From contig JALHLV010000012.1 of assembly GCA_022844405.1 (NCBI GenBank), forward strand, positions 1 through 64,000: DNA of 64,000 nt, read 5' to 3'. The stretch comes from Sphingomonadales bacterium (lineage in GTDB: Bacteria; Pseudomonadota; Alphaproteobacteria; SMXS01). The position numbers were made by a program, and so were the translations under genes. The notes beneath the pieces were generated by a model. The model was given only the letters and a program-made list of their open reading frames with translations. It searched no databases and was not told where the DNA came from. This document shows, piece after piece, positions 1 through 64,000 of the stretch. Positions within the stretch are counted from its first letter, which is position 1. Each line of letters begins with the position of its first letter.

Positions 1-112
1 GTACAGTCTGTCGGCATCGGGGAAGTCCTCTGCAAGCGGGTAAGTGTTTGTTGCAGAATAACTTTCGCCGATTCAGAGCCCCGATGCACCTACTTTCCGT
101 GAGAAATCCGGG

Positions 113-1402
113 CTAACCCGCCAGGGCCTGGTCCAGATCGGCGATGATGTCGTCGATGTGCTCGATGCCGATCGACAGGCGCACATAGCCGGCGGTGACG
201 CCGGTGGCCAGCTGGTCCTCGGACGACAGCTGGCTGTGCGTGGTGCTGGCGGGATGGATGGCGAGGCTGCGCGCATCGCCGATATTGGCCACGTGATAGA
301 GCAGCTTGAGGGCGTCGATGAACCGGCGCCCCGCCTCCATGCCGCCCTTCAACTCGAATCCGACCAGGCCGCCATAGCCGCCCTTCAGATAGGTGTCGGC
401 GCGCCGGCGCGCCTCGCCCGACTGCTCGCCGGGATAGATCACCGTTGTCACCTTCGGATGCTGCGCCAGCCAGCCGGCGACCTTGGCGGCGTTGGCGCAG
501 TGCCGCTCCATGCGCAGCGGCAGGGTTTCCAGCCCCTGGATGATGTAGAACGCGTTGGTCGGGCTGAGCGCCGGACCAAGGTCGCGCAGCATCACCGTGC
601 GGGCACGCAGGATGTAGGCGATGGGGCCGAGCGGCTTGACCGCCTGCGTCCAGACCGCGCCGTGATAGGACGGATCGGGCGCGTTGAGGTTGGGCTGCCG
701 CGCCGGATGGGCCTCCCAGTCGAAGTTTCCCCCGTCGACGATCATGCCGCCGATGGAGGTGCCGTGACCGCCGATGTACTTGGTGAGCGAATAGACGATG
801 ATCGCCGCGCCGTGATCGAACGGCCGGCACAACAGCGGCGACGCGGTGTTGTCCATCACCAGCGGGATGCCGTAATCACGGCCGATGGCCGCCACCTCGG
901 CGATGGGGAACACCTGCAGCTTCGGGTTGGGCAGCGTCTCGGCGTAATAGGCGCGGGTGCGCTCGTCGGTGGCGCGGCGGAAGCTCTCCGGATCGGCCGG
1001 ATCGGCGAAACGCACGTCGATGCCCTGCGCCCGCAGCGTGTTGTTGAACAGGTTCCAGGTGCCGCCATAGAGGTCGGTGGAACTGACCACGTTGTCGCCG
1101 GCAGACGCCAGGTTCTGCAACGCCAGCGCTGACGCCGCCTGCCCGGACGCGACCGCCAGCGCCGCCGCGCCGCCTTCGAGGGCAGCGATCCGCCCTTCCA
1201 GGACGCCCGTCGTCGGATTCATGATGCGGGTGTAGACATTGCCCAGCTCCTCGAGCGCGAACAGGCGCGAGGCGTGGGCGGTGTCCTGGAACTGGTAGGA
1301 CGTGGTCTGGTAGATCGGCACCGCAACCGCGCCGGTGGCGGAATCGGCGCGGTAGCCGGCATGCAGGACCAGCGTCTCGGGATGCTTGCTATCGGTGCCC
1401 AT
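113..1402 (-). CDS. metY: O-acetylhomoserine sulfhydrylase (PLP-dependent, MetY type)
   Basis: Cytoplasmic Cys/Met-metabolism PLP enzyme of about 429 residues, the usual MetY length. It would make homocysteine from O-acetylhomoserine and sulfide. Seen: PIYQTTSY and YTRIMNPTTGVLEGRIAALE near the N-terminus, an ALEGG turn, VMDNTA, and the PLP-lysine segment YSLTKYIGGHG. An in-frame ATG lies 8 codons upstream at 1426, but AGGGG is placed 6 nt before the ATG at 1402, so I use 1402. It stands alone on this strand. MetZ (succinylhomoserine specificity) is the main alternative; the length and the LFALEELGNVYTR stretch favour MetY. Confidence 0.9.
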   Translation of the reverse strand: MGTDSKHPETLVLHAGYRADSATGAVAVPIYQTTSYQFQDTAHASRLFALEELGNVYTRIMNPTTGVLEGRIAALEGGAAALAVASGQAASALALQNLASAGDNVVSSTDLYGGTWNLFNNTLRAQGIDVRFADPADPESFRRATDERTRAYYAETLPNPKLQVFPIAEVAAIGRDYGIPLVMDNTASPLLCRPFDHGAAIIVYSLTKYIGGHGTSIGGMIVDGGNFDWEAHPARQPNLNAPDPSYHGAVWTQAVKPLGPIAYILRARTVMLRDLGPALSPTNAFYIIQGLETLPLRMERHCANAAKVAGWLAQHPKVTTVIYPGEQSGEARRRADTYLKGGYGGLVGFELKGGMEAGRRFIDALKLLYHVANIGDARSLAIHPASTTHSQLSSEDQLATGVTAGYVRLSIGIEHIDDIIADLDQALAG

Positions 1403-1479
1403 GGGGTTCCCCTGAAAAGAATTCACGCGCGGACGGCGAGCATGCCCGCCGCGCTATAGCGATGCAACGCGGGGAACGG

Positions 1480-1941
1480 TCAGTGGCCGCCGCCGTACTT
1501 CTTTTCCATTTCCCTGGTGAGCGCTTCCAGCTCGGCGTCGGACATGTTGGACATCTCCTCCATGGTGTAGCCGGTCACTGCCTCCGTCGACGCGCGGGCT
1601 TCCGGGCTCTTGACCTTGCGCATGCCTTCTTCCCACAGTTGGTTGGCTTCCGCCTTCTTGGCGGCCTGTTTGGCGTCATAGAGGCGGTTCACCTCGGCCT
1701 CGGACTTTCCGTTGGCCTCGGCGCCCAGGTACTCGCGCTTGCGGGCCATGTCCTGGGCATGCGCCTTCGCCATGGCTTCCTGATGGATGCGCTGAGCCTC
1801 GGCTTCCCGCGCCGCCCGTTCCCGGGCCGCAGCCTCGCGCTCACGCTGCTCCTGAGCCTCCAGTTCCGGATCCCAGTCGGCGTAAGCCTGGCCGACGGCC
1901 AGGACGGACAACAGGGCGATTGCAATCACTCTCTTCATCAT
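1480..1941 (-). CDS. Small secreted coiled-coil protein, unknown function
   Basis: About 153 residues. Tandem ATGs at 1941 and 1938 follow GAGGAG. The N-terminus is a clear Sec signal peptide (KRVIAIALLSVLAVGQAYA) with cleavage expected after AYA. The rest is a highly charged Glu/Arg/Ala-rich helix, predicted coiled coil, rich in REAEAQ and KKAEAN type stretches, and ends in a glycine-histidine tail. I recognise no family. The reading frame stays open far upstream, but only the part from 1941 has a signal peptide and a ribosome site. Periplasmic location is inferred. Confidence 0.65.
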   Translation of the reverse strand: MMKRVIAIALLSVLAVGQAYADWDPELEAQEQREREAAARERAAREAEAQRIHQEAMAKAHAQDMARKREYLGAEANGKSEAEVNRLYDAKQAAKKAEANQLWEEGMRKVKSPEARASTEAVTGYTMEEMSNMSDAELEALTREMEKKYGGGH

Positions 1942-2077
1942 CGATCTCCTCAAGGCCAGGCGGCCCACCACTCCCAGAACGCATGCTATTACCTCCCCGA
2001 CCGTCCGGCAATCTCCGGACAGCTTGGCCGAAAGGTTCAAACCGCGTAGGCTCATCACGGCAAACGAGGAGCGACTG

Positions 2078-3001
2078 ATGTCATTGCTAGCGGCGATCAA
2101 GGGCCGAAGGGGGGCCAACGGCTTCGGCTTCGCTTCGACGGCCGAGGAGGTAACGGACGGCCTCGACCTTTCAGCGAAGACCATCCTGATCACCGGCGTC
2201 ACCTCGGGCCTGGGGCGCGAGGCGGCCCGGGTCCTGGCGGCGCGCGGCGCCCATGTGATCGGCACGGGCCGAACCGCCGAGAATACGAGGGGCGTACTCG
2301 CCCGCTTCGGCGCCAACGTGACCGCCGTCGCCTGCGAACTGTCCGAACCGGCGTCGGTGCGGCAAGCGGCCGCTGAAATCGCCAGCCTGGGGCGCCCGCT
2401 CGACGCGGTGGTCTTCAATGCCGGGATCATGGGACTGCCGAAGCTGCAGCGGAAACACGGCTACGAGCTGCAGTTCTTCACCAACCACATGGGCCACTTC
2501 ATGCTGATGCAGGGCCTGATGGCCACCCTGGCGGCGGACGCGCGGGTCGTGGTCGTGTCCAGCACCGCGCACAGGGGCGCGCCCAAGGGCGGCATCCAGT
2601 TCGACAACCTGTCGGGCGAGCGCGGCTACGGCGCCTGGAGCGCCTATGGCCAGGCGAAGATCGCCAACCTGCTGTTCGCCAAGGAACTGGCCCGCCGCTT
2701 CGAGGGAACGCGACGGACCGCCAACTCGCTGCATCCGGGCGTGATCATCACCAATCTGGGGCGGCACCTGAATCCGGTGATGAAGTTCGGCTTCGGCGTC
2801 GCGAGCGTGGTGATGTGCAAGACCGTGGAACAGGGCGCGGCGACCGAATGCTATCTTGCGGTCAACCCGGATGCGGCCGGCATAAACGGCCAGTACTTCG
2901 ACGACTGCAATATCGCCACGCCGCGCGCCGACGGGACCGATGCCGAAACCGCCCGCAGGCTTTGGGAGGTGAGCGAGGAGATCGCTGCAAGGTTCCCGTA
3001 A
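2078..3001 (+). CDS. Short-chain dehydrogenase/reductase (retinol dehydrogenase-like)
   Basis: A 307-residue SDR, slightly long for the family because of an N-terminal extension. Rossmann nucleotide motif TGVTSGLGREAARVLAARGA at about residues 38-57, structural NAG in VVFNAGIMG, catalytic Ser in VVVSSTAHRG, and Tyr/Lys in YGQAK. The pattern around LHPGVIITNLGRHL resembles the RDH/WW-domain oxidoreductase branch. Substrate unknown. ATG at 2078 follows GAGGAG; an earlier in-frame start at 2024 has no such site. A secreted-protein gene begins 2 nt after its stop, so the two are probably cotranscribed. Confidence 0.85.
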   Translation: MSLLAAIKGRRGANGFGFASTAEEVTDGLDLSAKTILITGVTSGLGREAARVLAARGAHVIGTGRTAENTRGVLARFGANVTAVACELSEPASVRQAAAEIASLGRPLDAVVFNAGIMGLPKLQRKHGYELQFFTNHMGHFMLMQGLMATLAADARVVVVSSTAHRGAPKGGIQFDNLSGERGYGAWSAYGQAKIANLLFAKELARRFEGTRRTANSLHPGVIITNLGRHLNPVMKFGFGVASVVMCKTVEQGAATECYLAVNPDAAGINGQYFDDCNIATPRADGTDAETARRLWEVSEEIAARFP

Positions 3002-3003
3002 CC

Positions 3004-3702
3004 ATGCGACGCAGCCTGCTCGTCGCCGTCGCGGCGCTCGCCGTTTCCGTCCCGCCTGTCCTGGCCAAGGACTGCCGTGACCTGCCCGTTCCGGAGACCG
3101 TGCAGTCGATGGTGTTCGACTTCGTGGCGAAGAACGGCACCAGCGAGGACACCTACGCGGTCGCCGCCATGGGCAACGAGACCATCCTGCTGGGCACCGA
3201 CTTGAAGCCGATGAGCGCCGACGCGCTGGCGACGGTGATCAAGGGCGATCCGAAGTTCCGCACGGTCGACCGCGTCATGCTGGAATGGCCGTTCTCGGCG
3301 CGCGGCGACGCACCCTTCGCCCGGGAGCTGGAAGCGCTGCTCGGCAAGCCTGTGAGCGGATATCCCGGTCCGGTCTGGTGGTACGCCGACGGCACGCTGA
3401 TCGCCGCGAGGGGCGAGAACGGCAAGGAAGCCGGGCCGGAAGCCCTGGACGTGATCGCCTGCGCCACCAGCGACGGCGAACTGCTCGAGGGCGCGGCGTG
3501 CCAGACGGTGTTCGCCACCCACAAGACCCAGAGCAAGTATTTCGCCAATGCGCCCTACGATCTGTCCTGCGACCAGATCAACCGGTTCGAGATTCTGTCC
3601 GACGAGGGCGATCCGAAAGCGACGCTGCGGCTTTTGCTGTATCATCGGTTCTTCAACCGGGACGATGACGCCGAGAACAAGTACTCGTCCCGGCCGCACT
3701 AG
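3004..3702 (+). CDS. Secreted protein of unknown function
   Basis: A 232-residue protein starting at an ATG just after the SDR stop codon. Residues 1-20 form a Sec signal peptide (RRSLLVAVAALAVSVPPVLA). The mature part has several cysteines (KDCRDL, IACATSD, GAACQTV, LSCDQI), compatible with periplasmic disulfides. I recognise no domain. It sits between the SDR and a desaturase with spacings of 2 and 11 nt, so it belongs to a three-gene transcription unit. Confidence 0.65.
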   Translation: MRRSLLVAVAALAVSVPPVLAKDCRDLPVPETVQSMVFDFVAKNGTSEDTYAVAAMGNETILLGTDLKPMSADALATVIKGDPKFRTVDRVMLEWPFSARGDAPFARELEALLGKPVSGYPGPVWWYADGTLIAARGENGKEAGPEALDVIACATSDGELLEGAACQTVFATHKTQSKYFANAPYDLSCDQINRFEILSDEGDPKATLRLLLYHRFFNRDDDAENKYSSRPH

Positions 3703-3713
3703 GACCGAGGACC

Positions 3714-4613
3714 ATGCCGACCGCCGGTTCATATCTCTCACGCGACGAGCTGCGCATCCTGCGCAAGCGCTCCGACTGGCGCGGCGCGTGGATGGTGGCG
3801 CATGCCTGGGGGCTGATCTTCGGCGCCATGGCGCTGTTCGCGTGGTGGCCCAATCCCCTCACCTTCCTGCTGGCGGTGACGATCGTCGGCGCGCGGCAGC
3901 TCGGGCTTGGCATCCTGATGCATGACGCGGCGCACGGCCTGTTGTTCCACGACCGCACGCTTAACGACCGGGTCGGCAACTGGCTGTGCGCCTATCCGCA
4001 GCTTCTCGACCTCGACATCTACCGGCCCTATCACTTCGAGCACCACCGCAAGACCCAGCAGCCCGACGACCCGGACCTGCCGCTGTCGGCCAAGTTCCCG
4101 GTCAGCCGGGCCAGCTTCCTGCGCAAGAGCCTGCGCGACCTGACCGGAATCACCTTCTTCAAGCAGTACCGCGCCGCCATGGACAGCCCGGCGCGGCGCG
4201 CCGACGGCGGCGCCAGGCGCGGCCTGATCAGGCCGCTGATCGCCAACCTGATGCTGCTGGTGGCGCTGACGGCGGTGGGCAAGCCGCACTACTACCTGAT
4301 GTTCTGGGTGCTGCCGCTGGTCACCTGGCGCATGTGGGTGACGCGGCTGCGCAACATCGCCGAGCACGCCGTGGTGCGCGACAACGACGACCCGCTACTC
4401 CACGCTCGCACCACCATCGCCAACTCGCTGGAGCGGCTGTTCATCGCACCCTACTACGTCAACTACCATCTGGAGCATCACCTCTATATGTGGATCCCCT
4501 GCTACAACCTGCCCAAGGCGCACAGGCTGTTCCGCAGCAAGGGGCTGGAGCCGCGGATGGAGCTGCGGCGCGGTTACGGCGACGTGCTGCGGCTGGCTGT
4601 AAAGTCGGGCTAG
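3714..4613 (+). CDS. Membrane fatty acid desaturase
   Basis: A 299-residue integral membrane di-iron desaturase/hydroxylase. All three histidine boxes are present: HDAAH, HFEHH and HLEHH (the last in YVNYHLEHHLYMWIPCYNLP). Hydrophobic segments fall around residues 25-65 and 170-205. The family introduces double bonds into acyl chains, or hydroxylates related substrates, using O2 and electrons from a ferredoxin or cytochrome. The exact substrate cannot be read from the sequence. Last gene of the SDR / secreted protein / desaturase unit. Confidence 0.88.
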   Translation: MPTAGSYLSRDELRILRKRSDWRGAWMVAHAWGLIFGAMALFAWWPNPLTFLLAVTIVGARQLGLGILMHDAAHGLLFHDRTLNDRVGNWLCAYPQLLDLDIYRPYHFEHHRKTQQPDDPDLPLSAKFPVSRASFLRKSLRDLTGITFFKQYRAAMDSPARRADGGARRGLIRPLIANLMLLVALTAVGKPHYYLMFWVLPLVTWRMWVTRLRNIAEHAVVRDNDDPLLHARTTIANSLERLFIAPYYVNYHLEHHLYMWIPCYNLPKAHRLFRSKGLEPRMELRRGYGDVLRLAVKSG

Positions 4614-4684
4614 CACTTCCCCAAAAGCTTCTGCGGCATGGGAGCATCAGGCGCATTATCACCCGTTCGCAATGACGATCCCGC

Positions 4685-4713
4685 TTGACCTGAATCCGTC
4701 ACAGGCACAAGAT
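4685..4713 (+). promoter_or_regulatory. Candidate sigma70-type promoter of nrdAB
   Basis: TTGACC at 4685-4690 and CAAGAT at 4708-4713 are separated by 17 nt. It lies about 215 nt upstream of the chosen nrdA start. The -10 hexamer overlaps an NrdR-like box, as expected for a repressed nrd promoter. Confidence 0.5.
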
Positions 4714-4720
4714 ATTGCGT
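4705..4720 (+). promoter_or_regulatory. NrdR box (nrdAB operator)
   Basis: GCACAAGATATTGCGT matches the NrdR consensus acaCwATATaTwGtgt at 13 of 16 positions by eye. NrdR usually binds two boxes three helical turns apart. A much weaker candidate (CATATCT core, about 4736-4751) has its centre exactly 31 bp downstream. The position over the -10 region fits repression by the dATP-loaded NrdR protein. Confidence 0.6.
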
Positions 4721-4929
4721 CTGTGGTGTCCCCGGCGTTCATATCTGGGGCCAACTGGTTCACCGGAAGCGCGAAAAGTCCGCGACGATCCGGCCGAGTC
4801 GGAGCCGGAAAGGCACCCCGGAAAGTGGAAACGTCCCAGGGCGGAGGGGCCTGTGGGGTGCGTGCTGGGCGCTTGCGCCAGCCATGCCCTTTGATTCCCC
4901 AGCGCCCTAAGGAAAACAAGGAACGGTGC
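4714..4929 (+). other. Long 5' leader of nrdA with hairpin
   Basis: About 200 nt of apparently untranslated leader between the candidate promoter and the nrdA ATG at 4930. The nrdA frame is open through it, but the translation looks unlike a protein and I see no ribosome site upstream. It contains a hairpin at 4864-4882 (GCTGG.CG-CTTG-CGCCAGC, a CUUG loop) and several purine-rich GGAAAG blocks. I looked for a cobalamin riboswitch, common on alphaproteobacterial nrd genes, and could not match its conserved core. Confidence 0.35.
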
Positions 4930-6885
4930 ATGTCGACGCTCGCCTATGATTTCGACCGCGAAGGTCATCTGGTGCCGCAGCCGCTGCCGGCGCGGCCCCT
5001 GCCGATTCCGCCCTCCCAGCTTCCCATGCATTTCGCGGCCAGCGAGGCAACGGTCGAGCCCACAAGGCGCGCGCCGCTGCCCATGCCGCTGGCGCCCAAA
5101 CCGACGCCCGCCGACCTGAAACTGGACCGCAGCCGCGACGACCTGCTGACGCCGTTCGGCAAGGCGACGCTGGAAGACCGCTACCTGATGCCGGGCGAAT
5201 CGTACCAGGACATGTTCGCCCGCGTCGCCTGCGCCTATGCCGACGATCTCGACCACGCCCAGCGCGTCTATGACGCGGTCTCGCGGCTGTGGTTCATGCC
5301 GGCGACGCCGATCCTGTCGAACGGCGGCACCACACGCGGCCTGCCGATCTCGTGCTTCCTCAACGCCGTGCCGGATTCGCTCGACGGCATCGTCGATATC
5401 TGGAACGAGAACGTGGCGCTGGCCTCCAACGGCGGCGGCATCGGCACTTACTGGGGCAAGGTGCGGTCCATCGGCGAGCCGGTGAAGGGCTGTGGCGAGA
5501 CCTCGGGCATCGTGCCGTTCATCCACGTCATGGACAGCCTGACGCTGGCGATCAGCCAGGGCTCGCTGCGCCGCGGCTCGGCCGCCGTCTACCTCGACAT
5601 CCATCATCCGGAGATCGAGGAATTCCTCGAAATCCGCAAGCCGTCGGGCGACTTCAACCGCAAAGGCCTGAACCTGCATCACGGCATCAACATCACCGAC
5701 GCGTTCATGGAAGCCGTCGCCGCGGGCGAGAATTTCGCGCTGATCAGCCCGAAGACCGGCAACGCCATCCGCGAGGTCGACGCCCGCCAGCTCTGGCAGC
5801 GCATCCTGGAGACAAGGCTGCAGACCGGCGAGCCCTACATCCTCAACATCGACGCGGTGAACCGGGCGCTGCCCAAGCACCAGCGCGACCTGGGCCTGTC
5901 GGTGTCGACCTCCAATTTGTGCAGCGAGATCACACTGGCGACCGGCACCGACCAGCACGGCGAGGAGCGCACCGCCGTCTGCTGCCTGTCGTCGCTGAAC
6001 TTCGAGACCTGGGACGAGTGGAACGACCAGCCCGGCTTCATCGAGGACGTCATGCGCTTCCTCGACAACGTGCTGACCCAGTTCATCGAGGACGCGCCCG
6101 CCAGCATGAAGCACGCCCGCTACTCGGCGCTGCGCGAGCGCTCGGTCGGCCTGGGCGTCATGGGCTTCCATTCCTTCCTCCAGGCCCGCGGCATTCCCTT
6201 CGAGAGCGCGATGGCCAAGGCCTGGAACCTGCGCATGTTCCGCAAGATCCGTCGCGAGGCCGACGCTGCCTCCTATGCGCTGGCCGAAGAGCGCGGCCCC
6301 TGCCCCGATGCGGCCGAGCGCGGCATGATGGCCCGTTTCAGCCACAAGCTGGCGATCGCGCCGACCGCCTCGATCAGCATCATCTGCGGCGGCGCCAGCG
6401 CCTGCATCGAGCCGATCCCGGCCAACATCTATACCCACAAGACGCTGTCGGGCGCCTTCGTGGTGCGGAACCCGTATCTGCAGGCGATGCTGGCGCGCAA
6501 GGGCGCCGACACGCCCGAGACCTGGCAGTCCATCGTCGAGCACGAAGGCTCGGTGCAGCATCTCGACTGCCTGGACGAGGACGAAAAATCGGTCTACCGC
6601 ACCGCGTTCGAGATCGACCAGCGCTGGGTGATCGACCTCGCCGCTGACCGGACGCCGTTCATCTGCCAGAGCCAGTCGCTGAACCTGTATCTGCCCGCCG
6701 ACATCGACAAGTGGGATCTGCACATGCTGCACTGGAGCGCGTGGGAAAAGGGCATAAAGAGCCTGTATTACTGCCGCTCCAAGTCGATCAGCCGCGCCGC
6801 CTTCGCCGGCCAGATGGAAAAGGGCGAGAAGGTCGTCAACTACGGCGGCCGCACCGACTACGAGGAGTGCCTGGCATGCCAATAG
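4930..6885 (+). CDS. nrdA: Ribonucleoside-diphosphate reductase, alpha subunit (class I)
   Basis: Catalytic subunit (651 residues) making dNDPs from NDPs with the radical generated by NrdB. All key residues are visible: the redox cysteine in ISCFLNAVPD, the thiyl-radical Cys and Glu in SNLCSEI, the partner Cys in AVCCLSSLNF, the LYY tyrosine pair of the radical-transfer path in SLYYCRS, and a C-terminal reducing pair in ECLACQ. It is about 110 residues shorter than E. coli NrdA. The first 80 residues are proline-rich, with no recognisable ATP cone. ATG at 4930 starts the recognisable protein. It overlaps nrdB by 10 nt. Confidence 0.93.
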   Translation: MSTLAYDFDREGHLVPQPLPARPLPIPPSQLPMHFAASEATVEPTRRAPLPMPLAPKPTPADLKLDRSRDDLLTPFGKATLEDRYLMPGESYQDMFARVACAYADDLDHAQRVYDAVSRLWFMPATPILSNGGTTRGLPISCFLNAVPDSLDGIVDIWNENVALASNGGGIGTYWGKVRSIGEPVKGCGETSGIVPFIHVMDSLTLAISQGSLRRGSAAVYLDIHHPEIEEFLEIRKPSGDFNRKGLNLHHGINITDAFMEAVAAGENFALISPKTGNAIREVDARQLWQRILETRLQTGEPYILNIDAVNRALPKHQRDLGLSVSTSNLCSEITLATGTDQHGEERTAVCCLSSLNFETWDEWNDQPGFIEDVMRFLDNVLTQFIEDAPASMKHARYSALRERSVGLGVMGFHSFLQARGIPFESAMAKAWNLRMFRKIRREADAASYALAEERGPCPDAAERGMMARFSHKLAIAPTASISIICGGASACIEPIPANIYTHKTLSGAFVVRNPYLQAMLARKGADTPETWQSIVEHEGSVQHLDCLDEDEKSVYRTAFEIDQRWVIDLAADRTPFICQSQSLNLYLPADIDKWDLHMLHWSAWEKGIKSLYYCRSKSISRAAFAGQMEKGEKVVNYGGRTDYEECLACQ

Positions 6886-7994
6886 CCGCTGCAAACATGC
6901 ATTTCGGCGACGTCGATCCGCGCAGCCTGATCGGCACCGGGCGCGTCGGCCTGCTGCAGGCGACCGGCACCTATGACGTCGAGCGTTATCCGTGGGCCTA
7001 CGAGTTCTGGAAGCGCCAGCAGCAGACCCACTGGATGGGCGAGGAAGTGCCACTGGGCGCCGACATCCGCGACTGGACGTCGGACCGCGTCACGCCGGCC
7101 GAGCGCGCCCTGCTGACCCAGATCTTCCGCTTCTTCACCCAGTCGGACGTGGAAGTGGGCGACAACTATTTGAAGCGCTACATCCCGATCTTCCAGCCGA
7201 TCGAGGTGCAGATGATGATGGCCGCCTTCACCAACATGGAGACGGTGCACATCGACGCCTATGCGCTGCTGCTGAAGACGCTGGGCATGCCCAAGTCCGA
7301 GTTCGAGGCGTTCCGCGACTACCGCGAGATGCGCGAGAAGGCCGACTACATGCACAGCTTCGGCGTCGACACGGTCTCCGATGTGGCGCGCACGCTCGCG
7401 ATGTTCGGCGCCTTCACCGAGGGCATGTCGCTGTTCGCCAGCTTCGCCATGCTGCTGAACTTTCCGCGCCACAACAAGATGAACGGCATGGGCCAGATCG
7501 TCAGTTGGTCGGTGCGCGACGAGAGCCTGCACTGCGAGGGCATCATCCGCCTGTACCACCAGTGGAACCGCGAGACCGGCGCGGTGACCAAGGCGGTGCG
7601 CGACGACATCATCGATGTGGCCAAGACCATGGTGACGCTGGAGGACCAGTTCGTCGACCTGGCGTTCGGCCTGGGCGGCATCCAGGGCATGACCGCCGAG
7701 AACATCCACGACTATGTGCACTACGTCGCCGACTGGCGGCTGACCCAGCTGAAGCTGACGCCGGTGTTCGGCTATTTCAGCGAGCACGACAACACCTACA
7801 GCCAGATCAAGGCGCATCCGCTGCCGTGGCTGGTGGAGATCCTCAACGGCGTCGAGCACGCCAACTTCTTCGAGCAGCGCGCGACGGAATATTCCAAGGG
7901 CGCCACGCGCGGCAGCTGGGACGGAGCCGACGGCGTCTGGGCGCTGTTCGACGCCAAGCGCCAGCCGAAGGAGGTGGAGAAGCTGCTGGTTTAA
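6876..7994 (+). CDS. nrdB: Ribonucleoside-diphosphate reductase, beta subunit (class I)
   Basis: Radical-generating subunit (372 residues). Di-iron ligands are all visible: Asp in SDVEVGD, Glu and His in METVHIDAY, Glu in TEGMSLF, Glu and His in DESLHCEG. Spacing from the first Asp to METVH is 31 residues, as in E. coli (84 to 115). The radical tyrosine is kept at the equivalent of Tyr122 (HIDAY), so this is a tyrosyl-radical type rather than a Phe-containing class Ic enzyme. ATG 6876 lies inside the nrdA end, with GAGGAG 8 nt upstream, indicating translational coupling. Confidence 0.93.
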   Translation: MPIAAANMHFGDVDPRSLIGTGRVGLLQATGTYDVERYPWAYEFWKRQQQTHWMGEEVPLGADIRDWTSDRVTPAERALLTQIFRFFTQSDVEVGDNYLKRYIPIFQPIEVQMMMAAFTNMETVHIDAYALLLKTLGMPKSEFEAFRDYREMREKADYMHSFGVDTVSDVARTLAMFGAFTEGMSLFASFAMLLNFPRHNKMNGMGQIVSWSVRDESLHCEGIIRLYHQWNRETGAVTKAVRDDIIDVAKTMVTLEDQFVDLAFGLGGIQGMTAENIHDYVHYVADWRLTQLKLTPVFGYFSEHDNTYSQIKAHPLPWLVEILNGVEHANFFEQRATEYSKGATRGSWDGADGVWALFDAKRQPKEVEKLLV

Positions 7995-8019
7995 GCCGGC
8001 GCCGGTCGATGGCGAAGCC

Positions 8020-8373
8020 TCAGAGCGTCCCGTCGATGTTGGAGTCGACCGACTCCACTTCGGGAACCGCGCCGTACTGGTCGACCGTCTTCACGATCAA
8101 CATCACGTAACTGTAGTCCAGTTGCTCGTCCGCCCGGACGATGACGGTCATATCGGGCTGTTCGGCGACATCCAGTTTCAACTCCCGCTTCAGGGCATCG
8201 AAATCCGGCATCCGGCGCCCATTGTAGCGAACGACATAGTCGGCCCCGACGGTGATGACGGCATCGTAGTGCGGCTCGGGCGGCAGCGCCCGTGCCGTAT
8301 TGGCGCCGGAAACGAAACAGACGGCCGCGGCCAGAAGCGTCAGGTAACGCAGTGTTCTGAACAAGGTGTTCAC
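8020..8373 (-). CDS. Orphan ExbD/TolR-like periplasmic domain protein
   Basis: A 117-residue protein. Residues 1-30 are a signal peptide or single N-terminal anchor (RYLTLLAAAVCFVSGANTARA). The rest aligns by eye with the periplasmic domain of ExbD: ITVGADYVVRYNGRRM, then a helix, then MTVIVRADEQLDYSYVMLIV. The ExbD proteins in this window show the same order (VVIAIDAAGNVYWN ... PEVHIRGDKAARYEFVGRV). The proton-channel helix with its aspartate (TPLVDVMLV) is missing. No exbB lies next to it. Function unknown; it may modulate a TonB or Tol complex. Confidence 0.6.
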   Translation of the reverse strand: MNTLFRTLRYLTLLAAAVCFVSGANTARALPPEPHYDAVITVGADYVVRYNGRRMPDFDALKRELKLDVAEQPDMTVIVRADEQLDYSYVMLIVKTVDQYGAVPEVESVDSNIDGTL

Positions 8374-8464
8374 CGCAGGTTACGGGGCAAGTGACTCGGC
8401 CATCTTAACCGGCTTTCCAGGACGGGTCTTCAGGGACTTTCCCGCGAAAACCGCATAGGTCACC

Positions 8465-9292
8465 TCACGCCCGCGCCTTCGGCGACATGAGCTTCTGGAT
8501 CTGGCGGCTGTCGGCGACCAACCTGTCCTCGCTGTCCCAGATCTCGCCGTCTTCTTCGAAGAAGCCGCGGGTCAGCAGCCTGGTGGTGAAGCGGAAGCGC
8601 AGCCAGCCCGGCGCCGGCCGGCGGCGCAAATGGGTGGTCAGCTCGATGGTGGGGACCCAGCCGGTGGCACCGACCACGTTGAAGATGGCGGGCGGCACCG
8701 CGTCGGCGAACATCAGCACCGAATAGAAATCGGGCGCGGTGCCGTCGCGGAACCGGATATAGCCGGCCATCTCGCCGACACCGTGAGGCGTCGCCCGCGC
8801 CCATCCCATGTGCGTGGGATGGAACCGCATGTCGATGTGCTCCTGGAACGCGGGCGACTTGCCCGGCAGGTAGGGGTGCGGCACGCAGTCTTCCGGCGGC
8901 GGCAGGTCGGGCGGCATGGCGTGCACCACCGACTGGCCGCTGGCGATGTCGAAATCGGTGAATGTGGCGGTGAAATGGGTGCGCTGCACGCCGTCCTGGA
9001 TCAGCCGTGCCAGGCCGGTCGAGGTGGTCAGGCTCCGGCCGAGCAGCTCGGTGCGTATCTCGACCGGCCCGGTCGACGAACGCTTCATGTAGTGGCCGGT
9101 GACGGAGAGCGGATGGGGATGCGCCACGGTGCCGGCGATGGCGCGGGCGGCGATGGCCATCAGATAGCCACCGTTCGGCGTGCCGCCAGCAATGCCCCAG
9201 GTCTCGTGGAAGTGGGCGTCGAACCGGCTGTCGCCCACCTTCTCCACGGCGGTCTCGGAGTCGAAGAACGAGGGCGTGACGGCAATCGACAT
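8465..9292 (-). CDS. Acyl-CoA thioesterase, double hot-dog family
   Basis: A 275-residue thioesterase of the TesB-like / 4HBT_3 group. The N-terminal hot-dog has TPNGGYLMAIAARAI, typical of this family, followed by HPLSVTGHYMKRSSTGPVEI and a second hot-dog from about residue 150 with TTHLRRRPAPGWLRFRF. It would hydrolyse medium- or long-chain acyl-CoA. It is a single gene upstream of the RND operon on the same strand direction, with 65 nt between them and no visible terminator. Confidence 0.8.
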   Translation of the reverse strand: MSIAVTPSFFDSETAVEKVGDSRFDAHFHETWGIAGGTPNGGYLMAIAARAIAGTVAHPHPLSVTGHYMKRSSTGPVEIRTELLGRSLTTSTGLARLIQDGVQRTHFTATFTDFDIASGQSVVHAMPPDLPPPEDCVPHPYLPGKSPAFQEHIDMRFHPTHMGWARATPHGVGEMAGYIRFRDGTAPDFYSVLMFADAVPPAIFNVVGATGWVPTIELTTHLRRRPAPGWLRFRFTTRLLTRGFFEEDGEIWDSEDRLVADSRQIQKLMSPKARA

Positions 9293-9357
9293 GGCAGGCG
9301 CTTTCCTTGGCAGACCGGCGACGGCTTAGCGAACTTGCCCGCCGCTGGCAATGGCCG

Positions 9358-12300
9358 TCACTCGCCCGGGCGGGGCGGCGCGTCGGGCTCCATGTCGCCT
9401 TTCGGGTCGGGCGAGCCGAAGGTCAGCCGGCTGGCGTGCCGGCCGAGCCAGGCCTGGATATCGTCGACCACCGTGAACACCACCGGCACATAGACCAGGC
9501 TGAGCAGGGTCGAGGTGATCAGGCCGCCGATGACGGCGATGGCCATCGGCGCGCGGAACTCGGTGTCGGCGCCGATGCCCACGGCGATGGGCAGCATGCC
9601 GGCGCCCATGGCCAGCGTGGTCATGATGATCGGCCGGGCACGCTTGTGGCAGGCATCGAGCAATGCGTCGCGCCGACTGGCACCACGTTCCTCGCGCGAG
9701 ACGATCGCGTATTCCACCAGGAGGATGGAGTTTTTCGCCGCCACGCCCATCAGCATCAGGATGCCGATCAGCGGCGGCACCGACACCGGGATGTCGAGGA
9801 TCAGCAGCAGGCCAAGCGCGCCGCCGATGGACAGCGGCAGCGCGGTCAGGATGGTGACCGGATAGGCGAAGTTCTTGAACAGCAGCGCCAGCACGAAATA
9901 CATCAGCAGCACGCCGGTGACGACGGCGACGGCGAAGCCGAGGAACATCTCGCCGAAGTTCTCGTTGTCGCCGGTCGGCACTTCGAACACGCCCGGCGGC
10001 AGATTCTTCATGGCCGGCAGCGCGTAGACCGTCTCGGCCGCGTTCCCCAGCGGAATCCCGGCAAGCTCGGCCTCGACGACCGCGCTGCGGCGGCGGTCGA
10101 GCCGGTCGATCTGGGACGGCCCCGCGCCGAACGACACCTCGGCGACCGACGACAGCGGCACGGATCCGCCGGCGGCGGTGTGCACCCGCAGGTTACGGAT
10201 CGTCTCGAGGTCGTGCCGGGCGCGCTCGAGCAGCATCAGGCGGATCGGTATCTGGCGGTCCGACAGGTTGTACTTGGGCAGGTTCACGTCCACGTCGCCC
10301 AGCGTGGCGATGCGCACCGCCTGGCTGATGGTCATGGTGGCGACGCCGAGCGAGGCGGCCTTGTCGGGCTTGGGCGTGATCAGGACTTCGGGCCGCGCCA
10401 GGTTGGCGGTCGAGGCGACGTTGTTGAAGCCCGGCAGGTTGCGCATTTCACGCTCGAGCTGGCGCGTGGCCTTGGTCAGGGCCGCGCCATCGTCGCTGAC
10501 CAGCGCGATCTGCAGCTTGGAGCCGCTCGACCCATCGGCGCCGAAGCGCACCCGCACGCCGGGGACGGCGAGCAGCGCGGGACTGACCTCGGCCTCGAGC
10601 TCCAGCTGACTGAGCGCGCGCTGGCTCATGGGCACCAGGTTGACGGTCATGATCGCCCGCCGCACGTCGCCCTGGCTGGAACCGCCGCCGCCGGGGCCGA
10701 CCAGCGTCAGCGAGGTGCCCAGCGACGCGTAGATCGACTTCACCTCGGGTCGCTGCTTCAGGATCTCGGACAGCCTGGCGACTGCCTCGTCGGTGTCGGC
10801 CAACGTCGAGCCTGGCGGCAGCTCGACCGACATGACCATGCGGCCGGTGTCGCTCGACGGCACGAAATCGAACTTCATGAACGCCGCCATGCCGACCGAG
10901 ACGACGACGATCACCGCGCCCGACAACATCACCTTGATGGGGTGGTCGAGCGCCCAGGACACCATCGTCAGATAGCGCGGCATCCAGAACGGCTCGTCGT
11001 GCCGGCGTTCGCCACCCTTCAAGAGGTAGGCGCCCATCAGCGGCGTGATGGTGCGCGCCACCAGCAGCGAGAACAGCACCGAGACGCAGGCGCAGATAGC
11101 GAACGCCCTGAAGAACTGGCCGACAACGCCCGGCATGAAGCCCACCGGTGCGAACACGGCGACGATGGTCATGGTGGTGGCGACGACGGCGAGCCCGATC
11201 TCGTCGGCGGCCTCGATCGCCGCCGGATACGGCGCCTTGCCGGCGCGCATGTGCCTGACGATGTTCTCGATCTCGACGATGGCGTCATCGACCAGGATGC
11301 CCACGGTGATGGCGAGCGCGAGCAGGGTGACGATGTTGAACGACTGGTCGAACAGCGCCATCACCGCGAAGGTCGGGATCAGCGACAGCGGCATGGCCAG
11401 GGCCGAGATGAACGTCGCCCGCGCGTCGCGCAGGAACCACCAAACGACGACGACCGCCAGCAGCGCGCCGAGCAGCAACGCCTCGAGCGAGGCGAGATAG
11501 CTGACGCGCACCCATTCGTCGGCCGACGTGACTTCCTCGATCCTGACGTCGTCACGCGACTCGTCCAATTTGCCGACAGCCTCGCGAACCGCCTCGGCCA
11601 CATGCACCTCGCTGGCGCCGCGGGTGCGGATGACGCCGAAGCCGACCACTTCCTGGCCGTTGTAGCGCGCGCGGGTGCGCGGCTCGGCCCACGCATCCTC
11701 TACCTTGCCGAGATCGGACAGCCGCACCGTGCGCCCGTCGGGCAGGTTGATCAGGCTGGCGCCGAGGTCCTTCACGGTGGTGGCGCTGCCCAGTGTGCGG
11801 ATCGAATGCTCTGACTGGCCTATGTCGGACCGGCCGCCGGGCAGGTTGGCATTGATCAGGCGCAGCTGCTGGCTGACCTCGCCGGCGGTGATGCCCAGAG
11901 ACGCCATGCGTTCGGGATCGAGCCGAACGGCGATCTCCCGGCTGACGCCGCCCTGGCGCTCGACCTCGGCGACACCGCGCACGGCGAGCAGCGACTTGGC
12001 GACGTCGTTGTCGACGAACCAGCTGAGCGCCTGGGGCGACATGCCTTCGGCGCGGACGACGAACGTCACCAGCTGGGCGCCCGAGGCGTCGACCCGTTCC
12101 ACCGTCGGCTCCTCGACGTCGGCCGGCAGGTCGGGCCGGATGCTGGTCACGGCGTTGCGGACGTCGTTGGTGGCCCGGTCGGTGTCGGTGCCGAGGAAAA
12201 ACTCCACGCTGGTGACTGAAATGCCATCATTGATCGTCGAGCGGATGTGCTTGACGCCGCCGAGGCCGGCGACCGAGTCCTCGATCAGCCGGGCGACCTG

Positions 12301-12486
12301 GGTTTCCATCTCCGATGGCGCCGCGCCGGGCTGGGCGATGGTGACGATGATGGCCGGGACTTCCAGATCCGGCACGTTGTTGATACGCAGCGTGGTGTAG
12401 GAGGCGATGCCGGCGATCACGAGGCCGACGAACAGGACGATCGTGGGAACGGGATTCCGGATCGACCAGGAGGACAGATTCCTCAT
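9358..12486 (-). CDS. RND multidrug efflux transporter (HAE-1 family)
   Basis: A 1042-residue inner-membrane proton-driven pump. N-terminal SIRNPVPTIVLFVGLVIAG is TM1. The adjacent proton-relay aspartates of TM4 are kept (GILVDDAIVEIENI), as is the TM10 lysine (VAAKNSILLVEYA). Two large periplasmic loops lie at about residues 35-335 and 560-860. It overlaps the upstream fusion-protein gene by 4 nt (ATGA), so the two are translationally coupled. No outer-membrane channel gene or local regulator is adjacent. Substrates are unknown. Confidence 0.93.
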   Translation of the reverse strand: MRNLSSWSIRNPVPTIVLFVGLVIAGIASYTTLRINNVPDLEVPAIIVTIAQPGAAPSEMETQVARLIEDSVAGLGGVKHIRSTINDGISVTSVEFFLGTDTDRATNDVRNAVTSIRPDLPADVEEPTVERVDASGAQLVTFVVRAEGMSPQALSWFVDNDVAKSLLAVRGVAEVERQGGVSREIAVRLDPERMASLGITAGEVSQQLRLINANLPGGRSDIGQSEHSIRTLGSATTVKDLGASLINLPDGRTVRLSDLGKVEDAWAEPRTRARYNGQEVVGFGVIRTRGASEVHVAEAVREAVGKLDESRDDVRIEEVTSADEWVRVSYLASLEALLLGALLAVVVVWWFLRDARATFISALAMPLSLIPTFAVMALFDQSFNIVTLLALAITVGILVDDAIVEIENIVRHMRAGKAPYPAAIEAADEIGLAVVATTMTIVAVFAPVGFMPGVVGQFFRAFAICACVSVLFSLLVARTITPLMGAYLLKGGERRHDEPFWMPRYLTMVSWALDHPIKVMLSGAVIVVVSVGMAAFMKFDFVPSSDTGRMVMSVELPPGSTLADTDEAVARLSEILKQRPEVKSIYASLGTSLTLVGPGGGGSSQGDVRRAIMTVNLVPMSQRALSQLELEAEVSPALLAVPGVRVRFGADGSSGSKLQIALVSDDGAALTKATRQLEREMRNLPGFNNVASTANLARPEVLITPKPDKAASLGVATMTISQAVRIATLGDVDVNLPKYNLSDRQIPIRLMLLERARHDLETIRNLRVHTAAGGSVPLSSVAEVSFGAGPSQIDRLDRRRSAVVEAELAGIPLGNAAETVYALPAMKNLPPGVFEVPTGDNENFGEMFLGFAVAVVTGVLLMYFVLALLFKNFAYPVTILTALPLSIGGALGLLLILDIPVSVPPLIGILMLMGVAAKNSILLVEYAIVSREERGASRRDALLDACHKRARPIIMTTLAMGAGMLPIAVGIGADTEFRAPMAIAVIGGLITSTLLSLVYVPVVFTVVDDIQAWLGRHASRLTFGSPDPKGDMEPDAPPRPGE

Positions 12487-13619
12487 TTCGGGCCGGGCTC
12501 GGTCTTGGCAAGCGGCGGGGCGTTGCCCTCGGGATCGCGCGCCACCGTCACGCGGTCGCCGTCCTCGAGGAAGCCGGCTCCCTTGAGCGCGATCTCGTCG
12601 CCGGCGGCAAGCCCGCTGCGAATCTCGACATTGTCGCCGGAGCGGTCACCGGTCTCGACCTTGCGGAATCGGACGGTGTCGCCCTTGGCGGTGACGAACA
12701 CACCGGCGGCGCCTTCCCGGTAGACGATGGCCGAGGCCGGCACCATGAGCGCCGCGCTGTCGCGCACGGCGATGCTGGCCTGGGCGAACATGCCCGGGCG
12801 GAAGCCAGCACCGACAGGCAAAGCGATATGCGCCAGGCCAAGCCGGGACTTGGTATCGACGCTGGGCGCGACGGCGCGGATGGTGGCCGCAGCCGTCGGC
12901 AGGCCATCGGCGGTGACCTGGACGGTGAGACCGGGCGTCAACGTCGCGAGCATGGTTTCGGGGATTTCGGCGTCGAGCTCGAGCCGGCTGTCGCGCACCA
13001 CGCGGAACAGCTGGTCGCCCGAATTGACGATCTGGCCGATGACGGCGCTGCGCGCCGAGATATAGCCGTCGTCGGGCGAGGTGATGCGCGTCTGGGCCAG
13101 CCTGGCGAGAGTCTCGTCGCGCGACGCCTGCGCCACCGTGAGCTGCGCCTGGGCGGTGCCAGCAGCGGCGCGCCTGGCATCGGCGGTCTGGCCGCTGATG
13201 TGCCCCTTGGGCAACAGTTCCTCGGCGCGCTTCAGGTTGGCCTGGGCTTCCGTCAACGTCGCCCTCGCCGCGACGATGTTCGCCTCCTGCTGGGCGAGCT
13301 GTGCGCGCAGCACCGAGTCATTGAGCCGCGCGAGCACCTGGCCGCGCTTGACTTCGGCACCCTCGTCGACCAGCACCTCGGTGATCGCCAGCCCGCCGAC
13401 CTCGGCGCCGACCGGCATCTCCTCCCAGGCGACGACCGTGCCCATGACCGCGATCGCCCGCGGCATGGGCTTGGTCTTGGCGGCAACGGTGGTGACCGTC
13501 ATGGCCGACTTGACGGCGGCATCGCCAGGCGATGCCGCGTCACCGCACGCGGCGATCAGCGCGGTGCCCAACAGGGTCGTCAGTAACCCGATCCTGAGTG
13601 GATGTCGAAGGAGTCGCAT
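12483..13619 (-). CDS. RND efflux periplasmic adaptor (membrane fusion lipoprotein)
   Basis: A 378-residue adaptor with a lipobox (GTALIAAC) at the end of its signal peptide, so it is anchored in the inner membrane. Then come a lipoyl/barrel-sandwich half (VDEGAEVKRGQVLARL), a coiled-coil hairpin with LAQQEANIVAARATL and QAQLTVAQASRDETLARLAQ, and the beta-barrel half (ISARSAVIGQIVNSGDQLFRV). I start at 13619, where AAGG precedes the ATG and the lipoprotein signal begins. An in-frame ATG at 13658 has no ribosome site. It links the RND pump encoded next to an outer-membrane channel encoded elsewhere. Confidence 0.9.
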   Translation of the reverse strand: MRLLRHPLRIGLLTTLLGTALIAACGDAASPGDAAVKSAMTVTTVAAKTKPMPRAIAVMGTVVAWEEMPVGAEVGGLAITEVLVDEGAEVKRGQVLARLNDSVLRAQLAQQEANIVAARATLTEAQANLKRAEELLPKGHISGQTADARRAAAGTAQAQLTVAQASRDETLARLAQTRITSPDDGYISARSAVIGQIVNSGDQLFRVVRDSRLELDAEIPETMLATLTPGLTVQVTADGLPTAAATIRAVAPSVDTKSRLGLAHIALPVGAGFRPGMFAQASIAVRDSAALMVPASAIVYREGAAGVFVTAKGDTVRFRKVETGDRSGDNVEIRSGLAAGDEIALKGAGFLEDGDRVTVARDPEGNAPPLAKTEPGPK

Positions 13620-13965
13620 GAGGCCCTTGAGCGTTACATCCGGCGCGATACTGAGCATTGGACGTCCGGGCGGACCGTCAATCCATGTGTGATAGCTATG
13701 TCGTGCATAACCCGTTCAGCTCCTGCCGGTACGGACACTCACGAAAATCAACCGGCCCTTCGCATTCGCCGCGCGAGCGACTTATAAGGCGCGCCGCCAT
13801 GCCGGCCAAGAACTTATCGCCTTTACTCGAATGATAAGGCAGGCATTTTCCGAATAGCAGCACTTCTGCAACGCAATATCGAACAAGCGCTCTTCGGAAA
13901 CGCACGGGGCACGACGCAATCGTCACCGGTGCTTGTTGAACTCCGCTCCAGGACGCGCGGAACGG
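13620..13965. other. Intergenic region, 346 nt
   Basis: No convincing gene on either strand. It must hold the promoter of the efflux operon. An inverted repeat CTTATC / GATAAG (13813-13818 and 13833-13838, 14-nt spacer) is a possible operator. I see no terminator for the transglycosylase gene at its right end. Confidence 0.4.
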
Positions 13966-15621
13966 TCAGCGCTGGTTAACCGCCACGGGCGGAGCAGGGA
14001 CGGCTGCGCCTGGCTGGGTGACGGCGGGCTGGGCGACCGCCGGCTCCGGAGGCTTCTCGCGCAGCAGCGGGTCACCGACGGTGATGCGGTATGCCGTGTA
14101 GTATTTGTAGATGTTGGAGACGTATTCCACCGTCTTGCGGCCCATGGTCTGCGCGGCGGCGAGTTCGACGTTCTGGAACCAGATGTTGGGGTCGAGCCCG
14201 CGCTTGACGGCGGCGTCGCGGATGATCTCCAGGTTCTTCGGCCCCACATTGTAGCCGACGAACGCCATCAGCGTGCGGTTCATCTGGCTGATATTGGGAT
14301 CGTCCAGATAGGAGTCCGCTATGTATCTCAGATATTTGGCCGCCGCCTCCACGTTGCGCGCGGCATCCTTCTCGATGCCCTTGATGGCGACGGCCGAGGT
14401 GGCGGCCGTCGTCGGGGTCATCTGCATCATGCCCACCGGACCGTAGGGATTGCGGGCCTGCTGGTTGAGCCGCGATTCCTGGTAGCCGAGCGCCAGCATC
14501 ATCAGGTGGTCGAAGTCGTAGGCGTCGCCGTACTTCTTGAACATGTCGATGGCCTGGTTGAACTTCTCGATCTCGTTCTGGGCCGTCGCGTTGGTGGGGA
14601 GCGCGGTTTCGCCGAGATATTTTCTGAGCGACGCGCCGCCGGCGAAAGCCTCGCCCTGGCCGCGGGCGGTGAATCCCTCGAGCAGTCGCCTCAGTTCCGG
14701 GCTGTCCTTGCGCACCGCCCAGCCGAGCGCCGTACCACCCCGGTCCAGCAAGTCGCCGTTCACCACCACGCCGGGAACGATCTTGCTCCAGAAGGCCGCC
14801 ACGTAACCGTCAACGACGGCGATGTTGACCAGGCCGCCGCTGACCATCTGCAGCAGGTCCTCGTCCTGCAGATCTTCGGGCGCCGCGATCAGCCTGATCG
14901 GCCGCCTGCCCTGCGCTTCGAGCCGGCCGCTGAACGCGCGCAGAGGTTCGTATGAGGCGTTCGACCTGTGGATCACCACCTCTCGCCCGGACAGGTCGTC
15001 CAGCGTGCCGACGGGGTCGCCGCGCTTGCGGGTGATGATGACCGCGCCGCTGTCGGGTGCCAGCGAGCCGCCGAAATCGATCTTGCCCTGGCCGTCCTCG
15101 CCGATGGACAGACCGCCGGCCGCCATGTCGCCCAATCCCGCCATCAAGTCGGACAGCAGCCGTTCCTCGGGCACCGGGACGAACACCACCTTCAGCCCCT
15201 TCTGGCCCGGCTCCGGCGAGGACTGCTGGTTGGCCCATTTCTCCAGCGATACGCCAAGATCGTGGACGACGCCCATCTCCTTGTTCTTGTCGTAGAAGAA
15301 CAGCGTCTTGCTGTACGGCACCAGGATACGGATGATCTGCCGGTCCTTCATGCCGTCCAGATCGCCGGTCCACGGACTGGGATTGCGGTCCACGCGCGAC
15401 GGCTCCGGGGCCGGAGGCTTGGGTTTCACCTCTGTGACGAGGACCCGCTTGTGCTGGGACGGCGCGGTTTCGGCGCGCGCGGCGAGGCCGCCTGCCGACA
15501 GGACCAACGCGAGCCCAAGGGCCGCCAGTCGCAGTGCCGCGTTACCACCTCGTGGCCGGATTATGTCAGCGGGCCAAGCCAATGCCGCTCCTTTTACCGT
15601 CCGGGGGCGCCATAAAAGCAC
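13966..15621 (-). CDS. MltF-like lytic transglycosylase with solute-binding domain
   Basis: A 551-residue secreted enzyme. A signal peptide lies around residues 29-49 (LRLAALGLALVLSAGGLAARA), after a long N-region that makes the start uncertain. A family 3 solute-binding-like domain follows (IIRILVPYSKTLFFYD ... VVIHRSNASYEPL ... NIAVVDGY), then a C-terminal SLT domain from about residue 370. In the SLT domain the catalytic glutamate is in ALGYQESRLNQQ, followed by GPVGMMQMTPTTA and YNVGPKN. This is MltF architecture: it cleaves murein to 1,6-anhydro-muropeptides. The tail is Pro/Ala/Val-rich and low complexity. It is transcribed away from the TonB receptor gene. Confidence 0.85.
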   Translation of the reverse strand: MLLWRPRTVKGAALAWPADIIRPRGGNAALRLAALGLALVLSAGGLAARAETAPSQHKRVLVTEVKPKPPAPEPSRVDRNPSPWTGDLDGMKDRQIIRILVPYSKTLFFYDKNKEMGVVHDLGVSLEKWANQQSSPEPGQKGLKVVFVPVPEERLLSDLMAGLGDMAAGGLSIGEDGQGKIDFGGSLAPDSGAVIITRKRGDPVGTLDDLSGREVVIHRSNASYEPLRAFSGRLEAQGRRPIRLIAAPEDLQDEDLLQMVSGGLVNIAVVDGYVAAFWSKIVPGVVVNGDLLDRGGTALGWAVRKDSPELRRLLEGFTARGQGEAFAGGASLRKYLGETALPTNATAQNEIEKFNQAIDMFKKYGDAYDFDHLMMLALGYQESRLNQQARNPYGPVGMMQMTPTTAATSAVAIKGIEKDAARNVEAAAKYLRYIADSYLDDPNISQMNRTLMAFVGYNVGPKNLEIIRDAAVKRGLDPNIWFQNVELAAAQTMGRKTVEYVSNIYKYYTAYRITVGDPLLREKPPEPAVAQPAVTQPGAAVPAPPVAVNQR

Positions 15622-16187
15622 GGACCCATGTCTCGCGCCACCCCGACCAACCAGGCGCCGAAGGCTGCCTCGGGCCGCGCATGGCCGCTCCCCTCCGACG
15701 CCAGATGTCCCGCGGCGTCCCCTGTTTTCCGCAGGGCCATGTCCGTAAGGGACAATTCGGGCTTTTTCGTGCCGTCCGCAAGGTGGCGACGTTCACGATC
15801 CGCTGCGGCCTACCCGCCGATTCGCTCGTTTCCCGACAATCCTTTTGCGCCGGTCGAGCGGCTGTCGCAAAGACGGGCCGGACCATCCCTGAAAGGTGCG
15901 CGGAGATTCAGCCAGCGCCCGTGACTGTAACTGATTTGACACACCTGTCACAAAGCCGACGGCGCCATAGAATTCACGCTTGAATGTTTATGCGCATCTA
16001 TGTTCTCATTTCGGTAACATCGAATGCGCGAATGCCACCTTGGGGAGGGTTGTACGTGCGTTGCCGGCTTCAGGGAGAGCCTACGGCGACGCGAGGCCTT
16101 AGGGGCCGAAATCCAGGACAATCCTTAAGAGTGAAACCAGAAATCCGGCGCCCGTCTCGGCCGCCGTCAACAGGGGAGATCAAAAGC
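15622..16187. other. Intergenic region, 566 nt, before the TonB-dependent receptor
   Basis: Divergent promoter region between the transglycosylase (-) and the TonB receptor (+). No gene with coding character is apparent. A dyad at 15937-15950 is described separately. The last 150 nt are purine-rich leader ending in GGGGAGATC before the GTG start of the receptor. I found no Fur box or known riboswitch. Confidence 0.4.
15937..15950 (+). promoter_or_regulatory. Dyad overlapping a TTGACA element
   Basis: TGACA-CACC-TGTCA forms a short inverted repeat. Its left arm is part of a perfect -35 hexamer TTGACA (15936-15941). No good -10 lies at 16-18 nt. It may be an operator of the receptor gene about 240 nt downstream. 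Weak support. Confidence 0.3.
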
Positions 16188-18824
16188 GTGATAACGATAC
16201 GACACCAATGGAGCGGCGGATTCTCCGGTCGCCTGCTCGCCGGCACGGCGGGAGTGGCGCTGCTGATCGGCTTGAGCGGGCCCGTTGCAGCCCAGGACAC
16301 CCCCGCGCCGCAGCCGACGCAGCAACAGCCCGCGCCACAGGCCCGGGTATCGACGATCGAAACCGTCATGGTGAGCGCCCGCAAGACCGAGGAGCGCGCC
16401 CTCGACACGCCGGTCGCCCTGTCGGTGCTGACCGAGACCCAGATCCAGCGCTACAACACGACCGACGTGACGCAACTGACTGCCCAACTCCCGGGCGTCG
16501 AGGTCAACAAGGCCTCGGGCGGCGGCGCGGGCGGCAACTTCATCATCCGCGGCATCGGCCGCCAGGCGTCCGACTACGGCGCCGAACAGCCGGTCGCCTT
16601 CGTCATCGACGGCTTCTCGTTCACCCGCGGCCACATGGCGAGCGTCGGCTTCTTCGACCTGGCCGGCGTCGAAGTGCTTAAAGGTCCGCAGACCCTGTTC
16701 TTCGGCAAGAACAGCCCGGCGGGTGTGATCTCGGTCACCTCGATCAGCCCCGGCGAAGACTATGAGGGCTTCGCCAAGGTCAGTTACGAGTTCCGCTCCG
16801 AGGATCCGAGCATCGAATTCGGCGTGTCGATCCCGGTCAATGAGAAGCTGAGGATCCGCATCGCCGGCCGTGGCGAGTTCATGCAGGGCGGCTACTACAA
16901 GAACGACGGCGCCGAAATGATCGGCGTCCCGCGCAACCTGAGCCCGTTCGAGACCGATGCGCTCTACCCCACAAACCCCAACCAGTTCAGCGAGCAGCCC
17001 AGGACCAAGCAGTATGTGGGCCGCATCACCGCGGTGTTCGAGCCATCGGATAATTTCGACGCCACGCTGAAAATCTTCGCCGCGGACACCCGCGACAACG
17101 ACGCCGGCGCGGCGGCGGTCATCGCCTGCGCCGACGGCGTCGGCGGCAGCCCCTACCTGAACACCGGATTCTTCGGCCTGGTCAAGGATCCGACCCAGGT
17201 CTGCGACGGCAAGATCCGCTGGCGTCGTTCGGCCGTGCAGCCACCGCAGGCATGGTTCGACAGCAATCCGACGCTCGACGACAACGACGATCATTACTAC
17301 AACCATGTCCGCAACTTCCTCACCACCCTGGAGATGAACTGGCGGGTCACCGACGACCTGACGCTGACCTCGGTGTCGGGCTACTGGGACTACAAGCAGC
17401 GCGAGCTGACCCAGTACGACTATACCTACGGCGTCGTGGCATCGAAGCAGGGCGAAGGCGGCCACAGCTTCACCAGCGAACTGCGGTTGCGGTCCGATTA
17501 TGACGGCCCGGTCAACTTCATGCTCGGCGGCTTCTACGAGGACATGTTCCGCGACCTGGACGCCCCGGTGCAGATCTTCCCGCTGGGTCCGGCGCCCGAC
17601 AGTGCGTTCTATCCGGACTTCTACAACGGCAGCTTCCTCACCTATCACCACCACTACGACAACGACGTCACCAGCTGGTCGGTGTTCGGCGAAATGCGGT
17701 GGGACATCACCGACACCCTTGAGCTGTCGGGTGGCGTGCGCTACTCCGAGGACAACCGCAAGACCCACGGCATCCAGTACTTCAACCGCCTCGACCAGTT
17801 CTTTACGGCAATCGGCCTGCCCGAGACGGCCAATCCGTTCGCCCATTCCGGCACCGAGTACGACCTGACCCGCAGCTTCCACAACACCTCGCCGCAGGCG
17901 ACGTTGAGCTGGAAGCCCATGGACGACCTGATGGTGTACGTCGCCTACAAGACCGGTTACCAGGCGGCGGGCACCTCCAACCCCGGCACGATGGGCAACT
18001 TCTATTCGAAAAATGATGACGGCTCGATCCGGTTCGACAGCAACGGCAACCCGATCCGGGCGACCAGCGAAGAGGTCAACCCGATCCTGACCTTCGACGG
18101 ATCGACGGTTAAGGGTTTCGAAATCGGCATGAAAGGCTCGTGGTTCGACGGCATCCTGACCGGCGACATCGCGCTGTACCGCATGAAGTACAGTGACCTG
18201 CAGGTGGCGGTGTTCAACCCGGTGACCACCAACTTCACCATCCAGAACGCGGCGGGAGCCGTCAACAAGGGCATCGAGGGCAACATGTTCCTGCAGGCGA
18301 CCGACGCGCTGCAGTTCCGCGCGTCTGCCCAGTACAACGACCTGAAGTACAGCAGCTTCCCGGAAGCCCAGTGCTATGCGGGCCAGAACACCCCCGGCGC
18401 CGCGACCTATCGTCCGGAACTGGCGGTGTTGTGCGTCCCGACCGGCACCGGCGGCTTCGTTCAGGACATGTCCGGCGAAAACTATGGCGGCGCTCCGTTC
18501 CAGGGCACCGTCGGCTTCACCTGGGACACGGCGATCAGCGATCAGTGGAACTTCGCCCTTACCGGCGACGTGATCCACTTCACCAAGGGTCGCGAAGCGC
18601 TGCGCCAGCCGGGCACCGCCGTGCCGTCGCGTACCCTGATCAGCGCCTCGCTGCGCCTGTACCAGAGCGATGGTCCGTGGGAGTTCGCGCTGATCTGCTC
18701 GAACTGCGGCAACGATCACTACGTCTACAGCATCCAGGACAAGCCGCTGGCCAAGACCGGCGACTTCACCGGTCAGCTCGGCATGCCGCGCCTGATCACC
18801 ATCCAGTCGACCTACCGCTGGTAG
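16188..18824 (+). CDS. TonB-dependent outer-membrane receptor
   Basis: An 878-residue receptor from a GTG start at 16188, preceded by GGGGAG and followed directly by a signal peptide ending in GPVAAQ. The plug domain has TVMVSARKTEERALDTPVAL, NFIIRGIGR, and VEVLKGPQTLFFGKNSPAG. A long beta-barrel follows, ending in an aromatic residue (STYRW) as outer-membrane proteins do. There is no N-terminal STN signalling domain and no nearby ECF/FecR pair. The ligand is unknown; the overall look is that of the large catabolic receptor groups of sphingomonads and caulobacters. An upstream in-frame ATG at 15984 lacks a signal sequence. Confidence 0.92.
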   Translation: MITIRHQWSGGFSGRLLAGTAGVALLIGLSGPVAAQDTPAPQPTQQQPAPQARVSTIETVMVSARKTEERALDTPVALSVLTETQIQRYNTTDVTQLTAQLPGVEVNKASGGGAGGNFIIRGIGRQASDYGAEQPVAFVIDGFSFTRGHMASVGFFDLAGVEVLKGPQTLFFGKNSPAGVISVTSISPGEDYEGFAKVSYEFRSEDPSIEFGVSIPVNEKLRIRIAGRGEFMQGGYYKNDGAEMIGVPRNLSPFETDALYPTNPNQFSEQPRTKQYVGRITAVFEPSDNFDATLKIFAADTRDNDAGAAAVIACADGVGGSPYLNTGFFGLVKDPTQVCDGKIRWRRSAVQPPQAWFDSNPTLDDNDDHYYNHVRNFLTTLEMNWRVTDDLTLTSVSGYWDYKQRELTQYDYTYGVVASKQGEGGHSFTSELRLRSDYDGPVNFMLGGFYEDMFRDLDAPVQIFPLGPAPDSAFYPDFYNGSFLTYHHHYDNDVTSWSVFGEMRWDITDTLELSGGVRYSEDNRKTHGIQYFNRLDQFFTAIGLPETANPFAHSGTEYDLTRSFHNTSPQATLSWKPMDDLMVYVAYKTGYQAAGTSNPGTMGNFYSKNDDGSIRFDSNGNPIRATSEEVNPILTFDGSTVKGFEIGMKGSWFDGILTGDIALYRMKYSDLQVAVFNPVTTNFTIQNAAGAVNKGIEGNMFLQATDALQFRASAQYNDLKYSSFPEAQCYAGQNTPGAATYRPELAVLCVPTGTGGFVQDMSGENYGGAPFQGTVGFTWDTAISDQWNFALTGDVIHFTKGREALRQPGTAVPSRTLISASLRLYQSDGPWEFALICSNCGNDHYVYSIQDKPLAKTGDFTGQLGMPRLITIQSTYRW

Positions 18825-18841
18825 GCTGACCTTATCGGGGC

Positions 18842-18880
18842 GGGGCGGACCGGCAACCCCGGTCCGCCCCGTTTCCTTTT
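18842..18880 (+). terminator. Rho-independent terminator of the TonB receptor gene
   Basis: A perfect 12-bp GC stem (18842-18853 with 18859-18870), 5-nt loop, then GTTTCCTTTT. It sits 17 nt after the receptor stop codon. Confidence 0.88.
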
Positions 18881-18971
18881 GTGGCTCGTCCCGCGCGGCA
18901 TTGCCACTTGATCAGCGGGCGGCCTGTGGCCACAGTGCGGCAGCGCCGCCATCCCCTGCGCCGGTCCCGCC

Positions 18972-19811
18972 ATGCTCTCCTACCGCCACGGATTTCACGC
19001 TGGAAGCCACGCCGACGTGCTCAAGCACGCGGTCTGCGCCTTCGTCGCCCGCTACCTGCAGCAGAAGGACGCGCCCATACTGTTCCTCGACACCCACGCG
19101 GGCCCGGGTCTCTACGATCTTGGATCGCCGGAGGCGGAGAAGACCGGGGAGTACCGTGAAGGTATCGGCCGGCTGATGCCCCACGCCGCGGATGCACCCG
19201 CACTGCTGTCGGACTATCTGGAAATGGTGCGGTCGCTGAACGGCGACGGCGGCCTACACACCTATCCGGGATCGCCGTGGCTGATCATGGCGCTGATGCG
19301 GGAACAGGACCGCGCCGTGTTCCACGAGCTGCACCCCACCGACGAAGCCAGCCTGTCCGCACTCGCCAGACGCCGCCACCGGGTCCATGTGGACAAGTCC
19401 GACGGCCTGCGCGGCCTGATAGCGCACATGCCGCCGCCGGAGCGGCGCGCGCTGTGCCTGATCGACCCGAGCTACGAGATCAAGACCGATTACGCGCTGG
19501 TCGCCGCGGCGGTGGCGCGGGCGTGGAAAAAGTTCCCCGGCGGGACCTATATCTGGTGGTACCCGGTCATAGACAGGGCGCGCGTGAGGGCGATGGAAGT
19601 CGCCATGCGCGCCGCGGGAATCCGCAAGACCTATAGGGTGGAATTGTGCATGTCGCCGGACACCCCGGAGCGCGGGATGACCGGCTCGGGTCTGTTTGTC
19701 CTGAACCCGCCCTTTACCTTTCCCGATGCGGCGACAGCCGCCCTGCCCTGGCTGGCGGACAAGCTGGGCGCGGCGGGCCCGCTCACGGCCGGCTGGCTGC
19801 TGCCCGAATAG
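18972..19811 (+). CDS. rlmJ: 23S rRNA (adenine(2030)-N6)-methyltransferase RlmJ
   Basis: A 279-residue SAM-dependent methyltransferase that modifies A2030 of 23S rRNA. The RlmJ N-terminus is unmistakable (MLSYRHGFHAGSHADVLKHA), as is FLDTHAGPGLYDL. The catalytic DPPY motif appears as LIDPSYE, a Pro-to-Ser variation. GLFVLNPPFTF near the C-terminus also fits. Single gene, preceded by the terminator of the receptor gene. Confidence 0.93.
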   Translation: MLSYRHGFHAGSHADVLKHAVCAFVARYLQQKDAPILFLDTHAGPGLYDLGSPEAEKTGEYREGIGRLMPHAADAPALLSDYLEMVRSLNGDGGLHTYPGSPWLIMALMREQDRAVFHELHPTDEASLSALARRRHRVHVDKSDGLRGLIAHMPPPERRALCLIDPSYEIKTDYALVAAAVARAWKKFPGGTYIWWYPVIDRARVRAMEVAMRAAGIRKTYRVELCMSPDTPERGMTGSGLFVLNPPFTFPDAATAALPWLADKLGAAGPLTAGWLLPE

Positions 19812-19896
19812 GCCCGATCGCGACCACGAACAGGAACCAGACGCCGATCACGGCGTTGCATCGCCGGTCGCGGCCGAGGCGGGCTGAGCGCCAGCA

Positions 19897-19921
19897 GGAA
19901 CCCGCCTCGCATCCAGGCGTT
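19897..19921 (+). promoter_or_regulatory. EcfG-type general stress promoter
   Basis: GGAAC (19897-19901), 16-nt spacer, CGTT (19918-19921): an exact match to the alphaproteobacterial EcfG consensus. It lies 39 nt upstream of the transglutaminase-like gene. Confidence 0.8.
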
Positions 19922-19959
19922 CCTGTGGCTCGACGAAGAACGAGGGCACGGGAAATCCC

Positions 19960-20862
19960 ATGAGATTTCTGCTCCGGCATACAACCACATACAGCTATGC
20001 CAACCCGGTCGCGCTGGGCCGGCACCGCCTGATGCTGCGGCCCCGCGACAGCCACGAGATGAAGCTGCACCAGGCGACCATGGCGATCTCGCCGCTCCCC
20101 AGCAACATCGTCTGGCAGTACGACGTGTTCGGCAACAGCATTGCCTATGTGGACTTCGACTGCCGAACGACGGAGTTGGTGATCGACAGCACCCTCGACG
20201 TGGAGCGCTTCGCCTTCATGCAGCCCGAAGCGATGCTGTCGGACCATGCCCGAAACCTGCCGCTCGCCTATTCCGCCGACGAGATCCGCGACCTTGCCGG
20301 CCTGCAGGAGCGCCACGTCCAGGATCCCGAGCACACGGTCGATCTCTGGGCCAAGGGCTTCCTGGCGCTGCCGGAAGGCACCGCGGGCACGAAGGAAACC
20401 CTGCCGCTGATCCGCGAGATCGCGGCGGCGATCAAGAACAACTTCGTCTACATCCCGCGCGACATCTACGGCACGCTGTCACCGCTGGAGACGCTGCGGG
20501 CCGGTTCGGGGACCTGCCGCGATTTCGCGTTCTTCATGATGGAGGCCATGCGCAGCCTGGGCCTCGCCGCCCGCTTCGTCAGCGGCTACATCTACGACGC
20601 CGCGCAGGATCCGGGATCGAACGCGGCGGGGGTGGTCGGCGGCGGCGCGACCCACGCCTGGGTGCAGATCTACCTGCCCGGCACCGGTTGGACCCATGTG
20701 GACCCGACCAACGCGCTCACGACAGATATCGAGCTGATCCCCGTCGCGATCGTGCGCGACCCGCACCAGGCGTCGCCGATCTCCGGCACCATCGAGGCCG
20801 CGCTCGGCGACCCGCTCGGCATGTCGGTGACCATCTCGATCACCAATCAGGCCCGCTGCTAG
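19960..20862 (+). CDS. Transglutaminase-like cysteine protease family protein
   Basis: A 300-residue protein with the bacterial transglutaminase N-terminal beta domain (LLRHTTTYSYANPV ... HRLMLRPRDSHEM) and a transglutaminase core. The catalytic triad is visible: Cys in RAGSGTCRDFA, His in GGATHAWVQIYLPG, and Asp in WTHVDPTN. No signal peptide, so cytoplasmic. Members of this family often act as proteases or amidases rather than cross-linkers; the substrate is unknown. The EcfG promoter 39 nt upstream puts it in the general stress response. Confidence 0.9.
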   Translation: MRFLLRHTTTYSYANPVALGRHRLMLRPRDSHEMKLHQATMAISPLPSNIVWQYDVFGNSIAYVDFDCRTTELVIDSTLDVERFAFMQPEAMLSDHARNLPLAYSADEIRDLAGLQERHVQDPEHTVDLWAKGFLALPEGTAGTKETLPLIREIAAAIKNNFVYIPRDIYGTLSPLETLRAGSGTCRDFAFFMMEAMRSLGLAARFVSGYIYDAAQDPGSNAAGVVGGGATHAWVQIYLPGTGWTHVDPTNALTTDIELIPVAIVRDPHQASPISGTIEAALGDPLGMSVTISITNQARC

Positions 20863-20944
20863 GCTTCCGGCCGGCGAGGCGTCGCGTTGTGTGCATAGCC
20901 GGTTACCATCGCATTCGCGATTCCGGCCTTCCGTCGGAAAATCA

Positions 20945-20969
20945 GGAACACACGACGGCCAGCCCCGTT
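20945..20969 (+). promoter_or_regulatory. EcfG-type general stress promoter
   Basis: GGAAC (20945-20949), 16-nt spacer, CGTT (20966-20969). It lies about 60 nt upstream of the PRC-barrel gene. Confidence 0.8.
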
Positions 20970-21028
20970 GTTCCGGTGTGCCGCCCCGATGACGCGGCAG
21001 CTTCCTCAACAACTCGAAGGGATGACCC

Positions 21029-21391
21029 ATGGATACGACGACTCACACCAGACTGATCGCCTCCGACCGCGTCGAGGGCACCACGGTCTACAACCCAGAC
21101 GGCGAGAAGATCGGCTCGATCGAGAGCGTCATGATCGACAAGCTGAGCGGCAAGGTCGCCTACGCCGACATGTCGTTCGGCGGCTTCCTCGGCATGGGCG
21201 ACAAGCATCATCCGCTGCCGTGGAGCGTGCTGAAATACAACACCGACATGGACGGCTACGTGGTCAACATCGACAAGGACAAACTGAAGAACGCGCCCAC
21301 CTTCGAGGCCGACGAGACACCCAGGTGGGACGACGAGACCTGGGGCAAACAGGTCCACAGCTATTACGGGGCCGCGCCATACTGGATGTAG
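21029..21391 (+). CDS. PRC-barrel domain protein
   Basis: A 120-residue cytoplasmic protein made of one PRC-barrel domain: LIASDRVEGTTVYNPDGEKI, then IESVMIDKLSGKVAYADMSF, GGFLGMGDKHHPLPWSVL and VVNIDKDKLKNAP. Such single-domain proteins are common stress-induced genes in alphaproteobacteria, but their molecular role is unknown. The EcfG promoter just upstream supports stress control. Single gene, ending 40 nt before the convergent permease gene. Confidence 0.88.
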   Translation: MDTTTHTRLIASDRVEGTTVYNPDGEKIGSIESVMIDKLSGKVAYADMSFGGFLGMGDKHHPLPWSVLKYNTDMDGYVVNIDKDKLKNAPTFEADETPRWDDETWGKQVHSYYGAAPYWM

Positions 21392-21431
21392 GCCGGCCAA
21401 TGGGCCATGGTGTCCGCGCCATGGCCCGCCT

Positions 21432-22511
21432 TTACACCGGCGGCGGCAGGTCGTTGCCGGTGTAGAGCTGGCTCTTCAGGTATTGCTGGATCGCGTAGCG
21501 GGTCAGCACCCCGATCACCGCCGCCATCGGCACGGCCAGCAGCAGGCCGACGAAGCCGAACAGGGCGCCGCCCGCCAGCAGCGCGAAGATCACGGCGACC
21601 GGATGCAGATCGACCTTCTCGCCCACCAGCATGGGCGTAAGCCAGTTACCCTCCGCCGCCTGTCCGACCAGAAACACGGCGGCGACGGCGGCGATCCGCC
21701 ATGGATCGTCGAATTCGATGGCCGCCATGCCGACGGCCAGGATCAGCCCGCCGACGGCGCCCACGAACGGCACGAACGACAGGAAGCCGGCGAAGATGCC
21801 GATGAACAGCCCGACTTTCAGCCCGATCAGGCTGAGCGTCACGGCGTAGAACGTGGCCAGCAGCACGCAAACCAGCGCCACGCCGCGCACCCAGGCAGCC
21901 AGGATGTCGTCAATCTGACCCGCCAGGCTTCGCACCACGTCGACCTGATTGCGCGGGATCCAGGACTCCAGCCTGGCGATGAAGCCGTCCCAGTCGCGCA
22001 GCATGAAGAAGGCAACAACCGGCGTCAGGAAGATCAGCGACAGCACGTTGAGCAGCGCAAGGCCGCTCGACAGCAGGCCGGTCAGCACGCCGGCGATCCA
22101 CGACCCGAAGCCGCCGAACGAACTGGCGAGGCCGTCCCGGATCTGGTTGGCGGTGTTCGGATCGACGCTCTGGTTGACCCTGTCGAGCAGCACCTGGAAT
22201 TTTTCCCTGGCGACATCGAGCAGCTTCGGTGCGCTGTCGACCAGATCGCCGAGCTGGTGAAGCGCGAGCGGCAGCAGCAGCGCGAACGCCGCCATGACCA
22301 TCAGCGCGAAGGCAACGGTGAGCAGCGACGTGGCCCAGACCCGGGAGAGGCCCCAGCGCTGCAGGCGGTCGCAGATCGGGTCGAGGAAATAGGCGACCGC
22401 GAGACCGGCGAGGAATGGCAGCAAGATCGTCCGGAGCAGCCATACGACGCCGAGGAACACGAGAAACCCGATCAGCCAGAAGGCCAGGCTGCGCCGCTGC
22501 GATGCCGTCAC
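21432..22511 (-). CDS. AI-2E family transporter (PerM/TqsA-like permease)
   Basis: A 359-residue polytopic inner-membrane protein. The start is GTG at 22511 with GGAGGAG 6 nt upstream; the frame is open further but has no protein character there. Hydrophobic helices begin at SLAFWLIGFLVFLGVVWLL and FLAGLAVAYFLDPICDRL. The family landmarks LSFVPFVGAVGGLILA and VGEKVDLHPVAVIFALLAGG are present near residues 270-320. Family members have been linked to autoinducer, ion and unspecified efflux; the substrate here is unknown. Confidence 0.9.
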   Translation of the reverse strand: MTASQRRSLAFWLIGFLVFLGVVWLLRTILLPFLAGLAVAYFLDPICDRLQRWGLSRVWATSLLTVAFALMVMAAFALLLPLALHQLGDLVDSAPKLLDVAREKFQVLLDRVNQSVDPNTANQIRDGLASSFGGFGSWIAGVLTGLLSSGLALLNVLSLIFLTPVVAFFMLRDWDGFIARLESWIPRNQVDVVRSLAGQIDDILAAWVRGVALVCVLLATFYAVTLSLIGLKVGLFIGIFAGFLSFVPFVGAVGGLILAVGMAAIEFDDPWRIAAVAAVFLVGQAAEGNWLTPMLVGEKVDLHPVAVIFALLAGGALFGFVGLLLAVPMAAVIGVLTRYAIQQYLKSQLYTGNDLPPPV

Positions 22512-22619
22512 GTCCGCTCCTCCCTTTGTCCCTGCGAGGCGACTGCGCGCAGGGTACCGAAGTGCCGCGACAGCGGCCACGCAAAAACTCCCCCGCCGTC
22601 GATCGCCCGCACCCAAAGA

Positions 22620-22651
22620 AAATCCCCCTCGCCGGGAAGCGAGGGGGATTT
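22620..22651 (-). terminator. Rho-independent terminator of the tonB-exbBD operon
   Basis: A perfect 13-bp stem (22620-22632 with 22639-22651) with a 6-nt loop. Read on the minus strand it is followed by a T-rich run (TTTTCTTT). It lies 43 nt past the last operon gene. Confidence 0.88.
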
Positions 22652-22693
22652 GATGGTCTGACCGGTTGACGGCCGGAGCGGCCGAGCCGTTGC

Positions 22694-23932
22694 CTACGAA
22701 GCGATCATCCAATAGGTGGCGAGCTTCTCGTAGGCGGCGTCGCCCTTGACGGCCTTGAAGGCCGCGTCGGCTTCGGCCTTCTTGCCGGCGCCGAGCAGGG
22801 CCTGGCCAAGGTGCAACTGCGCGGCAGCCGGATTCTTCAGGCCGCCCTTCTTGAGGCCGCTCTGAAAAGCGGTGACCGCCTTGTCGAACTGACCGTAGCT
22901 GAGATAGAACTCGCCGACCACGATGTCCTTCTCGCCGGTCTTCGCCGTGGCGGCTTCCTTCTCGATAGCCGGGGTCTCTTTCTTGTCGACGACCGCGGCG
23001 TCGTCGACCGTCTTCTTCAGACGCTCGTGGCGGCCGGCATCGTTTCCAACGCCGAGGAGCTTCTTGTCGTAGCCCTGCTTGATGGCGCGCTGGCCATCGC
23101 CAGGCACGCCGAGCAGCACCGCGACCTGTGCCATCTCCATGTAGTCATCGGCGGTGCTCAAGGTTCCCAGACGCTCCATCAGCCGGAAGCTTTCCAGGTT
23201 CATCGCGTCGCTGGCGTTGGTGGCACGGAACGCGTTGATCAGGTCGCGCCAGTAGTCCTTGTTGCTCGGCGCCACGCGGACGAGCTGCTCCAATGCGTCG
23301 CGCATGGAGTTGGCGTCCTTGGCCTTGTGGGCGCAGCTGAGCTGGATCTGGAGCCACTCCTCCTTCACCGGCTTGCCGGCCGCACGGGCGCTGTCCGCCA
23401 GCCGCTTGACCGTGGCCCCCGCCTCGCCGCACTTGCCCTGCAGGAACTGGCTCTGGGCAACCAGGACCTGCATGTCCGTGTCACCCGGATTCTGGGCCAG
23501 GTACTGCTGGGCAGTCTGCACGGCGGCGTTGTAGTTCTTCAGGCTGTAGTAGATCTGGATCAGGTTCCGGCGCAGGGTGGTGACCTCTTCCGGAGCCGCG
23601 ATACCGCTGTCGATCGTCGCCTGGAACGCTCTGGCAGCCTTGTCGTACTGCTTCAGGCCAAGATATGAATTCGCCTCGAACTGGCTGATCACATAATTTT
23701 CATAAGGCGTCCGTTTCTCGACGGCCTTGGCCTCCTCGATCTTCTGCAGCGCCTTGTTGAAGTCCTTGGCGGCAATCGCCTCCTGCGCGGCCTGCAGCGG
23801 CTTACCGACCTTCTCGCTCATCTTCTGCTGCTTGGGAGCGGCCAGGGCCGCGCCCGTGTCCACCACGGCGGTTGCCAGGACCGGACCGGCCAGGGCGACC
23901 ATCACGAGGGCGACGAGTTGTTTCCCGTTCAT
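22694..23932 (-). CDS. TPR-repeat periplasmic protein of the TonB operon
   Basis: A 412-residue secreted protein. ATG 23932 follows GGAAG and starts a signal peptide (QLVALVMVALAGPVLATAV, with ALAAPKQ after it). The rest is helical tetratricopeptide repeats, for example DFNKALQKIEEAKAVEK, QYDKAARAFQATIDSG and NYNAAVQTAQQYLAQNPGD. A TPR protein at the end of a tonB-exbB-exbD-exbD operon is a recurrent arrangement in alphaproteobacteria. A scaffold role in the TonB complex is inferred, not shown here. Confidence 0.8.
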   Translation of the reverse strand: MNGKQLVALVMVALAGPVLATAVVDTGAALAAPKQQKMSEKVGKPLQAAQEAIAAKDFNKALQKIEEAKAVEKRTPYENYVISQFEANSYLGLKQYDKAARAFQATIDSGIAAPEEVTTLRRNLIQIYYSLKNYNAAVQTAQQYLAQNPGDTDMQVLVAQSQFLQGKCGEAGATVKRLADSARAAGKPVKEEWLQIQLSCAHKAKDANSMRDALEQLVRVAPSNKDYWRDLINAFRATNASDAMNLESFRLMERLGTLSTADDYMEMAQVAVLLGVPGDGQRAIKQGYDKKLLGVGNDAGRHERLKKTVDDAAVVDKKETPAIEKEAATAKTGEKDIVVGEFYLSYGQFDKAVTAFQSGLKKGGLKNPAAAQLHLGQALLGAGKKAEADAAFKAVKGDAAYEKLATYWMIAS

Positions 23933-24018
23933 GTCTGTCTTCCATTTTCTCAAAGTTCTACGCGTCAACCACGCGATCCAGACGTTAGGTCCAAGACGTT
24001 GAACCCGGAATGAATGCG

Positions 24019-24447
24019 TCAGCCGCCGATCGAACTATCGTTGATCAGGCCCATCTTCTTCAGGCCGAGCCGCTGGGTGGCCGCCATCACCTTCGCCACG
24101 TACTCGTACTTCACGAGCTTGTGGGGACGGATGTGGATTTCCGGCTGCTTGGGCTGCGCGGCGACGGTGTTCAGGTAGCCGTTCAGCTGCCCCATGTTCT
24201 GGACGACGTTGCCGTTCCACAGCACCGTGCCGTCGAAGTCCACCTGCAGTTCGACCACTTCCGGCGGCTCGGGCGGCGCCGCCGGCTTGTTCACCGGCAT
24301 ATCGAGCTTCACGGCGTGCGTCTGGATCGGGATCGTGACGATCAGCATGATCAGCAGCACGAGCATCACGTCGATCAGGGGCGTGGTGTTCATCTCCACC
24401 ATCACGTCCGCTTCGTCCCGCGACGAGTTCCCTACGCTCATAGACAT
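24019..24447 (-). CDS. exbD: Biopolymer transport protein ExbD (second copy)
   Basis: A 142-residue protein with a single N-terminal TM helix carrying the proton-channel aspartate (TPLIDVMLVLLIMLIVTIP) and a periplasmic domain (VELQVDFDGTVLWNGNVV ... PEIHIRPHKLVKYEYVAKVM). It forms the energising complex with ExbB and TonB. It follows the first exbD by 27 nt. Two ExbD paralogues in one operon suggest a mixed ExbD dimer or a dedicated second copy. Confidence 0.93.
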   Translation of the reverse strand: MSMSVGNSSRDEADVMVEMNTTPLIDVMLVLLIMLIVTIPIQTHAVKLDMPVNKPAAPPEPPEVVELQVDFDGTVLWNGNVVQNMGQLNGYLNTVAAQPKQPEIHIRPHKLVKYEYVAKVMAATQRLGLKKMGLINDSSIGG

Positions 24448-24474
24448 TGGCTAAACTCCTTAAGGACAGACGGC

Positions 24475-24900
24475 TCAGGCGCCGGGACGGAGCGGTTCGG
24501 TGATGAAGCCGACCTTGACGATGCCCACGCGCTGGCACGCCACCACAACACGCCCCACGAACTCGTAGCGGGCCGCCTTGTCGCCGCGGATGTGGACTTC
24601 CGGCTGCGGATCGAGCACCGCCACGCTGGCGAGCTTCTCCGACAGTTCGGCGGGTCCAGCCACCTGCACCGCGTTCCAGTAGACATTGCCGGCGGCGTCG
24701 ATGGCGATGACGACGTTTTCAGGTTTCGTCACCGTCGCCTGGTTGGTCGCCTTCGGCAGCGTCACCGGCACCGTCGTGATCACCACCGGAATGGTGATGA
24801 GGAAGATGATGAGGAGAACGAGCATCACGTCCACGAGGGGCGTGGTGTTGATCTCGTTCATCACACCATCGGCGTCCTTATCTCCGACGGTCATTGACAT
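24475..24900 (-). CDS. exbD: Biopolymer transport protein ExbD (first copy)
   Basis: A 141-residue ExbD. TM helix with channel aspartate (NTTPLVDVMLVLLIIFLITI) and periplasmic domain (VVIAIDAAGNVYWNAVQV ... PEVHIRGDKAARYEFVGRVV). It starts 1 nt from the exbB stop codon, so translation is likely coupled. It differs clearly in sequence from the second ExbD. Confidence 0.93.
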   Translation of the reverse strand: MSMTVGDKDADGVMNEINTTPLVDVMLVLLIIFLITIPVVITTVPVTLPKATNQATVTKPENVVIAIDAAGNVYWNAVQVAGPAELSEKLASVAVLDPQPEVHIRGDKAARYEFVGRVVVACQRVGIVKVGFITEPLRPGA

Positions 24901-24901
24901 G

Positions 24902-25801
24902 TTAGTGGCTCCGGGCCGTCGCGGCGCGGCTCTGCACCAGGTAGGAACCGTAGTCGACCGTGAAGTTCTGGACGATGAACGCCGCAGCCTTGTTGCGGCG
25001 GACCAGCCAGTTGTAGCCGAGCACGGCCGGCACGGCGACGGCCAGACCGATGGCGGTCATGATCAGCGCTTCACCGACGGGACCCGCGACCTTGTCGATC
25101 GAGGCCTGACCGGCGACGCCGATGGCGATCAGGGCGTGATAGATGCCCCACACGGTGCCGAACAGGCCGACGAACGGCGCGGTCGAACCCACGGTGGCGA
25201 GGAAGGCCAGACCACCCTGGAGGCGGTTCTGGATGGTGTCGGATTCGCGCTGCAGGTTATTGGCGATCCACTCGGGCGCATCGATCTGGTCGGTCAGACG
25301 GCCCTCGTGGTGCTGGGCCGCGCCCAGGCCCTTTTCGATCAGGCTGCGGAACTGGTTGCCGCGCTCGAGCTTGTCGAGGCCTTCCTGCAGGCTCGGGGCC
25401 TTCCAGAAATCGCGGTCGACGGCCTTGGCTTGGCGGAACAGCTTCGTCTGGTCCCAGAGCTTGGTGAACAGGATGTACCAGGTGCCCATGGACATGACGA
25501 CCAGGATGAACAGCGTGCCCTTCGAGATGAAGTCGCCGTGTTCCCACATCGCCTTCAGGCCATAGGGGTTCTCGACTTCGGCCATCGTGGCGTCTTCGAT
25601 CGGCGCGGCTTCGGCCGGCACGGCGGCGTCGGCGGGAGCGGCCGGATCGGTCATGACGGGAGCATCGGCGGCCGGCGCCTCGGCGGCGGCATCCTGGGCC
25701 ATGGCGACGCCGGTGGCAACCGGGGCGACGATCAGGGCAAGGGCAAGGGCAACCGACGCAATCGCGCGGGCACCCCAGTGGCGGGTGGACAGGCGGTTCA
25801 T
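24902..25801 (-). CDS. exbB: ExbB / TolQ-MotA family proton channel protein
   Basis: A 299-residue protein. ATG 25801 follows GGAG and begins a signal peptide (IASVALALALIVAPVATGVA, then MAQ). A low-complexity Ala/Glu/Asp/Pro periplasmic segment comes next, then three TM helices: GTLFILVVMSMGTWYILF, LAFLATVGSTAPFVGLFGTV and ALIMTAIGLAVAVPAVLGYN. The signal-peptide form of ExbB, with an extended N-terminal periplasmic region, is known from alphaproteobacteria and xanthomonads. It supplies proton-motive force to TonB. Confidence 0.92.
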   Translation of the reverse strand: MNRLSTRHWGARAIASVALALALIVAPVATGVAMAQDAAAEAPAADAPVMTDPAAPADAAVPAEAAPIEDATMAEVENPYGLKAMWEHGDFISKGTLFILVVMSMGTWYILFTKLWDQTKLFRQAKAVDRDFWKAPSLQEGLDKLERGNQFRSLIEKGLGAAQHHEGRLTDQIDAPEWIANNLQRESDTIQNRLQGGLAFLATVGSTAPFVGLFGTVWGIYHALIAIGVAGQASIDKVAGPVGEALIMTAIGLAVAVPAVLGYNWLVRRNKAAAFIVQNFTVDYGSYLVQSRAATARSH

Positions 25802-25883
25802 GGTGTTATCTCCGTTTTCAATTCTTGACGTGGAGCCGGGTGCGCCGGCGCAGGTTGATTTCAAGGCGTGGAAAAGCACGCGG

Positions 25884-26519
25884 CTAGCCGCGTGCCTTCT
25901 TCAGCTCGAACACGACACGGAACTGGTGCCATACAGCAACAGGCTTGCCGTCCTTCGTTCCAGGGATGAACTTCCAGGCCTTGCGCGCTTCGGCGATCGC
26001 GGCCTTGTCGAGACGTTCGGAGCCGCTGCTTTCGACGACCGAGATGGTCTCGCCATCGACGCGGCCGTTGGGCTGCACCATGAATTTCAGGATGACGGCC
26101 CCTTCTTCACCCAGCCGGACGGACGTCGCCGGGTATTCAGGCTGCGTAATCGGCCGGCGGGGATCCTGCCGCGGCTCGGTCGGCGGCGCAGACGGCGGCG
26201 GCGGCGGCGGCGGCGGCGCCTTCTTAACCTCATTGGTGACGTTCTGGATGGCCGAGGTCGTAGCCGCGGTATCGAAGCTGATCATCGGCATGTCGACGAA
26301 GGCCGGCGGCGGCGGCTTGAAGTCCGGCGGCGGCGGCGGCGGCGGCGTATCGTCCTTGGCTACCTCATCGATGATTTCGGTCTCCATCGGCCCCTTCAGC
26401 ATCTCGATCATGGTGTTGCTGAGACCTGACATGAGCGCATAGAAGAGACCGGCATGGACCAGGATGACGAAGACGAAACCAAGCGCACGGCCGGAAATCG
26501 CGGATTGGGTATTGTTCAT
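25884..26519 (-). CDS. tonB: TonB energy transducer
   Basis: A 211-residue TonB. N-terminal anchor (GRALGFVFVILVHAGLFYAL), a proline-rich spanner with long proline runs (DDTPPPPPPPDFKPPPP and APPPPPPPPSAPP), and a C-terminal TonB domain (YPATSVRLGEEGAVILKFMV ... VVESSGSERLDKAAIAEARK, WKFIPGTKDGKPV). First gene of the operon; exbB follows after 82 nt. It would energise receptors such as the one encoded at 16188-18824. Confidence 0.93.
   Translation of the reverse strand: MNNTQSAISGRALGFVFVILVHAGLFYALMSGLSNTMIEMLKGPMETEIIDEVAKDDTPPPPPPPDFKPPPPAFVDMPMISFDTAATTSAIQNVTNEVKKAPPPPPPPPSAPPTEPRQDPRRPITQPEYPATSVRLGEEGAVILKFMVQPNGRVDGETISVVESSGSERLDKAAIAEARKAWKFIPGTKDGKPVAVWHQFRVVFELKKARG
26194..26346. 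repeat. GGC triplet repeats inside tonB
   Basis: Two near-perfect (GGC)n tracts, about 26194-26218 and 26326-26346, encode the proline runs of TonB. Triplet length changes would alter spanner length without a frameshift. Confidence 0.7.
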
Positions 26520-26683
26520 GGTTCCTCGACGCTGTGTATTTCAATCTTCCCCGAAGCGCCTTTCGGTTCGGCGCCGGCCGCCCTCCCCGGGCGGCGGGGT
26601 CCCCGGCACTGCGGCGGAGGACCTTGGACCTATCAATACGGCCATGGGCATGAACTGACAATGGCTCAAAGATTAACTTTTTT

Positions 26684-28096
26684 TCATCTTTCCGCGCTGC
26701 GCTTGAACAGGAAGCTCAGCGGCGGTTTGCGTCGTGGCTTGGATACAAACTGAATGACGGCGGTCAACCCGGGCAGGTTGTCGTGCAATTTCAGGAACGC
26801 GCCGTGCAATTTGGCGACGGCCGCCACCAGGCTCAGCCCCAGCCCCGACCCGGGACTCTTGCGCGCCGCGTCGAGGCGGACGAAACGGTGGATCACCCGC
26901 TCGCGCGCCTCGGCCGGAATCCCGGGACCACGGTCGCTGACCTCGATCAGCGGACCGAGGGGACCGAGCGAGGCCCGCAGCTCTATGGCGCTGCCGCGCG
27001 GCGAATACTTGATGGCGTTGTCGATCAGATTGGCGATGGCCTGGGCCAGCAGCTCGGGATGGGCGCGGACCTGGATGGGCTCGGCCGCATGCACGTTGAG
27101 GCGCAGCCCGCTCTCCTCAGCCACCGGCACGTAGAGGTCGCCGACATCGGAGATCAGGGTGGCCAGGTCCATGTCGACCATCTGGTCGCCGCTGACGCCG
27201 GCCTCGGCGCGGGCGATCTCGAGCAGCGAGTTGAGGATATGCAGCATGGTGTCCACTTCGCTGGCGGCATCGCGCATGGCGGTGCGCAGTTCCTGTTCGC
27301 CCCCCTTCCCGCCCGACGCCATTTCCAGCCGCGCTCCCAGCCGGGTCAGCGAGCTGCGGAAGTCGTGCGCGATGCTGTCGGTGACCGCGCGCATGGTCGT
27401 CATGCTGTCCTCGATCCGCGACAACATGGCGTTGAGCGATGCCGACACCACGCTGAACTCGACCGGCAGATAGCTCACCTTGACGCGGCGGGACATGTCG
27501 CCGCCCAGGATGTCCTCGGCGGTCTCGACGATGCTGCTCATGTGACGCCGCAGGAAATGCGACACCCGGAATCCGGCCACGATGGTCAGCGCCAGGGCGA
27601 TAATGAAGGCCAGCACGGCGGCCTTGATCACAAGCGCCGAGGGGATCCCCCACTCGTCGCGGGGCACCGCCACCAGAAGACGGTAGCGCCCGGGAAGCTC
27701 GGTCGCGGTGGCGCCCATGATCTCGGGCTCGGCGAAGGTCGACCGGCTGAGCGGCACCACCTCCCAGGAGAAGCCCGAGGCGGATCTGGCGGGCCAGGTC
27801 GTGAGGTTCCCGGCAACGCGGTAGCGGTAGCCGTCCTCGAACAAATACAGCATCCGCCCACTCGACGAGCTGGCCAGGCGGTTACGGATCATCGCCTCGA
27901 CCGCGGCCGGCCCCTCGGATTCATAGACGCTCTTCAGTGCCGCCAGTTCGCCGCCGACCTCGCGCGAAACCTGCTGCTCGTGAAGCTTCGACAGGTCGTA
28001 GTAGAGCACGCCGAAGGGGATCAGCGTCGCGATGATCGAGAGCGGAATCAGGGCGCGCGCGATCTGGAGGGTAGCGCTCTGGGGGCGGATCGCCAC
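26684..28096 (-). CDS. Sensor histidine kinase (HAMP-HisKA-HATPase)
   Basis: A 470-residue inner-membrane kinase starting at GTG. TM1 is at about residues 10-30 and TM2 at about 165-190 (AAVLAFIIALALTIVAGF), flanking a periplasmic sensor region. A HAMP domain follows, then HisKA with the phospho-acceptor His in SIAHDFRSSLTRLGAR. The ATPase has N box ANLIDNAIKYSPRG, G1 SDRGPGIP and G2 GSGLGLSLV. It sits 4 nt after the response regulator gene and is its likely partner. The signal is unknown. Confidence 0.9.
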   Translation of the reverse strand: MAIRPQSATLQIARALIPLSIIATLIPFGVLYYDLSKLHEQQVSREVGGELAALKSVYESEGPAAVEAMIRNRLASSSSGRMLYLFEDGYRYRVAGNLTTWPARSASGFSWEVVPLSRSTFAEPEIMGATATELPGRYRLLVAVPRDEWGIPSALVIKAAVLAFIIALALTIVAGFRVSHFLRRHMSSIVETAEDILGGDMSRRVKVSYLPVEFSVVSASLNAMLSRIEDSMTTMRAVTDSIAHDFRSSLTRLGARLEMASGGKGGEQELRTAMRDAASEVDTMLHILNSLLEIARAEAGVSGDQMVDMDLATLISDVGDLYVPVAEESGLRLNVHAAEPIQVRAHPELLAQAIANLIDNAIKYSPRGSAIELRASLGPLGPLIEVSDRGPGIPAEARERVIHRFVRLDAARKSPGSGLGLSLVAAVAKLHGAFLKLHDNLPGLTAVIQFVSKPRRKPPLSFLFKRSAER

Positions 28097-28100
28097 GCGG

Positions 28101-28787
28101 TCAGCCCTCCGCCGCGAGCCGGTAGCCGGCGCCCCGGATGGTGTGGATCAGCGATTGCTGGAAGCCCTTGTCGACGCGCTGTCTGAGCCGGCTGATATGG
28201 ACGTCGATGACGTTGGTCTGTGGATCGAAGTGATAGTCCCACACGGCCTCGAGCAGCATGGTACGGGTCACCAGCTGGCCCTGGTGCCGCATCAGGTATT
28301 CGAGCAACGAGAACTCGCGGGGCTGCAGGTCGATGGCCTTGCCGGCGCGGGATACCTTGCGGGCGATCAGGTCCATCTCCAGGTCGGCGCAGCGCAGCTT
28401 GGTCTCGGCCTCCGGCCCGGCACTGCGGCGGCGCAGCAGCACCTCGATGCGCGCCAGCAGTTCGGAGACGGCGAACGGCTTGACCATGTAGTCGTCGCCG
28501 CCGGCCTTCAGGCCCTTCACCCGCTCGTCGAGCGTGCTGAGCGCCGACAGCAGCAGCACCGGTGTCTCGATTCGCGCCGCCCGCAGGGCCTTGAGCACCG
28601 ACAGGCCGTCGAGGCCCGGCAGCATACGGTCGAGGACGACCAGGTCGTAGGCACCGTCGCTGGCGAGATAAAGCGCTTCCCTGCCGTCCTCGGCGGCATC
28701 GACGGCATAGCCTTGCTCCCGGAGACTCTGCACCAGGTAGCTGGACGTGATGGTGTCGTCCTCCACGACGAGAAGCTTGCGGCTCAC
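28101..28787 (-). CDS. OmpR-family response regulator
   Basis: A 228-residue regulator. GTG 28787 follows GGGGGAG. The receiver has the acidic pair in VVEDDT, phospho-acceptor Asp in LVVLDRMLPGLDG, and lysine in YMVKPF. The C-terminal winged helix has DLQPREFSLLEYLMRHQGQL, TNVIDVHISRLRQRVD and IHTIRGAGYRL. It is the first gene of a two-gene operon with the kinase. Targets are unknown. Confidence 0.92.
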   Translation of the reverse strand: MSRKLLVVEDDTITSSYLVQSLREQGYAVDAAEDGREALYLASDGAYDLVVLDRMLPGLDGLSVLKALRAARIETPVLLLSALSTLDERVKGLKAGGDDYMVKPFAVSELLARIEVLLRRRSAGPEAETKLRCADLEMDLIARKVSRAGKAIDLQPREFSLLEYLMRHQGQLVTRTMLLEAVWDYHFDPQTNVIDVHISRLRQRVDKGFQQSLIHTIRGAGYRLAAEG

Positions 28788-28949
28788 CCGATCTCCCCCG
28801 AACCAACCGGTGCCAAACCATGTTACAATGGCCGGACGCCGCGCGCGAGGACATGCCTTGCGGTCGGCGGCACCTGGTTCTATGTGTGGGCGCGGCCGGC
28901 GACAAGCCAAGCGGAAAATCCACCGACCGCCGGATTCAGGGAGCGGAGC

Positions 28950-29375
28950 GTGATCAAGGCCCGACGGGCGGGCATCAACGGGACGGGATTGGTCGGGCCG
29001 CGTCGCGGCCGGGCGGCGGCCCTGCTCATGGCGTTGCCGCTGCTGGTGCTGTCGGTTCTGCTGGATCACGGCACTGCCCGCGCCATCGCACCGCCGTCCG
29101 GAAACGCGCTCGACCATCGCGGCTCGGATATGGCCGGCACGGAGGGCAAGGCGCACTTTCCGGGCCGCGCCGCCCCGGCGATCGTCGAACCACTGCACCT
29201 CAAGCCCCATTTCTCGGGCGATGGGACCCCCGGATCGCACGGCCTTGCGCCGTCGACCGGCGTGCAACAGCCGTCGCCACTCCCGCTTGTCGAGCCCCGT
29301 CGCGCGCAATATACCGCGCCCAAGCATTGGCGCGCCGATGCCCGCCCCAGAGCGCCGCCGCTCCAGGACGCCTAG
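28950..29375 (+). CDS. Possible secreted proline-rich protein, unknown
   Basis: A candidate 141-residue protein from GTG 28950, preceded by GGGAGCGGAG. A hydrophobic segment (AAALLMALPLLVLSVLL) followed by ARA looks like a signal peptide. The remainder is Pro/His/Ala-rich and disordered, with no known domain. It lies between the divergent response regulator and secDF. Composition alone could explain an open frame here, so this is tentative. Confidence 0.35.
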   Translation: MIKARRAGINGTGLVGPRRGRAAALLMALPLLVLSVLLDHGTARAIAPPSGNALDHRGSDMAGTEGKAHFPGRAAPAIVEPLHLKPHFSGDGTPGSHGLAPSTGVQQPSPLPLVEPRRAQYTAPKHWRADARPRAPPLQDA

Positions 29376-29475
29376 ACCACCCGCGCCGGGCGGCGCGACC
29401 GCACCATATCCATAGCATCCGGTAAAGGAGCCAGCTCTTGGCGAAGGCTCCGCATCCAGCCCAAAAGGCGGCACC

Positions 29476-32043
29476 ATGCACACCCCCAAGTGGCAGATCT
29501 ATTTTTACAGCGCCATCGTCCTGATCGGCGTGGCGCTGGCCCTCCCCAACATATTCACCCGCGATCAGCTCGCCAGCATGCCCGACTGGCTCCCCAAGAA
29601 GCAGGTCACGCTGGGGCTCGACCTTCGCGGCGGCTCGCACCTGGTGCTCGAGGTGGATTCCAAGGCACTGATGAAAGAGCGCCTGCAATCCATGGCGGAC
29701 GATATCGCCGCCAAAGTGCGTCAGGAAAAGATTTCCAGCGTGCGCGCCGCGCCAGTGGGCGATTCGGTCATGGTGACGTTCCGCGACCCGAGCCGCGCGC
29801 AGGAGCTCCGCGATATCATCCGCGACGTCACCCAGGCGCCGCCCACGGGCATGGGTCCCAGCCAGCCTGACGTCGACATCGAACCGGGCGGCGCGACGCA
29901 GCTGCGCGTCCGGTTTAGCGAGGCAGGGACCGCACGGCGCGTGACCGCCGCGGTCGAGCAGAGCCTCGAGGTGGTGCGCAAGCGCATCGACGGCGCCGGT
30001 GTCGCCGAGCCCACCATCCAGCGCGTCGGCGGCGACCGCATCCTGGTACAGCTTCCCGGCGTGCAGGATCCCGGCCGCATCACCAAGCTGCTGGGCGGCA
30101 CGGCCAAGATGACCTTCCATCTGGTCACCTCGTCCGTTCCCGAGGGCGCGCCTCCACCCCATGGGGTCTTCGTGCTGCCCAACGCCGAGACCGGCGAGCA
30201 ATTGGCGCTGTTCGAGCGGCCGATCGTCACCGGCGATCACCTGGAGAATTCCGACGTCAGCTTCGAACAACATACCGGCGAGCCGCAGGTGGGCTTCGAG
30301 TTCGACAGCACCGGCGCCCGGCAGTTCGGTCGGGCGACGCTCGAGCATACCGGCGAACGGATGGCCATCGTGCTCGACGGCAAGGTGCTGAGCGCGCCGC
30401 GCATCAACGAACCGATCCTGGGCGGATCAGGTGTCATCACCGGACAGTTCTCGCCCACCGAGGCCACGGATCTGTCGACCATGCTGAAGTCGGGTGCGCT
30501 GCCGGCGCCGCTCACCGTCATCGAGGAGCGCACCGTGGGTGCCGACCTCGGCGCCGACTCCATCAAGATGGGCGCATGGACCGGCCTCATTGGCTTCATC
30601 CTCGTGTTCGCCCTGATCCTGATGCTCTATGGCACCTGGGGCATCATCGCCAGCGTGGCGCTGCTGATCCACACGATCCTGACCCTCACGGCGCTGACCA
30701 TTCTTGGGGCGACGCTCACCTTGCCCGGCATCGCCGGTATCGTTCTGGGCATCGGCATCGCGGTGGACGCCAACGTGCTGATCAACGAACGCATCCGCGA
30801 GGAGACCCGGCGCGGTCTGGGAGCCTACGCGTCACTGGAATACGGCTTCAAGAAGGCGTTCGCGACCATCATCGATTCCAACATGACGACGCTGTTCGCC
30901 GTGGTCCTGCTCTTTGCCGTGGGCACCGGTCCGATACGCGGCTTCGCCATTACCATGGGACTCGGCATCCTGATCTCGCTGTTTACCGCCGTGACGATGG
31001 TGCGGATGATGATGATCTGGTGGATCAAGGTCCAGAATCTCAAGGTCCTGGACATGGAGCCGCCGTTCCAGATCATTCCGACGGGTACCAGCATCAGGTT
31101 CATGCGCGCCCGCTTTCTGGGCATCGCCGTCTCGGCGATCCTGTCCACGGCCTCGCTGGTGCTTTTCTTCGTGCCCGGGCTCAATTACGGCATCGATTTC
31201 AAGGGCGGCATCCAGATGGAAGTCGAACCCGCCAAGGGCATGGCGGACCTCGGCGCCATGAGGCAGAAGCTGGGGGGGCTTGGGCTGGGCGACGTCTCGC
31301 TTCAGGGTGCCGACAACAACACCAAGGTCCTGATCAGGATCGAAATCCAGCCCGGCGGAGACGCAGCGCAGCGGGTTGCCGTCGAAAAAGCGCGCGCCGC
31401 CATCGGGGAAGCAGCGCCCGGCAGCGAAATCTCGCGCACCGAGGTGGTCGGCCCCAAGGTCAGCGGTGAACTGGCGGCCACCGGACTCTACGCGGTATTG
31501 GCCGCCAGCGTCATCATGTTGTTCTACATCTGGTTCCGCTTCGAGTGGTACTTCGCCATCGGCGCCATCGCAACGATGATACTGGACATTACGAAGGTCG
31601 TCGGATTCTTCGTGATCACCCAACTGGACTTCAACCTCAGCGCCGTCGCGGCCTTGCTGACACTTGTGGGCTATACGGTGAACGACAAGGTCGTGGTCTA
31701 CGACCGAATGCGCGAGAACATGCGGCTTTTCCAGAGGATGGACCTGCGCGACATCATCGATAAAAGCATCAACGAGACTCTGGCGCGCAGCGTCTACACC
31801 TCGGCGACCGCGCTCCTTGCCATGCTGCCCATGGCGATCTGGGGCGGGTCGGCGGTGGAGAGTTTCGCCGTACCGATGATTTTCGGCATCGTGATCGCGG
31901 CCTCGTCCTCGGTCTTCATCGCCGCCCCGATCCTGCTGTTCCTGGGCGACTGGCGCATCAGACGCCAGGCGAAGCGGGAGGCCGAGGGCACCGCCGTCGA
32001 CGACTCGCCGATCAAGGGTATGGATCCGGCGCGGATGCCCTGA
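29476..32043 (+). CDS. secDF: Protein translocase SecDF, fused single chain
   Basis: An 855-residue fusion of SecD (about 1-525) and SecF (about 540-855). SecD: TM1, then [16 protein letters not shown], periplasmic P1 domain, and the [13 protein letters not shown] motif of TM4 ([19 protein letters not shown]). SecF: TM, then [16 protein letters not shown], and [17 protein letters not shown]. It uses proton-motive force to pull secreted proteins through SecYEG. No yajC is adjacent. It overlaps uppP by 1 nt (TGATG), so the two are coupled. Confidence 0.93.
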
Positions 32044-32870
32044 TGAGCCTGATGCTGCTGGCCGCCGACGGGCGCACCTATCTCGAGGCGCTGGTGCTGG
32101 GCCTGATCGAGGGCCTGACCGAGTTCTTGCCCGTGTCCTCGACCGGCCACATCCTGCTGGCCGGCCACTTCATGGGGTTCGAATCGACCGGCAAGACCTT
32201 CGAGGTGGTGATCCAGCTCGGTGCGATCCTCGCCCTGCTGCTGGTCTACGCCCAGCGGCTGCTGGGCGTGGCCGCCGCGGCGCCGCGCGATCCGGCGGCG
32301 CGGCGCTTCATCGCCAGCATCGTGCTCGCCTTCCTGCCCGCCGCCCTGATCGGCGCGCTGGCGCACGACTACATCAAGGACGTGCTGTTCGAAAGTCCGG
32401 GGCTGATTTGCGCCACCCTGATCGGTGGCGGCCTGATCCTGCTGGTGGTCGACCGGGTGAAGCTGCCGGTGCGCCACGCCGACGCCATGGCCTATCCGCT
32501 GCCGATGGCGTTGGGCATCGGCCTGTGTCAGTGCCTTGCCATGGTTCCCGGCGTCTCGCGCTCCGGCGCGACCATCGTCGGCGCGCTGCTGATGGGCGCC
32601 GACAAGCGCTCGGCCGCCGAGTTCTCGTTCTTTCTCGCCATGCCGACCATGGCGGGCGCGGTGGTCTACGACCTGTACAAGAATTGGGACATCCTGGATT
32701 TCAGCGACACGGCGCTGATCGCCGTGGGCTTCGTCACGGCGTTCGTCACCGCGCTGGTGGTGGTGCGGGCGCTGCTGGATTATGTCGGCCGGCGAGGCTT
32801 TTCCGTGTTCGGCTGGTGGCGGATCGCCGTCGGCCTGGCCGGTTTCGCCGGCCTGTACCTGCTCGGCTGA
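32043..32870 (+). CDS. uppP: Undecaprenyl-diphosphatase UppP (BacA)
   Basis: A 275-residue polytopic membrane phosphatase that recycles undecaprenyl pyrophosphate for cell-wall synthesis. Both signature regions are intact: [20 protein letters not shown] near the N-terminus and [16 protein letters not shown] in the middle. It starts in the secDF stop codon. Its stop is 1 nt from the convergent tatA stop. Confidence 0.93.
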
Positions 32871-32871
32871 G

Positions 32872-33093
32872 CTAGTCGCCTTCCTTGCGGGCCGGATCGG
32901 CGGTGACCGGGGCCTGGCGGGGCGCCTCGAGCGCCGGGGCCGGCTTCATCGTTACCGGCTCATGTTCCTCCTCCGCCATGCCCTGACGGAAGCTCTTGAT
33001 GCCCTTGGCAAGGTCGCCCATCAGCTCGGAGAACTTGCCCCTGCCGAACACGAGCAGCAGAAGCGCGACGAGCAAGAGAATCTTCCAGACCAT
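32872..33093 (-). CDS. tatA: Sec-independent translocase subunit TatA
   Basis: A 73-residue protein with an N-terminal TM helix ([19 protein letters not shown]), the conserved FGRGK hinge, and an amphipathic helix ([16 protein letters not shown]), then an acidic, proline-rich tail. It forms the Tat pore. tatB and tatC are not adjacent. A Tat-dependent substrate is encoded at 45696-46535. Confidence 0.92.
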
Positions 33094-33206
33094 GCATACC
33101 TCCGAAGGATCCGCGCACGGCGCGGACCAGCCCTTTCATAGACGTTCCGCGCCATCGGGGCAAGGAGACGCCACACGGGTTCCCGTCGGGCGCCGTTGCC
33201 GGTAGC

Positions 33207-33908
33207 ATGGGCCGCATGCGCACCCTTGACGCCCTGATCGGACTCCTGCTGATGCTCTCGACCGTGCCCGCTGTTGCCGCCGACGATCCGCTTCCCGAGG
33301 GTTTCGTGTACGCGGACGAGATGGTGCCCGGCCTGGTCGTCGACCTGCGCTATGCCGGCGCGGACAACTTCGTCGGCCAGCGGATCGACGGCTATGAGGC
33401 GGCGCGCGTCGTGCTGAGCGCGCGGGCAGCCGAGGCGCTGAGGCGGGCGCAGGCCGACCTGAACGCGTTCGGACTTGGCCTCAAGATTTTCGACGCCTAC
33501 CGGCCGACCCGGGCCGTCGCGCATTTCGTCCGCTGGTCCGCCATGCCCGACGATCCCGGCGCAAAGCGCACCTATTATCCTGACATCGACAAGCAGAAGC
33601 TGTTCGAGGAAGGCTATGTGGCGACCCGCTCCAGCCACAGCCGCGGCAGCACCGTCGATCTGACGCTGGTCACCATCGGCAAGGACGGCACGGTGGCCGA
33701 TCTGGACATGGGGACGCCGTTCGATTTCTTCGGCCCGGAATCCTGGCCCGACTACACCGACCTGACCGGCGAGCAGCGCTCCAACCGGCTGCTGCTCAAA
33801 CTGGTGATGGAACGGCACGGCTTCAAACCGTTCGACAAGGAATGGTGGCACTTCACGCTGAAGGACGAACCGTTCCCCGACACCTATTTCGACTTCCCGG
33901 TCCGTTAA
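33207..33908 (+). CDS. D-alanyl-D-alanine dipeptidase (VanX/DdpX family)
   Basis: A 233-residue secreted zinc peptidase with a signal peptide ending in TVPAVAA. Zinc and catalytic motifs are present: SSHSRGSTVDLTL (His and Asp ligands) and KEWWHF (Glu base and His ligand). IFDAYRPTRAVAHF is the substrate-binding Arg region. It hydrolyses D-Ala-D-Ala in the periplasm; with a signal peptide and no van genes nearby, a murein-recycling or nutritional role is likelier than glycopeptide resistance. The start could also be the ATG at 33216. Confidence 0.9.
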   Translation: MGRMRTLDALIGLLLMLSTVPAVAADDPLPEGFVYADEMVPGLVVDLRYAGADNFVGQRIDGYEAARVVLSARAAEALRRAQADLNAFGLGLKIFDAYRPTRAVAHFVRWSAMPDDPGAKRTYYPDIDKQKLFEEGYVATRSSHSRGSTVDLTLVTIGKDGTVADLDMGTPFDFFGPESWPDYTDLTGEQRSNRLLLKLVMERHGFKPFDKEWWHFTLKDEPFPDTYFDFPVR

Positions 33909-33912
33909 CGGT

Positions 33913-34350
33913 TCACTCGGACGCGGCGGAGTTGCCCTCTACTGAAATCCGCCGCTGTGCCCGCAACTTGGCCGTGCCGCGCACCGAAAGAATGCCGCAG
34001 GCTCCGGCTATCAACGTGATCACGCCAATACCGAAGCTGCCGCTTACCAGGCTGACGGCCAGCTCGATTGCCAACCATGCCAACGCCACGACACTCGCCC
34101 AGAACGAACAATGCTTGCGAATGCGCCACCCGAGGAAGCCTGCGGCGACGACCGCTGAGAGACAGATGACGATCTGCACAATGCGGATTTCAATGGGCAC
34201 GGGAGAACCATCAGGCTGAATTTCCCATACCAGGGATCTTGCGGTCGCGATGACGTAAGAAAGGCCTAACCATCCGGCCGTGAATACCCCCGCGCGCGCG
34301 GCATTGAAGATTTCGTAGTCGCGCTCCAGCGCTCCAAATGGATTCAACAT
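33913..34350 (-). CDS. Unknown four-helix membrane protein, paralogue 1
   Basis: A 145-residue membrane protein with about four hydrophobic helices. It begins MLNPFGALERDYEIFNAARA and ends with CGILSVRGTAKLRAQRR. It is clearly related to the gene at 35139-35573: both have an NPF start, AG..TAGW in the first helix, a W..WAS(I/V)..LA.L.IE segment and the CGILSVRG motif. I recognise no family. The two flank a glutathione transferase gene. Confidence 0.65.
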   Translation of the reverse strand: MLNPFGALERDYEIFNAARAGVFTAGWLGLSYVIATARSLVWEIQPDGSPVPIEIRIVQIVICLSAVVAAGFLGWRIRKHCSFWASVVALAWLAIELAVSLVSGSFGIGVITLIAGACGILSVRGTAKLRAQRRISVEGNSAASE

Positions 34351-34417
34351 GACTTTGCTCCCCCAGCCTTACCGCGCGCACTCTAGCGGCTGGTAGCGGC
34401 GCGTGGAAGTCCGGCAA

Positions 34418-35023
34418 TCAGGCCGCCGCGCTGGGCCGCGTGGCGAACGATGCCCGCCAGCGCCTGATGTTGACGAACCCGTCGGCGTCCTTCAGGCCGA
34501 CATAGTCGCCGAATCCCAGGGTCGCATAGAGCGTGCAGTCCGCGACCGAGGGCGTGTCGCCGGCGACAAAAGGCTTGCCACCGATCTCCCGGTCCATGAT
34601 GCCCAGGTTCTTGCGGTAGCAGTTCACCGCCATCCTGGCGGCATCGGGAGACTGTGGCCCCTTGTCGGCGAAGAAGGGCGAGATGTTGTGGGCGTAGTGC
34701 GCCAGTTCGGCCATCAGTCCCAGCTCCGCGAGTCGGTCGAGCTCGCGAATGCGGGCGCGCTCCAACGGCGACCTGCCCAGCATGGGCGGCTGAGGGTTGA
34801 GTTCTTCGAGGTACTCGATGATGACCAGGGATTCGCGAATCACGGTTCCGTCGTCAAGCTCGAGAAACGGCACGACCGCGAGCGGATTCTTCGCCAGCAT
34901 CTCGGGTGTCCGAAGACCATGATTGATGACATCCACCTCCACCAACTCCAGCGGAATACCTTTCTCGGCCGCATAGAGGCGCACCTTCTGCGGATTGGGC
35001 GCGGCGAAGTTGTAGAGCTTCAT
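34418..35023 (-). CDS. Glutathione S-transferase family protein
   Basis: A 201-residue cytosolic GST. The thioredoxin-like N-terminal domain starts MKLYNFAAPNPQKVRLYAAE, with cis-Pro in NPLAVVPFLELDDG and glutathione-binding Glu-Ser in VIRESLVIIEYLEE. The alpha-helical C-terminal domain has the N-capping box in FVAGDTPSVADCTLYATL. The N-terminal catalytic residue is not an obvious Tyr or Cys (AAPNP), so class is uncertain. The physiological substrate is unknown. Confidence 0.9.
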   Translation of the reverse strand: MKLYNFAAPNPQKVRLYAAEKGIPLELVEVDVINHGLRTPEMLAKNPLAVVPFLELDDGTVIRESLVIIEYLEELNPQPPMLGRSPLERARIRELDRLAELGLMAELAHYAHNISPFFADKGPQSPDAARMAVNCYRKNLGIMDREIGGKPFVAGDTPSVADCTLYATLGFGDYVGLKDADGFVNIRRWRASFATRPSAAA

Positions 35024-35138
35024 GGTCGTCTCCCGTCTGCTTCCGCGAGGGAAGCACAGCTGGTGCCGGCTTTCAATTTGTTCGGCTGAAGAACTTGCGC
35101 GTGACGGAGGACAGCAACGACCCGTCGCTGCGCGGCGC

Positions 35139-35573
35139 TCAGGCCCCGGTCGCCTCGTGGCCGCGCCGGCGGCCGAGAAACTGCTGATGGTACCAGGCGC
35201 CGCGCACCGAAAGGATGCCGCAGCCCAGCGCCACGAGCGCGAGGATCAGCGCGGGAATGCCGACGCCGCCATTCGCCATCGCATAGCTGTATTCGATGAC
35301 CAGTCCCGCGAGAACCGCGATGCTGGCCCACAGCGGTTGCTTCGTCCAGATGAGCCAGCCGATCCCCGCGACCAGGCCCGACAGGATCAGCAGACAGATG
35401 ATCGCGAAAGCCAGGGCGGCGTCCGCCAGCATGCCGGCGCGGCCACCGACGAGCATGGCCGCGATCGTGAGCAGATAGCCCGCGACGATCCAGCCGGCCG
35501 TGATCGTCCCAGCCTTGGCCGCCTGCACGGCCTGTTCATCGCTCTCGATTTCCCTGAAAGGGTTTCGCGACAT
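35139..35573 (-). CDS. Unknown four-helix membrane protein, paralogue 2
   Basis: A 144-residue membrane protein from ATG 35573 (GGGGATG just upstream). Helices include TAGWIVAGYLLTIAAMLVGG, ALAFAIICLLILSGLVAGI and IPALILALVALGCGILSVRG. Paralogous to the 33913-34350 product, as judged by NPF, TAGW and CGILSVRG motifs in the same order. Function unknown. Confidence 0.65.
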   Translation of the reverse strand: MSRNPFREIESDEQAVQAAKAGTITAGWIVAGYLLTIAAMLVGGRAGMLADAALAFAIICLLILSGLVAGIGWLIWTKQPLWASIAVLAGLVIEYSYAMANGGVGIPALILALVALGCGILSVRGAWYHQQFLGRRRGHEATGA

Positions 35574-35751
35574 GACATCCCCGTCGTTCCCAGGCTCGAA
35601 GCCTATGGAGCGGCAAACGTCGTTGTCCATGCGAAACTGGATGCTGGCGTTCACTGTTGGTCACGGTCCGGTGAGCGCTGGCTTGCGGGCACGGCGATCC
35701 CCTCGCGCCAAAAAAACCTCCGGTAGCGGGAACGGGATGGCCAGATCGAAA

Positions 35752-36042
35752 TCAGATGCTGGTGCCGGCCCGCTCGGCGGACTTGGCGCGCGCCGCGTCC
35801 TTGTCCGTGAAATAGAGCGCATTGATCTCGATGAAATCCTTGGCAGCCGGCGGAATCTCATGGTCGGCGAAAATCGCGCCCACCGGGCAGGCCGAAACGC
35901 ACACCCCGCAATCGATGCACTGGTCAGGCTCGATATAGACCATGCGGTCCTCGTCCTCCTGGTAGATGCAGTCCACCGGGCAGACCTCGATGCAGGACAT
36001 GTCCTTGACGTCGATGCAGGCGTTGCTGATTACGTAAGTCAT
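35752..36042 (-). CDS. fdxA: Seven-iron ferredoxin FdxA
   Basis: A 96-residue electron carrier. The N-terminal 3Fe-4S/4Fe-4S pattern is visible: CIDVKDMSCIEVCPVDCIYQ, then CIDCGVCVSACPVGAI, followed by the usual C-terminal extension of about 40 residues. Start at the second methionine (MTYVIS), the conserved FdxA N-terminus. It is transcribed away from the P450 gene 290 nt off and may supply electrons to the P450s or the desaturase; this is inferred from position only. Confidence 0.93.
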   Translation of the reverse strand: MTYVISNACIDVKDMSCIEVCPVDCIYQEDEDRMVYIEPDQCIDCGVCVSACPVGAIFADHEIPPAAKDFIEINALYFTDKDAARAKSAERAGTSI

Positions 36043-36242
36043 CGTGTTCCCGAGCCTCAAGCTAGCTTGGCCGACCCGGCACGGTCGGCTCGTTTCTTAA
36101 TCTTTCCGCGCGGCACTGTACCACCTGGAACGTGAAGCCGCAGGCCGGAAAATGGCCTGCTGGCGGCACGCGGAAGCGGCGATTTCCCCATACTGCGCGG
36201 CGTCATCCCAATGCGCGCATTACGCTCGCGAGAGCCCATCAA
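36043..36242. other. Intergenic region between fdxA and the P450 cluster
   Basis: Divergent promoter region. It contains a small palindrome CAAGCTAGCTTG (36058-36069), next to the fdxA start. No gene is seen. The P450 upstream element begins at 36243. Confidence 0.35.
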
Positions 36243-36290
36243 GTCAAGCATGACTTTATCGGTCGTTGCTATCGGGTGGGGTAAGATGTA
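36243..36290 (+). promoter_or_regulatory. Shared upstream element of P450 unit 1
   Basis: GTCA-N4-TGACTTT (36243-36257), then TCGTTGC (36263-36269), then GATGTA (36285-36290), ending 43 nt before the P450 ATG. The same elements in the same order and spacing occur before unit 2 (39194-39240). The similarity is the evidence; the binding factor is unknown. Confidence 0.5.
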
Positions 36291-36333
36291 ACGTGCGTCC
36301 GGGAAAAAGTCAGACTTGAACGGGGATTTGAAA

Positions 36334-37785
36334 ATGAATACGGAACCCTTCGCCTCGGTGTTCGCCCGCGCCATCGGCGCCGACGCCGGAGACGCCGTGG
36401 AGAAAGCGGCGGATGGCGACTTCCAGGACATCTTTCCCCTGATGCCGGTGGGCCAGCGGGTCGACATGGGAACGGCGCCGGACGGCACGCCGCTGATCGA
36501 CCCGCGCATCTTCTTTTCCGCCGAGTTCCGCCGCAATCCGTGGCCGTATTACCGGCTGATGCGCGACCACTATCCGGTCTATTTCAACCAGCTCAACAAC
36601 ACCTATTACGTCACCCGCTACGACGACATGACCGAGTGTTATTTCGACGACATCGGCTTCAACACGATTCCGAAGGGCTCGTCGAACGGCGTGCTGGGGA
36701 ACGTGACCCACGAGCTGAGCGGCGTCGAGCACCGCCGCCGGCGCAACCTGTTCGGCCAGCACCTGGTCGGCAAGGCGCTGGAGAATCGGGTGCCGGCCAT
36801 CGAGCGGCTGGCGCAGGAGATGATCGACGACTGGTCCAACGTGGACGCGCCGTGGTGCATCACCAACGGCAATGTCCGCACCATCGAGCTGGGCCAGGCC
36901 TTCGCCGATTCGTTCCCGGTCCGCGTGGTCTGCGACGTCCTCGGCTTCCCGAGCGAAGCGCGCGGCAACTTCGTGTACTGGTACAATTCGATCATGAGCG
37001 GCCTGGGCGCGTCCGAGACCCACAAGCAGGGCATGGAGGCGCGCCAACACCTGGAGGACTTCGTCGAGTCCATCGTCGAGGACCGCCGCAAGAACCCGAC
37101 CTACCTCTACGACAATGCCGGCAGGAATATCGGCAAGGACATCATCTCCAAGCTGTGCGAGAGCCAGGTCGATGGCGACTATCTGTCGACCGAGGAGATC
37201 ACCGCGCTGATCGCGCTGGTGGTGGCGGGCGGCGGCGAGACGACGCGCGGCACGCTGATGAACATGTGGTACAGCCTGCTGCAGAAGCCCGACCAGGCCG
37301 AGGCGGCGCTGGCCGACGAGGCCCTGTGGGACGCGGTGTTCCACGAGACGTTGCGCCATTCCAATCCGATCGGCGGCCAGCCGCGTCACGCCACCTTCGA
37401 CGTACAGATTCACGGTACCGTCGTGCCCGCCGGATCGCTGATCGAGATGGTCAACTTCTCGGGCAGCCACGACGAGCGCATCTTCCACGACGCGGACAAT
37501 TTCAACATCTTCCGGCCCGACCTCTACACCGGCAAGCTGCTACGCAGCGGCTACCGCACGGAAGGCAAATGCAGCCACATGGCGTTCGGCGTCGGCCCGC
37601 ACATGTGTCCAGGTGCCTGGATCTCGCACCAGGAAGCAGTGATCGGCTCGAAGATCCTGTCGCGGACCATGAAAAACCCGCGCATCAACCGGGACCGCAT
37701 GCCAAAGGACATAGACGGCGTCAGCCTCGCGCCCATCGGCATCAACAAGACCCGCGAGCTGTGGCTCGATTACGATCTGGCCTAG
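36334..37785 (+). CDS. Cytochrome P450, intact (unit 1, gene A)
   Basis: A 483-residue soluble bacterial P450, with an unusually long N-terminal segment of about 45 residues. I-helix oxygen motif LVVAGGGETTRG, ExxR in FHETLRHSNP, and the heme loop FGVGPHMCPG with Cys425 as thiolate ligand. Closely related to gene A of unit 2 (shared SSNGVLGN/SSSGVLGN, YWYNS.MSGLG, DYLSTEEIT, GKLLRSGYR). ATG 36334 follows GGGGATTTG; a TTG at 36316 is possible. Gene B begins 10 nt after its stop. Substrate unknown; likely a hydrophobic carbon source. Confidence 0.92.
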   Translation: MNTEPFASVFARAIGADAGDAVEKAADGDFQDIFPLMPVGQRVDMGTAPDGTPLIDPRIFFSAEFRRNPWPYYRLMRDHYPVYFNQLNNTYYVTRYDDMTECYFDDIGFNTIPKGSSNGVLGNVTHELSGVEHRRRRNLFGQHLVGKALENRVPAIERLAQEMIDDWSNVDAPWCITNGNVRTIELGQAFADSFPVRVVCDVLGFPSEARGNFVYWYNSIMSGLGASETHKQGMEARQHLEDFVESIVEDRRKNPTYLYDNAGRNIGKDIISKLCESQVDGDYLSTEEITALIALVVAGGGETTRGTLMNMWYSLLQKPDQAEAALADEALWDAVFHETLRHSNPIGGQPRHATFDVQIHGTVVPAGSLIEMVNFSGSHDERIFHDADNFNIFRPDLYTGKLLRSGYRTEGKCSHMAFGVGPHMCPGAWISHQEAVIGSKILSRTMKNPRINRDRMPKDIDGVSLAPIGINKTRELWLDYDLA

Positions 37786-37795
37786 GACCGGCGGC

Positions 37796-39166
37796 ATGAG
37801 CACCGAAGCGAAGCAAGCGGCCAAGCCGCCGGCCTATGGCGCCGGCGCCCCCGACAAGGACGCCTTCACCGGCCGCAACGGCGTGCCGCTGTACACCCGC
37901 AACGGCAACCAGAACGACTATCGGACCTACGAGGTCTACCAGCGCGAACGGGTCAAGGAGGCCACCGACAAGATCCGTCCGATCCAGCTGATCTCGCCCG
38001 AGTTCATCAGGAATCCGTATCCGGTACTGGAAATCCTGCGCGAGAACTATCCGTTCTACCGCGACTGGCTGGGCAATTCGTTCTGGGTGACGCGCTATGA
38101 CGATGTGACGTCGATCTTCACCGACGATGCCAACTTCGAGACCAGGCCGAAACGCTGGTTCTACGACATCGAGGACCTGGGCCGCGACCTGGGCCAGGAA
38201 GTGGCGCTGCTGACGGCGCAGGCGACCCGCATCGACGCTAATGTGGAGCGCATCGCCCGCGAGATCGTCGGCGGCTTCAAGGCCGGTGGCGGCACCGACC
38301 TCGCCATCGAGTTCGCCGCGCGGCTGCCGCTGGAGCTGCTGGCCTGCGTGCTCGACCTGCCCAAGGACGATTTTCCCAAATTCGTCGACCGCTACTGGCG
38401 GATGCAGCGCGGCGCCATGTGGGAGCCGAAGAGCCGGCAGGCGGGTCTGGGCGCCGTCCAGGAACTGGTCGAATATTTCCGGCCCCTGCTGGCCGCGCGC
38501 AGGGCCAATCCCGGCGACGACCTGATCTCGGCGGTGGCGATGCTGGATACCGATGGCGCCCCGGCCACCGCCGAGGATCTGGTGATCACCTTGCTGGAGC
38601 AGGACCACGAGACGCTCCACGGGGCGCTTGCCAACATGTGGTTCCAGTTGCTCACCCATCCGGAGCAGCTCGACCTGGTCAAGCGCGAGCGGCGCATGGT
38701 GAAGTTTGCCTGGCTGGAGACGCTGCGCCATTCGGCGCCGGTGCTGACCGCCAACCGCTTCGCGCGGCACGAGGTGGAGCGCTTCGGCCGGCTGATCCCG
38801 ATCGGCGCGCTGCTGCACTGCTCGGCGGCCGCCGCCAACCGCGACCCGCGCCAGTACAAGGATCCCGACAGGTTCATCGTCGGCCGCAAGGATCTGTGCC
38901 AGCGCGAGCCGCGCGGCCAGTACCGCGCCGACGGCCTGCCGGCCGGTGTGGCGTTCGGCCTGGGCAAGCCGTCGAAGCATCCGGCGGTGCCCGAGGACCG
39001 GCCAAGGTCGCTCTATGCCATCACCCGCGACACGGCGACGACGGCGTCAAACGTGTTGCTGGACGTGGTGCCCGAAGTCAGGCTGAAGCCCGGCGCGACG
39101 CCGGCGCTGCGCAGCCTTCGGCTGGGCGAAATGCACACCTGCTGGAACCTGCCCGTCGTGTTCTGA
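37796..39166 (+). CDS. P450-fold protein lacking the heme-ligand cysteine (unit 1, gene B)
   Basis: A 456-residue protein with clear P450 sequence from about residue 60: NPYPVLEILRENYPFYRDWL, VTRYDDVTSIFTDD, an I-helix equivalent LLEQDHETLHG, and ExxR in LETLRHSAP. The heme loop reads AFGLGKPSKHPAVPEDRP from residue 386. At the cysteine position (F+7) there is lysine, and the F+5 histidine is proline. The frame is continuous and homology runs on to the C-terminus, so this is not a frameshift. A helper or heterodimer subunit for gene A is the simplest reading. EryCII/DesVIII-type P450 homologues are a known precedent for Cys-less helpers, but those serve glycosyltransferases. Confidence 0.85.
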   Translation: MSTEAKQAAKPPAYGAGAPDKDAFTGRNGVPLYTRNGNQNDYRTYEVYQRERVKEATDKIRPIQLISPEFIRNPYPVLEILRENYPFYRDWLGNSFWVTRYDDVTSIFTDDANFETRPKRWFYDIEDLGRDLGQEVALLTAQATRIDANVERIAREIVGGFKAGGGTDLAIEFAARLPLELLACVLDLPKDDFPKFVDRYWRMQRGAMWEPKSRQAGLGAVQELVEYFRPLLAARRANPGDDLISAVAMLDTDGAPATAEDLVITLLEQDHETLHGALANMWFQLLTHPEQLDLVKRERRMVKFAWLETLRHSAPVLTANRFARHEVERFGRLIPIGALLHCSAAAANRDPRQYKDPDRFIVGRKDLCQREPRGQYRADGLPAGVAFGLGKPSKHPAVPEDRPRSLYAITRDTATTASNVLLDVVPEVRLKPGATPALRSLRLGEMHTCWNLPVVF

Positions 39167-39193
39167 GCGCGGCGGATTTCCGCCGTTTATCCA

Positions 39194-39240
39194 GTCACGT
39201 GTGACTTTTGATTCATTGCCAATCCGCCATCGAGGATGTA
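39194..39240 (+). promoter_or_regulatory. Shared upstream element of P450 unit 2
   Basis: GTCACGTGTGACTTTT (39194-39209; dyad GTCAC-GT-GTGAC), then TCATTGC, then GATGTA (39235-39240), 44 nt before the P450 ATG. Same order and spacing as at 36243-36290. Confidence 0.5.
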
Positions 39241-39284
39241 GGTTGGCACGATCCGGCCCAACCTGAACCGAACGAGGCCCTCGA

Positions 39285-40763
39285 ATGGACTCCATCACCG
39301 CTTTTCTCAGCAACATCGTCGAAAACACCGACGCCAAGCCGAGCGAGGGCAGCGGCCCTTCGGCCAAGCCCGGCAGCGTGCCGCGGGCACAGTCGCTGTC
39401 GAGCCACGACTTCCCGCTGATGCCGGTCGGTCAGGCCTGCGACATGGGCCATGCGCCCGACGGCACGCCGCTGATCGACTCGCGCATCTTCAATTCCTTC
39501 GAATTCTTCCGGAACCCGTATCCCTACTACCGGATCATGCGGGATCACTATCCGGTGTTCTTCGACAAGCTGCACAACTGCTACTACGTCACCCGCTACG
39601 ACGACATCACCACCTGCTATTTCGACGACGAGGGCTTCAACACCATCCCGAAGGGCTCATCGAGCGGCGTGCTGGGCAATACCCAGCTGGAACTCAGCGG
39701 CGTGGAACACCGGCGCCGGCGCAACCTGTACGGCCAGCATCTGGTCGGCAAGTCGCTCGACAACCGCCTGCACGCCATCGAGGCCATCGGCGAGGAAATG
39801 ATCGCCGACTGGGGCAATCTGGACGAGAGCATCGTGCAGGACCGCAACGGCGTCCGCACGGTCGCCATCGGCAAGGCGTTCGCCAACGAGTTCCCGATCC
39901 GCGTGGTCTGCGATGTGCTCGGCTTCCCCAAGGAGTCCCGGAAGAAGTTCTTCTACTGGTACAATTCCATGATGTCCGGCCTCGGCGGCTCGGAGACCCA
40001 CCACCAGGGCCTCGAGGCGCGCCAGGATCTGGAGGACTATGTCGGCACGCTGGTCGAGGAGCGCCGCGCGCACCCGACCTACCTGTACGACGCGGCAGGC
40101 GACCCCATCGGCAAGGACATCATCTCCAAGCTGTGCGAGACCCAGATCGACGGCGACTATCTGTCGACCGAGGAGATCACCTCGAACATCGCGCTGGTGG
40201 TGGGCGGCGGCGGCGAGACCACCCGCGGCGCCATCCTGAACATGTGGTACCTGCTGCTGCAACACCCGAGGCAGCTCGACGCGGTGCTGGCCGATCCGGA
40301 GACCATGTGGGACGTGGCGTTCCACGAGACGCTGCGCCATTCGACGCCGATCGGCGGCCAGCCGCGCCACAACTCGTTCGACATCGAACTGCACGGGGTG
40401 AAGATTCCGGCCGGCTCGCTGGTCAACATGGTCGACTTCTCGGCCAACCACGACGACCGCATCTTCAAGGATCCGGAAACCTTCAACATCTTCCGGCCGG
40501 ACCTGTACAGCGGCAAGCTGTTGCGCAGCGGCTACCGCAAGGAAGGCAAGTGCAGCCACATGGCGTTCGGCGTCGGCCCGCACCTGTGCCCCGGCGCGTG
40601 GATTTCCCATCAGGAAGCGGTGATCGGCTCGAAGATCCTGCAGCGTCACCTGAAGAATCCGCGCCTGAACGTGGACAAGATGCCGAAGGATTTCGACGGC
40701 AGCCTGCTGCCGATCGGCCTCATCTCGGCCAGGGAAGTCTGGATCGACTACGACCTGAACTAG
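39285..40763 (+). CDS. Cytochrome P450, intact (unit 2, gene A)
   Basis: A 492-residue P450, close paralogue of the 36334-37785 product. Long N-terminus with a Ser/Pro-rich stretch, then LMPVGQACDMGHAPDGTPLI as in unit 1. I-helix LVVGGGGETTRG, ExxR in FHETLRHSTP, heme loop FGVGPHLCPG with Cys435. The upstream element is shared with unit 1, so the whole two-gene block appears duplicated with its promoter. Gene B follows after 9 nt. The N-terminal 40 residues differ most between the copies. Confidence 0.92.
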   Translation: MDSITAFLSNIVENTDAKPSEGSGPSAKPGSVPRAQSLSSHDFPLMPVGQACDMGHAPDGTPLIDSRIFNSFEFFRNPYPYYRIMRDHYPVFFDKLHNCYYVTRYDDITTCYFDDEGFNTIPKGSSSGVLGNTQLELSGVEHRRRRNLYGQHLVGKSLDNRLHAIEAIGEEMIADWGNLDESIVQDRNGVRTVAIGKAFANEFPIRVVCDVLGFPKESRKKFFYWYNSMMSGLGGSETHHQGLEARQDLEDYVGTLVEERRAHPTYLYDAAGDPIGKDIISKLCETQIDGDYLSTEEITSNIALVVGGGGETTRGAILNMWYLLLQHPRQLDAVLADPETMWDVAFHETLRHSTPIGGQPRHNSFDIELHGVKIPAGSLVNMVDFSANHDDRIFKDPETFNIFRPDLYSGKLLRSGYRKEGKCSHMAFGVGPHLCPGAWISHQEAVIGSKILQRHLKNPRLNVDKMPKDFDGSLLPIGLISAREVWIDYDLN

Positions 40764-40772
40764 GGCATTACC

Positions 40773-42152
40773 ATGAGCACGACAGAAACGATCCGGGCCA
40801 CGGCGGGCACCGGCAAGCCTCAGGATGCGGCGGCGCCCAAGGTCACCTATGGCCGCAACGGCGTGCCGATCACGCCGGGCGGCCTCAAGGGCGACGGCTT
40901 CCGCACCTACGAAGTCCACCAGCGCGAGCGGCTGGGCCAGTCGACGGCGAAGATCAAGCCGATGCAGCTGATCTCGCCGGAGTTCATCCGCGATCCCTAC
41001 CCGTTGCTGGAGATCCTGCGCGAGAACTATCCCAGCTACCGCGACTGGCTGGAGAACGCCTACTGGATCACCCGCTATGACGACGTGACGTCGATCTTCA
41101 CCGACGACGCCAATTTCGAGACCCGCCCGCGCCGCTGGTTCTACAACATCGCCGACTATGGCCGCGACCTGCGCCTGGAGCTGCCGGTGCTGTTCGCCCA
41201 GGCGGAGGCCATCGACGACAACGCACAGCCCGCCGCCGAGCAGATCGTCGGCGACATCAGGGCCAAAGGCAGCGCCAACCTCGGCATCGACTTCGCCGCC
41301 CGCTTCGCGCTGGAGTTGCTGGTGCGCCAGCTCGACCTGCCGAAGGAAGACGCGCCGCTGTTCTGCGAGCGTTATTGGCGGATGACCCACGGCTTCAACA
41401 CGGACCCGGTCGCCGAACAGGACGGCCTCGCCGCGATCCGCGAACTGACCGCCTATTTCCGGCCGCTGCTCGCCCGGCGCCGCGCCGAACCCGGCGAGGA
41501 CCTGATCTCGGCGGTTGCCGGCCTCGACCTCGACGGCGGTCCCGCCACGGCCGAGGATCTGGTGATCACGCTGCTGGAAGGCGACCACGAAACGCTGCAT
41601 GGCGGCCTGGCCAACACCCTGTTCCTGCTGCTGACCCATCCGGACCAGTTCCAGAAGGTCAAGGACGAGCGCCGCATGGCCAAGTTCGCCTTTCTCGAGG
41701 CGCTGCGTCACTCCGCGCCGGTGCTGGCGGCCCGCCGCTTCGCGCGGCACGAGGTGGAGCGCTTCGGCAAGCTGATCCCCGGCGGCGGCATGATCATCTG
41801 CTCGGCCGGCGCGGCCAACCGCGACCCGCGCCAGTACAAGGAGCCGGAGAAATTCATCGTCGGCCGCAAGGACCTGTGCCAGCGCGAGCCGCGCGGCCAG
41901 TACCGCGCCGACGGCCTGCCCGCCGGCATCGCCTTCGGCCTGGGCAAGCCGTCGAAGCATCCGGCGGTACCCGAAGACCGGCCGCGCTCGCTCTATGCCA
42001 TCACCCGCGACACGGCGACGACGGCGCTCAACGTGCTGATCGACGGTCTGCCCGGCCTGCGGCTGAAGCCGGGCGCCAGGCCGGAGCTGCGCTCGCTGAA
42101 GCTGTGGGATACGCATACCTGCTGGGATTTGCCGGTCGACTTCGACCACTGA
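40773..42152 (+). CDS. P450-fold protein lacking the heme-ligand cysteine (unit 2, gene B)
   Basis: A 459-residue paralogue of the unit 1 gene B product. It shares NGVP, RTYEV.QRER, ISPEFIR.PYP, FTDDANFETRP, ATAEDLVITLLE, and LCQREPRGQYRADGLPAG. The heme loop from residue 387 is again AFGLGKPSKHPAVPEDRP, with no cysteine and no F+5 histidine. The loop is identical in both paralogues although the rest has diverged, so it is under constraint. ExxR is kept (LEALRHSAP has E-ALR, and the Arg is present). The conserved HTCW near the C-terminus is the only other shared cysteine besides DLCQRE. Strong terminator 24 nt downstream. Confidence 0.85.
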   Translation: MSTTETIRATAGTGKPQDAAAPKVTYGRNGVPITPGGLKGDGFRTYEVHQRERLGQSTAKIKPMQLISPEFIRDPYPLLEILRENYPSYRDWLENAYWITRYDDVTSIFTDDANFETRPRRWFYNIADYGRDLRLELPVLFAQAEAIDDNAQPAAEQIVGDIRAKGSANLGIDFAARFALELLVRQLDLPKEDAPLFCERYWRMTHGFNTDPVAEQDGLAAIRELTAYFRPLLARRRAEPGEDLISAVAGLDLDGGPATAEDLVITLLEGDHETLHGGLANTLFLLLTHPDQFQKVKDERRMAKFAFLEALRHSAPVLAARRFARHEVERFGKLIPGGGMIICSAGAANRDPRQYKEPEKFIVGRKDLCQREPRGQYRADGLPAGIAFGLGKPSKHPAVPEDRPRSLYAITRDTATTALNVLIDGLPGLRLKPGARPELRSLKLWDTHTCWDLPVDFDH

Positions 42153-42176
42153 GTTTTCGCATCAGCCACGGTTGGG

Positions 42177-42206
42177 AACGGCCCTCTTCGGAGGGCCGTT
42201 TTCGTT
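42177..42206 (+). terminator. Rho-independent terminator of P450 unit 2
   Basis: AACGGCCCTC-TTCG-GAGGGCCGTT: a perfect 10-bp stem with a UUCG tetraloop, followed by TTCGTT. Confidence 0.85.
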
Positions 42207-42301
42207 GCAGGCCGATGCGGTTGGAAAAGTCGGGACCGGTGCTTTAGATTGGCCGCTACCAGACGGATACGCCGCAAGGGCGTTCGGAAACGAGGTGGGT
42301 C

Positions 42302-43495
42302 GTGGCACGGGCTGAACTGATCGAGATGGCGCGCGACAATATCGGGCACGCGCAGGCGGGCACGATCACGCAGGAGCCGGAGGTGTTCAAGGTGCCGGCG
42401 TCGAACTATTTCGACCCGGACCGCTTTAGGCTGGAAATCGACAGGGTTTTCAAGCGCATCCCGCTGATGCTGGCGGCCACCGCAGAGCTGCCGCAGCCGG
42501 GCGACTACAAGGCCATGGACGTGGTCGGCCTGCCGGTGCTGATATCGCGCGGCGGCGACGGGGTCGCCCGTGCGTTCATCAACTCGTGCAGCCATCGCGG
42601 CGCACCCATCGTCAAGTTGGGCACCGGCAAGGCCAAGCGGTTCATTTGCGGCTATCACGCGTGGTCGTTCGACTACAAGGGCAACCTGGTCGCGGTCGCC
42701 GCCAAGGACGATTTCGGCGACATCGACATGGCGCAATACGGCCTGGTGCCGCTACCGATCACCGAGCGCGCCGGCCTGATCTGGGTCATCCTCGATCCGG
42801 ATTCCCCGGTCGAGATGGACGCGTTCTTGTCCGGCTACGATGAGATGCTGGGCGCCTTCGGCCTGGAGAACTGGCACCTGTTCGAGGCCCGCACCCTGAA
42901 GGGCCCGAACTGGAAGATCGCCTATGACGGCTATCTGGACCTGTACCACCTGCCCGTGCTGCACCGGGAGACCTTCGGCGAGCAGATGTCCAACCGCGCA
43001 CTGTACTACGCCTGGGGACCGCACCAGCGGGTGACCTCGCCGTCCAGGCAGATGATCGGCCTGCTGGAAAAGCCCGAGGACGAGTGGAGCGCCGACGTGC
43101 TGTCCGCCGGCGTCTGGACCATCTTCCCGCACATCTCCATCGCCTCGTTCCGCGGCGGCGGGCGCGCCATCATGCTGTCGCAGTTGTTTCCCGGCGAAAC
43201 GCCCGGCGAATCCTTCACCACGCAGATGTACCTGATGGAGAAGGAGCCCACCGACGAGCAGCGGCTCGAGGCGCTGCAGCAGTTCAAGCTGCTGGAATAT
43301 GTCGTGCAGGAGGAGGACTACGCCACCGGCCTGCGCCAGCAGAAGGCACTGGAGAGCGGCGCGCGCAAGTTCGTGCTGTTCGGCCGCAACGAGGGCGGCG
43401 GACACCGCTTCCACCGCTGGGTGGACAGGATCCTGGAGACCAGCGACCAGGACCTGAACACGCTGTTCCGCTCGGGCGATCCCCGGCTTTCTTAA
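42302..43495 (+). CDS. Rieske non-heme iron oxygenase, alpha subunit
   Basis: A 397-residue ring-hydroxylating-type oxygenase. The Rieske 2Fe-2S motif is NSCSHRGAPIV ... FICGYHAWSFDYKG. The mononuclear iron site is in DGYLDLYHLPVLH (two His, with an Asp carboxylate later in the domain). GTG 42302 follows GAGGTGGG. No beta subunit or reductase is adjacent, so it probably draws on a shared ferredoxin. Such stand-alone oxygenases hydroxylate or demethylate aromatic, steroid or terpenoid compounds; the substrate is unknown. Confidence 0.9.
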   Translation: MARAELIEMARDNIGHAQAGTITQEPEVFKVPASNYFDPDRFRLEIDRVFKRIPLMLAATAELPQPGDYKAMDVVGLPVLISRGGDGVARAFINSCSHRGAPIVKLGTGKAKRFICGYHAWSFDYKGNLVAVAAKDDFGDIDMAQYGLVPLPITERAGLIWVILDPDSPVEMDAFLSGYDEMLGAFGLENWHLFEARTLKGPNWKIAYDGYLDLYHLPVLHRETFGEQMSNRALYYAWGPHQRVTSPSRQMIGLLEKPEDEWSADVLSAGVWTIFPHISIASFRGGGRAIMLSQLFPGETPGESFTTQMYLMEKEPTDEQRLEALQQFKLLEYVVQEEDYATGLRQQKALESGARKFVLFGRNEGGGHRFHRWVDRILETSDQDLNTLFRSGDPRLS

Positions 43496-43540
43496 GCTTC
43501 CGACAAAAGGCTGCGGCTGAACGACCTGGAGGGGCGAGGC

Positions 43541-43963
43541 ATGAAGCCAGTATTGCTATTGGTCGCGGCAAGCGCGGCGATCCTGGTCGCCGCAGGCGCG
43601 GGCGCATCGGAAAAGCTCGGATATCCCGCCCACGAGCTGCTGGTGACCAACGCCGATGTCCTGGGGCAACAGATCGTCTACCCGGCAGGCAAACCAAGGA
43701 TCACCTCCGCCATCGTCACGATCCAGCCGGGCGGCGAAGGCCAGCTTCACCGGCACGATGTGCCCATGTACGCCTATGTGCTGCAGGGCGTGGTGACGGT
43801 GGATTACGGCAGCCACGGCACCAGGGTGTTCAGGCAGGGCGAGGCCGTGATGGAAGCCCTGCATGTCCCACACAAAGGGATGAACAAGGGCGCCGAGCCG
43901 GTCGCCCTGCTCGTCGTCTACATGGGCGCCGAAGGCACGCCCAACGCCACGCCGGTGGAATGA
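43541..43963 (+). CDS. Secreted cupin-domain protein
   Basis: A 140-residue protein with a signal peptide (LLLVAASAAILVAAGAGA) and one cupin barrel. Metal-site motifs are recognisable in GGEGQLHRHDVPMYAYVLQG and the second half FRQGEAVMEALHVPHKG. GGAGG precedes the ATG. It follows the Rieske gene by 45 nt on the same strand and ends at a hairpin. Periplasmic location inferred; activity unknown. Confidence 0.82.
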   Translation: MKPVLLLVAASAAILVAAGAGASEKLGYPAHELLVTNADVLGQQIVYPAGKPRITSAIVTIQPGGEGQLHRHDVPMYAYVLQGVVTVDYGSHGTRVFRQGEAVMEALHVPHKGMNKGAEPVALLVVYMGAEGTPNATPVE

Positions 43964-43970
43964 TCGGTCG

Positions 43971-44006
43971 GTGCGGCCGGCGGCGGGTTGAGCCGCCGGC
44001 CGGCAC
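43971..44006. terminator. GC-rich hairpin between convergent genes
   Basis: GGCCGGCGGC pairs with GCCGCCGGCC across a 7-nt loop, with further pairing of GTGC/GCAC around one bulge. It lies exactly between the cupin and ferredoxin stop codons. There is no T-run, so bidirectional termination is likely but not certain. Confidence 0.5.
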
Positions 44007-44201
44007 CTATTCCTCGATGCTGATCGCCCCGGTGGGGCAGACCTCGATGGCTTCGCGGGCTTCGTGACGCAGGGCGTCGGTCGTCAGATCCTCGACGAGA
44101 ATCTTCGGGAAGCCGTTATCGGTGCGCTCGAACAGGACGGTGTGGTTGTAATAGCACTCGCCCGCCTTCTCGCACTTCTTGTAGTCGACCCTGAGCTTCA
44201 T
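44007..44201 (-). CDS. 3Fe-4S ferredoxin, P450 redox partner
   Basis: A 64-residue ferredoxin. The cysteines occur as CEKAGEC ... CPTGAI, the three-cysteine pattern of the single-cluster 3Fe-4S ferredoxins that reduce actinobacterial and alphaproteobacterial P450s. ATG 44201 starts MKLRVDYKKC. It begins 5 nt after the stop of the P450 gene at 44207-45502, so the two form an operon and the ferredoxin is that P450's likely electron donor. A ferredoxin reductase is not in the window. Confidence 0.88.
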   Translation of the reverse strand: MKLRVDYKKCEKAGECYYNHTVLFERTDNGFPKILVEDLTTDALRHEAREAIEVCPTGAISIEE

Positions 44202-44206
44202 GGCGG

Positions 44207-45502
44207 TCACTCTGGATCGAATTCCAGCCACAGCTCGGCCGGCGAGCGGAACCCGCCGGAGTCGATGTTGGGCGAGAAGATGCCCGCGTGCTCCTTGAAC
44301 TTGGGCCGGATGTTTTTCAGCGAGTTGGCGAAGTAGGCGCAGGCGAGCACCGCTTCCTGCCGGGCCATGGCATAGCCCATGCAGAAATGCTGCCCCATGC
44401 CGAAGCCGAGATGGCCGGGCTTGCCGTCCTTGTAGCGGCCGGACCGGTTCTCGCGGCCCATATGCAGGTCGTCGCGGAAGGCGTCGAAGGTGTCCGGGTC
44501 CTTGAACACCCGCTCGTCGCGGTTGCCGGCGCCGAGGTAGATCAGCACCAGCGCACCCTTCGGGATCACCTCGTCATAGAGCGCCATCTCGTTGACGGTG
44601 CGGCGGCCCTGGGTGTGCACCACCGGGTCATAGCGCATCATCTCGGTGAACACGTTCTCCCACAGGTCCGGCGTCGCCTTCACCCGGTCGAACTGGTCCG
44701 GGCGCGTGTACATCATGTGATACATCATGTTGGCGATGGCCTTGTCGGTGGTGTCGCCACCGGCGGCGAGCAGCAGGGCGACGAAGCCCTTGATCTCGTC
44801 CATGTCCATCTTCACGCCGTCGAGCTCGGCCGCGATGATCCGCGACAGCAGGTCCTCGCCGGGGTTCTTGCTGCGTTGGTTGATCAGCGGCTCCAAGTAC
44901 TCCCACATCTCGTTGCGGGCGGCGATGCCGCGCGCCAGATGCACGCCGCCGAAGCCGAGGCCGGCGATCAGCGCCTGGTACCAGCCGACGAACATGTTCT
45001 CGTCCTCGCGTGGCAGGCCCAGCATGTTGGAGATGACGCGGATCGGGAACTGGTGGCTGAACTGGGTGACCAGCTCGACCTCGCCGTCCTTGCGGAACTT
45101 GTCGATCAGCTCGCGGGCGATCATGTCGATCACCGGCAGGAAGTCGTTCAGCTTCTGGCCGACGAACTGGCCGGCGATGACGTTGCGCAGCCAGCGGTGG
45201 CGGTCGCCGCGGCCATATTCCAGGATGTTCGGGCCGAACACGTGGCGCGAGCCGAACTTGTAGGGTCCCTCCTCTTCATAGATGCCGCGGGTGTAGGCCT
45301 CGCTGTTCTGGAACACGGCGTCCACGTCCCAGTAGCGGGTGATCACCCATCTGTTGTGGAAACGGTCGTGGTACACCGGGTGATGGTCCCGCAGGCGCTT
45401 GTAAAGCGGGAACGGGTCGCGCTGGAATTCGGGCTTGTCGAATTCGCGCGGATCGATGTCGTTCTTCAGGCGCTCTTTGATCATTTCCTCGACGGCCGAC
45501 AT
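44207..45502 (-). CDS. Cytochrome P450 (with ferredoxin partner)
   Basis: A 431-residue soluble P450 of a different subfamily from the tandem units. ATG 45502 follows GGGGAG. I-helix LLLAAGGDTTDKA, ExxR in FTEMMRYDPVVHTQGRR, heme loop FGMGQHFCMG with Cys374. The length and motifs are normal. It is divergent from the Tat-SDR gene, 193 nt apart. Substrate unknown. Confidence 0.92.
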   Translation of the reverse strand: MSAVEEMIKERLKNDIDPREFDKPEFQRDPFPLYKRLRDHHPVYHDRFHNRWVITRYWDVDAVFQNSEAYTRGIYEEEGPYKFGSRHVFGPNILEYGRGDRHRWLRNVIAGQFVGQKLNDFLPVIDMIARELIDKFRKDGEVELVTQFSHQFPIRVISNMLGLPREDENMFVGWYQALIAGLGFGGVHLARGIAARNEMWEYLEPLINQRSKNPGEDLLSRIIAAELDGVKMDMDEIKGFVALLLAAGGDTTDKAIANMMYHMMYTRPDQFDRVKATPDLWENVFTEMMRYDPVVHTQGRRTVNEMALYDEVIPKGALVLIYLGAGNRDERVFKDPDTFDAFRDDLHMGRENRSGRYKDGKPGHLGFGMGQHFCMGYAMARQEAVLACAYFANSLKNIRPKFKEHAGIFSPNIDSGGFRSPAELWLEFDPE

Positions 45503-45695
45503 GTGCTCTCCCCAGCCATATCGCATCGCACCCAGTGGCGATGCCCAGGTCCAGGCGAATGCTAGCGCAACGCCCGACCACGGGACAAGCACGTATGAAG
45601 GTGAAAAAGCCGATTCAGAATTCAGCAACGGCCATGGCGATCCGCCGCGATGCCTCCTATCATCCGCTGCGACACGCAAAACGGGGAGATGCGGG

Positions 45696-46535
45696 ATGAG
45701 CGGCAACGGGTTGGGAAGACGCGATCTATTGAAGGGGGCGGCCATCGCGGCCGCGGCGACGGCGACGCTGGCGGCGGGCGCGGCCCGCGCCGAGGCGCCG
45801 AAGGGCCGCTTCGCGGGCAAGACGGTGCTGATCACCGGCGGCACATCGGGCATCGGCGCGGCGACGGCGCACGCCTTCGCCGCCGAGGGCGCCAATGTGG
45901 TGATCTGCGGCCGGCGCGAGGCGCTGGGCAAGGAGACCGAGGCAGCGATCCGCGCCAAGGGCGGCAACTGCACCTACATCCAGGCCGACGTGCGCGAGGA
46001 GGCGCAGGTCGCCAGGCTGGTGGACGCGACGGTCGCGGCCCATGGCGGCATCGACATCGCGTTCAACAACGCCGGCATCGAAGGGCCGTTCTCGCCGTTC
46101 ATCGACGTGCCGATCGACGGCACCATGGGATACCACGACACGATCCGCACCAACCTGGACGGCGTGTTCTTCGGCATCCGGCACGCGCTGCGGGTGATGC
46201 TGCCGAAGAAGGCCGGCGTGATCCTCAACACCGCCTCGATCGCGGGCACCAACAGCCTGGCGGGCAACGCCACCTACGCGGCCAGCAAGCACGGCGTGAT
46301 CGGCCTGACCAAATCGGCGGCCAAGGCGCACACCAAGGACGGCATACGGGTGGTGTCTGTATCGCCCGGCGCCGTCGACACGCCGCTGCTGCGGCGCGCC
46401 CTGGGCGGCAACGTACCCACCGGCCGCATCGGCAAGCCCGAGGAGATCGCGGCGCTGGTTCTTACCATCGCCGCGCCCGAATCCGCCTACATCTCGGGCG
46501 CGGACTTCGTCATCGACGGCGGCAGCACGGCTTAA
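45696..46535 (+). CDS. Tat-exported short-chain dehydrogenase
   Basis: A 279-residue SDR with a twin-arginine signal (GRRDLLKGAAIAAAATATLA, then ARAEA), which is unusual for an NAD(P)-dependent enzyme. Core motifs: TGGTSGIGAATAHAFAAEGA, FNNAGIEGPF, catalytic Ser in NTASIAGTNS, YAASKHGVIG, and C-terminal GADFVIDGGSTA. GGGGAG precedes the ATG. The signal implies folding with bound cofactor before export. Alternatively the N-terminus is only an anchor. It is followed 11 nt later by a SnoaL-like gene. Confidence 0.85.
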   Translation: MSGNGLGRRDLLKGAAIAAAATATLAAGAARAEAPKGRFAGKTVLITGGTSGIGAATAHAFAAEGANVVICGRREALGKETEAAIRAKGGNCTYIQADVREEAQVARLVDATVAAHGGIDIAFNNAGIEGPFSPFIDVPIDGTMGYHDTIRTNLDGVFFGIRHALRVMLPKKAGVILNTASIAGTNSLAGNATYAASKHGVIGLTKSAAKAHTKDGIRVVSVSPGAVDTPLLRRALGGNVPTGRIGKPEEIAALVLTIAAPESAYISGADFVIDGGSTA

Positions 46536-46546
46536 GGAGCACAAGA

Positions 46547-47005
46547 ATGAATGACATCGAGAAGCTGCTCGCCATCGAGGAGATCAAGCAGCTCAAGGCG
46601 CGGTATTTCCGCTCCATGGACACCAAGGAATTCCAGACGCTGCACACCGTGTTCGCGCCGGACGCCACCTTCGACTTCCGCGAGGCGCTGCGCGATCCAG
46701 TGCTGGGCACGCCCGAAGGCGTGACCGAGCACGCGCCGGTCACCGGCCGCGACAACATCGTCAACTACATCGCCGGCGCGCTGGCCGTCGCCCAGAGCGC
46801 CCATCACGGCCATACGCCGGAGATCGAGTTCACGTCGGACACCACCGCCAAGGGCATCCATCCGATGGAGGACACGGTGCTGAACGGCTCTTTCTTCTTC
46901 CGGGGGTATGGGCATTACCGCGAGACCTATGTGAAGCTGGAAGACGGCTGGCGGATCAAGACGTCGCAGCTCACCCGCCTGCTGGTCCGGGTCGAGAGCC
47001 GCTAG
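46547..47005 (+). CDS. SnoaL-like (NTF2-fold) protein
   Basis: A 152-residue protein of the SnoaL_4 type. Signature N-terminus IEEIKQLKARYFRSMDTKEF, then LHTVFAPDATFDF, GRDNIVNYI, and C-terminal GHYRETYVKLEDGWRIKT. NTF2-fold proteins of this type act as isomerases, dehydratases or binding partners and commonly sit beside SDR and oxygenase genes in steroid or terpenoid catabolism. AAGGAG precedes the start. Same operon as the Tat-SDR. Exact reaction unknown. Confidence 0.85.
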   Translation: MNDIEKLLAIEEIKQLKARYFRSMDTKEFQTLHTVFAPDATFDFREALRDPVLGTPEGVTEHAPVTGRDNIVNYIAGALAVAQSAHHGHTPEIEFTSDTTAKGIHPMEDTVLNGSFFFRGYGHYRETYVKLEDGWRIKTSQLTRLLVRVESR

Positions 47006-47022
47006 ACTGCATGCCTAAGTAG

Positions 47023-47427
47023 ATGCAAAAGGTGCCGAGATTGAGTGGATCAGACTTGTTCGGACCGACGATCCGCTTGTCCGGTGTCGCGATCTCGCGT
47101 GATGCCCTCGAGCAGCATCTTGGGCATGAGGTCAGCCGATACGAGCCCGAAAAGTCAGGCCAACTCAGCTACGCCCAGCTTAATCTACCCGACAATGACC
47201 TCTGGACGACGGTGATGACTTTTGTCGACCAGACTGGAGCCAAGCTGCTCGCTCTGGCAGAGGCGGGTTCAATCAGCGCGGTCAGTCTCGATCTCGGACT
47301 GTCGTTCTATGAAACGAGCATGGCCACATCCGCCGTGGTTCCCGCCGCTGTCGCCGAAAGGCTTGGGCGCAGCGGAATCTGCATAGTGATTTCAGTATAC
47401 GCTACGGCTGCGAACGATATGGCCTGA
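47023..47427 (+). CDS. DUF4279-like protein
   Basis: A 134-residue cytoplasmic protein, no signal or membrane segment. IRLSGVAISRDALEQHLGHE near the start and a C-terminal ERLGRSGICIVISVYATA fit the DUF4279 pattern by eye. Codon use is less GC-biased than in neighbours, which may mean recent acquisition. Function unknown. It begins 17 nt after the SnoaL gene but has a weak ribosome site. Confidence 0.55.
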   Translation: MQKVPRLSGSDLFGPTIRLSGVAISRDALEQHLGHEVSRYEPEKSGQLSYAQLNLPDNDLWTTVMTFVDQTGAKLLALAEAGSISAVSLDLGLSFYETSMATSAVVPAAVAERLGRSGICIVISVYATAANDMA

Positions 47428-47459
47428 GTAACAAGAGTGGGAATTCCACCTCTCGCGGC

Positions 47460-48059
47460 TCACTGGACACCAAAGACCAGCCAGGTCCAGTGAACGCCAG
47501 CCGCCCGGTTTTCCGCCTGAACAGAGTCGGCGCGAACCTGACGGACCATCGCCAGGCCCTGCAATTGCGCCATTCGAACTGTGTCCTCCGGCGTAGTGTC
47601 GTGGATGCGCCTGCCTGGTGCTCCCGGCCCATGGCGGAGAGATATGATCACCAGCCCACCTGGCGCCATCAGCTGGCGCAGGCGGCGTATTGCAGAATCG
47701 CGTTCACCGTCATCGAGGTGCTGCCACACCGCCGACAGCAGCAGGACGTCGAAAGAGCCATCCACATGGACCAGATCAGGAAGTCGATCGTCCAGCCACT
47801 CTATCGGGGTGGCTTGGTGCAAGGTCATCCCGGCGTTCCGCAGTTCGCGAACGGGTTCGATCGCCAACACCCGGTGCCCCTTGCCGGTCAGCCAGGCGGC
47901 GTCGCGCCCGGTTCCTGCCCCGATGTCCGCGATCCGCGAGGGGACCACCGGCAGCAGATCGCTCACCGACTGGTAGAGCAGCGCAGGCGTTATCGCCTCG
48001 AAGCGACGAATGAGTTCGGGCGCGGCGTCCGCGTATCCCTGAAGTACATCATCGGTCAT
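47460..48059 (-). CDS. SAM-dependent methyltransferase (class I)
   Basis: A 199-residue methyltransferase from ATG 48059. SAM-binding motif I is RIADIGAGTGRDAAWLTGKG, followed by VLAIEPV, an acidic-loop region (DVLLLSAVWQHLDD) and LMAPGGLVIISLRHG. No target-recognition domain, so a small-molecule substrate is likely but unknown. The frame extends 33 codons further upstream without a methyltransferase-like sequence. Convergent with the DUF4279-like gene. Confidence 0.83.
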   Translation of the reverse strand: MTDDVLQGYADAAPELIRRFEAITPALLYQSVSDLLPVVPSRIADIGAGTGRDAAWLTGKGHRVLAIEPVRELRNAGMTLHQATPIEWLDDRLPDLVHVDGSFDVLLLSAVWQHLDDGERDSAIRRLRQLMAPGGLVIISLRHGPGAPGRRIHDTTPEDTVRMAQLQGLAMVRQVRADSVQAENRAAGVHWTWLVFGVQ

Positions 48060-48275
48060 CACGGCCCTCGGAGTCCAAGACACCCGATCATGGCAGCTGA
48101 AGTGGGCCGGGACCAGCGAAGCGCGCGAGACCGGCGCCAGCCGTGACAACCCGGTCAAACGGGCGTATCGTCAATTCGTTTATTGCTCGAGGTTCTGACG
48201 ATACGTCAGCCATTTGGGGGAGCGGTTGGCGGCATCGCGGTCCTTGTTCGCGTTTACGAAATGGGGAACGGAGCG

Positions 48276-49070
48276 ATGATGGATATGACCCGCACGGCCG
48301 CCGATTACGAAGCGCCCGCGATCAACAAGATTACCTACAGGGATTTGAAGGACGCCCTCGCCGAGGGTTACCGGGACTACTCGGAAAATCGAACCGACGT
48401 GCTGTTCCTGTGCCTGATCTATCCGTTGCTGATGTACATAGCGGTCCGGCTCGCCTTCGGTTACGGCGTCCTGCCGCTGATCTATCCGGTGTTCACCGGC
48501 GCGGCGCTGCTCGGCCCGATCGTCGCGGTCGGCCTCTATCATGTGAGCTGGCGGCGCGAGCAGGGGCTGGAGACGCACTGGCGCGACGCCTTCAGGGTGT
48601 TCCAGCATCATTCCATCGGCAGCATCGGCCTCATGACGTTGATCCTGCTGGGCCTGTTCCTCGCCTGGCTGACCGCCGCCATCACGATCTATGAGTTCAC
48701 GCTGGGCAAGGGCGCGGTGTGGTATCTGTCGCCGGCCGAGTTCATGGACGAGGTGCTGACGACGCCGCAAGGCTGGACACTGATCATCGTCGGCAACCTG
48801 GTGGGATTCCTGTTCGCCGTGTTGACGCTGTGCGTCAGCGTGGTCTCGTTCCCCATGCTGGTCGACAAGGACGTCGGCCCGGTAGCCGCGTTGCTCACCT
48901 CGATCCGCGCCGTGCTCGCCAATCCGGCGCCGATCGCCGTCTGGGGACTGATCGTGGCGGTGCTGCTGTTCCTGGGATCGCTGCCGTTCTTCCTGGGGCT
49001 GGCCGTGGTGATACCGGTGCTGGGCCACGCTACCTGGCATCTCTACCGCAAGCTGGTGCGCTCCAACTAA
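48276..49070 (+). CDS. DUF2189 family integral membrane protein
   Basis: A 264-residue inner-membrane protein with about six helices. The DUF2189 landmark ITYRDLKDALAEGYRDYSEN comes first, then FLCLIYPLLMYIAVRLAFGY and FTGAALLGPIVAVGLYHVSW. The last part is SFPMLVDKDVGPVAALLTSI. GGAG lies just before the tandem ATGs at 48276 and 48279; the later one has better spacing. Family function is unknown. Single gene. Confidence 0.85.
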   Translation: MMDMTRTAADYEAPAINKITYRDLKDALAEGYRDYSENRTDVLFLCLIYPLLMYIAVRLAFGYGVLPLIYPVFTGAALLGPIVAVGLYHVSWRREQGLETHWRDAFRVFQHHSIGSIGLMTLILLGLFLAWLTAAITIYEFTLGKGAVWYLSPAEFMDEVLTTPQGWTLIIVGNLVGFLFAVLTLCVSVVSFPMLVDKDVGPVAALLTSIRAVLANPAPIAVWGLIVAVLLFLGSLPFFLGLAVVIPVLGHATWHLYRKLVRSN

Positions 49071-49237
49071 GGCAGAAGAAAATCATCGCTTCGCGATATT
49101 GCCCAGCCATGGCCCCATTGCAGCCATAGGTGGCGGCGATATTCCCTCTCGTTGGCCTCGTCAGCCCGGTCGCGAGTTCGGAATTCAGCCCCCAAGCCCT
49201 CTCCGAACCCGCGGCCGGGCACTTTCGTTTCAGGGCC

Positions 49238-49825
49238 TCAGCGCCACCTGAATTCCAGCACTTGACCTCCCCGGGAATCGCAACGGAAGGGCATGTTCGT
49301 GGACGTCCGGCTTTCGCGCTGGCCACTCGCCAGAACGATGCCCTTCACCTTGATCCGCCCGGCCTCCTTGCGGTCGATATCCTCGATGCGCAGGAGCCGC
49401 GCATAGCCGGCGCCGCTTCGGCGGGCTTCGCGCAAGGCCCAGTCGACGCAGACGTCGACCGCCACATCCTTGGGCTTGCCGGCCGGGATCGGCTGCCGGC
49501 CCTCATAACCCTGCTGGTATTCGAGGCCGGCATAGGCCTGATCGGGAAAGCCGGGACCGCCGTGTCGCTGGTCGGCGACGCAGACCAGTTCGCCGTCGAT
49601 ATTGGCGAGGTCCCCCCAGCACCGGTCCAGCTCGAACGACGTCTTGCGCCATTCGCCGCGTCCGTCACGGCATTTCGCCTGCACCCGCGCCGAGTCGCCG
49701 TCCGCATCCTTCAGCTTGATGTCCTTGCAGCTCTGCTGATAGGTGCCGAACGGTATGGCGGCGGCCGGCACCGCGAACACGGTTGACAGAACGGCCAGCC
49801 AGGCAACCAGCACCTTCGACGACAT
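49238..49825 (-). CDS. Secreted protein with CVNH (cyanovirin-N homology) domain
   Basis: A 195-residue exported protein with a signal peptide ending in FAVPAAA. Residues 24-85 match the CVNH lectin repeat: YQQSCKDIKL, ARVQAKCRDGRGEWRKTSFE, LDRCWGDLANIDGELVC, with the expected cysteine spacing. About 110 residues without a known domain follow, including two further cysteines. CVNH proteins bind mannose-rich glycans in characterised cases; sugar binding here is inferred. ATG 49825 has GAGGAAGAGGG upstream. Single gene. Confidence 0.75.
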   Translation of the reverse strand: MSSKVLVAWLAVLSTVFAVPAAAIPFGTYQQSCKDIKLKDADGDSARVQAKCRDGRGEWRKTSFELDRCWGDLANIDGELVCVADQRHGGPGFPDQAYAGLEYQQGYEGRQPIPAGKPKDVAVDVCVDWALREARRSGAGYARLLRIEDIDRKEAGRIKVKGIVLASGQRESRTSTNMPFRCDSRGGQVLEFRWR

Positions 49826-49922
49826 GAGAACCCTCTTCCTCGTTGCTTCCCTAGGAGATTGCGGTTTGCGGCGGCCGCGCAAGGGGATTCACGGCAAGGA
49901 CCGGGTCAATGCAGCGGCCACC

Positions 49923-49947
49923 GGAACCCAATCGCCCGTCAATCGTT
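49923..49947 (+). promoter_or_regulatory. EcfG-type general stress promoter
   Basis: GGAAC (49923-49927), 16-nt spacer, CGTT (49944-49947), 45 nt upstream of the CsbD-like gene. Confidence 0.8.
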
Positions 49948-49992
49948 GAACCAGGACTGACTCCCCACCATCACGTGTGAAAGGAACGCTCC

Positions 49993-50181
49993 ATGGGTAG
50001 CACCGCCGACAAACTCAAAGGCACCGCCAACGAAACCGCCGGCAAGGCCCGCCAAGCCGCCGGCCGCGCCGTCGATTCTCCGAAGATGGAGGCCAAGGGC
50101 GTCGCCCAGGAAGCCAAGGGCAAGGTTCAGAAGGCCGTTGGCAAGACCAAGGACGCCATCAAGAAGGCGATCAAGCACTAG
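49993..50181 (+). CDS. CsbD family stress protein
   Basis: A 62-residue, Lys/Ala/Gly-rich helical protein of the CsbD family: KLKGTANETAGKARQAAGRA and GKVQKAVGKTKDAIKKAIKH. It is cytoplasmic, with no known enzyme function. The family is typically among the most strongly stress-induced genes, in keeping with the EcfG promoter upstream and the strong terminator downstream. Confidence 0.92.
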   Translation: MGSTADKLKGTANETAGKARQAAGRAVDSPKMEAKGVAQEAKGKVQKAVGKTKDAIKKAIKH

Positions 50182-50209
50182 GGAGGGCGCAAGCCACCCG
50201 ATGTGCTTC

Positions 50210-50243
50210 AAGCGGCTCCTGGCCCCCCCGGGAGCCGCTTTTT
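50210..50243 (+). terminator. Rho-independent terminator of csbD-like gene
   Basis: AAGCGGCTCC pairs perfectly with GGAGCCGCTT (50231-50240), with a GC-rich 11-nt loop, followed by a T-run. It lies 28 nt after the stop and may serve the convergent gene as well. Confidence 0.85.
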
Positions 50244-50282
50244 CGTATCCCGTCGGCAGGCGCCTGGACTGCGGGCGTACCG

Positions 50283-50663
50283 CTACCTCTTGCGCGCCTT
50301 GCGGGCGGCGTAGCGGGCGTCGCGCTTGGCCTTGCGCTCGACTTCCATCTCGACCTCGCGAGCGGCCTTCTCGACCAGTTCGCGTTCCTTGCGGGCGATG
50401 TCGGCAAGACGCGCCGCTTCACGCTCGGCGGCGGTTCGCTTTGCCTCGGCCTCGCGGCGTTCCCGGTCGGCGGCGCGCTGGGCGCGCTTTTCCGCATCGC
50501 GCTTTTCGCGCTCCTCGGCCGCGACCTTCCTGGCGGCCTGCCGCTCGGCGAACCCCGGATCGTTTAACGGGTTCCGGGCCTTGGCGCGCTCCAGCAGCGC
50601 CTGCTTCGCCTTGGCCTGTTCGCTCAACCGGTCATTGAAATTGCCGGTTTCCTTAGCCTTCAT
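50283..50663 (-). CDS. DUF6481-like charged helical protein
   Basis: A 126-residue, very basic and acidic Arg/Glu/Ala-rich protein, probably one long helix. It starts MKAKETGNFNDRLSEQAKAK with PGFAERQAARKVAAEEREKR in the middle. The NFNDRL and NDPGFAERQA pattern is typical of the DUF6481 group as I know it. No signal or membrane segment. Function unknown. Confidence 0.65.
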   Translation of the reverse strand: MKAKETGNFNDRLSEQAKAKQALLERAKARNPLNDPGFAERQAARKVAAEEREKRDAEKRAQRAADRERREAEAKRTAAEREAARLADIARKERELVEKAAREVEMEVERKAKRDARYAARKARKR

Positions 50664-50784
50664 GCACCTGAACTTTCATTACAGCGCCCGTTGCGGGCGC
50701 CGTGTCGGTATCGAACAGGGTGTTTACGACCGAATCGATGGCCGAGTCCAGATTCCAGGTGGGGTAGTGCGGATTTTGGTAGGA

Positions 50785-51108
50785 TCAGGCGAGCGCCGCG
50801 TCCAGCGTCGGATGCATGTCGATGATCTTCGAGAAGCCGCTGACGGTGAATACTTCCTGCACGCCCTGCGCCAGCGAACACAGCACGATCTTGCCGCCCT
50901 TCGCCTTGGCGGCCTTGGCGGCGCTCAGGAACACGCGCAGACCAGCCGACGACACATAGGTCAGCCTCGTGCAGTCGATGACCACACGACCCGACCGGTC
51001 GACCAGCGGCAGCAGCGCGGCCTCGAAGGCCGGGGACGTCAGGCTGTCGATTCTGCCTTCCGGGCGGACGACCAGCTTGTCGCCAATGGTTTCGTGGTTG
51101 ATTTCCAT
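50785..51108 (-). CDS. STAS-domain anti-sigma factor antagonist
   Basis: A 107-residue single STAS domain. VVRPEGRIDSLTSPAFE, VVIDCTRLTYVSSAGLRVFL (the VSSAGL loop carries the serine phosphorylated by RsbW-type kinases) and VFTVSGFSKIIDMHPTLDAA. Second gene of a two-gene minus-strand unit with the GPP34 gene. The RsbW-like kinase encoded at 52275 and the PP2C phosphatase at 60371 are its expected partners: kinase inactivates, phosphatase reactivates. Pairing inferred from proximity. Confidence 0.9.
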   Translation of the reverse strand: MEINHETIGDKLVVRPEGRIDSLTSPAFEAALLPLVDRSGRVVIDCTRLTYVSSAGLRVFLSAAKAAKAKGGKIVLCSLAQGVQEVFTVSGFSKIIDMHPTLDAALA

Positions 51109-51144
51109 GGTCTTCCTCTTGGATGCTGGTTCGTGCTGGCTTGC

Positions 51145-51798
51145 TCAGAGCGGCGCCATGAACAGGATCGGCGAGGCCGTCCTGATGTCGGAGATCACGG
51201 CGGACACGGCCTGGGCGATCAACTCGAGGTTGCCGACTTCCTGGATGCGGGTGGACAGCCGCTCGATCTCGGTGGGCGACATGAACAGCTCCAGGATGCG
51301 GGTTTCGTAGGCCAGGCTGATCAGCGCCACATCCTCGGAACTGGGAATGTCGTCGCTCATCAGCACCGACAGGATGCGCAGCTTGGCCTCCTGCTGGATG
51401 ACGCTGCTGAGCGGCGGATAGCGGCGGCTCTTCAGCACCCACAGGAAGGACTCGTCCTTCTTCGCCAGGATGCCCTTGTCGACGAGGCGCTGGAGCGCGG
51501 CGGCGTGGACTTCCCGCGCCACTTCCATGACGTCGTAAACCGCCGTCTGGACCGGCATCCTGTCGCCCTTGCCGGCCAGATATTTCAGCGCCATGTCGAG
51601 ATGGGCCTCGCCGGTCGGTTCCTTGTTGACGATGAACAGTTCCTTGACGTCGTTGTCGATGCGACCGCGGAACGCGAGGTCGATCAGGCTGGCGCCGGCA
51701 ACGGCGGCCCGGACGGCCAGTTCCTCGCTCCAGCGCAGCAGCTTCCCCTCGTCGTTGACGGTGAGAAGGATGATCTCTTCGCAGACAGTTATGGACAT
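51145..51798 (-). CDS. GPP34 (GOLPH3-like) domain protein
   Basis: A 217-residue protein of the GPP34 family. IILLTVNDEGKLLRWSEELA, then AGASLIDLAFRGRIDND and ALQRLVDKGILAKKDE match the family's N-terminal half. Eukaryotic relatives bind phosphatidylinositol-4-phosphate at the Golgi; the bacterial role is unknown. ATG 51798 follows GGGG. It precedes the STAS gene by 36 nt, in an apparent operon next to a signalling cluster. Confidence 0.8.
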   Translation of the reverse strand: MSITVCEEIILLTVNDEGKLLRWSEELAVRAAVAGASLIDLAFRGRIDNDVKELFIVNKEPTGEAHLDMALKYLAGKGDRMPVQTAVYDVMEVAREVHAAALQRLVDKGILAKKDESFLWVLKSRRYPPLSSVIQQEAKLRILSVLMSDDIPSSEDVALISLAYETRILELFMSPTEIERLSTRIQEVGNLELIAQAVSAVISDIRTASPILFMAPL

Positions 51799-52067
51799 GG
51801 ACCGCCCCTGAATCGGAAATGCCTCGGGCAGGATGGATGCCAAAAGCGCACGCTGGACTCCCCGTCCGGCGGCTCGTGCCGCCGCCAGCCAGTTGCCCGG
51901 AGACGTTAGCCGCTTTTCGCCGCAAAGAGAACATGGCTTTTGCCGTGAGGACCACCGCCGCGACGGCGGGTTCCGACACCAGGTGTCGCGATACATAAAT
52001 TGCTTTGGATAAAGCGCCTTGCAGGATTATCCTTATTTCCAGATTGAGGCCGACTGATCTCCTTCCC

Positions 52068-52086
52068 GCCGGCCGGTCCGGCCGGC
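52068..52086. repeat. Perfect 9-bp GC palindrome in divergent promoter region
   Basis: GCCGGCCGG-T-CCGGCCGGC. It lies in the 476-nt divergent region between the GPP34/STAS pair (-) and the Wsp-like operon (+). It could be an operator or a transcript hairpin. The rest of that region shows no recognisable promoter. Confidence 0.45.
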
Positions 52087-52095
52087 GCCAACCTC

Positions 52096-52278
52096 GTGGA
52101 ATCGTTGCATCCGCTACTGACGATGGTGGCCGAAATCGGCCAAACCGGTGATAGTGTCGCCCGTGCGATACTGGACGAACTCACCTGGGATCGATTGGAC
52201 ATGATGGACGGCACCGGGAAACAGCTTCGAAGGGCGGCAGCGGACGCGCCGGTGCGCGGCGCGGAGCCGGCCCCATGA
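52096..52278 (+). CDS. Possible small leader protein of the Wsp-like operon
   Basis: A candidate 60-residue protein from GTG 52096, ending in an ATGA overlap with the next gene, the same junction used through most of this operon. No Shine-Dalgarno is visible and no family is recognised. Residues 1-45 look helical (VAEIGQTGDSVARAILDEL). The overlap is the main argument for it. Confidence 0.35.
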   Translation: MESLHPLLTMVAEIGQTGDSVARAILDELTWDRLDMMDGTGKQLRRAAADAPVRGAEPAP

Positions 52279-52718
52279 GCCTCGAGTTCGCGACGGTCTT
52301 GACCAACGACATGGCCGAACTCGGCCGGCTGCCGCCGCAGCTCGAGGCGTTCGCCGAGCAGGCGGACCTGCCGCCGGACGTGGCCATGCATATCGACGTG
52401 GTACTCGACGAACTGCTGGTCAACACCATCAGCTACGGCTATCCGGATGGCCGTACCGGCAGGATCAGCCTGCGGATGCAGGTAGACAACGACGTCACCA
52501 TCGTCATCGAGGACGACGGCGACGCGTTCGATCCGCTGTCGGCGGCGCCGCCGGACCTGGAGGCCGACCTGGAGCACCGCCAGATCGGCGGGCTGGGCGT
52601 TCATTTCGTCCGGACCATGATGGATTCGGTCGACTATCAGCGGACCGGCGGCATCAACCGCCTCACACTCACCAAACAGCTCTCGAGGTCGGGCCAGCGC
52701 CATGCAAGCAACTCCTGA
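52275..52718 (+). CDS. RsbW-like serine kinase / anti-sigma ATPase (HATPase_c_2)
   Basis: A 147-residue GHKL ATPase domain alone. N box DELLVNTISYGYPDG, G1 IEDDGDAFDP, G2 GGLGVHFVRTMMD. No histidine phospho-acceptor domain, so it is of the SpoIIAB/RsbW type: it phosphorylates STAS antagonists and binds a sigma factor or another target. No sigma factor gene is in the window. It overlaps the MCP gene by 17 nt, tying it to the chemosensory operon. Confidence 0.88.
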   Translation: MSLEFATVLTNDMAELGRLPPQLEAFAEQADLPPDVAMHIDVVLDELLVNTISYGYPDGRTGRISLRMQVDNDVTIVIEDDGDAFDPLSAAPPDLEADLEHRQIGGLGVHFVRTMMDSVDYQRTGGINRLTLTKQLSRSGQRHASNS

Positions 52719-54834
52719 GACGCGCAAGGGACTCCACTGGAAATGGCTCGGCCGCCTGGGCATCAGGGGCAGGCTGGCGCTGCTGGGGCTGTTGCCCATG
52801 GCGCTGCTGCTCACGGTGCTGATCGGCACCCTGGGCTGGCGCCTGTTCGAAGCCTACCGCATCGGCGGCGAGGCGCTGGTGCGCATGGAAGTCCACGAAG
52901 TGGCGATGATCTACGACGGCTCGGCCAGGGTTGCCAGCGCGGTGCCGCAGGTGATGGCCCTGGCGCAGGAAAACGGCCTCTACGGGAAGCGCCGCGAATC
53001 CCTGGCGTTCCACCGTGCGGTGGTCGAGGCCTTTCCCGAATTCGTCGGCAGCGCGCTCGCCTACGAACCCAACGGCGACGGGCAGGATGCCTCGTTCAGG
53101 GCACAGGCCTCGGACCTGGAAAAGCAGGCGCTGGACCAACAGGGACGGCTGACCGCCTATTGGTACCGTGACGCCCGCGAGGGTGGCGCGATCAAGCTGT
53201 CGCCGCTGAGCGGGCTGGACACCAGCTTCTATTACCGGGGCGTCAAGAACCGCTTCGACAACCAGCTCGAATCCACCGGCGTGGCGGTGGAAGGCGGCCT
53301 GAGCAGGCTGTGGCACGACCCGGCACCCGGCGGCGCCAGCCCGATCCGGCCCATGATCACCGAGCCCTACCTGTACGAAGGCAAGCTGATGGTGGAATAT
53401 GCGTTCCCCATCACCATCGACGGCCGGTTCCAGGGCGTCACCTCGGCCGACCGGTCGCTCGACTGGATCGAGGCCGAGTTGAAGAAGCAGCGCCGCTACG
53501 AGGGCGCCGAGTTCATCCTGGTCAGCGAGCGCGGCCGCATCATTGCCGACACCTCGGACTCGAGCTTGCGCACGAAGAAGCTGGAGGACACGCCGAGGGC
53601 CGGCATCATCGAGGCGATCTATACCGGTGACGGGCGATACTTCGCGGTTCACGCCGACCCCGTCAGCGGCAACGACACTTACTTCGCCTCGGCCCGCATC
53701 CCGACCAATGGCTGGCGGCTGATCATGATGGTACCCAAATCCGAGCTGCTGGCGCCCGCGCGCGAGGGCCTGATCAAGCCCATGGCGATCGCCATCCCCG
53801 TGGCCATCGCCTTGATCCTGATCGTCGCCAACCTGATCAACAATCTGGCCCGGCGCATGGGTGTCGCCGCCGCCGCCGCCGAGCGGGTGGCGCATGGCGA
53901 CCTGACGGTGAGCGTGCCGCCGGGCGGCAATGACGAGTCGGGCCGGCTGCTGAGCGCGGTCGGCACCATGGTGTCGTCGCTGACCAGCCTGGTGCAGCGG
54001 ATCAAATACGCCAGCGTGCAGCTGGTCTCGACCGCCACCGGTATCGCGGCCATCTCGCGCGAGCAGGAGGGCAACGTGACCGACCTGGGCGCGTCGTCGA
54101 GCCAGATCGCGGCCGCGGTGCGCGAGATCGGCGCCACCTCGGTCGAGCTGTCGAAAACCATGGGCGAGATCACCGACGCCACCGAGGCGACGGCGAGCCT
54201 CGCCGGGCGCGGCCAGTCGTCGCTCGCCGGCATGGAGCGGGCCATGGGCGGCCTGGGCCAGGCAACCTCGACCATCTCGGAGAAGCTGTCGGTGATCAGC
54301 GACCGCGCCACCAATATCGGCTCGGTCGTGACCACCATCACCAAGGTGGCCGACCAGACCAACCTGCTGTCGCTGAACGCCGCCATCGAGGCCGAGAAGG
54401 CCGGCGAAGCAGGCCGCGGCTTCGCCGTCGTCGCCCGGGAAATCCGCCGCCTCGCCGACCAGACCGCCGTCGCCACCCTCGACATCGACAATCTGGTGCG
54501 CGAGATGCAGTCGGCGGTGTCGAGCGGCGTGATGGAAATGGACCGCTTCACCGAGGAGGTGCGCCGCAGCGTGGCCGACGCGGGCGCGGTGGGCGAGCAG
54601 TTCGCCGCCATCCTGGAACAGATCCAGACCCTGTCGCCGCGCCTCGCCGCGCTGCATGACGGCATGCAGTCGCAGAACGTGGGCGAGCAGCAGATCAACG
54701 AGGCCATGCTGCAGCTCGTCGACATCGCGCGGCGGTCGGCGGATTCGCTGCAGGACTTCCACCAGTCGGCCGACCAGCTCAACGCGGCCGTCGCCTCGCT
54801 GGAATCCGAACTGGGGCGGTTCAAGACAGAGTAG
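52702..54834 (+). CDS. wspA: Methyl-accepting chemotaxis protein, WspA-like
   Basis: A 710-residue transducer. TM1 at about residues 28-48 (LALLGLLPMALLLTVLIG), a large periplasmic double-Cache sensor to about residue 350, TM2 at about 358-378, HAMP to about 430, then the signalling coiled coil. The tip is ADQTNLLSLNAAIEAEKAGE at about residue 549, the conserved contact to CheA and CheW. Order and partners match the Wsp system. The ligand or surface cue is unknown. Overlaps the kinase gene upstream; CheW follows after 4 nt. Confidence 0.9.
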   Translation: MQATPETRKGLHWKWLGRLGIRGRLALLGLLPMALLLTVLIGTLGWRLFEAYRIGGEALVRMEVHEVAMIYDGSARVASAVPQVMALAQENGLYGKRRESLAFHRAVVEAFPEFVGSALAYEPNGDGQDASFRAQASDLEKQALDQQGRLTAYWYRDAREGGAIKLSPLSGLDTSFYYRGVKNRFDNQLESTGVAVEGGLSRLWHDPAPGGASPIRPMITEPYLYEGKLMVEYAFPITIDGRFQGVTSADRSLDWIEAELKKQRRYEGAEFILVSERGRIIADTSDSSLRTKKLEDTPRAGIIEAIYTGDGRYFAVHADPVSGNDTYFASARIPTNGWRLIMMVPKSELLAPAREGLIKPMAIAIPVAIALILIVANLINNLARRMGVAAAAAERVAHGDLTVSVPPGGNDESGRLLSAVGTMVSSLTSLVQRIKYASVQLVSTATGIAAISREQEGNVTDLGASSSQIAAAVREIGATSVELSKTMGEITDATEATASLAGRGQSSLAGMERAMGGLGQATSTISEKLSVISDRATNIGSVVTTITKVADQTNLLSLNAAIEAEKAGEAGRGFAVVAREIRRLADQTAVATLDIDNLVREMQSAVSSGVMEMDRFTEEVRRSVADAGAVGEQFAAILEQIQTLSPRLAALHDGMQSQNVGEQQINEAMLQLVDIARRSADSLQDFHQSADQLNAAVASLESELGRFKTE

Positions 54835-54838
54835 GCAC

Positions 54839-55294
54839 ATGCTGGCGCTGCTTTTCCGACTGGGAGCCGAGCATTTCGCGCTGGATCTGGCGGGCCTGAC
54901 CGCGATCCTGCCGAACTCGCGCATCCGGCCGATCCCGCATGCGCCGCCGGAAATCTGCGGCGAGTTCAACTGGCGCGGCCGCATGGTGCCGGTGATCGAC
55001 CTGCGCCAGATGTTCTTCGGCACGCCCTGCGAATGGCACCTGACGACGCGGCTGATCGTGTTCCGCTGGCAGGGCAAGACCCAGCGCGGCAACGTGGCGC
55101 TGCGCGCCGAGGGCATCACCGACACCGTCGAGTATCGGCCCGCCGACCTGCAGAAGCCCTCCGTCGCCAATCCGGAACGGCCCGGCGTCACCGGCACGCT
55201 GATCACGGACGGCAAGGTGATCCGGGTCATCGATCCGCAGGCGCTGGTCTGGGACTCGTTCCACGAGGTGCTGTTCCGCGAGGTCGCGTCATGA
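54839..55294 (+). CDS. wspB: CheW coupling protein, WspB-like
   Basis: A 151-residue CheW domain: LLFRLGAEHFALDLAGLTAI, CGEFNWRGRMVPVIDLRQMF (the CheW PVIDL strand), and C-terminal ITDGKVIRVIDPQALVWD. It joins the MCP to the CheA kinase. Its stop overlaps the next ATG (ATGA). Start chosen at the ATG 4 nt after the MCP stop. Confidence 0.88.
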   Translation: MLALLFRLGAEHFALDLAGLTAILPNSRIRPIPHAPPEICGEFNWRGRMVPVIDLRQMFFGTPCEWHLTTRLIVFRWQGKTQRGNVALRAEGITDTVEYRPADLQKPSVANPERPGVTGTLITDGKVIRVIDPQALVWDSFHEVLFREVAS

Positions 55295-56448
55295 CCGGCT
55301 CCCACGGCGCCGACGCGCTCAAAACCGTGCGCACCCTGCTGCACGACGCCGCGGGGCTCGACGCACAGGTGATGACCGAGAGCTGGCTGGGATCGATCAT
55401 CGGGCACCGCCTGCGCCAGCGCGGCATGGACCCGGCGACCTGGCTGGCCAGCCTGAAGGCGGACAAGGCCGAGCGGACCGCGCTGGTCGAGCGGGCGCTG
55501 GTGCACGAGACCTGGTTCTTCCGCGACGTGGCGCCGTTCGACCATCTGCTCGAACTGGCGCGCAAGAACTGGCTGCGGCGCACCGCCGCCAACCCGGTGC
55601 GGATCCTCAGTGCGCCCTGCGCCAGCGGCGAGGAGGCCTGGTCCATCGCCGCGACGCTGCTCACCGCCGGGATGGCGCCGGACGCCGTCGCCGTCGAAGC
55701 CGTCGACCTCAGCGGCGGCATGGTCAGGACGGCGCGGGCCGGAATCTACGGGCCGCGCAGCCTGCGCAACCACCATGCCGACATGCTGAAGCCCTATGCG
55801 GACGCGCTGCCGGATGGCGGCGTGCGCATGGGCAAGCTGATCCGCGGCTGTGTCAGCGTCTCGCAGGTGAACCTGCTGCACCTGCCGTCGGGCAAGTCCT
55901 ATGACGCGATCTTCTGCCGCAACGCGCTGATGTACATGCACGAGGCGGCCCGCAAGCGCATCGTCGGCCTGATCCGGGCGTCGCTGGCACCCGGCGCGCC
56001 GCTGTTCGTCGGGCACGCCGAGGCCGCCATGTTGATGGGCATGGACTTCCGCGCGGCCGGGCCGAGCCGCGCGTTCTGCCTCACGGCGGGCGCCGGCGCA
56101 GCGGCGCAGCCGTGCCGCGACCCCGTCCCCATCGCCGCGGCGAAACCGGCGGTCGCACCGCCGCCGAAGCTGCGCGAGCCGAAGCATCACGCCGATCCCG
56201 CCGATCTGCTGCGCCAGGCAAAGACGCTGGCCGACGGCGGCGCCCTTACGGAAGCCATGACGCCGTTGCGGCAGTTGCTCGAGGAAAAGCCCATGAGCGC
56301 CGAGGGCCATGCCCTCGCCGGGCTGATCCTTGCCGCCCGCGACGACAGGCCCGGCGCGATCCGGCATTTGCGCAAGGCGCTGTTCCTCGATCCCAATGAC
56401 GAGGCCAGCAAGGTCAGCCTCGACCACCTGCTGGGCGGCCGGACATGA
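55291..56448 (+). CDS. wspC: CheR methyltransferase with C-terminal TPR, WspC-like
   Basis: A 385-residue protein that methylates MCP glutamates using SAM. CheR motifs: VHETWFFRD, ILSAPCASGEEAWSIA (SAM site), VEAVDLSGGMVRTARAGIYG, FCRNALMYM. A proline-rich linker leads to TPR-like helices at about residues 305-380 (AMTPLRQLLEEKP ... GAIRHLRKALFLDPND), as in WspC. ATGA overlaps on both sides. Confidence 0.9.
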   Translation: MTGSHGADALKTVRTLLHDAAGLDAQVMTESWLGSIIGHRLRQRGMDPATWLASLKADKAERTALVERALVHETWFFRDVAPFDHLLELARKNWLRRTAANPVRILSAPCASGEEAWSIAATLLTAGMAPDAVAVEAVDLSGGMVRTARAGIYGPRSLRNHHADMLKPYADALPDGGVRMGKLIRGCVSVSQVNLLHLPSGKSYDAIFCRNALMYMHEAARKRIVGLIRASLAPGAPLFVGHAEAAMLMGMDFRAAGPSRAFCLTAGAGAAAQPCRDPVPIAAAKPAVAPPPKLREPKHHADPADLLRQAKTLADGGALTEAMTPLRQLLEEKPMSAEGHALAGLILAARDDRPGAIRHLRKALFLDPNDEASKVSLDHLLGGRT

Positions 56449-57092
56449 GGGTGCCGTGCTGGCAGATCATCGGCATCGACGGCGACCGGTCCTGCCCGGA
56501 GCTGGACGCGCACATCCACTGCCGCAACTGCCCGACCTTCGTCGACGCCGCCCGCGAGTTCCTCGACCGCGCGCCGGAAGAGGACTACATCGACGAGGTC
56601 ACCGGCCTCAACACCAACATGTCGAGCGGCGCGCTGCGCGACGACGGCGTGCCGATCATGACCTTCCGGCTGGGGCCGGAATGGCACGGCCTGCCGGTGC
56701 GGGTGATCGAACAGATCCATCCGGTCGCGCCGATCCGCCGGGTGCCGCACCGGAACAATCCCGGCTTCCTGGGCCTGACGTCGGTCGAGGGCCAGATCGA
56801 ACTGTGCATGTCGCTGCACGCGGTGCTGGGCGTCGACGACGGCGATGGCGCGCCCGCAACCGGCATCCGCCGCTGGCTGATGCTGAAGCTGGGCGGCGAG
56901 CGCTGGGTGGCGCCGGTAGACGAGATCAGGGGCGTGGTCCGCGTCGATCACAAGACCATGCAGCCCTTGCCCGCGACGCTGGAACGGTCGCCCGATCCGG
57001 CTAGTTCGGGCATCTTCGAGATCGACGAATTGCGCGTGTCGCTGCTGGCGCCCGACCCGCTGCTGCGACGTTTCAGGGCGAGCCTGGCATGA
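56445..57092 (+). CDS. wspD: CheW coupling protein, WspD-like
   Basis: A 215-residue CheW with the distinctive WspD N-terminus: CWQIIGIDGDRSCPEL ... HCRNCPTFVDAA, a cysteine-rich segment absent from ordinary CheW. The CheW barrel follows (GLPVRVIEQIHPVAPIRRVP, VEGQIELCMSLHAVLGV). This is the most diagnostic protein for a Wsp-type assembly. ATGA overlaps on both sides. Confidence 0.9.
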   Translation: MRVPCWQIIGIDGDRSCPELDAHIHCRNCPTFVDAAREFLDRAPEEDYIDEVTGLNTNMSSGALRDDGVPIMTFRLGPEWHGLPVRVIEQIHPVAPIRRVPHRNNPGFLGLTSVEGQIELCMSLHAVLGVDDGDGAPATGIRRWLMLKLGGERWVAPVDEIRGVVRVDHKTMQPLPATLERSPDPASSGIFEIDELRVSLLAPDPLLRRFRASLA

Positions 57093-59350
57093 GTATCGAG
57101 GTCGACGCCGAACTGCTCGACATGTTCCGCGCCGAGGTCGAGGAGCAGATCGCCGTGCTGCAGGACGCCATCGTCGCCCTCGATGCGGGCGGCGACGCGG
57201 TGCAGCACCTGGGCGCCTGCATGCGCGCCGCCCATTCGCTGAAAGGCGCCGCGCGCATCGTCGGCATCGATCCGGGCGTGCGGATCGCCCATGCCATGGA
57301 AGACGCCTTCGAGGGCGCCCGCAAGGGACGGCTGACGCTGGACGCCCACCACATCGACCGGCTGCTGGCGGCGGGCGACTATCTGGCGCATCTCGGCAAG
57401 ATCGACCTGGCGGCTCTGGCCGGATGGCTGGAGGCCGAGGCGCCCGCCATCGGCACCCTGGTCGCCGAGCTGCAGGCCATCGGCAGCGGCGAGAGCAAGC
57501 CGCCGGCTCCGGCGCCGCCCGTCGAGACACTAACGACCGAGCCGGTGACCGAGGCAAAGCCCTCGCCGCCTGTCGCCGAACCGGCCGCCGCGCCGAAGGC
57601 GAGCGAGGCCGAGGCGCGGGCGCCGCAGTCGGTGAAGGTGAGCACCGAGACGCTCGCCAGGTTCATGGGCGTGTCGGCGCAGGTGCTGATCGACGCCAGG
57701 CGGCTGCAGGGCACGGTGGACTCGCTGCAGCAGGTGCGGCGCCGGCTGGCGCGGCTGGAACGCGCGCTGGGCAGCGAGTCGGGCACGGGGATCAACCGCG
57801 CCTCGGCCAGCGACCTGGTGCGGCAGGAGCTGGCGGCGCTGCGTGACGACTTTGCCGAGCGCATCGACGAGTTCGAGACCCAGTCCGGCCGGTCGCTGGT
57901 CAACGCCGACCTGCTCTATGGCGAGGTGCTGCGCAGCCGCATGCGTCCGTTCTCCGACGTGGTCGGCGGCTTCCCGCGCCTGGTGCGCGACGTGGCGCGC
58001 CAGCTCGGCAAGACGGTGGCCCTGGAGATCGTCGGCCGCAACACGCAGATGGACCGGGACATCGCCGGCGCGCTGGATTCGCCGCTGGGCCACCTGTTGC
58101 GCAACGCCGTCGACCATGGCCTGGAGACGCCGGACGCGCGCCGCGCCGCCGGCAAGCCGGAGGAAGGCACCATCACTCTGGAAGCCAGGCATCGCGGCGG
58201 CGCGCTGGTGGTGACCGTGAGGGACGACGGCAAGGGCATCGACGTGGAGCGGCTGCGCGCCCGCATCGTCGAGAAAGGACTGGTGGACGCCGAGACGGCG
58301 GCCAGCCTGAGTGCCGCGGAGACGCTGGAATTCCTGTTCCTGCCGGGCTTCAGCACCGCGGCGCAGGTCACCGACATTTCCGGGCGCGGCGTCGGGCTCG
58401 ACGTGGTGCAGTCCACCGTGCAGCGTGCGGGCGGCGTGGTGCACGTCGCCTCGGTCCACGGCCAGGGCACGACGTTCGAGCTGCAGATGCCGGTGGCGCG
58501 GTCGGTGGTGCGGGCGCTGCTGGTCACGATCGGCGGCGCGCCCTGGGCCTTGCCGCTGGCGCGCATCGACGAGATCAGGGAAGTGGCCGCGAGCGATATC
58601 CGCATGATCGAGGGACGGCGCGTGATCGACGTGGACGGCATCGACGTGGGCGTGGTGCCGCTGGCCGAGGTGCTGGAGCTGGGCGCCGACGAGACGCATG
58701 CCGACACGCTGACCCTGGTGATGATCCGCGAGCAGGGCCAGCGCTTCGGGCTGGAGGTGGCGGGTGTCGTCGGCGAGCAGGAACTGGTGGTGCGGCCGCT
58801 CGATCCGCGCCTGGGCAAGGTGCCGGACGTGCTGGCGGCGTCGCTGCTCGACAACGGCACCGCCGTGCTGATCCTCGACATCGAGGACCTGGTGCGGTCG
58901 GTCGACAGCCTGCTGGCACAGGGACGGCTGCGCGGCAGCCGCCGCGGCCGGGCCGACAGCACGCGGCGGGCGCGGCACATTCTGGTGGTCGACGACAGCC
59001 TTACCGTGCGCGAGACGGAGCGCAAGCTGCTGGAGCGGGCGGGCTACCTCGTCGACGTGGCGGTCGACGGCGTCGCCGGCTGGAACGCGCTGCGGCTCGG
59101 CAATTACGACCTGCTGCTGACCGATGTGGACATGCCGCGCATGACCGGCATCGATCTGACGCGGGCGGTGCGCGACGACGGACGGCTGCGCGACCTGCCG
59201 GTCATGATCGTGTCCTACAAGGAGCGCGAGGAGGACCGGCGGATGGGCTTCGAGGCCGGCGCCGACCGCTACATTACCAAGGCCAGCTTCCGCGACGACA
59301 GCCTGCTCAAGGCCGTCGAGGAGCTGATCGGCGGCCCGTGGGCGGAATGA
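57089..59350 (+). CDS. wspE: Hybrid CheA histidine kinase with receiver, WspE-like
   Basis: A 753-residue kinase. HPt domain with phospho-acceptor His49 (RAAHSLKGAARIVG), Ala/Pro/Glu-rich linker, dimerisation helices, HATPase (LLRNAVDHGLETP, VRDDGKGID, FSTAAQVTDISGRGVGLDVV), CheW-like regulatory domain, and a C-terminal receiver with Asp679 (LLTDVDMPRMTG) and lysine in YITKAS. WspE has the same layout; its receiver competes with the output regulator for phosphate. The 4 nt to the next gene are non-overlapping. Confidence 0.92.
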   Translation: MSIEVDAELLDMFRAEVEEQIAVLQDAIVALDAGGDAVQHLGACMRAAHSLKGAARIVGIDPGVRIAHAMEDAFEGARKGRLTLDAHHIDRLLAAGDYLAHLGKIDLAALAGWLEAEAPAIGTLVAELQAIGSGESKPPAPAPPVETLTTEPVTEAKPSPPVAEPAAAPKASEAEARAPQSVKVSTETLARFMGVSAQVLIDARRLQGTVDSLQQVRRRLARLERALGSESGTGINRASASDLVRQELAALRDDFAERIDEFETQSGRSLVNADLLYGEVLRSRMRPFSDVVGGFPRLVRDVARQLGKTVALEIVGRNTQMDRDIAGALDSPLGHLLRNAVDHGLETPDARRAAGKPEEGTITLEARHRGGALVVTVRDDGKGIDVERLRARIVEKGLVDAETAASLSAAETLEFLFLPGFSTAAQVTDISGRGVGLDVVQSTVQRAGGVVHVASVHGQGTTFELQMPVARSVVRALLVTIGGAPWALPLARIDEIREVAASDIRMIEGRRVIDVDGIDVGVVPLAEVLELGADETHADTLTLVMIREQGQRFGLEVAGVVGEQELVVRPLDPRLGKVPDVLAASLLDNGTAVLILDIEDLVRSVDSLLAQGRLRGSRRGRADSTRRARHILVVDDSLTVRETERKLLERAGYLVDVAVDGVAGWNALRLGNYDLLLTDVDMPRMTGIDLTRAVRDDGRLRDLPVMIVSYKEREEDRRMGFEAGADRYITKASFRDDSLLKAVEELIGGPWAE

Positions 59351-59354
59351 CCGA

Positions 59355-60374
59355 ATGAGGATAGGCATCGTCAACGACGTCATGCTGGCGACCGCCGCGC
59401 TGCGCCGCGTGGTGTCGGCCACGCCCGGCTGCACCGTCGCCTGGACGGCGGCCAACGGCGCCGAGGCGGTGCAAAAAGCGGCGGCCGATCCGGTCGACAT
59501 GATCATGATGGACCTGATCATGCCGGTGATGGACGGCGTCGAGGCGACGCGCCGGATCATGAAGGAGTCGCCCTGCGCCATCCTGGTCGTGACCTCGACG
59601 GTGACCGGCCATCTGGACATGGTCTACGACGCCATGTCGCACGGCGCGCTCGACGCCATCCAGACGCCGGTGCTGGGCCTGTCCGGCGCCATCGACGGCG
59701 CGCAGGCGCTGCGCGACAAGATCGTCATCGTCGGCAAGCTGCTGCGCAAGCCCGGGCGAAGCGCCGTGGCCAACGGAACGGCGCAATCGGCGCTGCCCGA
59801 GGAGCCGCCGCTGATCGCCATCGGCTCGTCGACCGGCGGGCCGCACGCGGTGTCGGAGATATTGCAGGCGTTCCCGGCCGCCCTGCCCGCCTCGGTGGTC
59901 ATCGTCCAGCATGTGGACGAGCATTTCGCGGCCGGCCTCGCCGAATGGCTGACACGGCGCTGCGGCCGGGCGGTGCGGCCGGCGCTGGAAGGCGACCGGC
60001 TGATCGCCGGACAGATCGTCATCGCCGCCGGGCCGGACCATCTGGTGATCGGCGCGGGCGGACGGCTGGCCTATACGCCAGAGCCGCGCGACAGCTCGTA
60101 CAAGCCGTCCGTCGACGCGTTCTTCCAGAGCGCCGCGAGGCGGCGAGGACTCCGCGGCTGCGGCGTGCTGCTGACCGGCATGGGCCGCGACGGCGCCGAC
60201 GGCCTGCTGGCCATGCGCAAGGCCGGCTTCCACACCATCGCCCAGGACCGCCAGACGTCGGTGGTCTGGGGCATGCCGAAAGCCGCCGCCGAGATCGGCG
60301 CGGCCGTCGACGTTCTTCCCCTTGCCGCCATCGGCGCGCGCGCCGTGGCCGCCATCAAGGAACCCAGCCCATGA
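59355..60374 (+). CDS. wspF: CheB methylesterase, WspF-like
   Basis: A 339-residue protein. The receiver starts MRIGIVNDVMLA, with Asn-Asp in the acidic pocket as in WspF, and Asp53 in MIMMDLIMPVMDG. The esterase domain has the catalytic Ser in AIGSSTGGPHAV, His in VIVQHVDEHFAAGLAEWL, and Asp in LLTGMGRDGADGL. It demethylates the MCP and resets the system. ATGA overlap with the output regulator gene. Confidence 0.92.
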   Translation: MRIGIVNDVMLATAALRRVVSATPGCTVAWTAANGAEAVQKAAADPVDMIMMDLIMPVMDGVEATRRIMKESPCAILVVTSTVTGHLDMVYDAMSHGALDAIQTPVLGLSGAIDGAQALRDKIVIVGKLLRKPGRSAVANGTAQSALPEEPPLIAIGSSTGGPHAVSEILQAFPAALPASVVIVQHVDEHFAAGLAEWLTRRCGRAVRPALEGDRLIAGQIVIAAGPDHLVIGAGGRLAYTPEPRDSSYKPSVDAFFQSAARRRGLRGCGVLLTGMGRDGADGLLAMRKAGFHTIAQDRQTSVVWGMPKAAAEIGAAVDVLPLAAIGARAVAAIKEPSP

Positions 60375-61516
60375 GCGACCCGGTCCGGGTGCTTCTCGTC
60401 GACGACCAGCGGCTGGTCAACGCGGCCGTCGCCTCCATGCTGCGGCCCGAGGCCGATCTGGAGCTGAAATGGTGCGGCGAAGGCGCCAAAGCGCTCGAGA
60501 CGGCGCGCGAGTTCAAGCCGCAGGTGATCCTGCAGGACCTGGTGCTGCCCGACGCCGACGGCCTCGACATCGTCACCGCCATGCGCGCGGATCCGGAACT
60601 GAAGGACATTCCGCTGGTGGTGCTGTCGGCCAACGACGACGCGGCGGTGAAGGCCGAGGCGTTCTCGCGCGGCGCCAACGACTATCTGGTCAAGCTGCCG
60701 GCGGCGGTCGAGCTGATCGCCCGCATCCGCTATCACGCCCGCGGCTACAAGGCGCTGCTGGAGCGGAACGCGGCCTATTCGCGGCTGCATGCGGAGCTGC
60801 AGGAAGCGGCGGCCTATGTGCGTTCGATCCTGCCGCCGCCGATCACGACGCCCATGCTGAGCGCCTGGACCTTCATCCCGTCGAGCTCGCTGGGCGGCGA
60901 CGCGTTCTCGTACCACTGGCTGGACGACGACCATTTCGCCCTGTACGTGCTCGACGTCTGCGGCCACGGCGTCGGCTCGGCGCTGCTGAGCGTCTCGGCG
61001 CTGAACGCCCTGAGTTCGCAGGCGCTGCCCGGCATCGACTTCCTCGCGCCCGACCGGGTGCTCGAGGCGCTCAACAACGCCTTCCCCATGGAGCGGCAGA
61101 ACAACCTCTATTTCACCATCTGGTACGGCGTGTACGAGGTCTCGACCCGGACGCTGAACTACGCCGCCGCCGGTCATCCGCCCGCCATCCTGCTGGCGCC
61201 GGGCGAGCCGCCCAGGCAATTGCAGGGCATCGGCCTGCCGATCGGCACCTTCGAGGGGCTGGACTACGACAACTTCTCGACGACGATCCCGCCGGGCTCG
61301 AAGCTGTATCTCTACAGCGACGGCGTGTTCGAGGTGGAGAAGAAGGACAATGCCGGCATGCTGCCGTTCGACGAGTTCATCGCCATCCTCACCAGCCTGA
61401 CGCACGACAGCTGCCAGGAGAGGGTCGACTGCATCATCGAGACGGTGCAGGCGCTGCAGGGCAAGCTGGCGTTCGACGATGACTGTTCGCTAGTGGAGTT
61501 CGTGTTCGCCGACTGA
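60371..61516 (+). CDS. Response regulator with PP2C/SpoIIE phosphatase output
   Basis: A 381-residue regulator. The receiver (residues 5-120) is WspR-like: VLLVDDQRLV, Asp56 in VILQDLVLPDADG, and GANDYLVKLPAAVELIARIR. A short helix links it to a PP2C phosphatase domain of the RsbU/SpoIIE type, with metal motifs SSLGGDAFSY, LDVCGHGVGSALLS, YSDGVFEVE and FDDDCSLVEF. There is no GGDEF domain. It is expected to dephosphorylate the STAS protein when phosphorylated by the CheA. This replaces WspR at the end of the operon. Confidence 0.9.
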   Translation: MSDPVRVLLVDDQRLVNAAVASMLRPEADLELKWCGEGAKALETAREFKPQVILQDLVLPDADGLDIVTAMRADPELKDIPLVVLSANDDAAVKAEAFSRGANDYLVKLPAAVELIARIRYHARGYKALLERNAAYSRLHAELQEAAAYVRSILPPPITTPMLSAWTFIPSSSLGGDAFSYHWLDDDHFALYVLDVCGHGVGSALLSVSALNALSSQALPGIDFLAPDRVLEALNNAFPMERQNNLYFTIWYGVYEVSTRTLNYAAAGHPPAILLAPGEPPRQLQGIGLPIGTFEGLDYDNFSTTIPPGSKLYLYSDGVFEVEKKDNAGMLPFDEFIAILTSLTHDSCQERVDCIIETVQALQGKLAFDDDCSLVEFVFAD

Positions 61517-61578
61517 ACAAGACGTCACCAGGGACCAGCGGATATCGCGAACGAATAAAGCAGACCGGGAGACAGAAT

Positions 61579-62688
61579 TTGCGGCTTGAGACACTGCTTC
61601 CCCTGGGCAAGGTGGACCCAGGCCTCCGCACGCCCGAAGTGCCCTTCGACATAGCGACGGTCGCGGACAACGCGCGCATGCTAGAGGAGATCGGCTATAG
61701 CGGAATCGCGACCGAGGAGACCAAGGATGATCCGTTCGTGGTTCTCGCCCTCGCTGCCCTGGCAACGACCCACCTGCAGTTGACGACGGCGGTTGCCATT
61801 GCCTTTCCAAGAAGTCCGACCATAACGGCGATGAGCGCGTGGACGCTGCAAAAGCTTTCGAAGGGACGGTTCACGCTGGGGCTCGGCTCCCAGGTCAAGG
61901 GGCACATCGAACGGCGCTACGGCATGACCTGGTCTCCACCCGGCCCCTGGATGCGCGAGTACGTGAACGCGGTCCGCGCCGTATGGGATTGCTGGCAGAA
62001 CGGGACGCGGCTCAAGGTGGAGGGCCAGCACTACAATCTCAGCCTCATGGTGCCGCTGTTCAATGCCGGTCCGATCGAGCACCCCGGCATTCCGATCCAC
62101 CTGGCGGCGGTGAACCCGGTGATGTGCTCGGTCGCCGGAGAGGTGGCCGAAGGTATCCGGCCTCATCCCGTATGCACGCCGTCCTACATCGAGAACGTCA
62201 TGCTGCCGGCCGTCCGTGCCGGCGCGGCGAAATCGAGGCGTTCCCTGGACGGGTTTCGCGTGTGCATGAAACCGCTGGTCGCGTCGGCCCGAACCGAGGA
62301 ACAGCTTGCCGCCAAGGTCCGTGATGCCCGCGCCCGGATCGCGTTCTACGCCTCGACCCCCGGCTATATCGGGGCGTTCGAGCATCTGGGACTGGGAGAC
62401 CTGGCAAAGCGCGCCAGCATCTACTCCCGCGAGCAACGCTGGGAAGAATTGCCCGGGATGATTTCCGACGACGTTCTCGATCGGTTCGCGGTGATCGGGA
62501 CCTACGACGAAATCGGCCGGAAGCTGGTCGACCGCTACGCCGGACTGGTCACCGACGTCGAGTTCTCCATTGCCGTGAGCGACGACGCCGACCGCGAGAC
62601 GCTTCGGAAACTGGCGCGCGAGATTCAGGCTGACGACACCCGCAGGGACCCGATCGGCGGACCACAACCGCCGGTTCGGCGCCCTTAA
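61579..62688 (+). CDS. LLM-class flavin-dependent oxidoreductase
   Basis: A 369-residue luciferase-like monooxygenase/dehydrogenase, F420- or FMN-dependent. It starts at TTG 61579 after GGGAGA. Family blocks: MLEEIGYSGIATEETKDDPF, TAVAIAFPRSPTITAMSAWT, LQKLSKGRFTLGLGSQVKGH (the LG.GSQ.KGH motif of the TIGR03617-like group), and PIHLAAVNPVMCSVAGEVAE. Substrate unknown. The frame after its stop codon still reads as plausible protein for 27 codons (see findings). Confidence 0.85.
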   Translation: MRLETLLPLGKVDPGLRTPEVPFDIATVADNARMLEEIGYSGIATEETKDDPFVVLALAALATTHLQLTTAVAIAFPRSPTITAMSAWTLQKLSKGRFTLGLGSQVKGHIERRYGMTWSPPGPWMREYVNAVRAVWDCWQNGTRLKVEGQHYNLSLMVPLFNAGPIEHPGIPIHLAAVNPVMCSVAGEVAEGIRPHPVCTPSYIENVMLPAVRAGAAKSRRSLDGFRVCMKPLVASARTEEQLAAKVRDARARIAFYASTPGYIGAFEHLGLGDLAKRASIYSREQRWEELPGMISDDVLDRFAVIGTYDEIGRKLVDRYAGLVTDVEFSIAVSDDADRETLRKLAREIQADDTRRDPIGGPQPPVRRP

Positions 62689-62796
62689 CTGGACTTCCTG
62701 AAGCAACGCAATTTCAAGAGCGACGACATCAGGTCCACCATCGCCGAGATTTCGAACCCCGCACCCAAATAAATCTCCAAGCCCGTCTCGCTCGGG
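62689..62796. other. Short intergenic region with possible gene remnant
   Basis: In frame with the preceding gene but past its TAA, 62689-62772 translates to a polar peptide (LDFLKQRNFKSDDIRSTIAE and on) ending at TAA. A weak hairpin AGCCCG/CGGGCT lies at 62780-62798. Confidence 0.3.
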
Positions 62797-63342
62797 CTAA
62801 AGCGCGGCCGCGGTCACACCTTCCGGGCGCGGGATACGGAAATGCGTTGCCAGTTCGTGCCACTGCGGCGGCAGGCTCGCCCCGTTCCCGGCAAGGCGGT
62901 TCGCCAGAAAGTCGCGGATGTCGCCGCCTACAAGTTTCTGGGCATCGCCCCACCATTGCTGCCCGCCGGGTGTCAGAATGATGGCCAGCACGGCATTGAT
63001 CGAGCCGACGAACGGCTTTTCGCTGATCAGGCCCTCCTCCCATTGATAGAGGGTCTGCTCGGCGATCCACAGGCTCTCGAACGCCCAGGCAAAGAAGCGG
63101 TGGCGCTTGAACTCATCCTGCCCGAGATAATCGTGCAGGCAGTCGCGCACATCCTCGAACATGTCGGCGTCACCGGCAATTGACTTCACCCAGTCCTGCC
63201 ATTGCGAGAGCACATGCCGCTGCGCATTCGCACGCTCGATGGCATGGGTCTGGCGCATCTGCATGCCAACAAAGACCAGCGAAGCCGGGATCAGCAATAC
63301 ACCAAGAATCTGCGCGATCAGGCTGAGCTGTACGAGGGTCAT
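62797..63342 (-). CDS. Membrane-anchored protein of unknown function
   Basis: A 181-residue protein from ATG 63342. N-terminal TM segment ([20 protein letters not shown]) followed by a Trp-rich helical cytoplasmic domain ([20 protein letters not shown]). The domain resembles small bacterial proteins of unknown function with one membrane helix. Its start overlaps the stop of the ThiC-like small ORF (ATGA), so they may be cotranslated. The frame continues upstream but overlaps that ORF. Confidence 0.6.
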
Positions 63343-63560
63343 TCCATAGGCAGGTAAATCTCCCTGCCCTTCTCCTTGAACAGGTCGGACATGGCTTTCA
63401 TCCCGGCTTTGGCATTCTGCTTGGCGGCGAAACCACGCACGTCCCGCGCGATCTTCATCGAGCAGAATCTGGGCCCGCACATGGAGTAGAAATGCGAGCA
63501 CGCCTCGCCGCAGGTTTCGAACTGCTTGTCCATGTTGGCCTTGATCTTGTACATCGGCAT
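63339..63560 (-). CDS. Small protein resembling the C-terminus of ThiC
   Basis: A 73-residue product. The stretch [20 protein letters not shown] followed by [16 protein letters not shown] is that of the ThiC (HMP-phosphate synthase) C-terminus. In ThiC this is the 4Fe-4S motif CSMCGPKFCSM. Here the first cysteine is tyrosine, so the radical-SAM cluster could not form normally, and the whole catalytic domain is absent. Probably a decayed thiC fragment, or a small protein derived from it. No Shine-Dalgarno is visible. ATGA overlap with the next gene argues that it may still be translated. Confidence 0.55.
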
Positions 63561-63685
63561 TTAACTTTATTGCGAACGCCAGCCCCAAAGGGACAACCCT
63601 ACACTGACGTTAGTCGATCCAAGACCAGTGCGCCAACAATAGTGGAGTGCACCCCGTCGGTGAGACACGTCCAATTGAGTGGATG

Positions 63686-64000
63686 TCACCGCAACCTGAT
63701 CTTGTAGCCTTCGTGGGTCGCTCGGAAACCGAGCCGTTCGTAGAACCGGTGCGCCTCTTTCCGGGACTTATCGGTTGTCAGCTGGACGATGCTGCACCCT
63801 CTTTCCCCGCAACGAGCGATTGCCCATTCGAGCATTGTCTGACCAAGACCAGAGCCTCGATGGTCCTGATCGACGCGGACGGCCTCGATCTGGCCGCGCC
63901 AGGCGCCGGTTAGGGCGAGCCCAGGAATAAAAGATAGCTGCAACGTGCCGACGACCGTCTGGTCGAGCAGCGCGACGACGAGGAGTTGGTTCTTGTCGGC
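63686..64000 (-). CDS. GNAT family N-acetyltransferase (5' end cut by window)
   Basis: The reading frame runs off the right edge; 104 residues are visible. GNAT motif A is complete: IEAVRVDQDHRGSGLGQTML (acetyl-CoA pyrophosphate loop) followed by motif B (AHRFYERLGFRATHEGYKIR). The upstream VVALLDQTVVGTLQLSFIPG is the beta-strand pair before motif A. Substrate unknown. Confidence 0.88.
   Translation of the reverse strand, partial: ADKNQLLVVALLDQTVVGTLQLSFIPGLALTGAWRGQIEAVRVDQDHRGSGLGQTMLEWAIARCGERGCSIVQLTTDKSRKEAHRFYERLGFRATHEGYKIRLR

Follow-up and report, generated by a model that had tools for sequence, protein, structure and literature searches.

Cytochrome P450s are generally regarded as complete single-chain oxygenases that are served only by redox partners. 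What, then, is the role of a P450-fold protein that lacks the heme cysteine and is encoded directly behind an intact P450? The question is raised by a stretch of bacterial DNA of 64,000 nucleotides (the window), where such a pair of genes, here called A and B, stands twice in succession.

The P450 gene pairs of the window

The first-pass annotation described two adjacent units at 36334-42152, each made of an intact P450 gene and a gene for a Cys-less P450-fold protein. We verified the coordinates, the residues and the gaps of 9-10 nt. The features of the locus, with the neighbours discussed below, are as follows.

35752..36060, - strand: 7Fe-type (4Fe-4S/3Fe-4S) ferredoxin, divergent to A1; Pfam Fer4 and relatives; likely ATG at about 36042
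36334..37785, + strand: A1, intact P450, 483 aa; Cys425 in FGVGPHMC, ExxR at 338-341, C-helix HRRRR, I-helix AGGGET
37796..39166, + strand: B1, heme-less P450-fold protein and putative partner, 456 aa; GKPSK loop at 38963-38977, HETLH at 38606-38620
39285..40763, + strand: A2, intact P450, A1 paralogue, 492 aa; Cys435 in FGVGPHLC
40773..42152, + strand: B2, heme-less P450-fold protein and putative partner, B1 paralogue, 459 aa; GKPSK loop at 41943-41957, HETLH at 41586-41600
42302..43495, + strand: Rieske-type ring-hydroxylating oxygenase alpha subunit; Pfam Rieske and Ring_hydroxyl_A
44207..45973, - strand: P450 C, intact, in one clade with A and B; the gene probably starts near 45535

A1 and A2 carry every P450 hallmark, namely the Cys loop, ExxR, the C-helix H-R and the I-helix G-x-E-T. 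The B start codon lies 10 nt behind the A stop codon in the first unit and 9 nt in the second. The two A proteins are 72% identical and the two B proteins 71%, whereas A and B share 28-32%. Both B proteins read FGLGKPSKHPAVPEDRP where A has FGVGPH(M/L)CPG; as the annotation had noted, Lys occupies the Cys position and Pro the His position. The Pfam p450 model scores 21 bits for B1 and 29 bits for B2, compared with 88-96 for A.

We aligned 21 B genes with 41 intact P450s. None of the 21 has the heme Cys; its position is taken by Lys or Arg in 20 and by Ile in one (G099), and the next residue is His in 18, Phe in two and Tyr in one. The claim that the substituted loop is identical among the partners thus holds within the window's genome, where B1 equals B2, but not across the family. 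B has no FxxGxHxCxG heme loop with a Cys ligand. In the alignment, the C-helix stretch that bears the heme-propionate His/Arg (HRRRR in A) is deleted, one turn is missing at the start of the I helix, and about nine additional residues follow the former Cys. The I-helix Gly-Gly is replaced as well, position 270 being Asp in every B and Gly in all 41 other P450s. The Glu and Arg of ExxR are invariant in the 21 B proteins, and the Arg after ExxR is also retained.

The family has also gained signatures. There are 103 positions invariant in all 21 B proteins, of which 43 are B-specific (nearly absent from other P450s) and 32 are common to most other P450s. Judged from the alignment, B is a protein under its own constraints and not a worn-out P450. 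The present analysis adds to the earlier annotation a HEXXH-type motif on the I helix: A reads G-G-G-E-T-T-R, whereas B has a conserved E-x-D-H-E-T-x-H. All 21 B proteins have E268, D270, H271 and H275, residues seldom or never found at these positions in the 41 other P450s; position 272 is Glu in 20 B proteins and Gln in one (L033). The novelty of the motif lies in the two His, E268 and D270, since its Glu-Thr comes from P450 ancestry. Further invariants found only in B are H325, C368, H447 and C449. A conserved N-terminal RTYE..QRER is predicted, at modest confidence, to form a short helix at 45-53 in the AlphaFold2 model of B1.

That model has a P450 fold (pLDDT 80, pTM 0.80, from 20 sequences only), with low confidence in the former heme loop at 392-401. 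A Foldseek search returned P450s at probability 1.00, and the best solved-structure match was CYP134A1. We also predicted A2 and B2 as one fused chain, B2 being in frame with A2 and the TAG stop of A2 being read through as Gln; at a pTM of 0.41, this prediction is uninformative on an interface and speaks neither for nor against a complex.

Distribution, descent and pairing of the B family

We found 21 B genes in 14 genomes, spread over three alphaproteobacterial families and three gammaproteobacterial metagenome-assembled genomes (MAGs). The window's family, represented by ten genomes, accounts for 15 of them, carried by eight of these genomes; two further families of its class contribute three, and the gammaproteobacterial MAGs another three. 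Across a sample of the class, B is present in 8 of 385 genomes. A second class, probably Gammaproteobacteria, yielded no B in 369 genomes, nor did a small third class in 78, and no further B came from the phylum sample. The plasmid search returned only P450s below 60% identity (best rows 25-32%), and the phage search gave no match. The B family is rare, given 8 of 385 genomes in its class and none of the 369 in another. An assembly artefact was considered and rejected, because the same arrangement occurs in independent genomes of the three alphaproteobacterial families and in the three gammaproteobacterial MAGs. One sequence titled Candidatus Kuenenia stuttgartiensis (CALQFM020000009.1, L031) carries the same A-B locus as G003, a genome of the window's genus; the organism label of this MAG looks wrong.

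Does B always follow A, as the annotation had proposed to check? All 21 B genes stand directly behind an A gene on the same strand, at a distance of about 3-26 nt or, with another choice of start codon, possibly overlapping it, and no solitary B was found. The searches thus did not show B homologues mostly lacking an A neighbour, which the annotation had named as a refutation. Across its ten genomes, the window's family holds 15 A genes and 15 B genes, which match one to one.

The two genes also share their history. Within the genus, dN/dS spans 0.08-0.20 among B genes and 0.06-0.16 among A genes. The A and B trees mirror each other in the A1B1 versus A2B2 split and in the G008/G009, G131/G234 and L033/L034 pairs, in a quick tree with several weak forks. 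The mirrored groupings include the pair of the gammaproteobacterial UBA2965, and the gammaproteobacterial L035 falls inside the A1B1 side in both trees. The A and B distance matrices correlate at r = 0.69, a value reached by none of 5000 permutations; linked genes would correlate anyway, so this correlation indicates co-inheritance and not contact. These data show that A and B were inherited, duplicated and spread together. They also bear out the annotation's view that the loss of the Cys is ancestral and constrained rather than decay, as the Cys is absent from every B and dN/dS is low.

To place B among its relatives, we built a tree with 33 other P450s of the genome. A, B, C and a further P450, D, form one clade with 100% SH-aLRT; the branch of B is long, and its position inside the clade is tentative. 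Most likely, B arose from a P450 of the A/C/D clade, as read from a tree built without EryCII-type sequences. The 34 further P450 genes retrieved from the genome all keep the heme Cys, as does P450 C of the window, and the loss is therefore specific to B. D, a 36%-identical match on contig C5 that was suspected to be Cys-less, proved to be an intact P450 with FGLGAHFC. The window (C12:1-64000) belongs to a 3.78 Mb genome that holds about 37 intact P450 genes in addition to B1 and B2, and the relatives of this genome are similarly P450-rich.

The annotation had proposed an obligate heterodimer or helper. No B was found without an A, whereas A-like P450s do occur alone. A sister subfamily of A, A3 (60-61% identity to A1), occurs without B in G001, G003 and G004 (L069:8555-9997, L070:5979-7772 and L071:2075-3523), so B is not a general requirement of A-like P450s. 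No B was found in the genomes G001 and G004, G004 being only 78% complete. In A3, the C-helix His is changed to Asn and the Arg after ExxR to Lys; of the 192 positions invariant in the 21 A proteins, 21 differ in A3. A3 without B offers a natural control for the role of B.

Possible roles of B and comparison with known systems

Heme-less P450-fold proteins are already known as helpers of glycosyltransferases. EryCII has a P450 fold without the Cys and C helices and acts as a scaffold that stabilises and activates the glycosyltransferase EryCIII; its nearest structures are CYP125 and CypX, and it contacts its partner with a long extra N-terminal helix (PMC3391682). B resembles EryCII, DesVIII and DnrQ in having a P450 fold without the heme Cys, in the apparent loss of the C helix and in a gene that lies beside that of its presumed partner. 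As for EryCII, the nearest structure of B is CypX/CYP134A1. It differs from them in that its partner gene encodes a P450 and not a glycosyltransferase, and it has I-helix and loop signatures of its own. Against TIGR04515, the model of EryCII-type activators, the B proteins score 86.4 and 91.0 bits, far from the cut-off of 343 and close to the 81 bits of the intact P450 C. Membership of B in that activator family was rejected on this score and because no glycosyltransferase was present among the part of the neighbours that was scanned. The best NCBIfam model for both A and B is TIGR04538, an intact-P450 model, and both are far below its cut-off of 500 bits. With the CYP134A1 (CypX)/TIGR04538 group, A and B have the fold in common, and CYP134A1 heads the Foldseek matches of B; unlike that group, B is without heme-binding residues.

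Two other systems come near to the A-B pair. In mammalian P450-P450 complexes, one P450 modulates another by direct contact (PMC5276844); there, however, both partners are heme enzymes, they sit on the membrane, and they are not encoded by fixed gene pairs. EutEFG is a split, apparently inactive P450 that was suggested to assist EutC (PMC11574762). Like B as proposed here, it derives from a P450, is catalytically inactive and would help structurally; it consists, however, of three frame-shifted pieces in one cluster, whereas the B genes form a conserved heme-less family whose members each accompany a P450. The open-access papers searched contained no description of a P450 paired with a heme-less P450, in agreement with the annotation, which knew of no such system and had set the pairing apart from the glycosyltransferase helpers.

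We lean, by a modest degree, towards B being a P450-derived protein without heme that serves the catalytic P450 A as a dedicated partner, because the fold is kept, the heme site is lost, the protein is conserved, its gene always stands behind A, and it was duplicated and spread together with A. A and B would then be co-translated and assemble into a hetero-complex, where the P450 scaffold of B may stabilise A, shape the entry of substrate or present A to ferredoxin; by analogy, B would act on A as EryCII acts on EryCIII. Co-inheritance and mirrored trees, however, are also compatible with two enzymes of one pathway, the correlation being in good part the shared descent of linked genes, and A3, the sister of A, has no B beside it. 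Nor does a plain scaffold obviously need a strongly conserved polar motif on its I helix. That motif is the main argument for an unlikely but weighty alternative, read from conserved residues, in which B is an enzyme of its own with a new, possibly metal, site at E-x-D-H-E-T-x-H and takes the substrate or product of A as its own substrate; the pairing would then arise without a complex. The invariance of E268, D270, H271 and H275 across B and their scarcity in the other P450s compared favour it, and H325, C368, H447 and C449 could supply ligands. Against it, the Glu-Thr is inherited from the acid-alcohol pair of P450s, so that only the two His are new within HEXXH, one B has Gln in place of the Glu, and the motif by itself is no proof of metal binding. 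A combination of both ideas, in which B carries such a possibly metal-dependent site and is complexed with the intact P450, would make a two-site enzyme for which we found no precedent; we consider it improbable.

About as improbable, to our judgement, is a B that binds a substrate or intermediate, or that serves as a docking or regulatory factor for a ferredoxin or a Rieske enzyme, and is not a subunit of A. A heme-free P450 fold has space for a ligand, and genes for ferredoxin and Rieske proteins turn up repeatedly next to the pair, but they are not universal neighbours, and only A is adjacent in all 21 cases. We give very little credence to B as an unusual heme enzyme that would bind heme through Lys394, His395 or an I-helix His. 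Such a ligand would suit the loop, where 20 of the 21 proteins have Lys/Arg in place of the Cys and 18 have His directly after it. In G099, however, the Lys is Ile, and three B proteins have Phe or Tyr for the His; as Lys394 and His395 are not invariant and the C helix is gone, an alternative ligand in the old loop is unlikely. B further lacks the C-helix His/Arg and the loop His, and bulky charged residues stand in for the I-helix Gly-Gly in all B proteins. The lost catalytic residues would also be expected of a decaying, functionless P450 copy, to which we assign next to no chance: all 21 B genes are full length, their dN/dS indicates purifying selection, and B is retained with A across genera and classes. 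Decay was therefore rejected.

A conserved A-B family of dedicated partners would show that the P450 superfamily has made pseudoenzyme subunits for P450s, as it has for glycosyltransferases. Such a pairing could account for the failure of some bacterial P450s that are expressed alone, and A-B is a directly testable pair. Should the I-helix motif be a real site, B would be a rare case of a P450 fold shifted to other chemistry.

Neighbouring genes and possible substrate

At 13 of the 16 A-B loci, the ferredoxin gene lies next to the first A in divergent orientation; of the other three loci, L042 is covered by less than 900 bases upstream. At the A3 loci, no ferredoxin homologue was found. This ferredoxin is a plausible electron donor of A. 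Homologues of the Rieske protein are encoded beside A-B in G008 and G009 (63-64%) and beside A3 in G001 (62%), and the Rieske oxygenase of the window probably belongs to the same pathway as A-B. Other neighbours of the pair encode thiolase, SnoaL-like, PhyH, zinc dehydrogenase, flavin monooxygenase and SDR proteins. The Rieske, dehydrogenase, thiolase and SnoaL-like genes point, if faintly, to the catabolism of a hydrophobic compound, which suggests a hydrophobic molecule as the substrate of A-B.

Behind the Rieske gene, at 43541-43963, lies a gene for a small cupin-domain protein with a signal-like N terminus, and similar small proteins are encoded near P450 C in relatives. In G007 (L040:8084-13236), the genes for A, B, a zinc dehydrogenase and D follow one another on one strand, which brings three members of the clade into one cluster.
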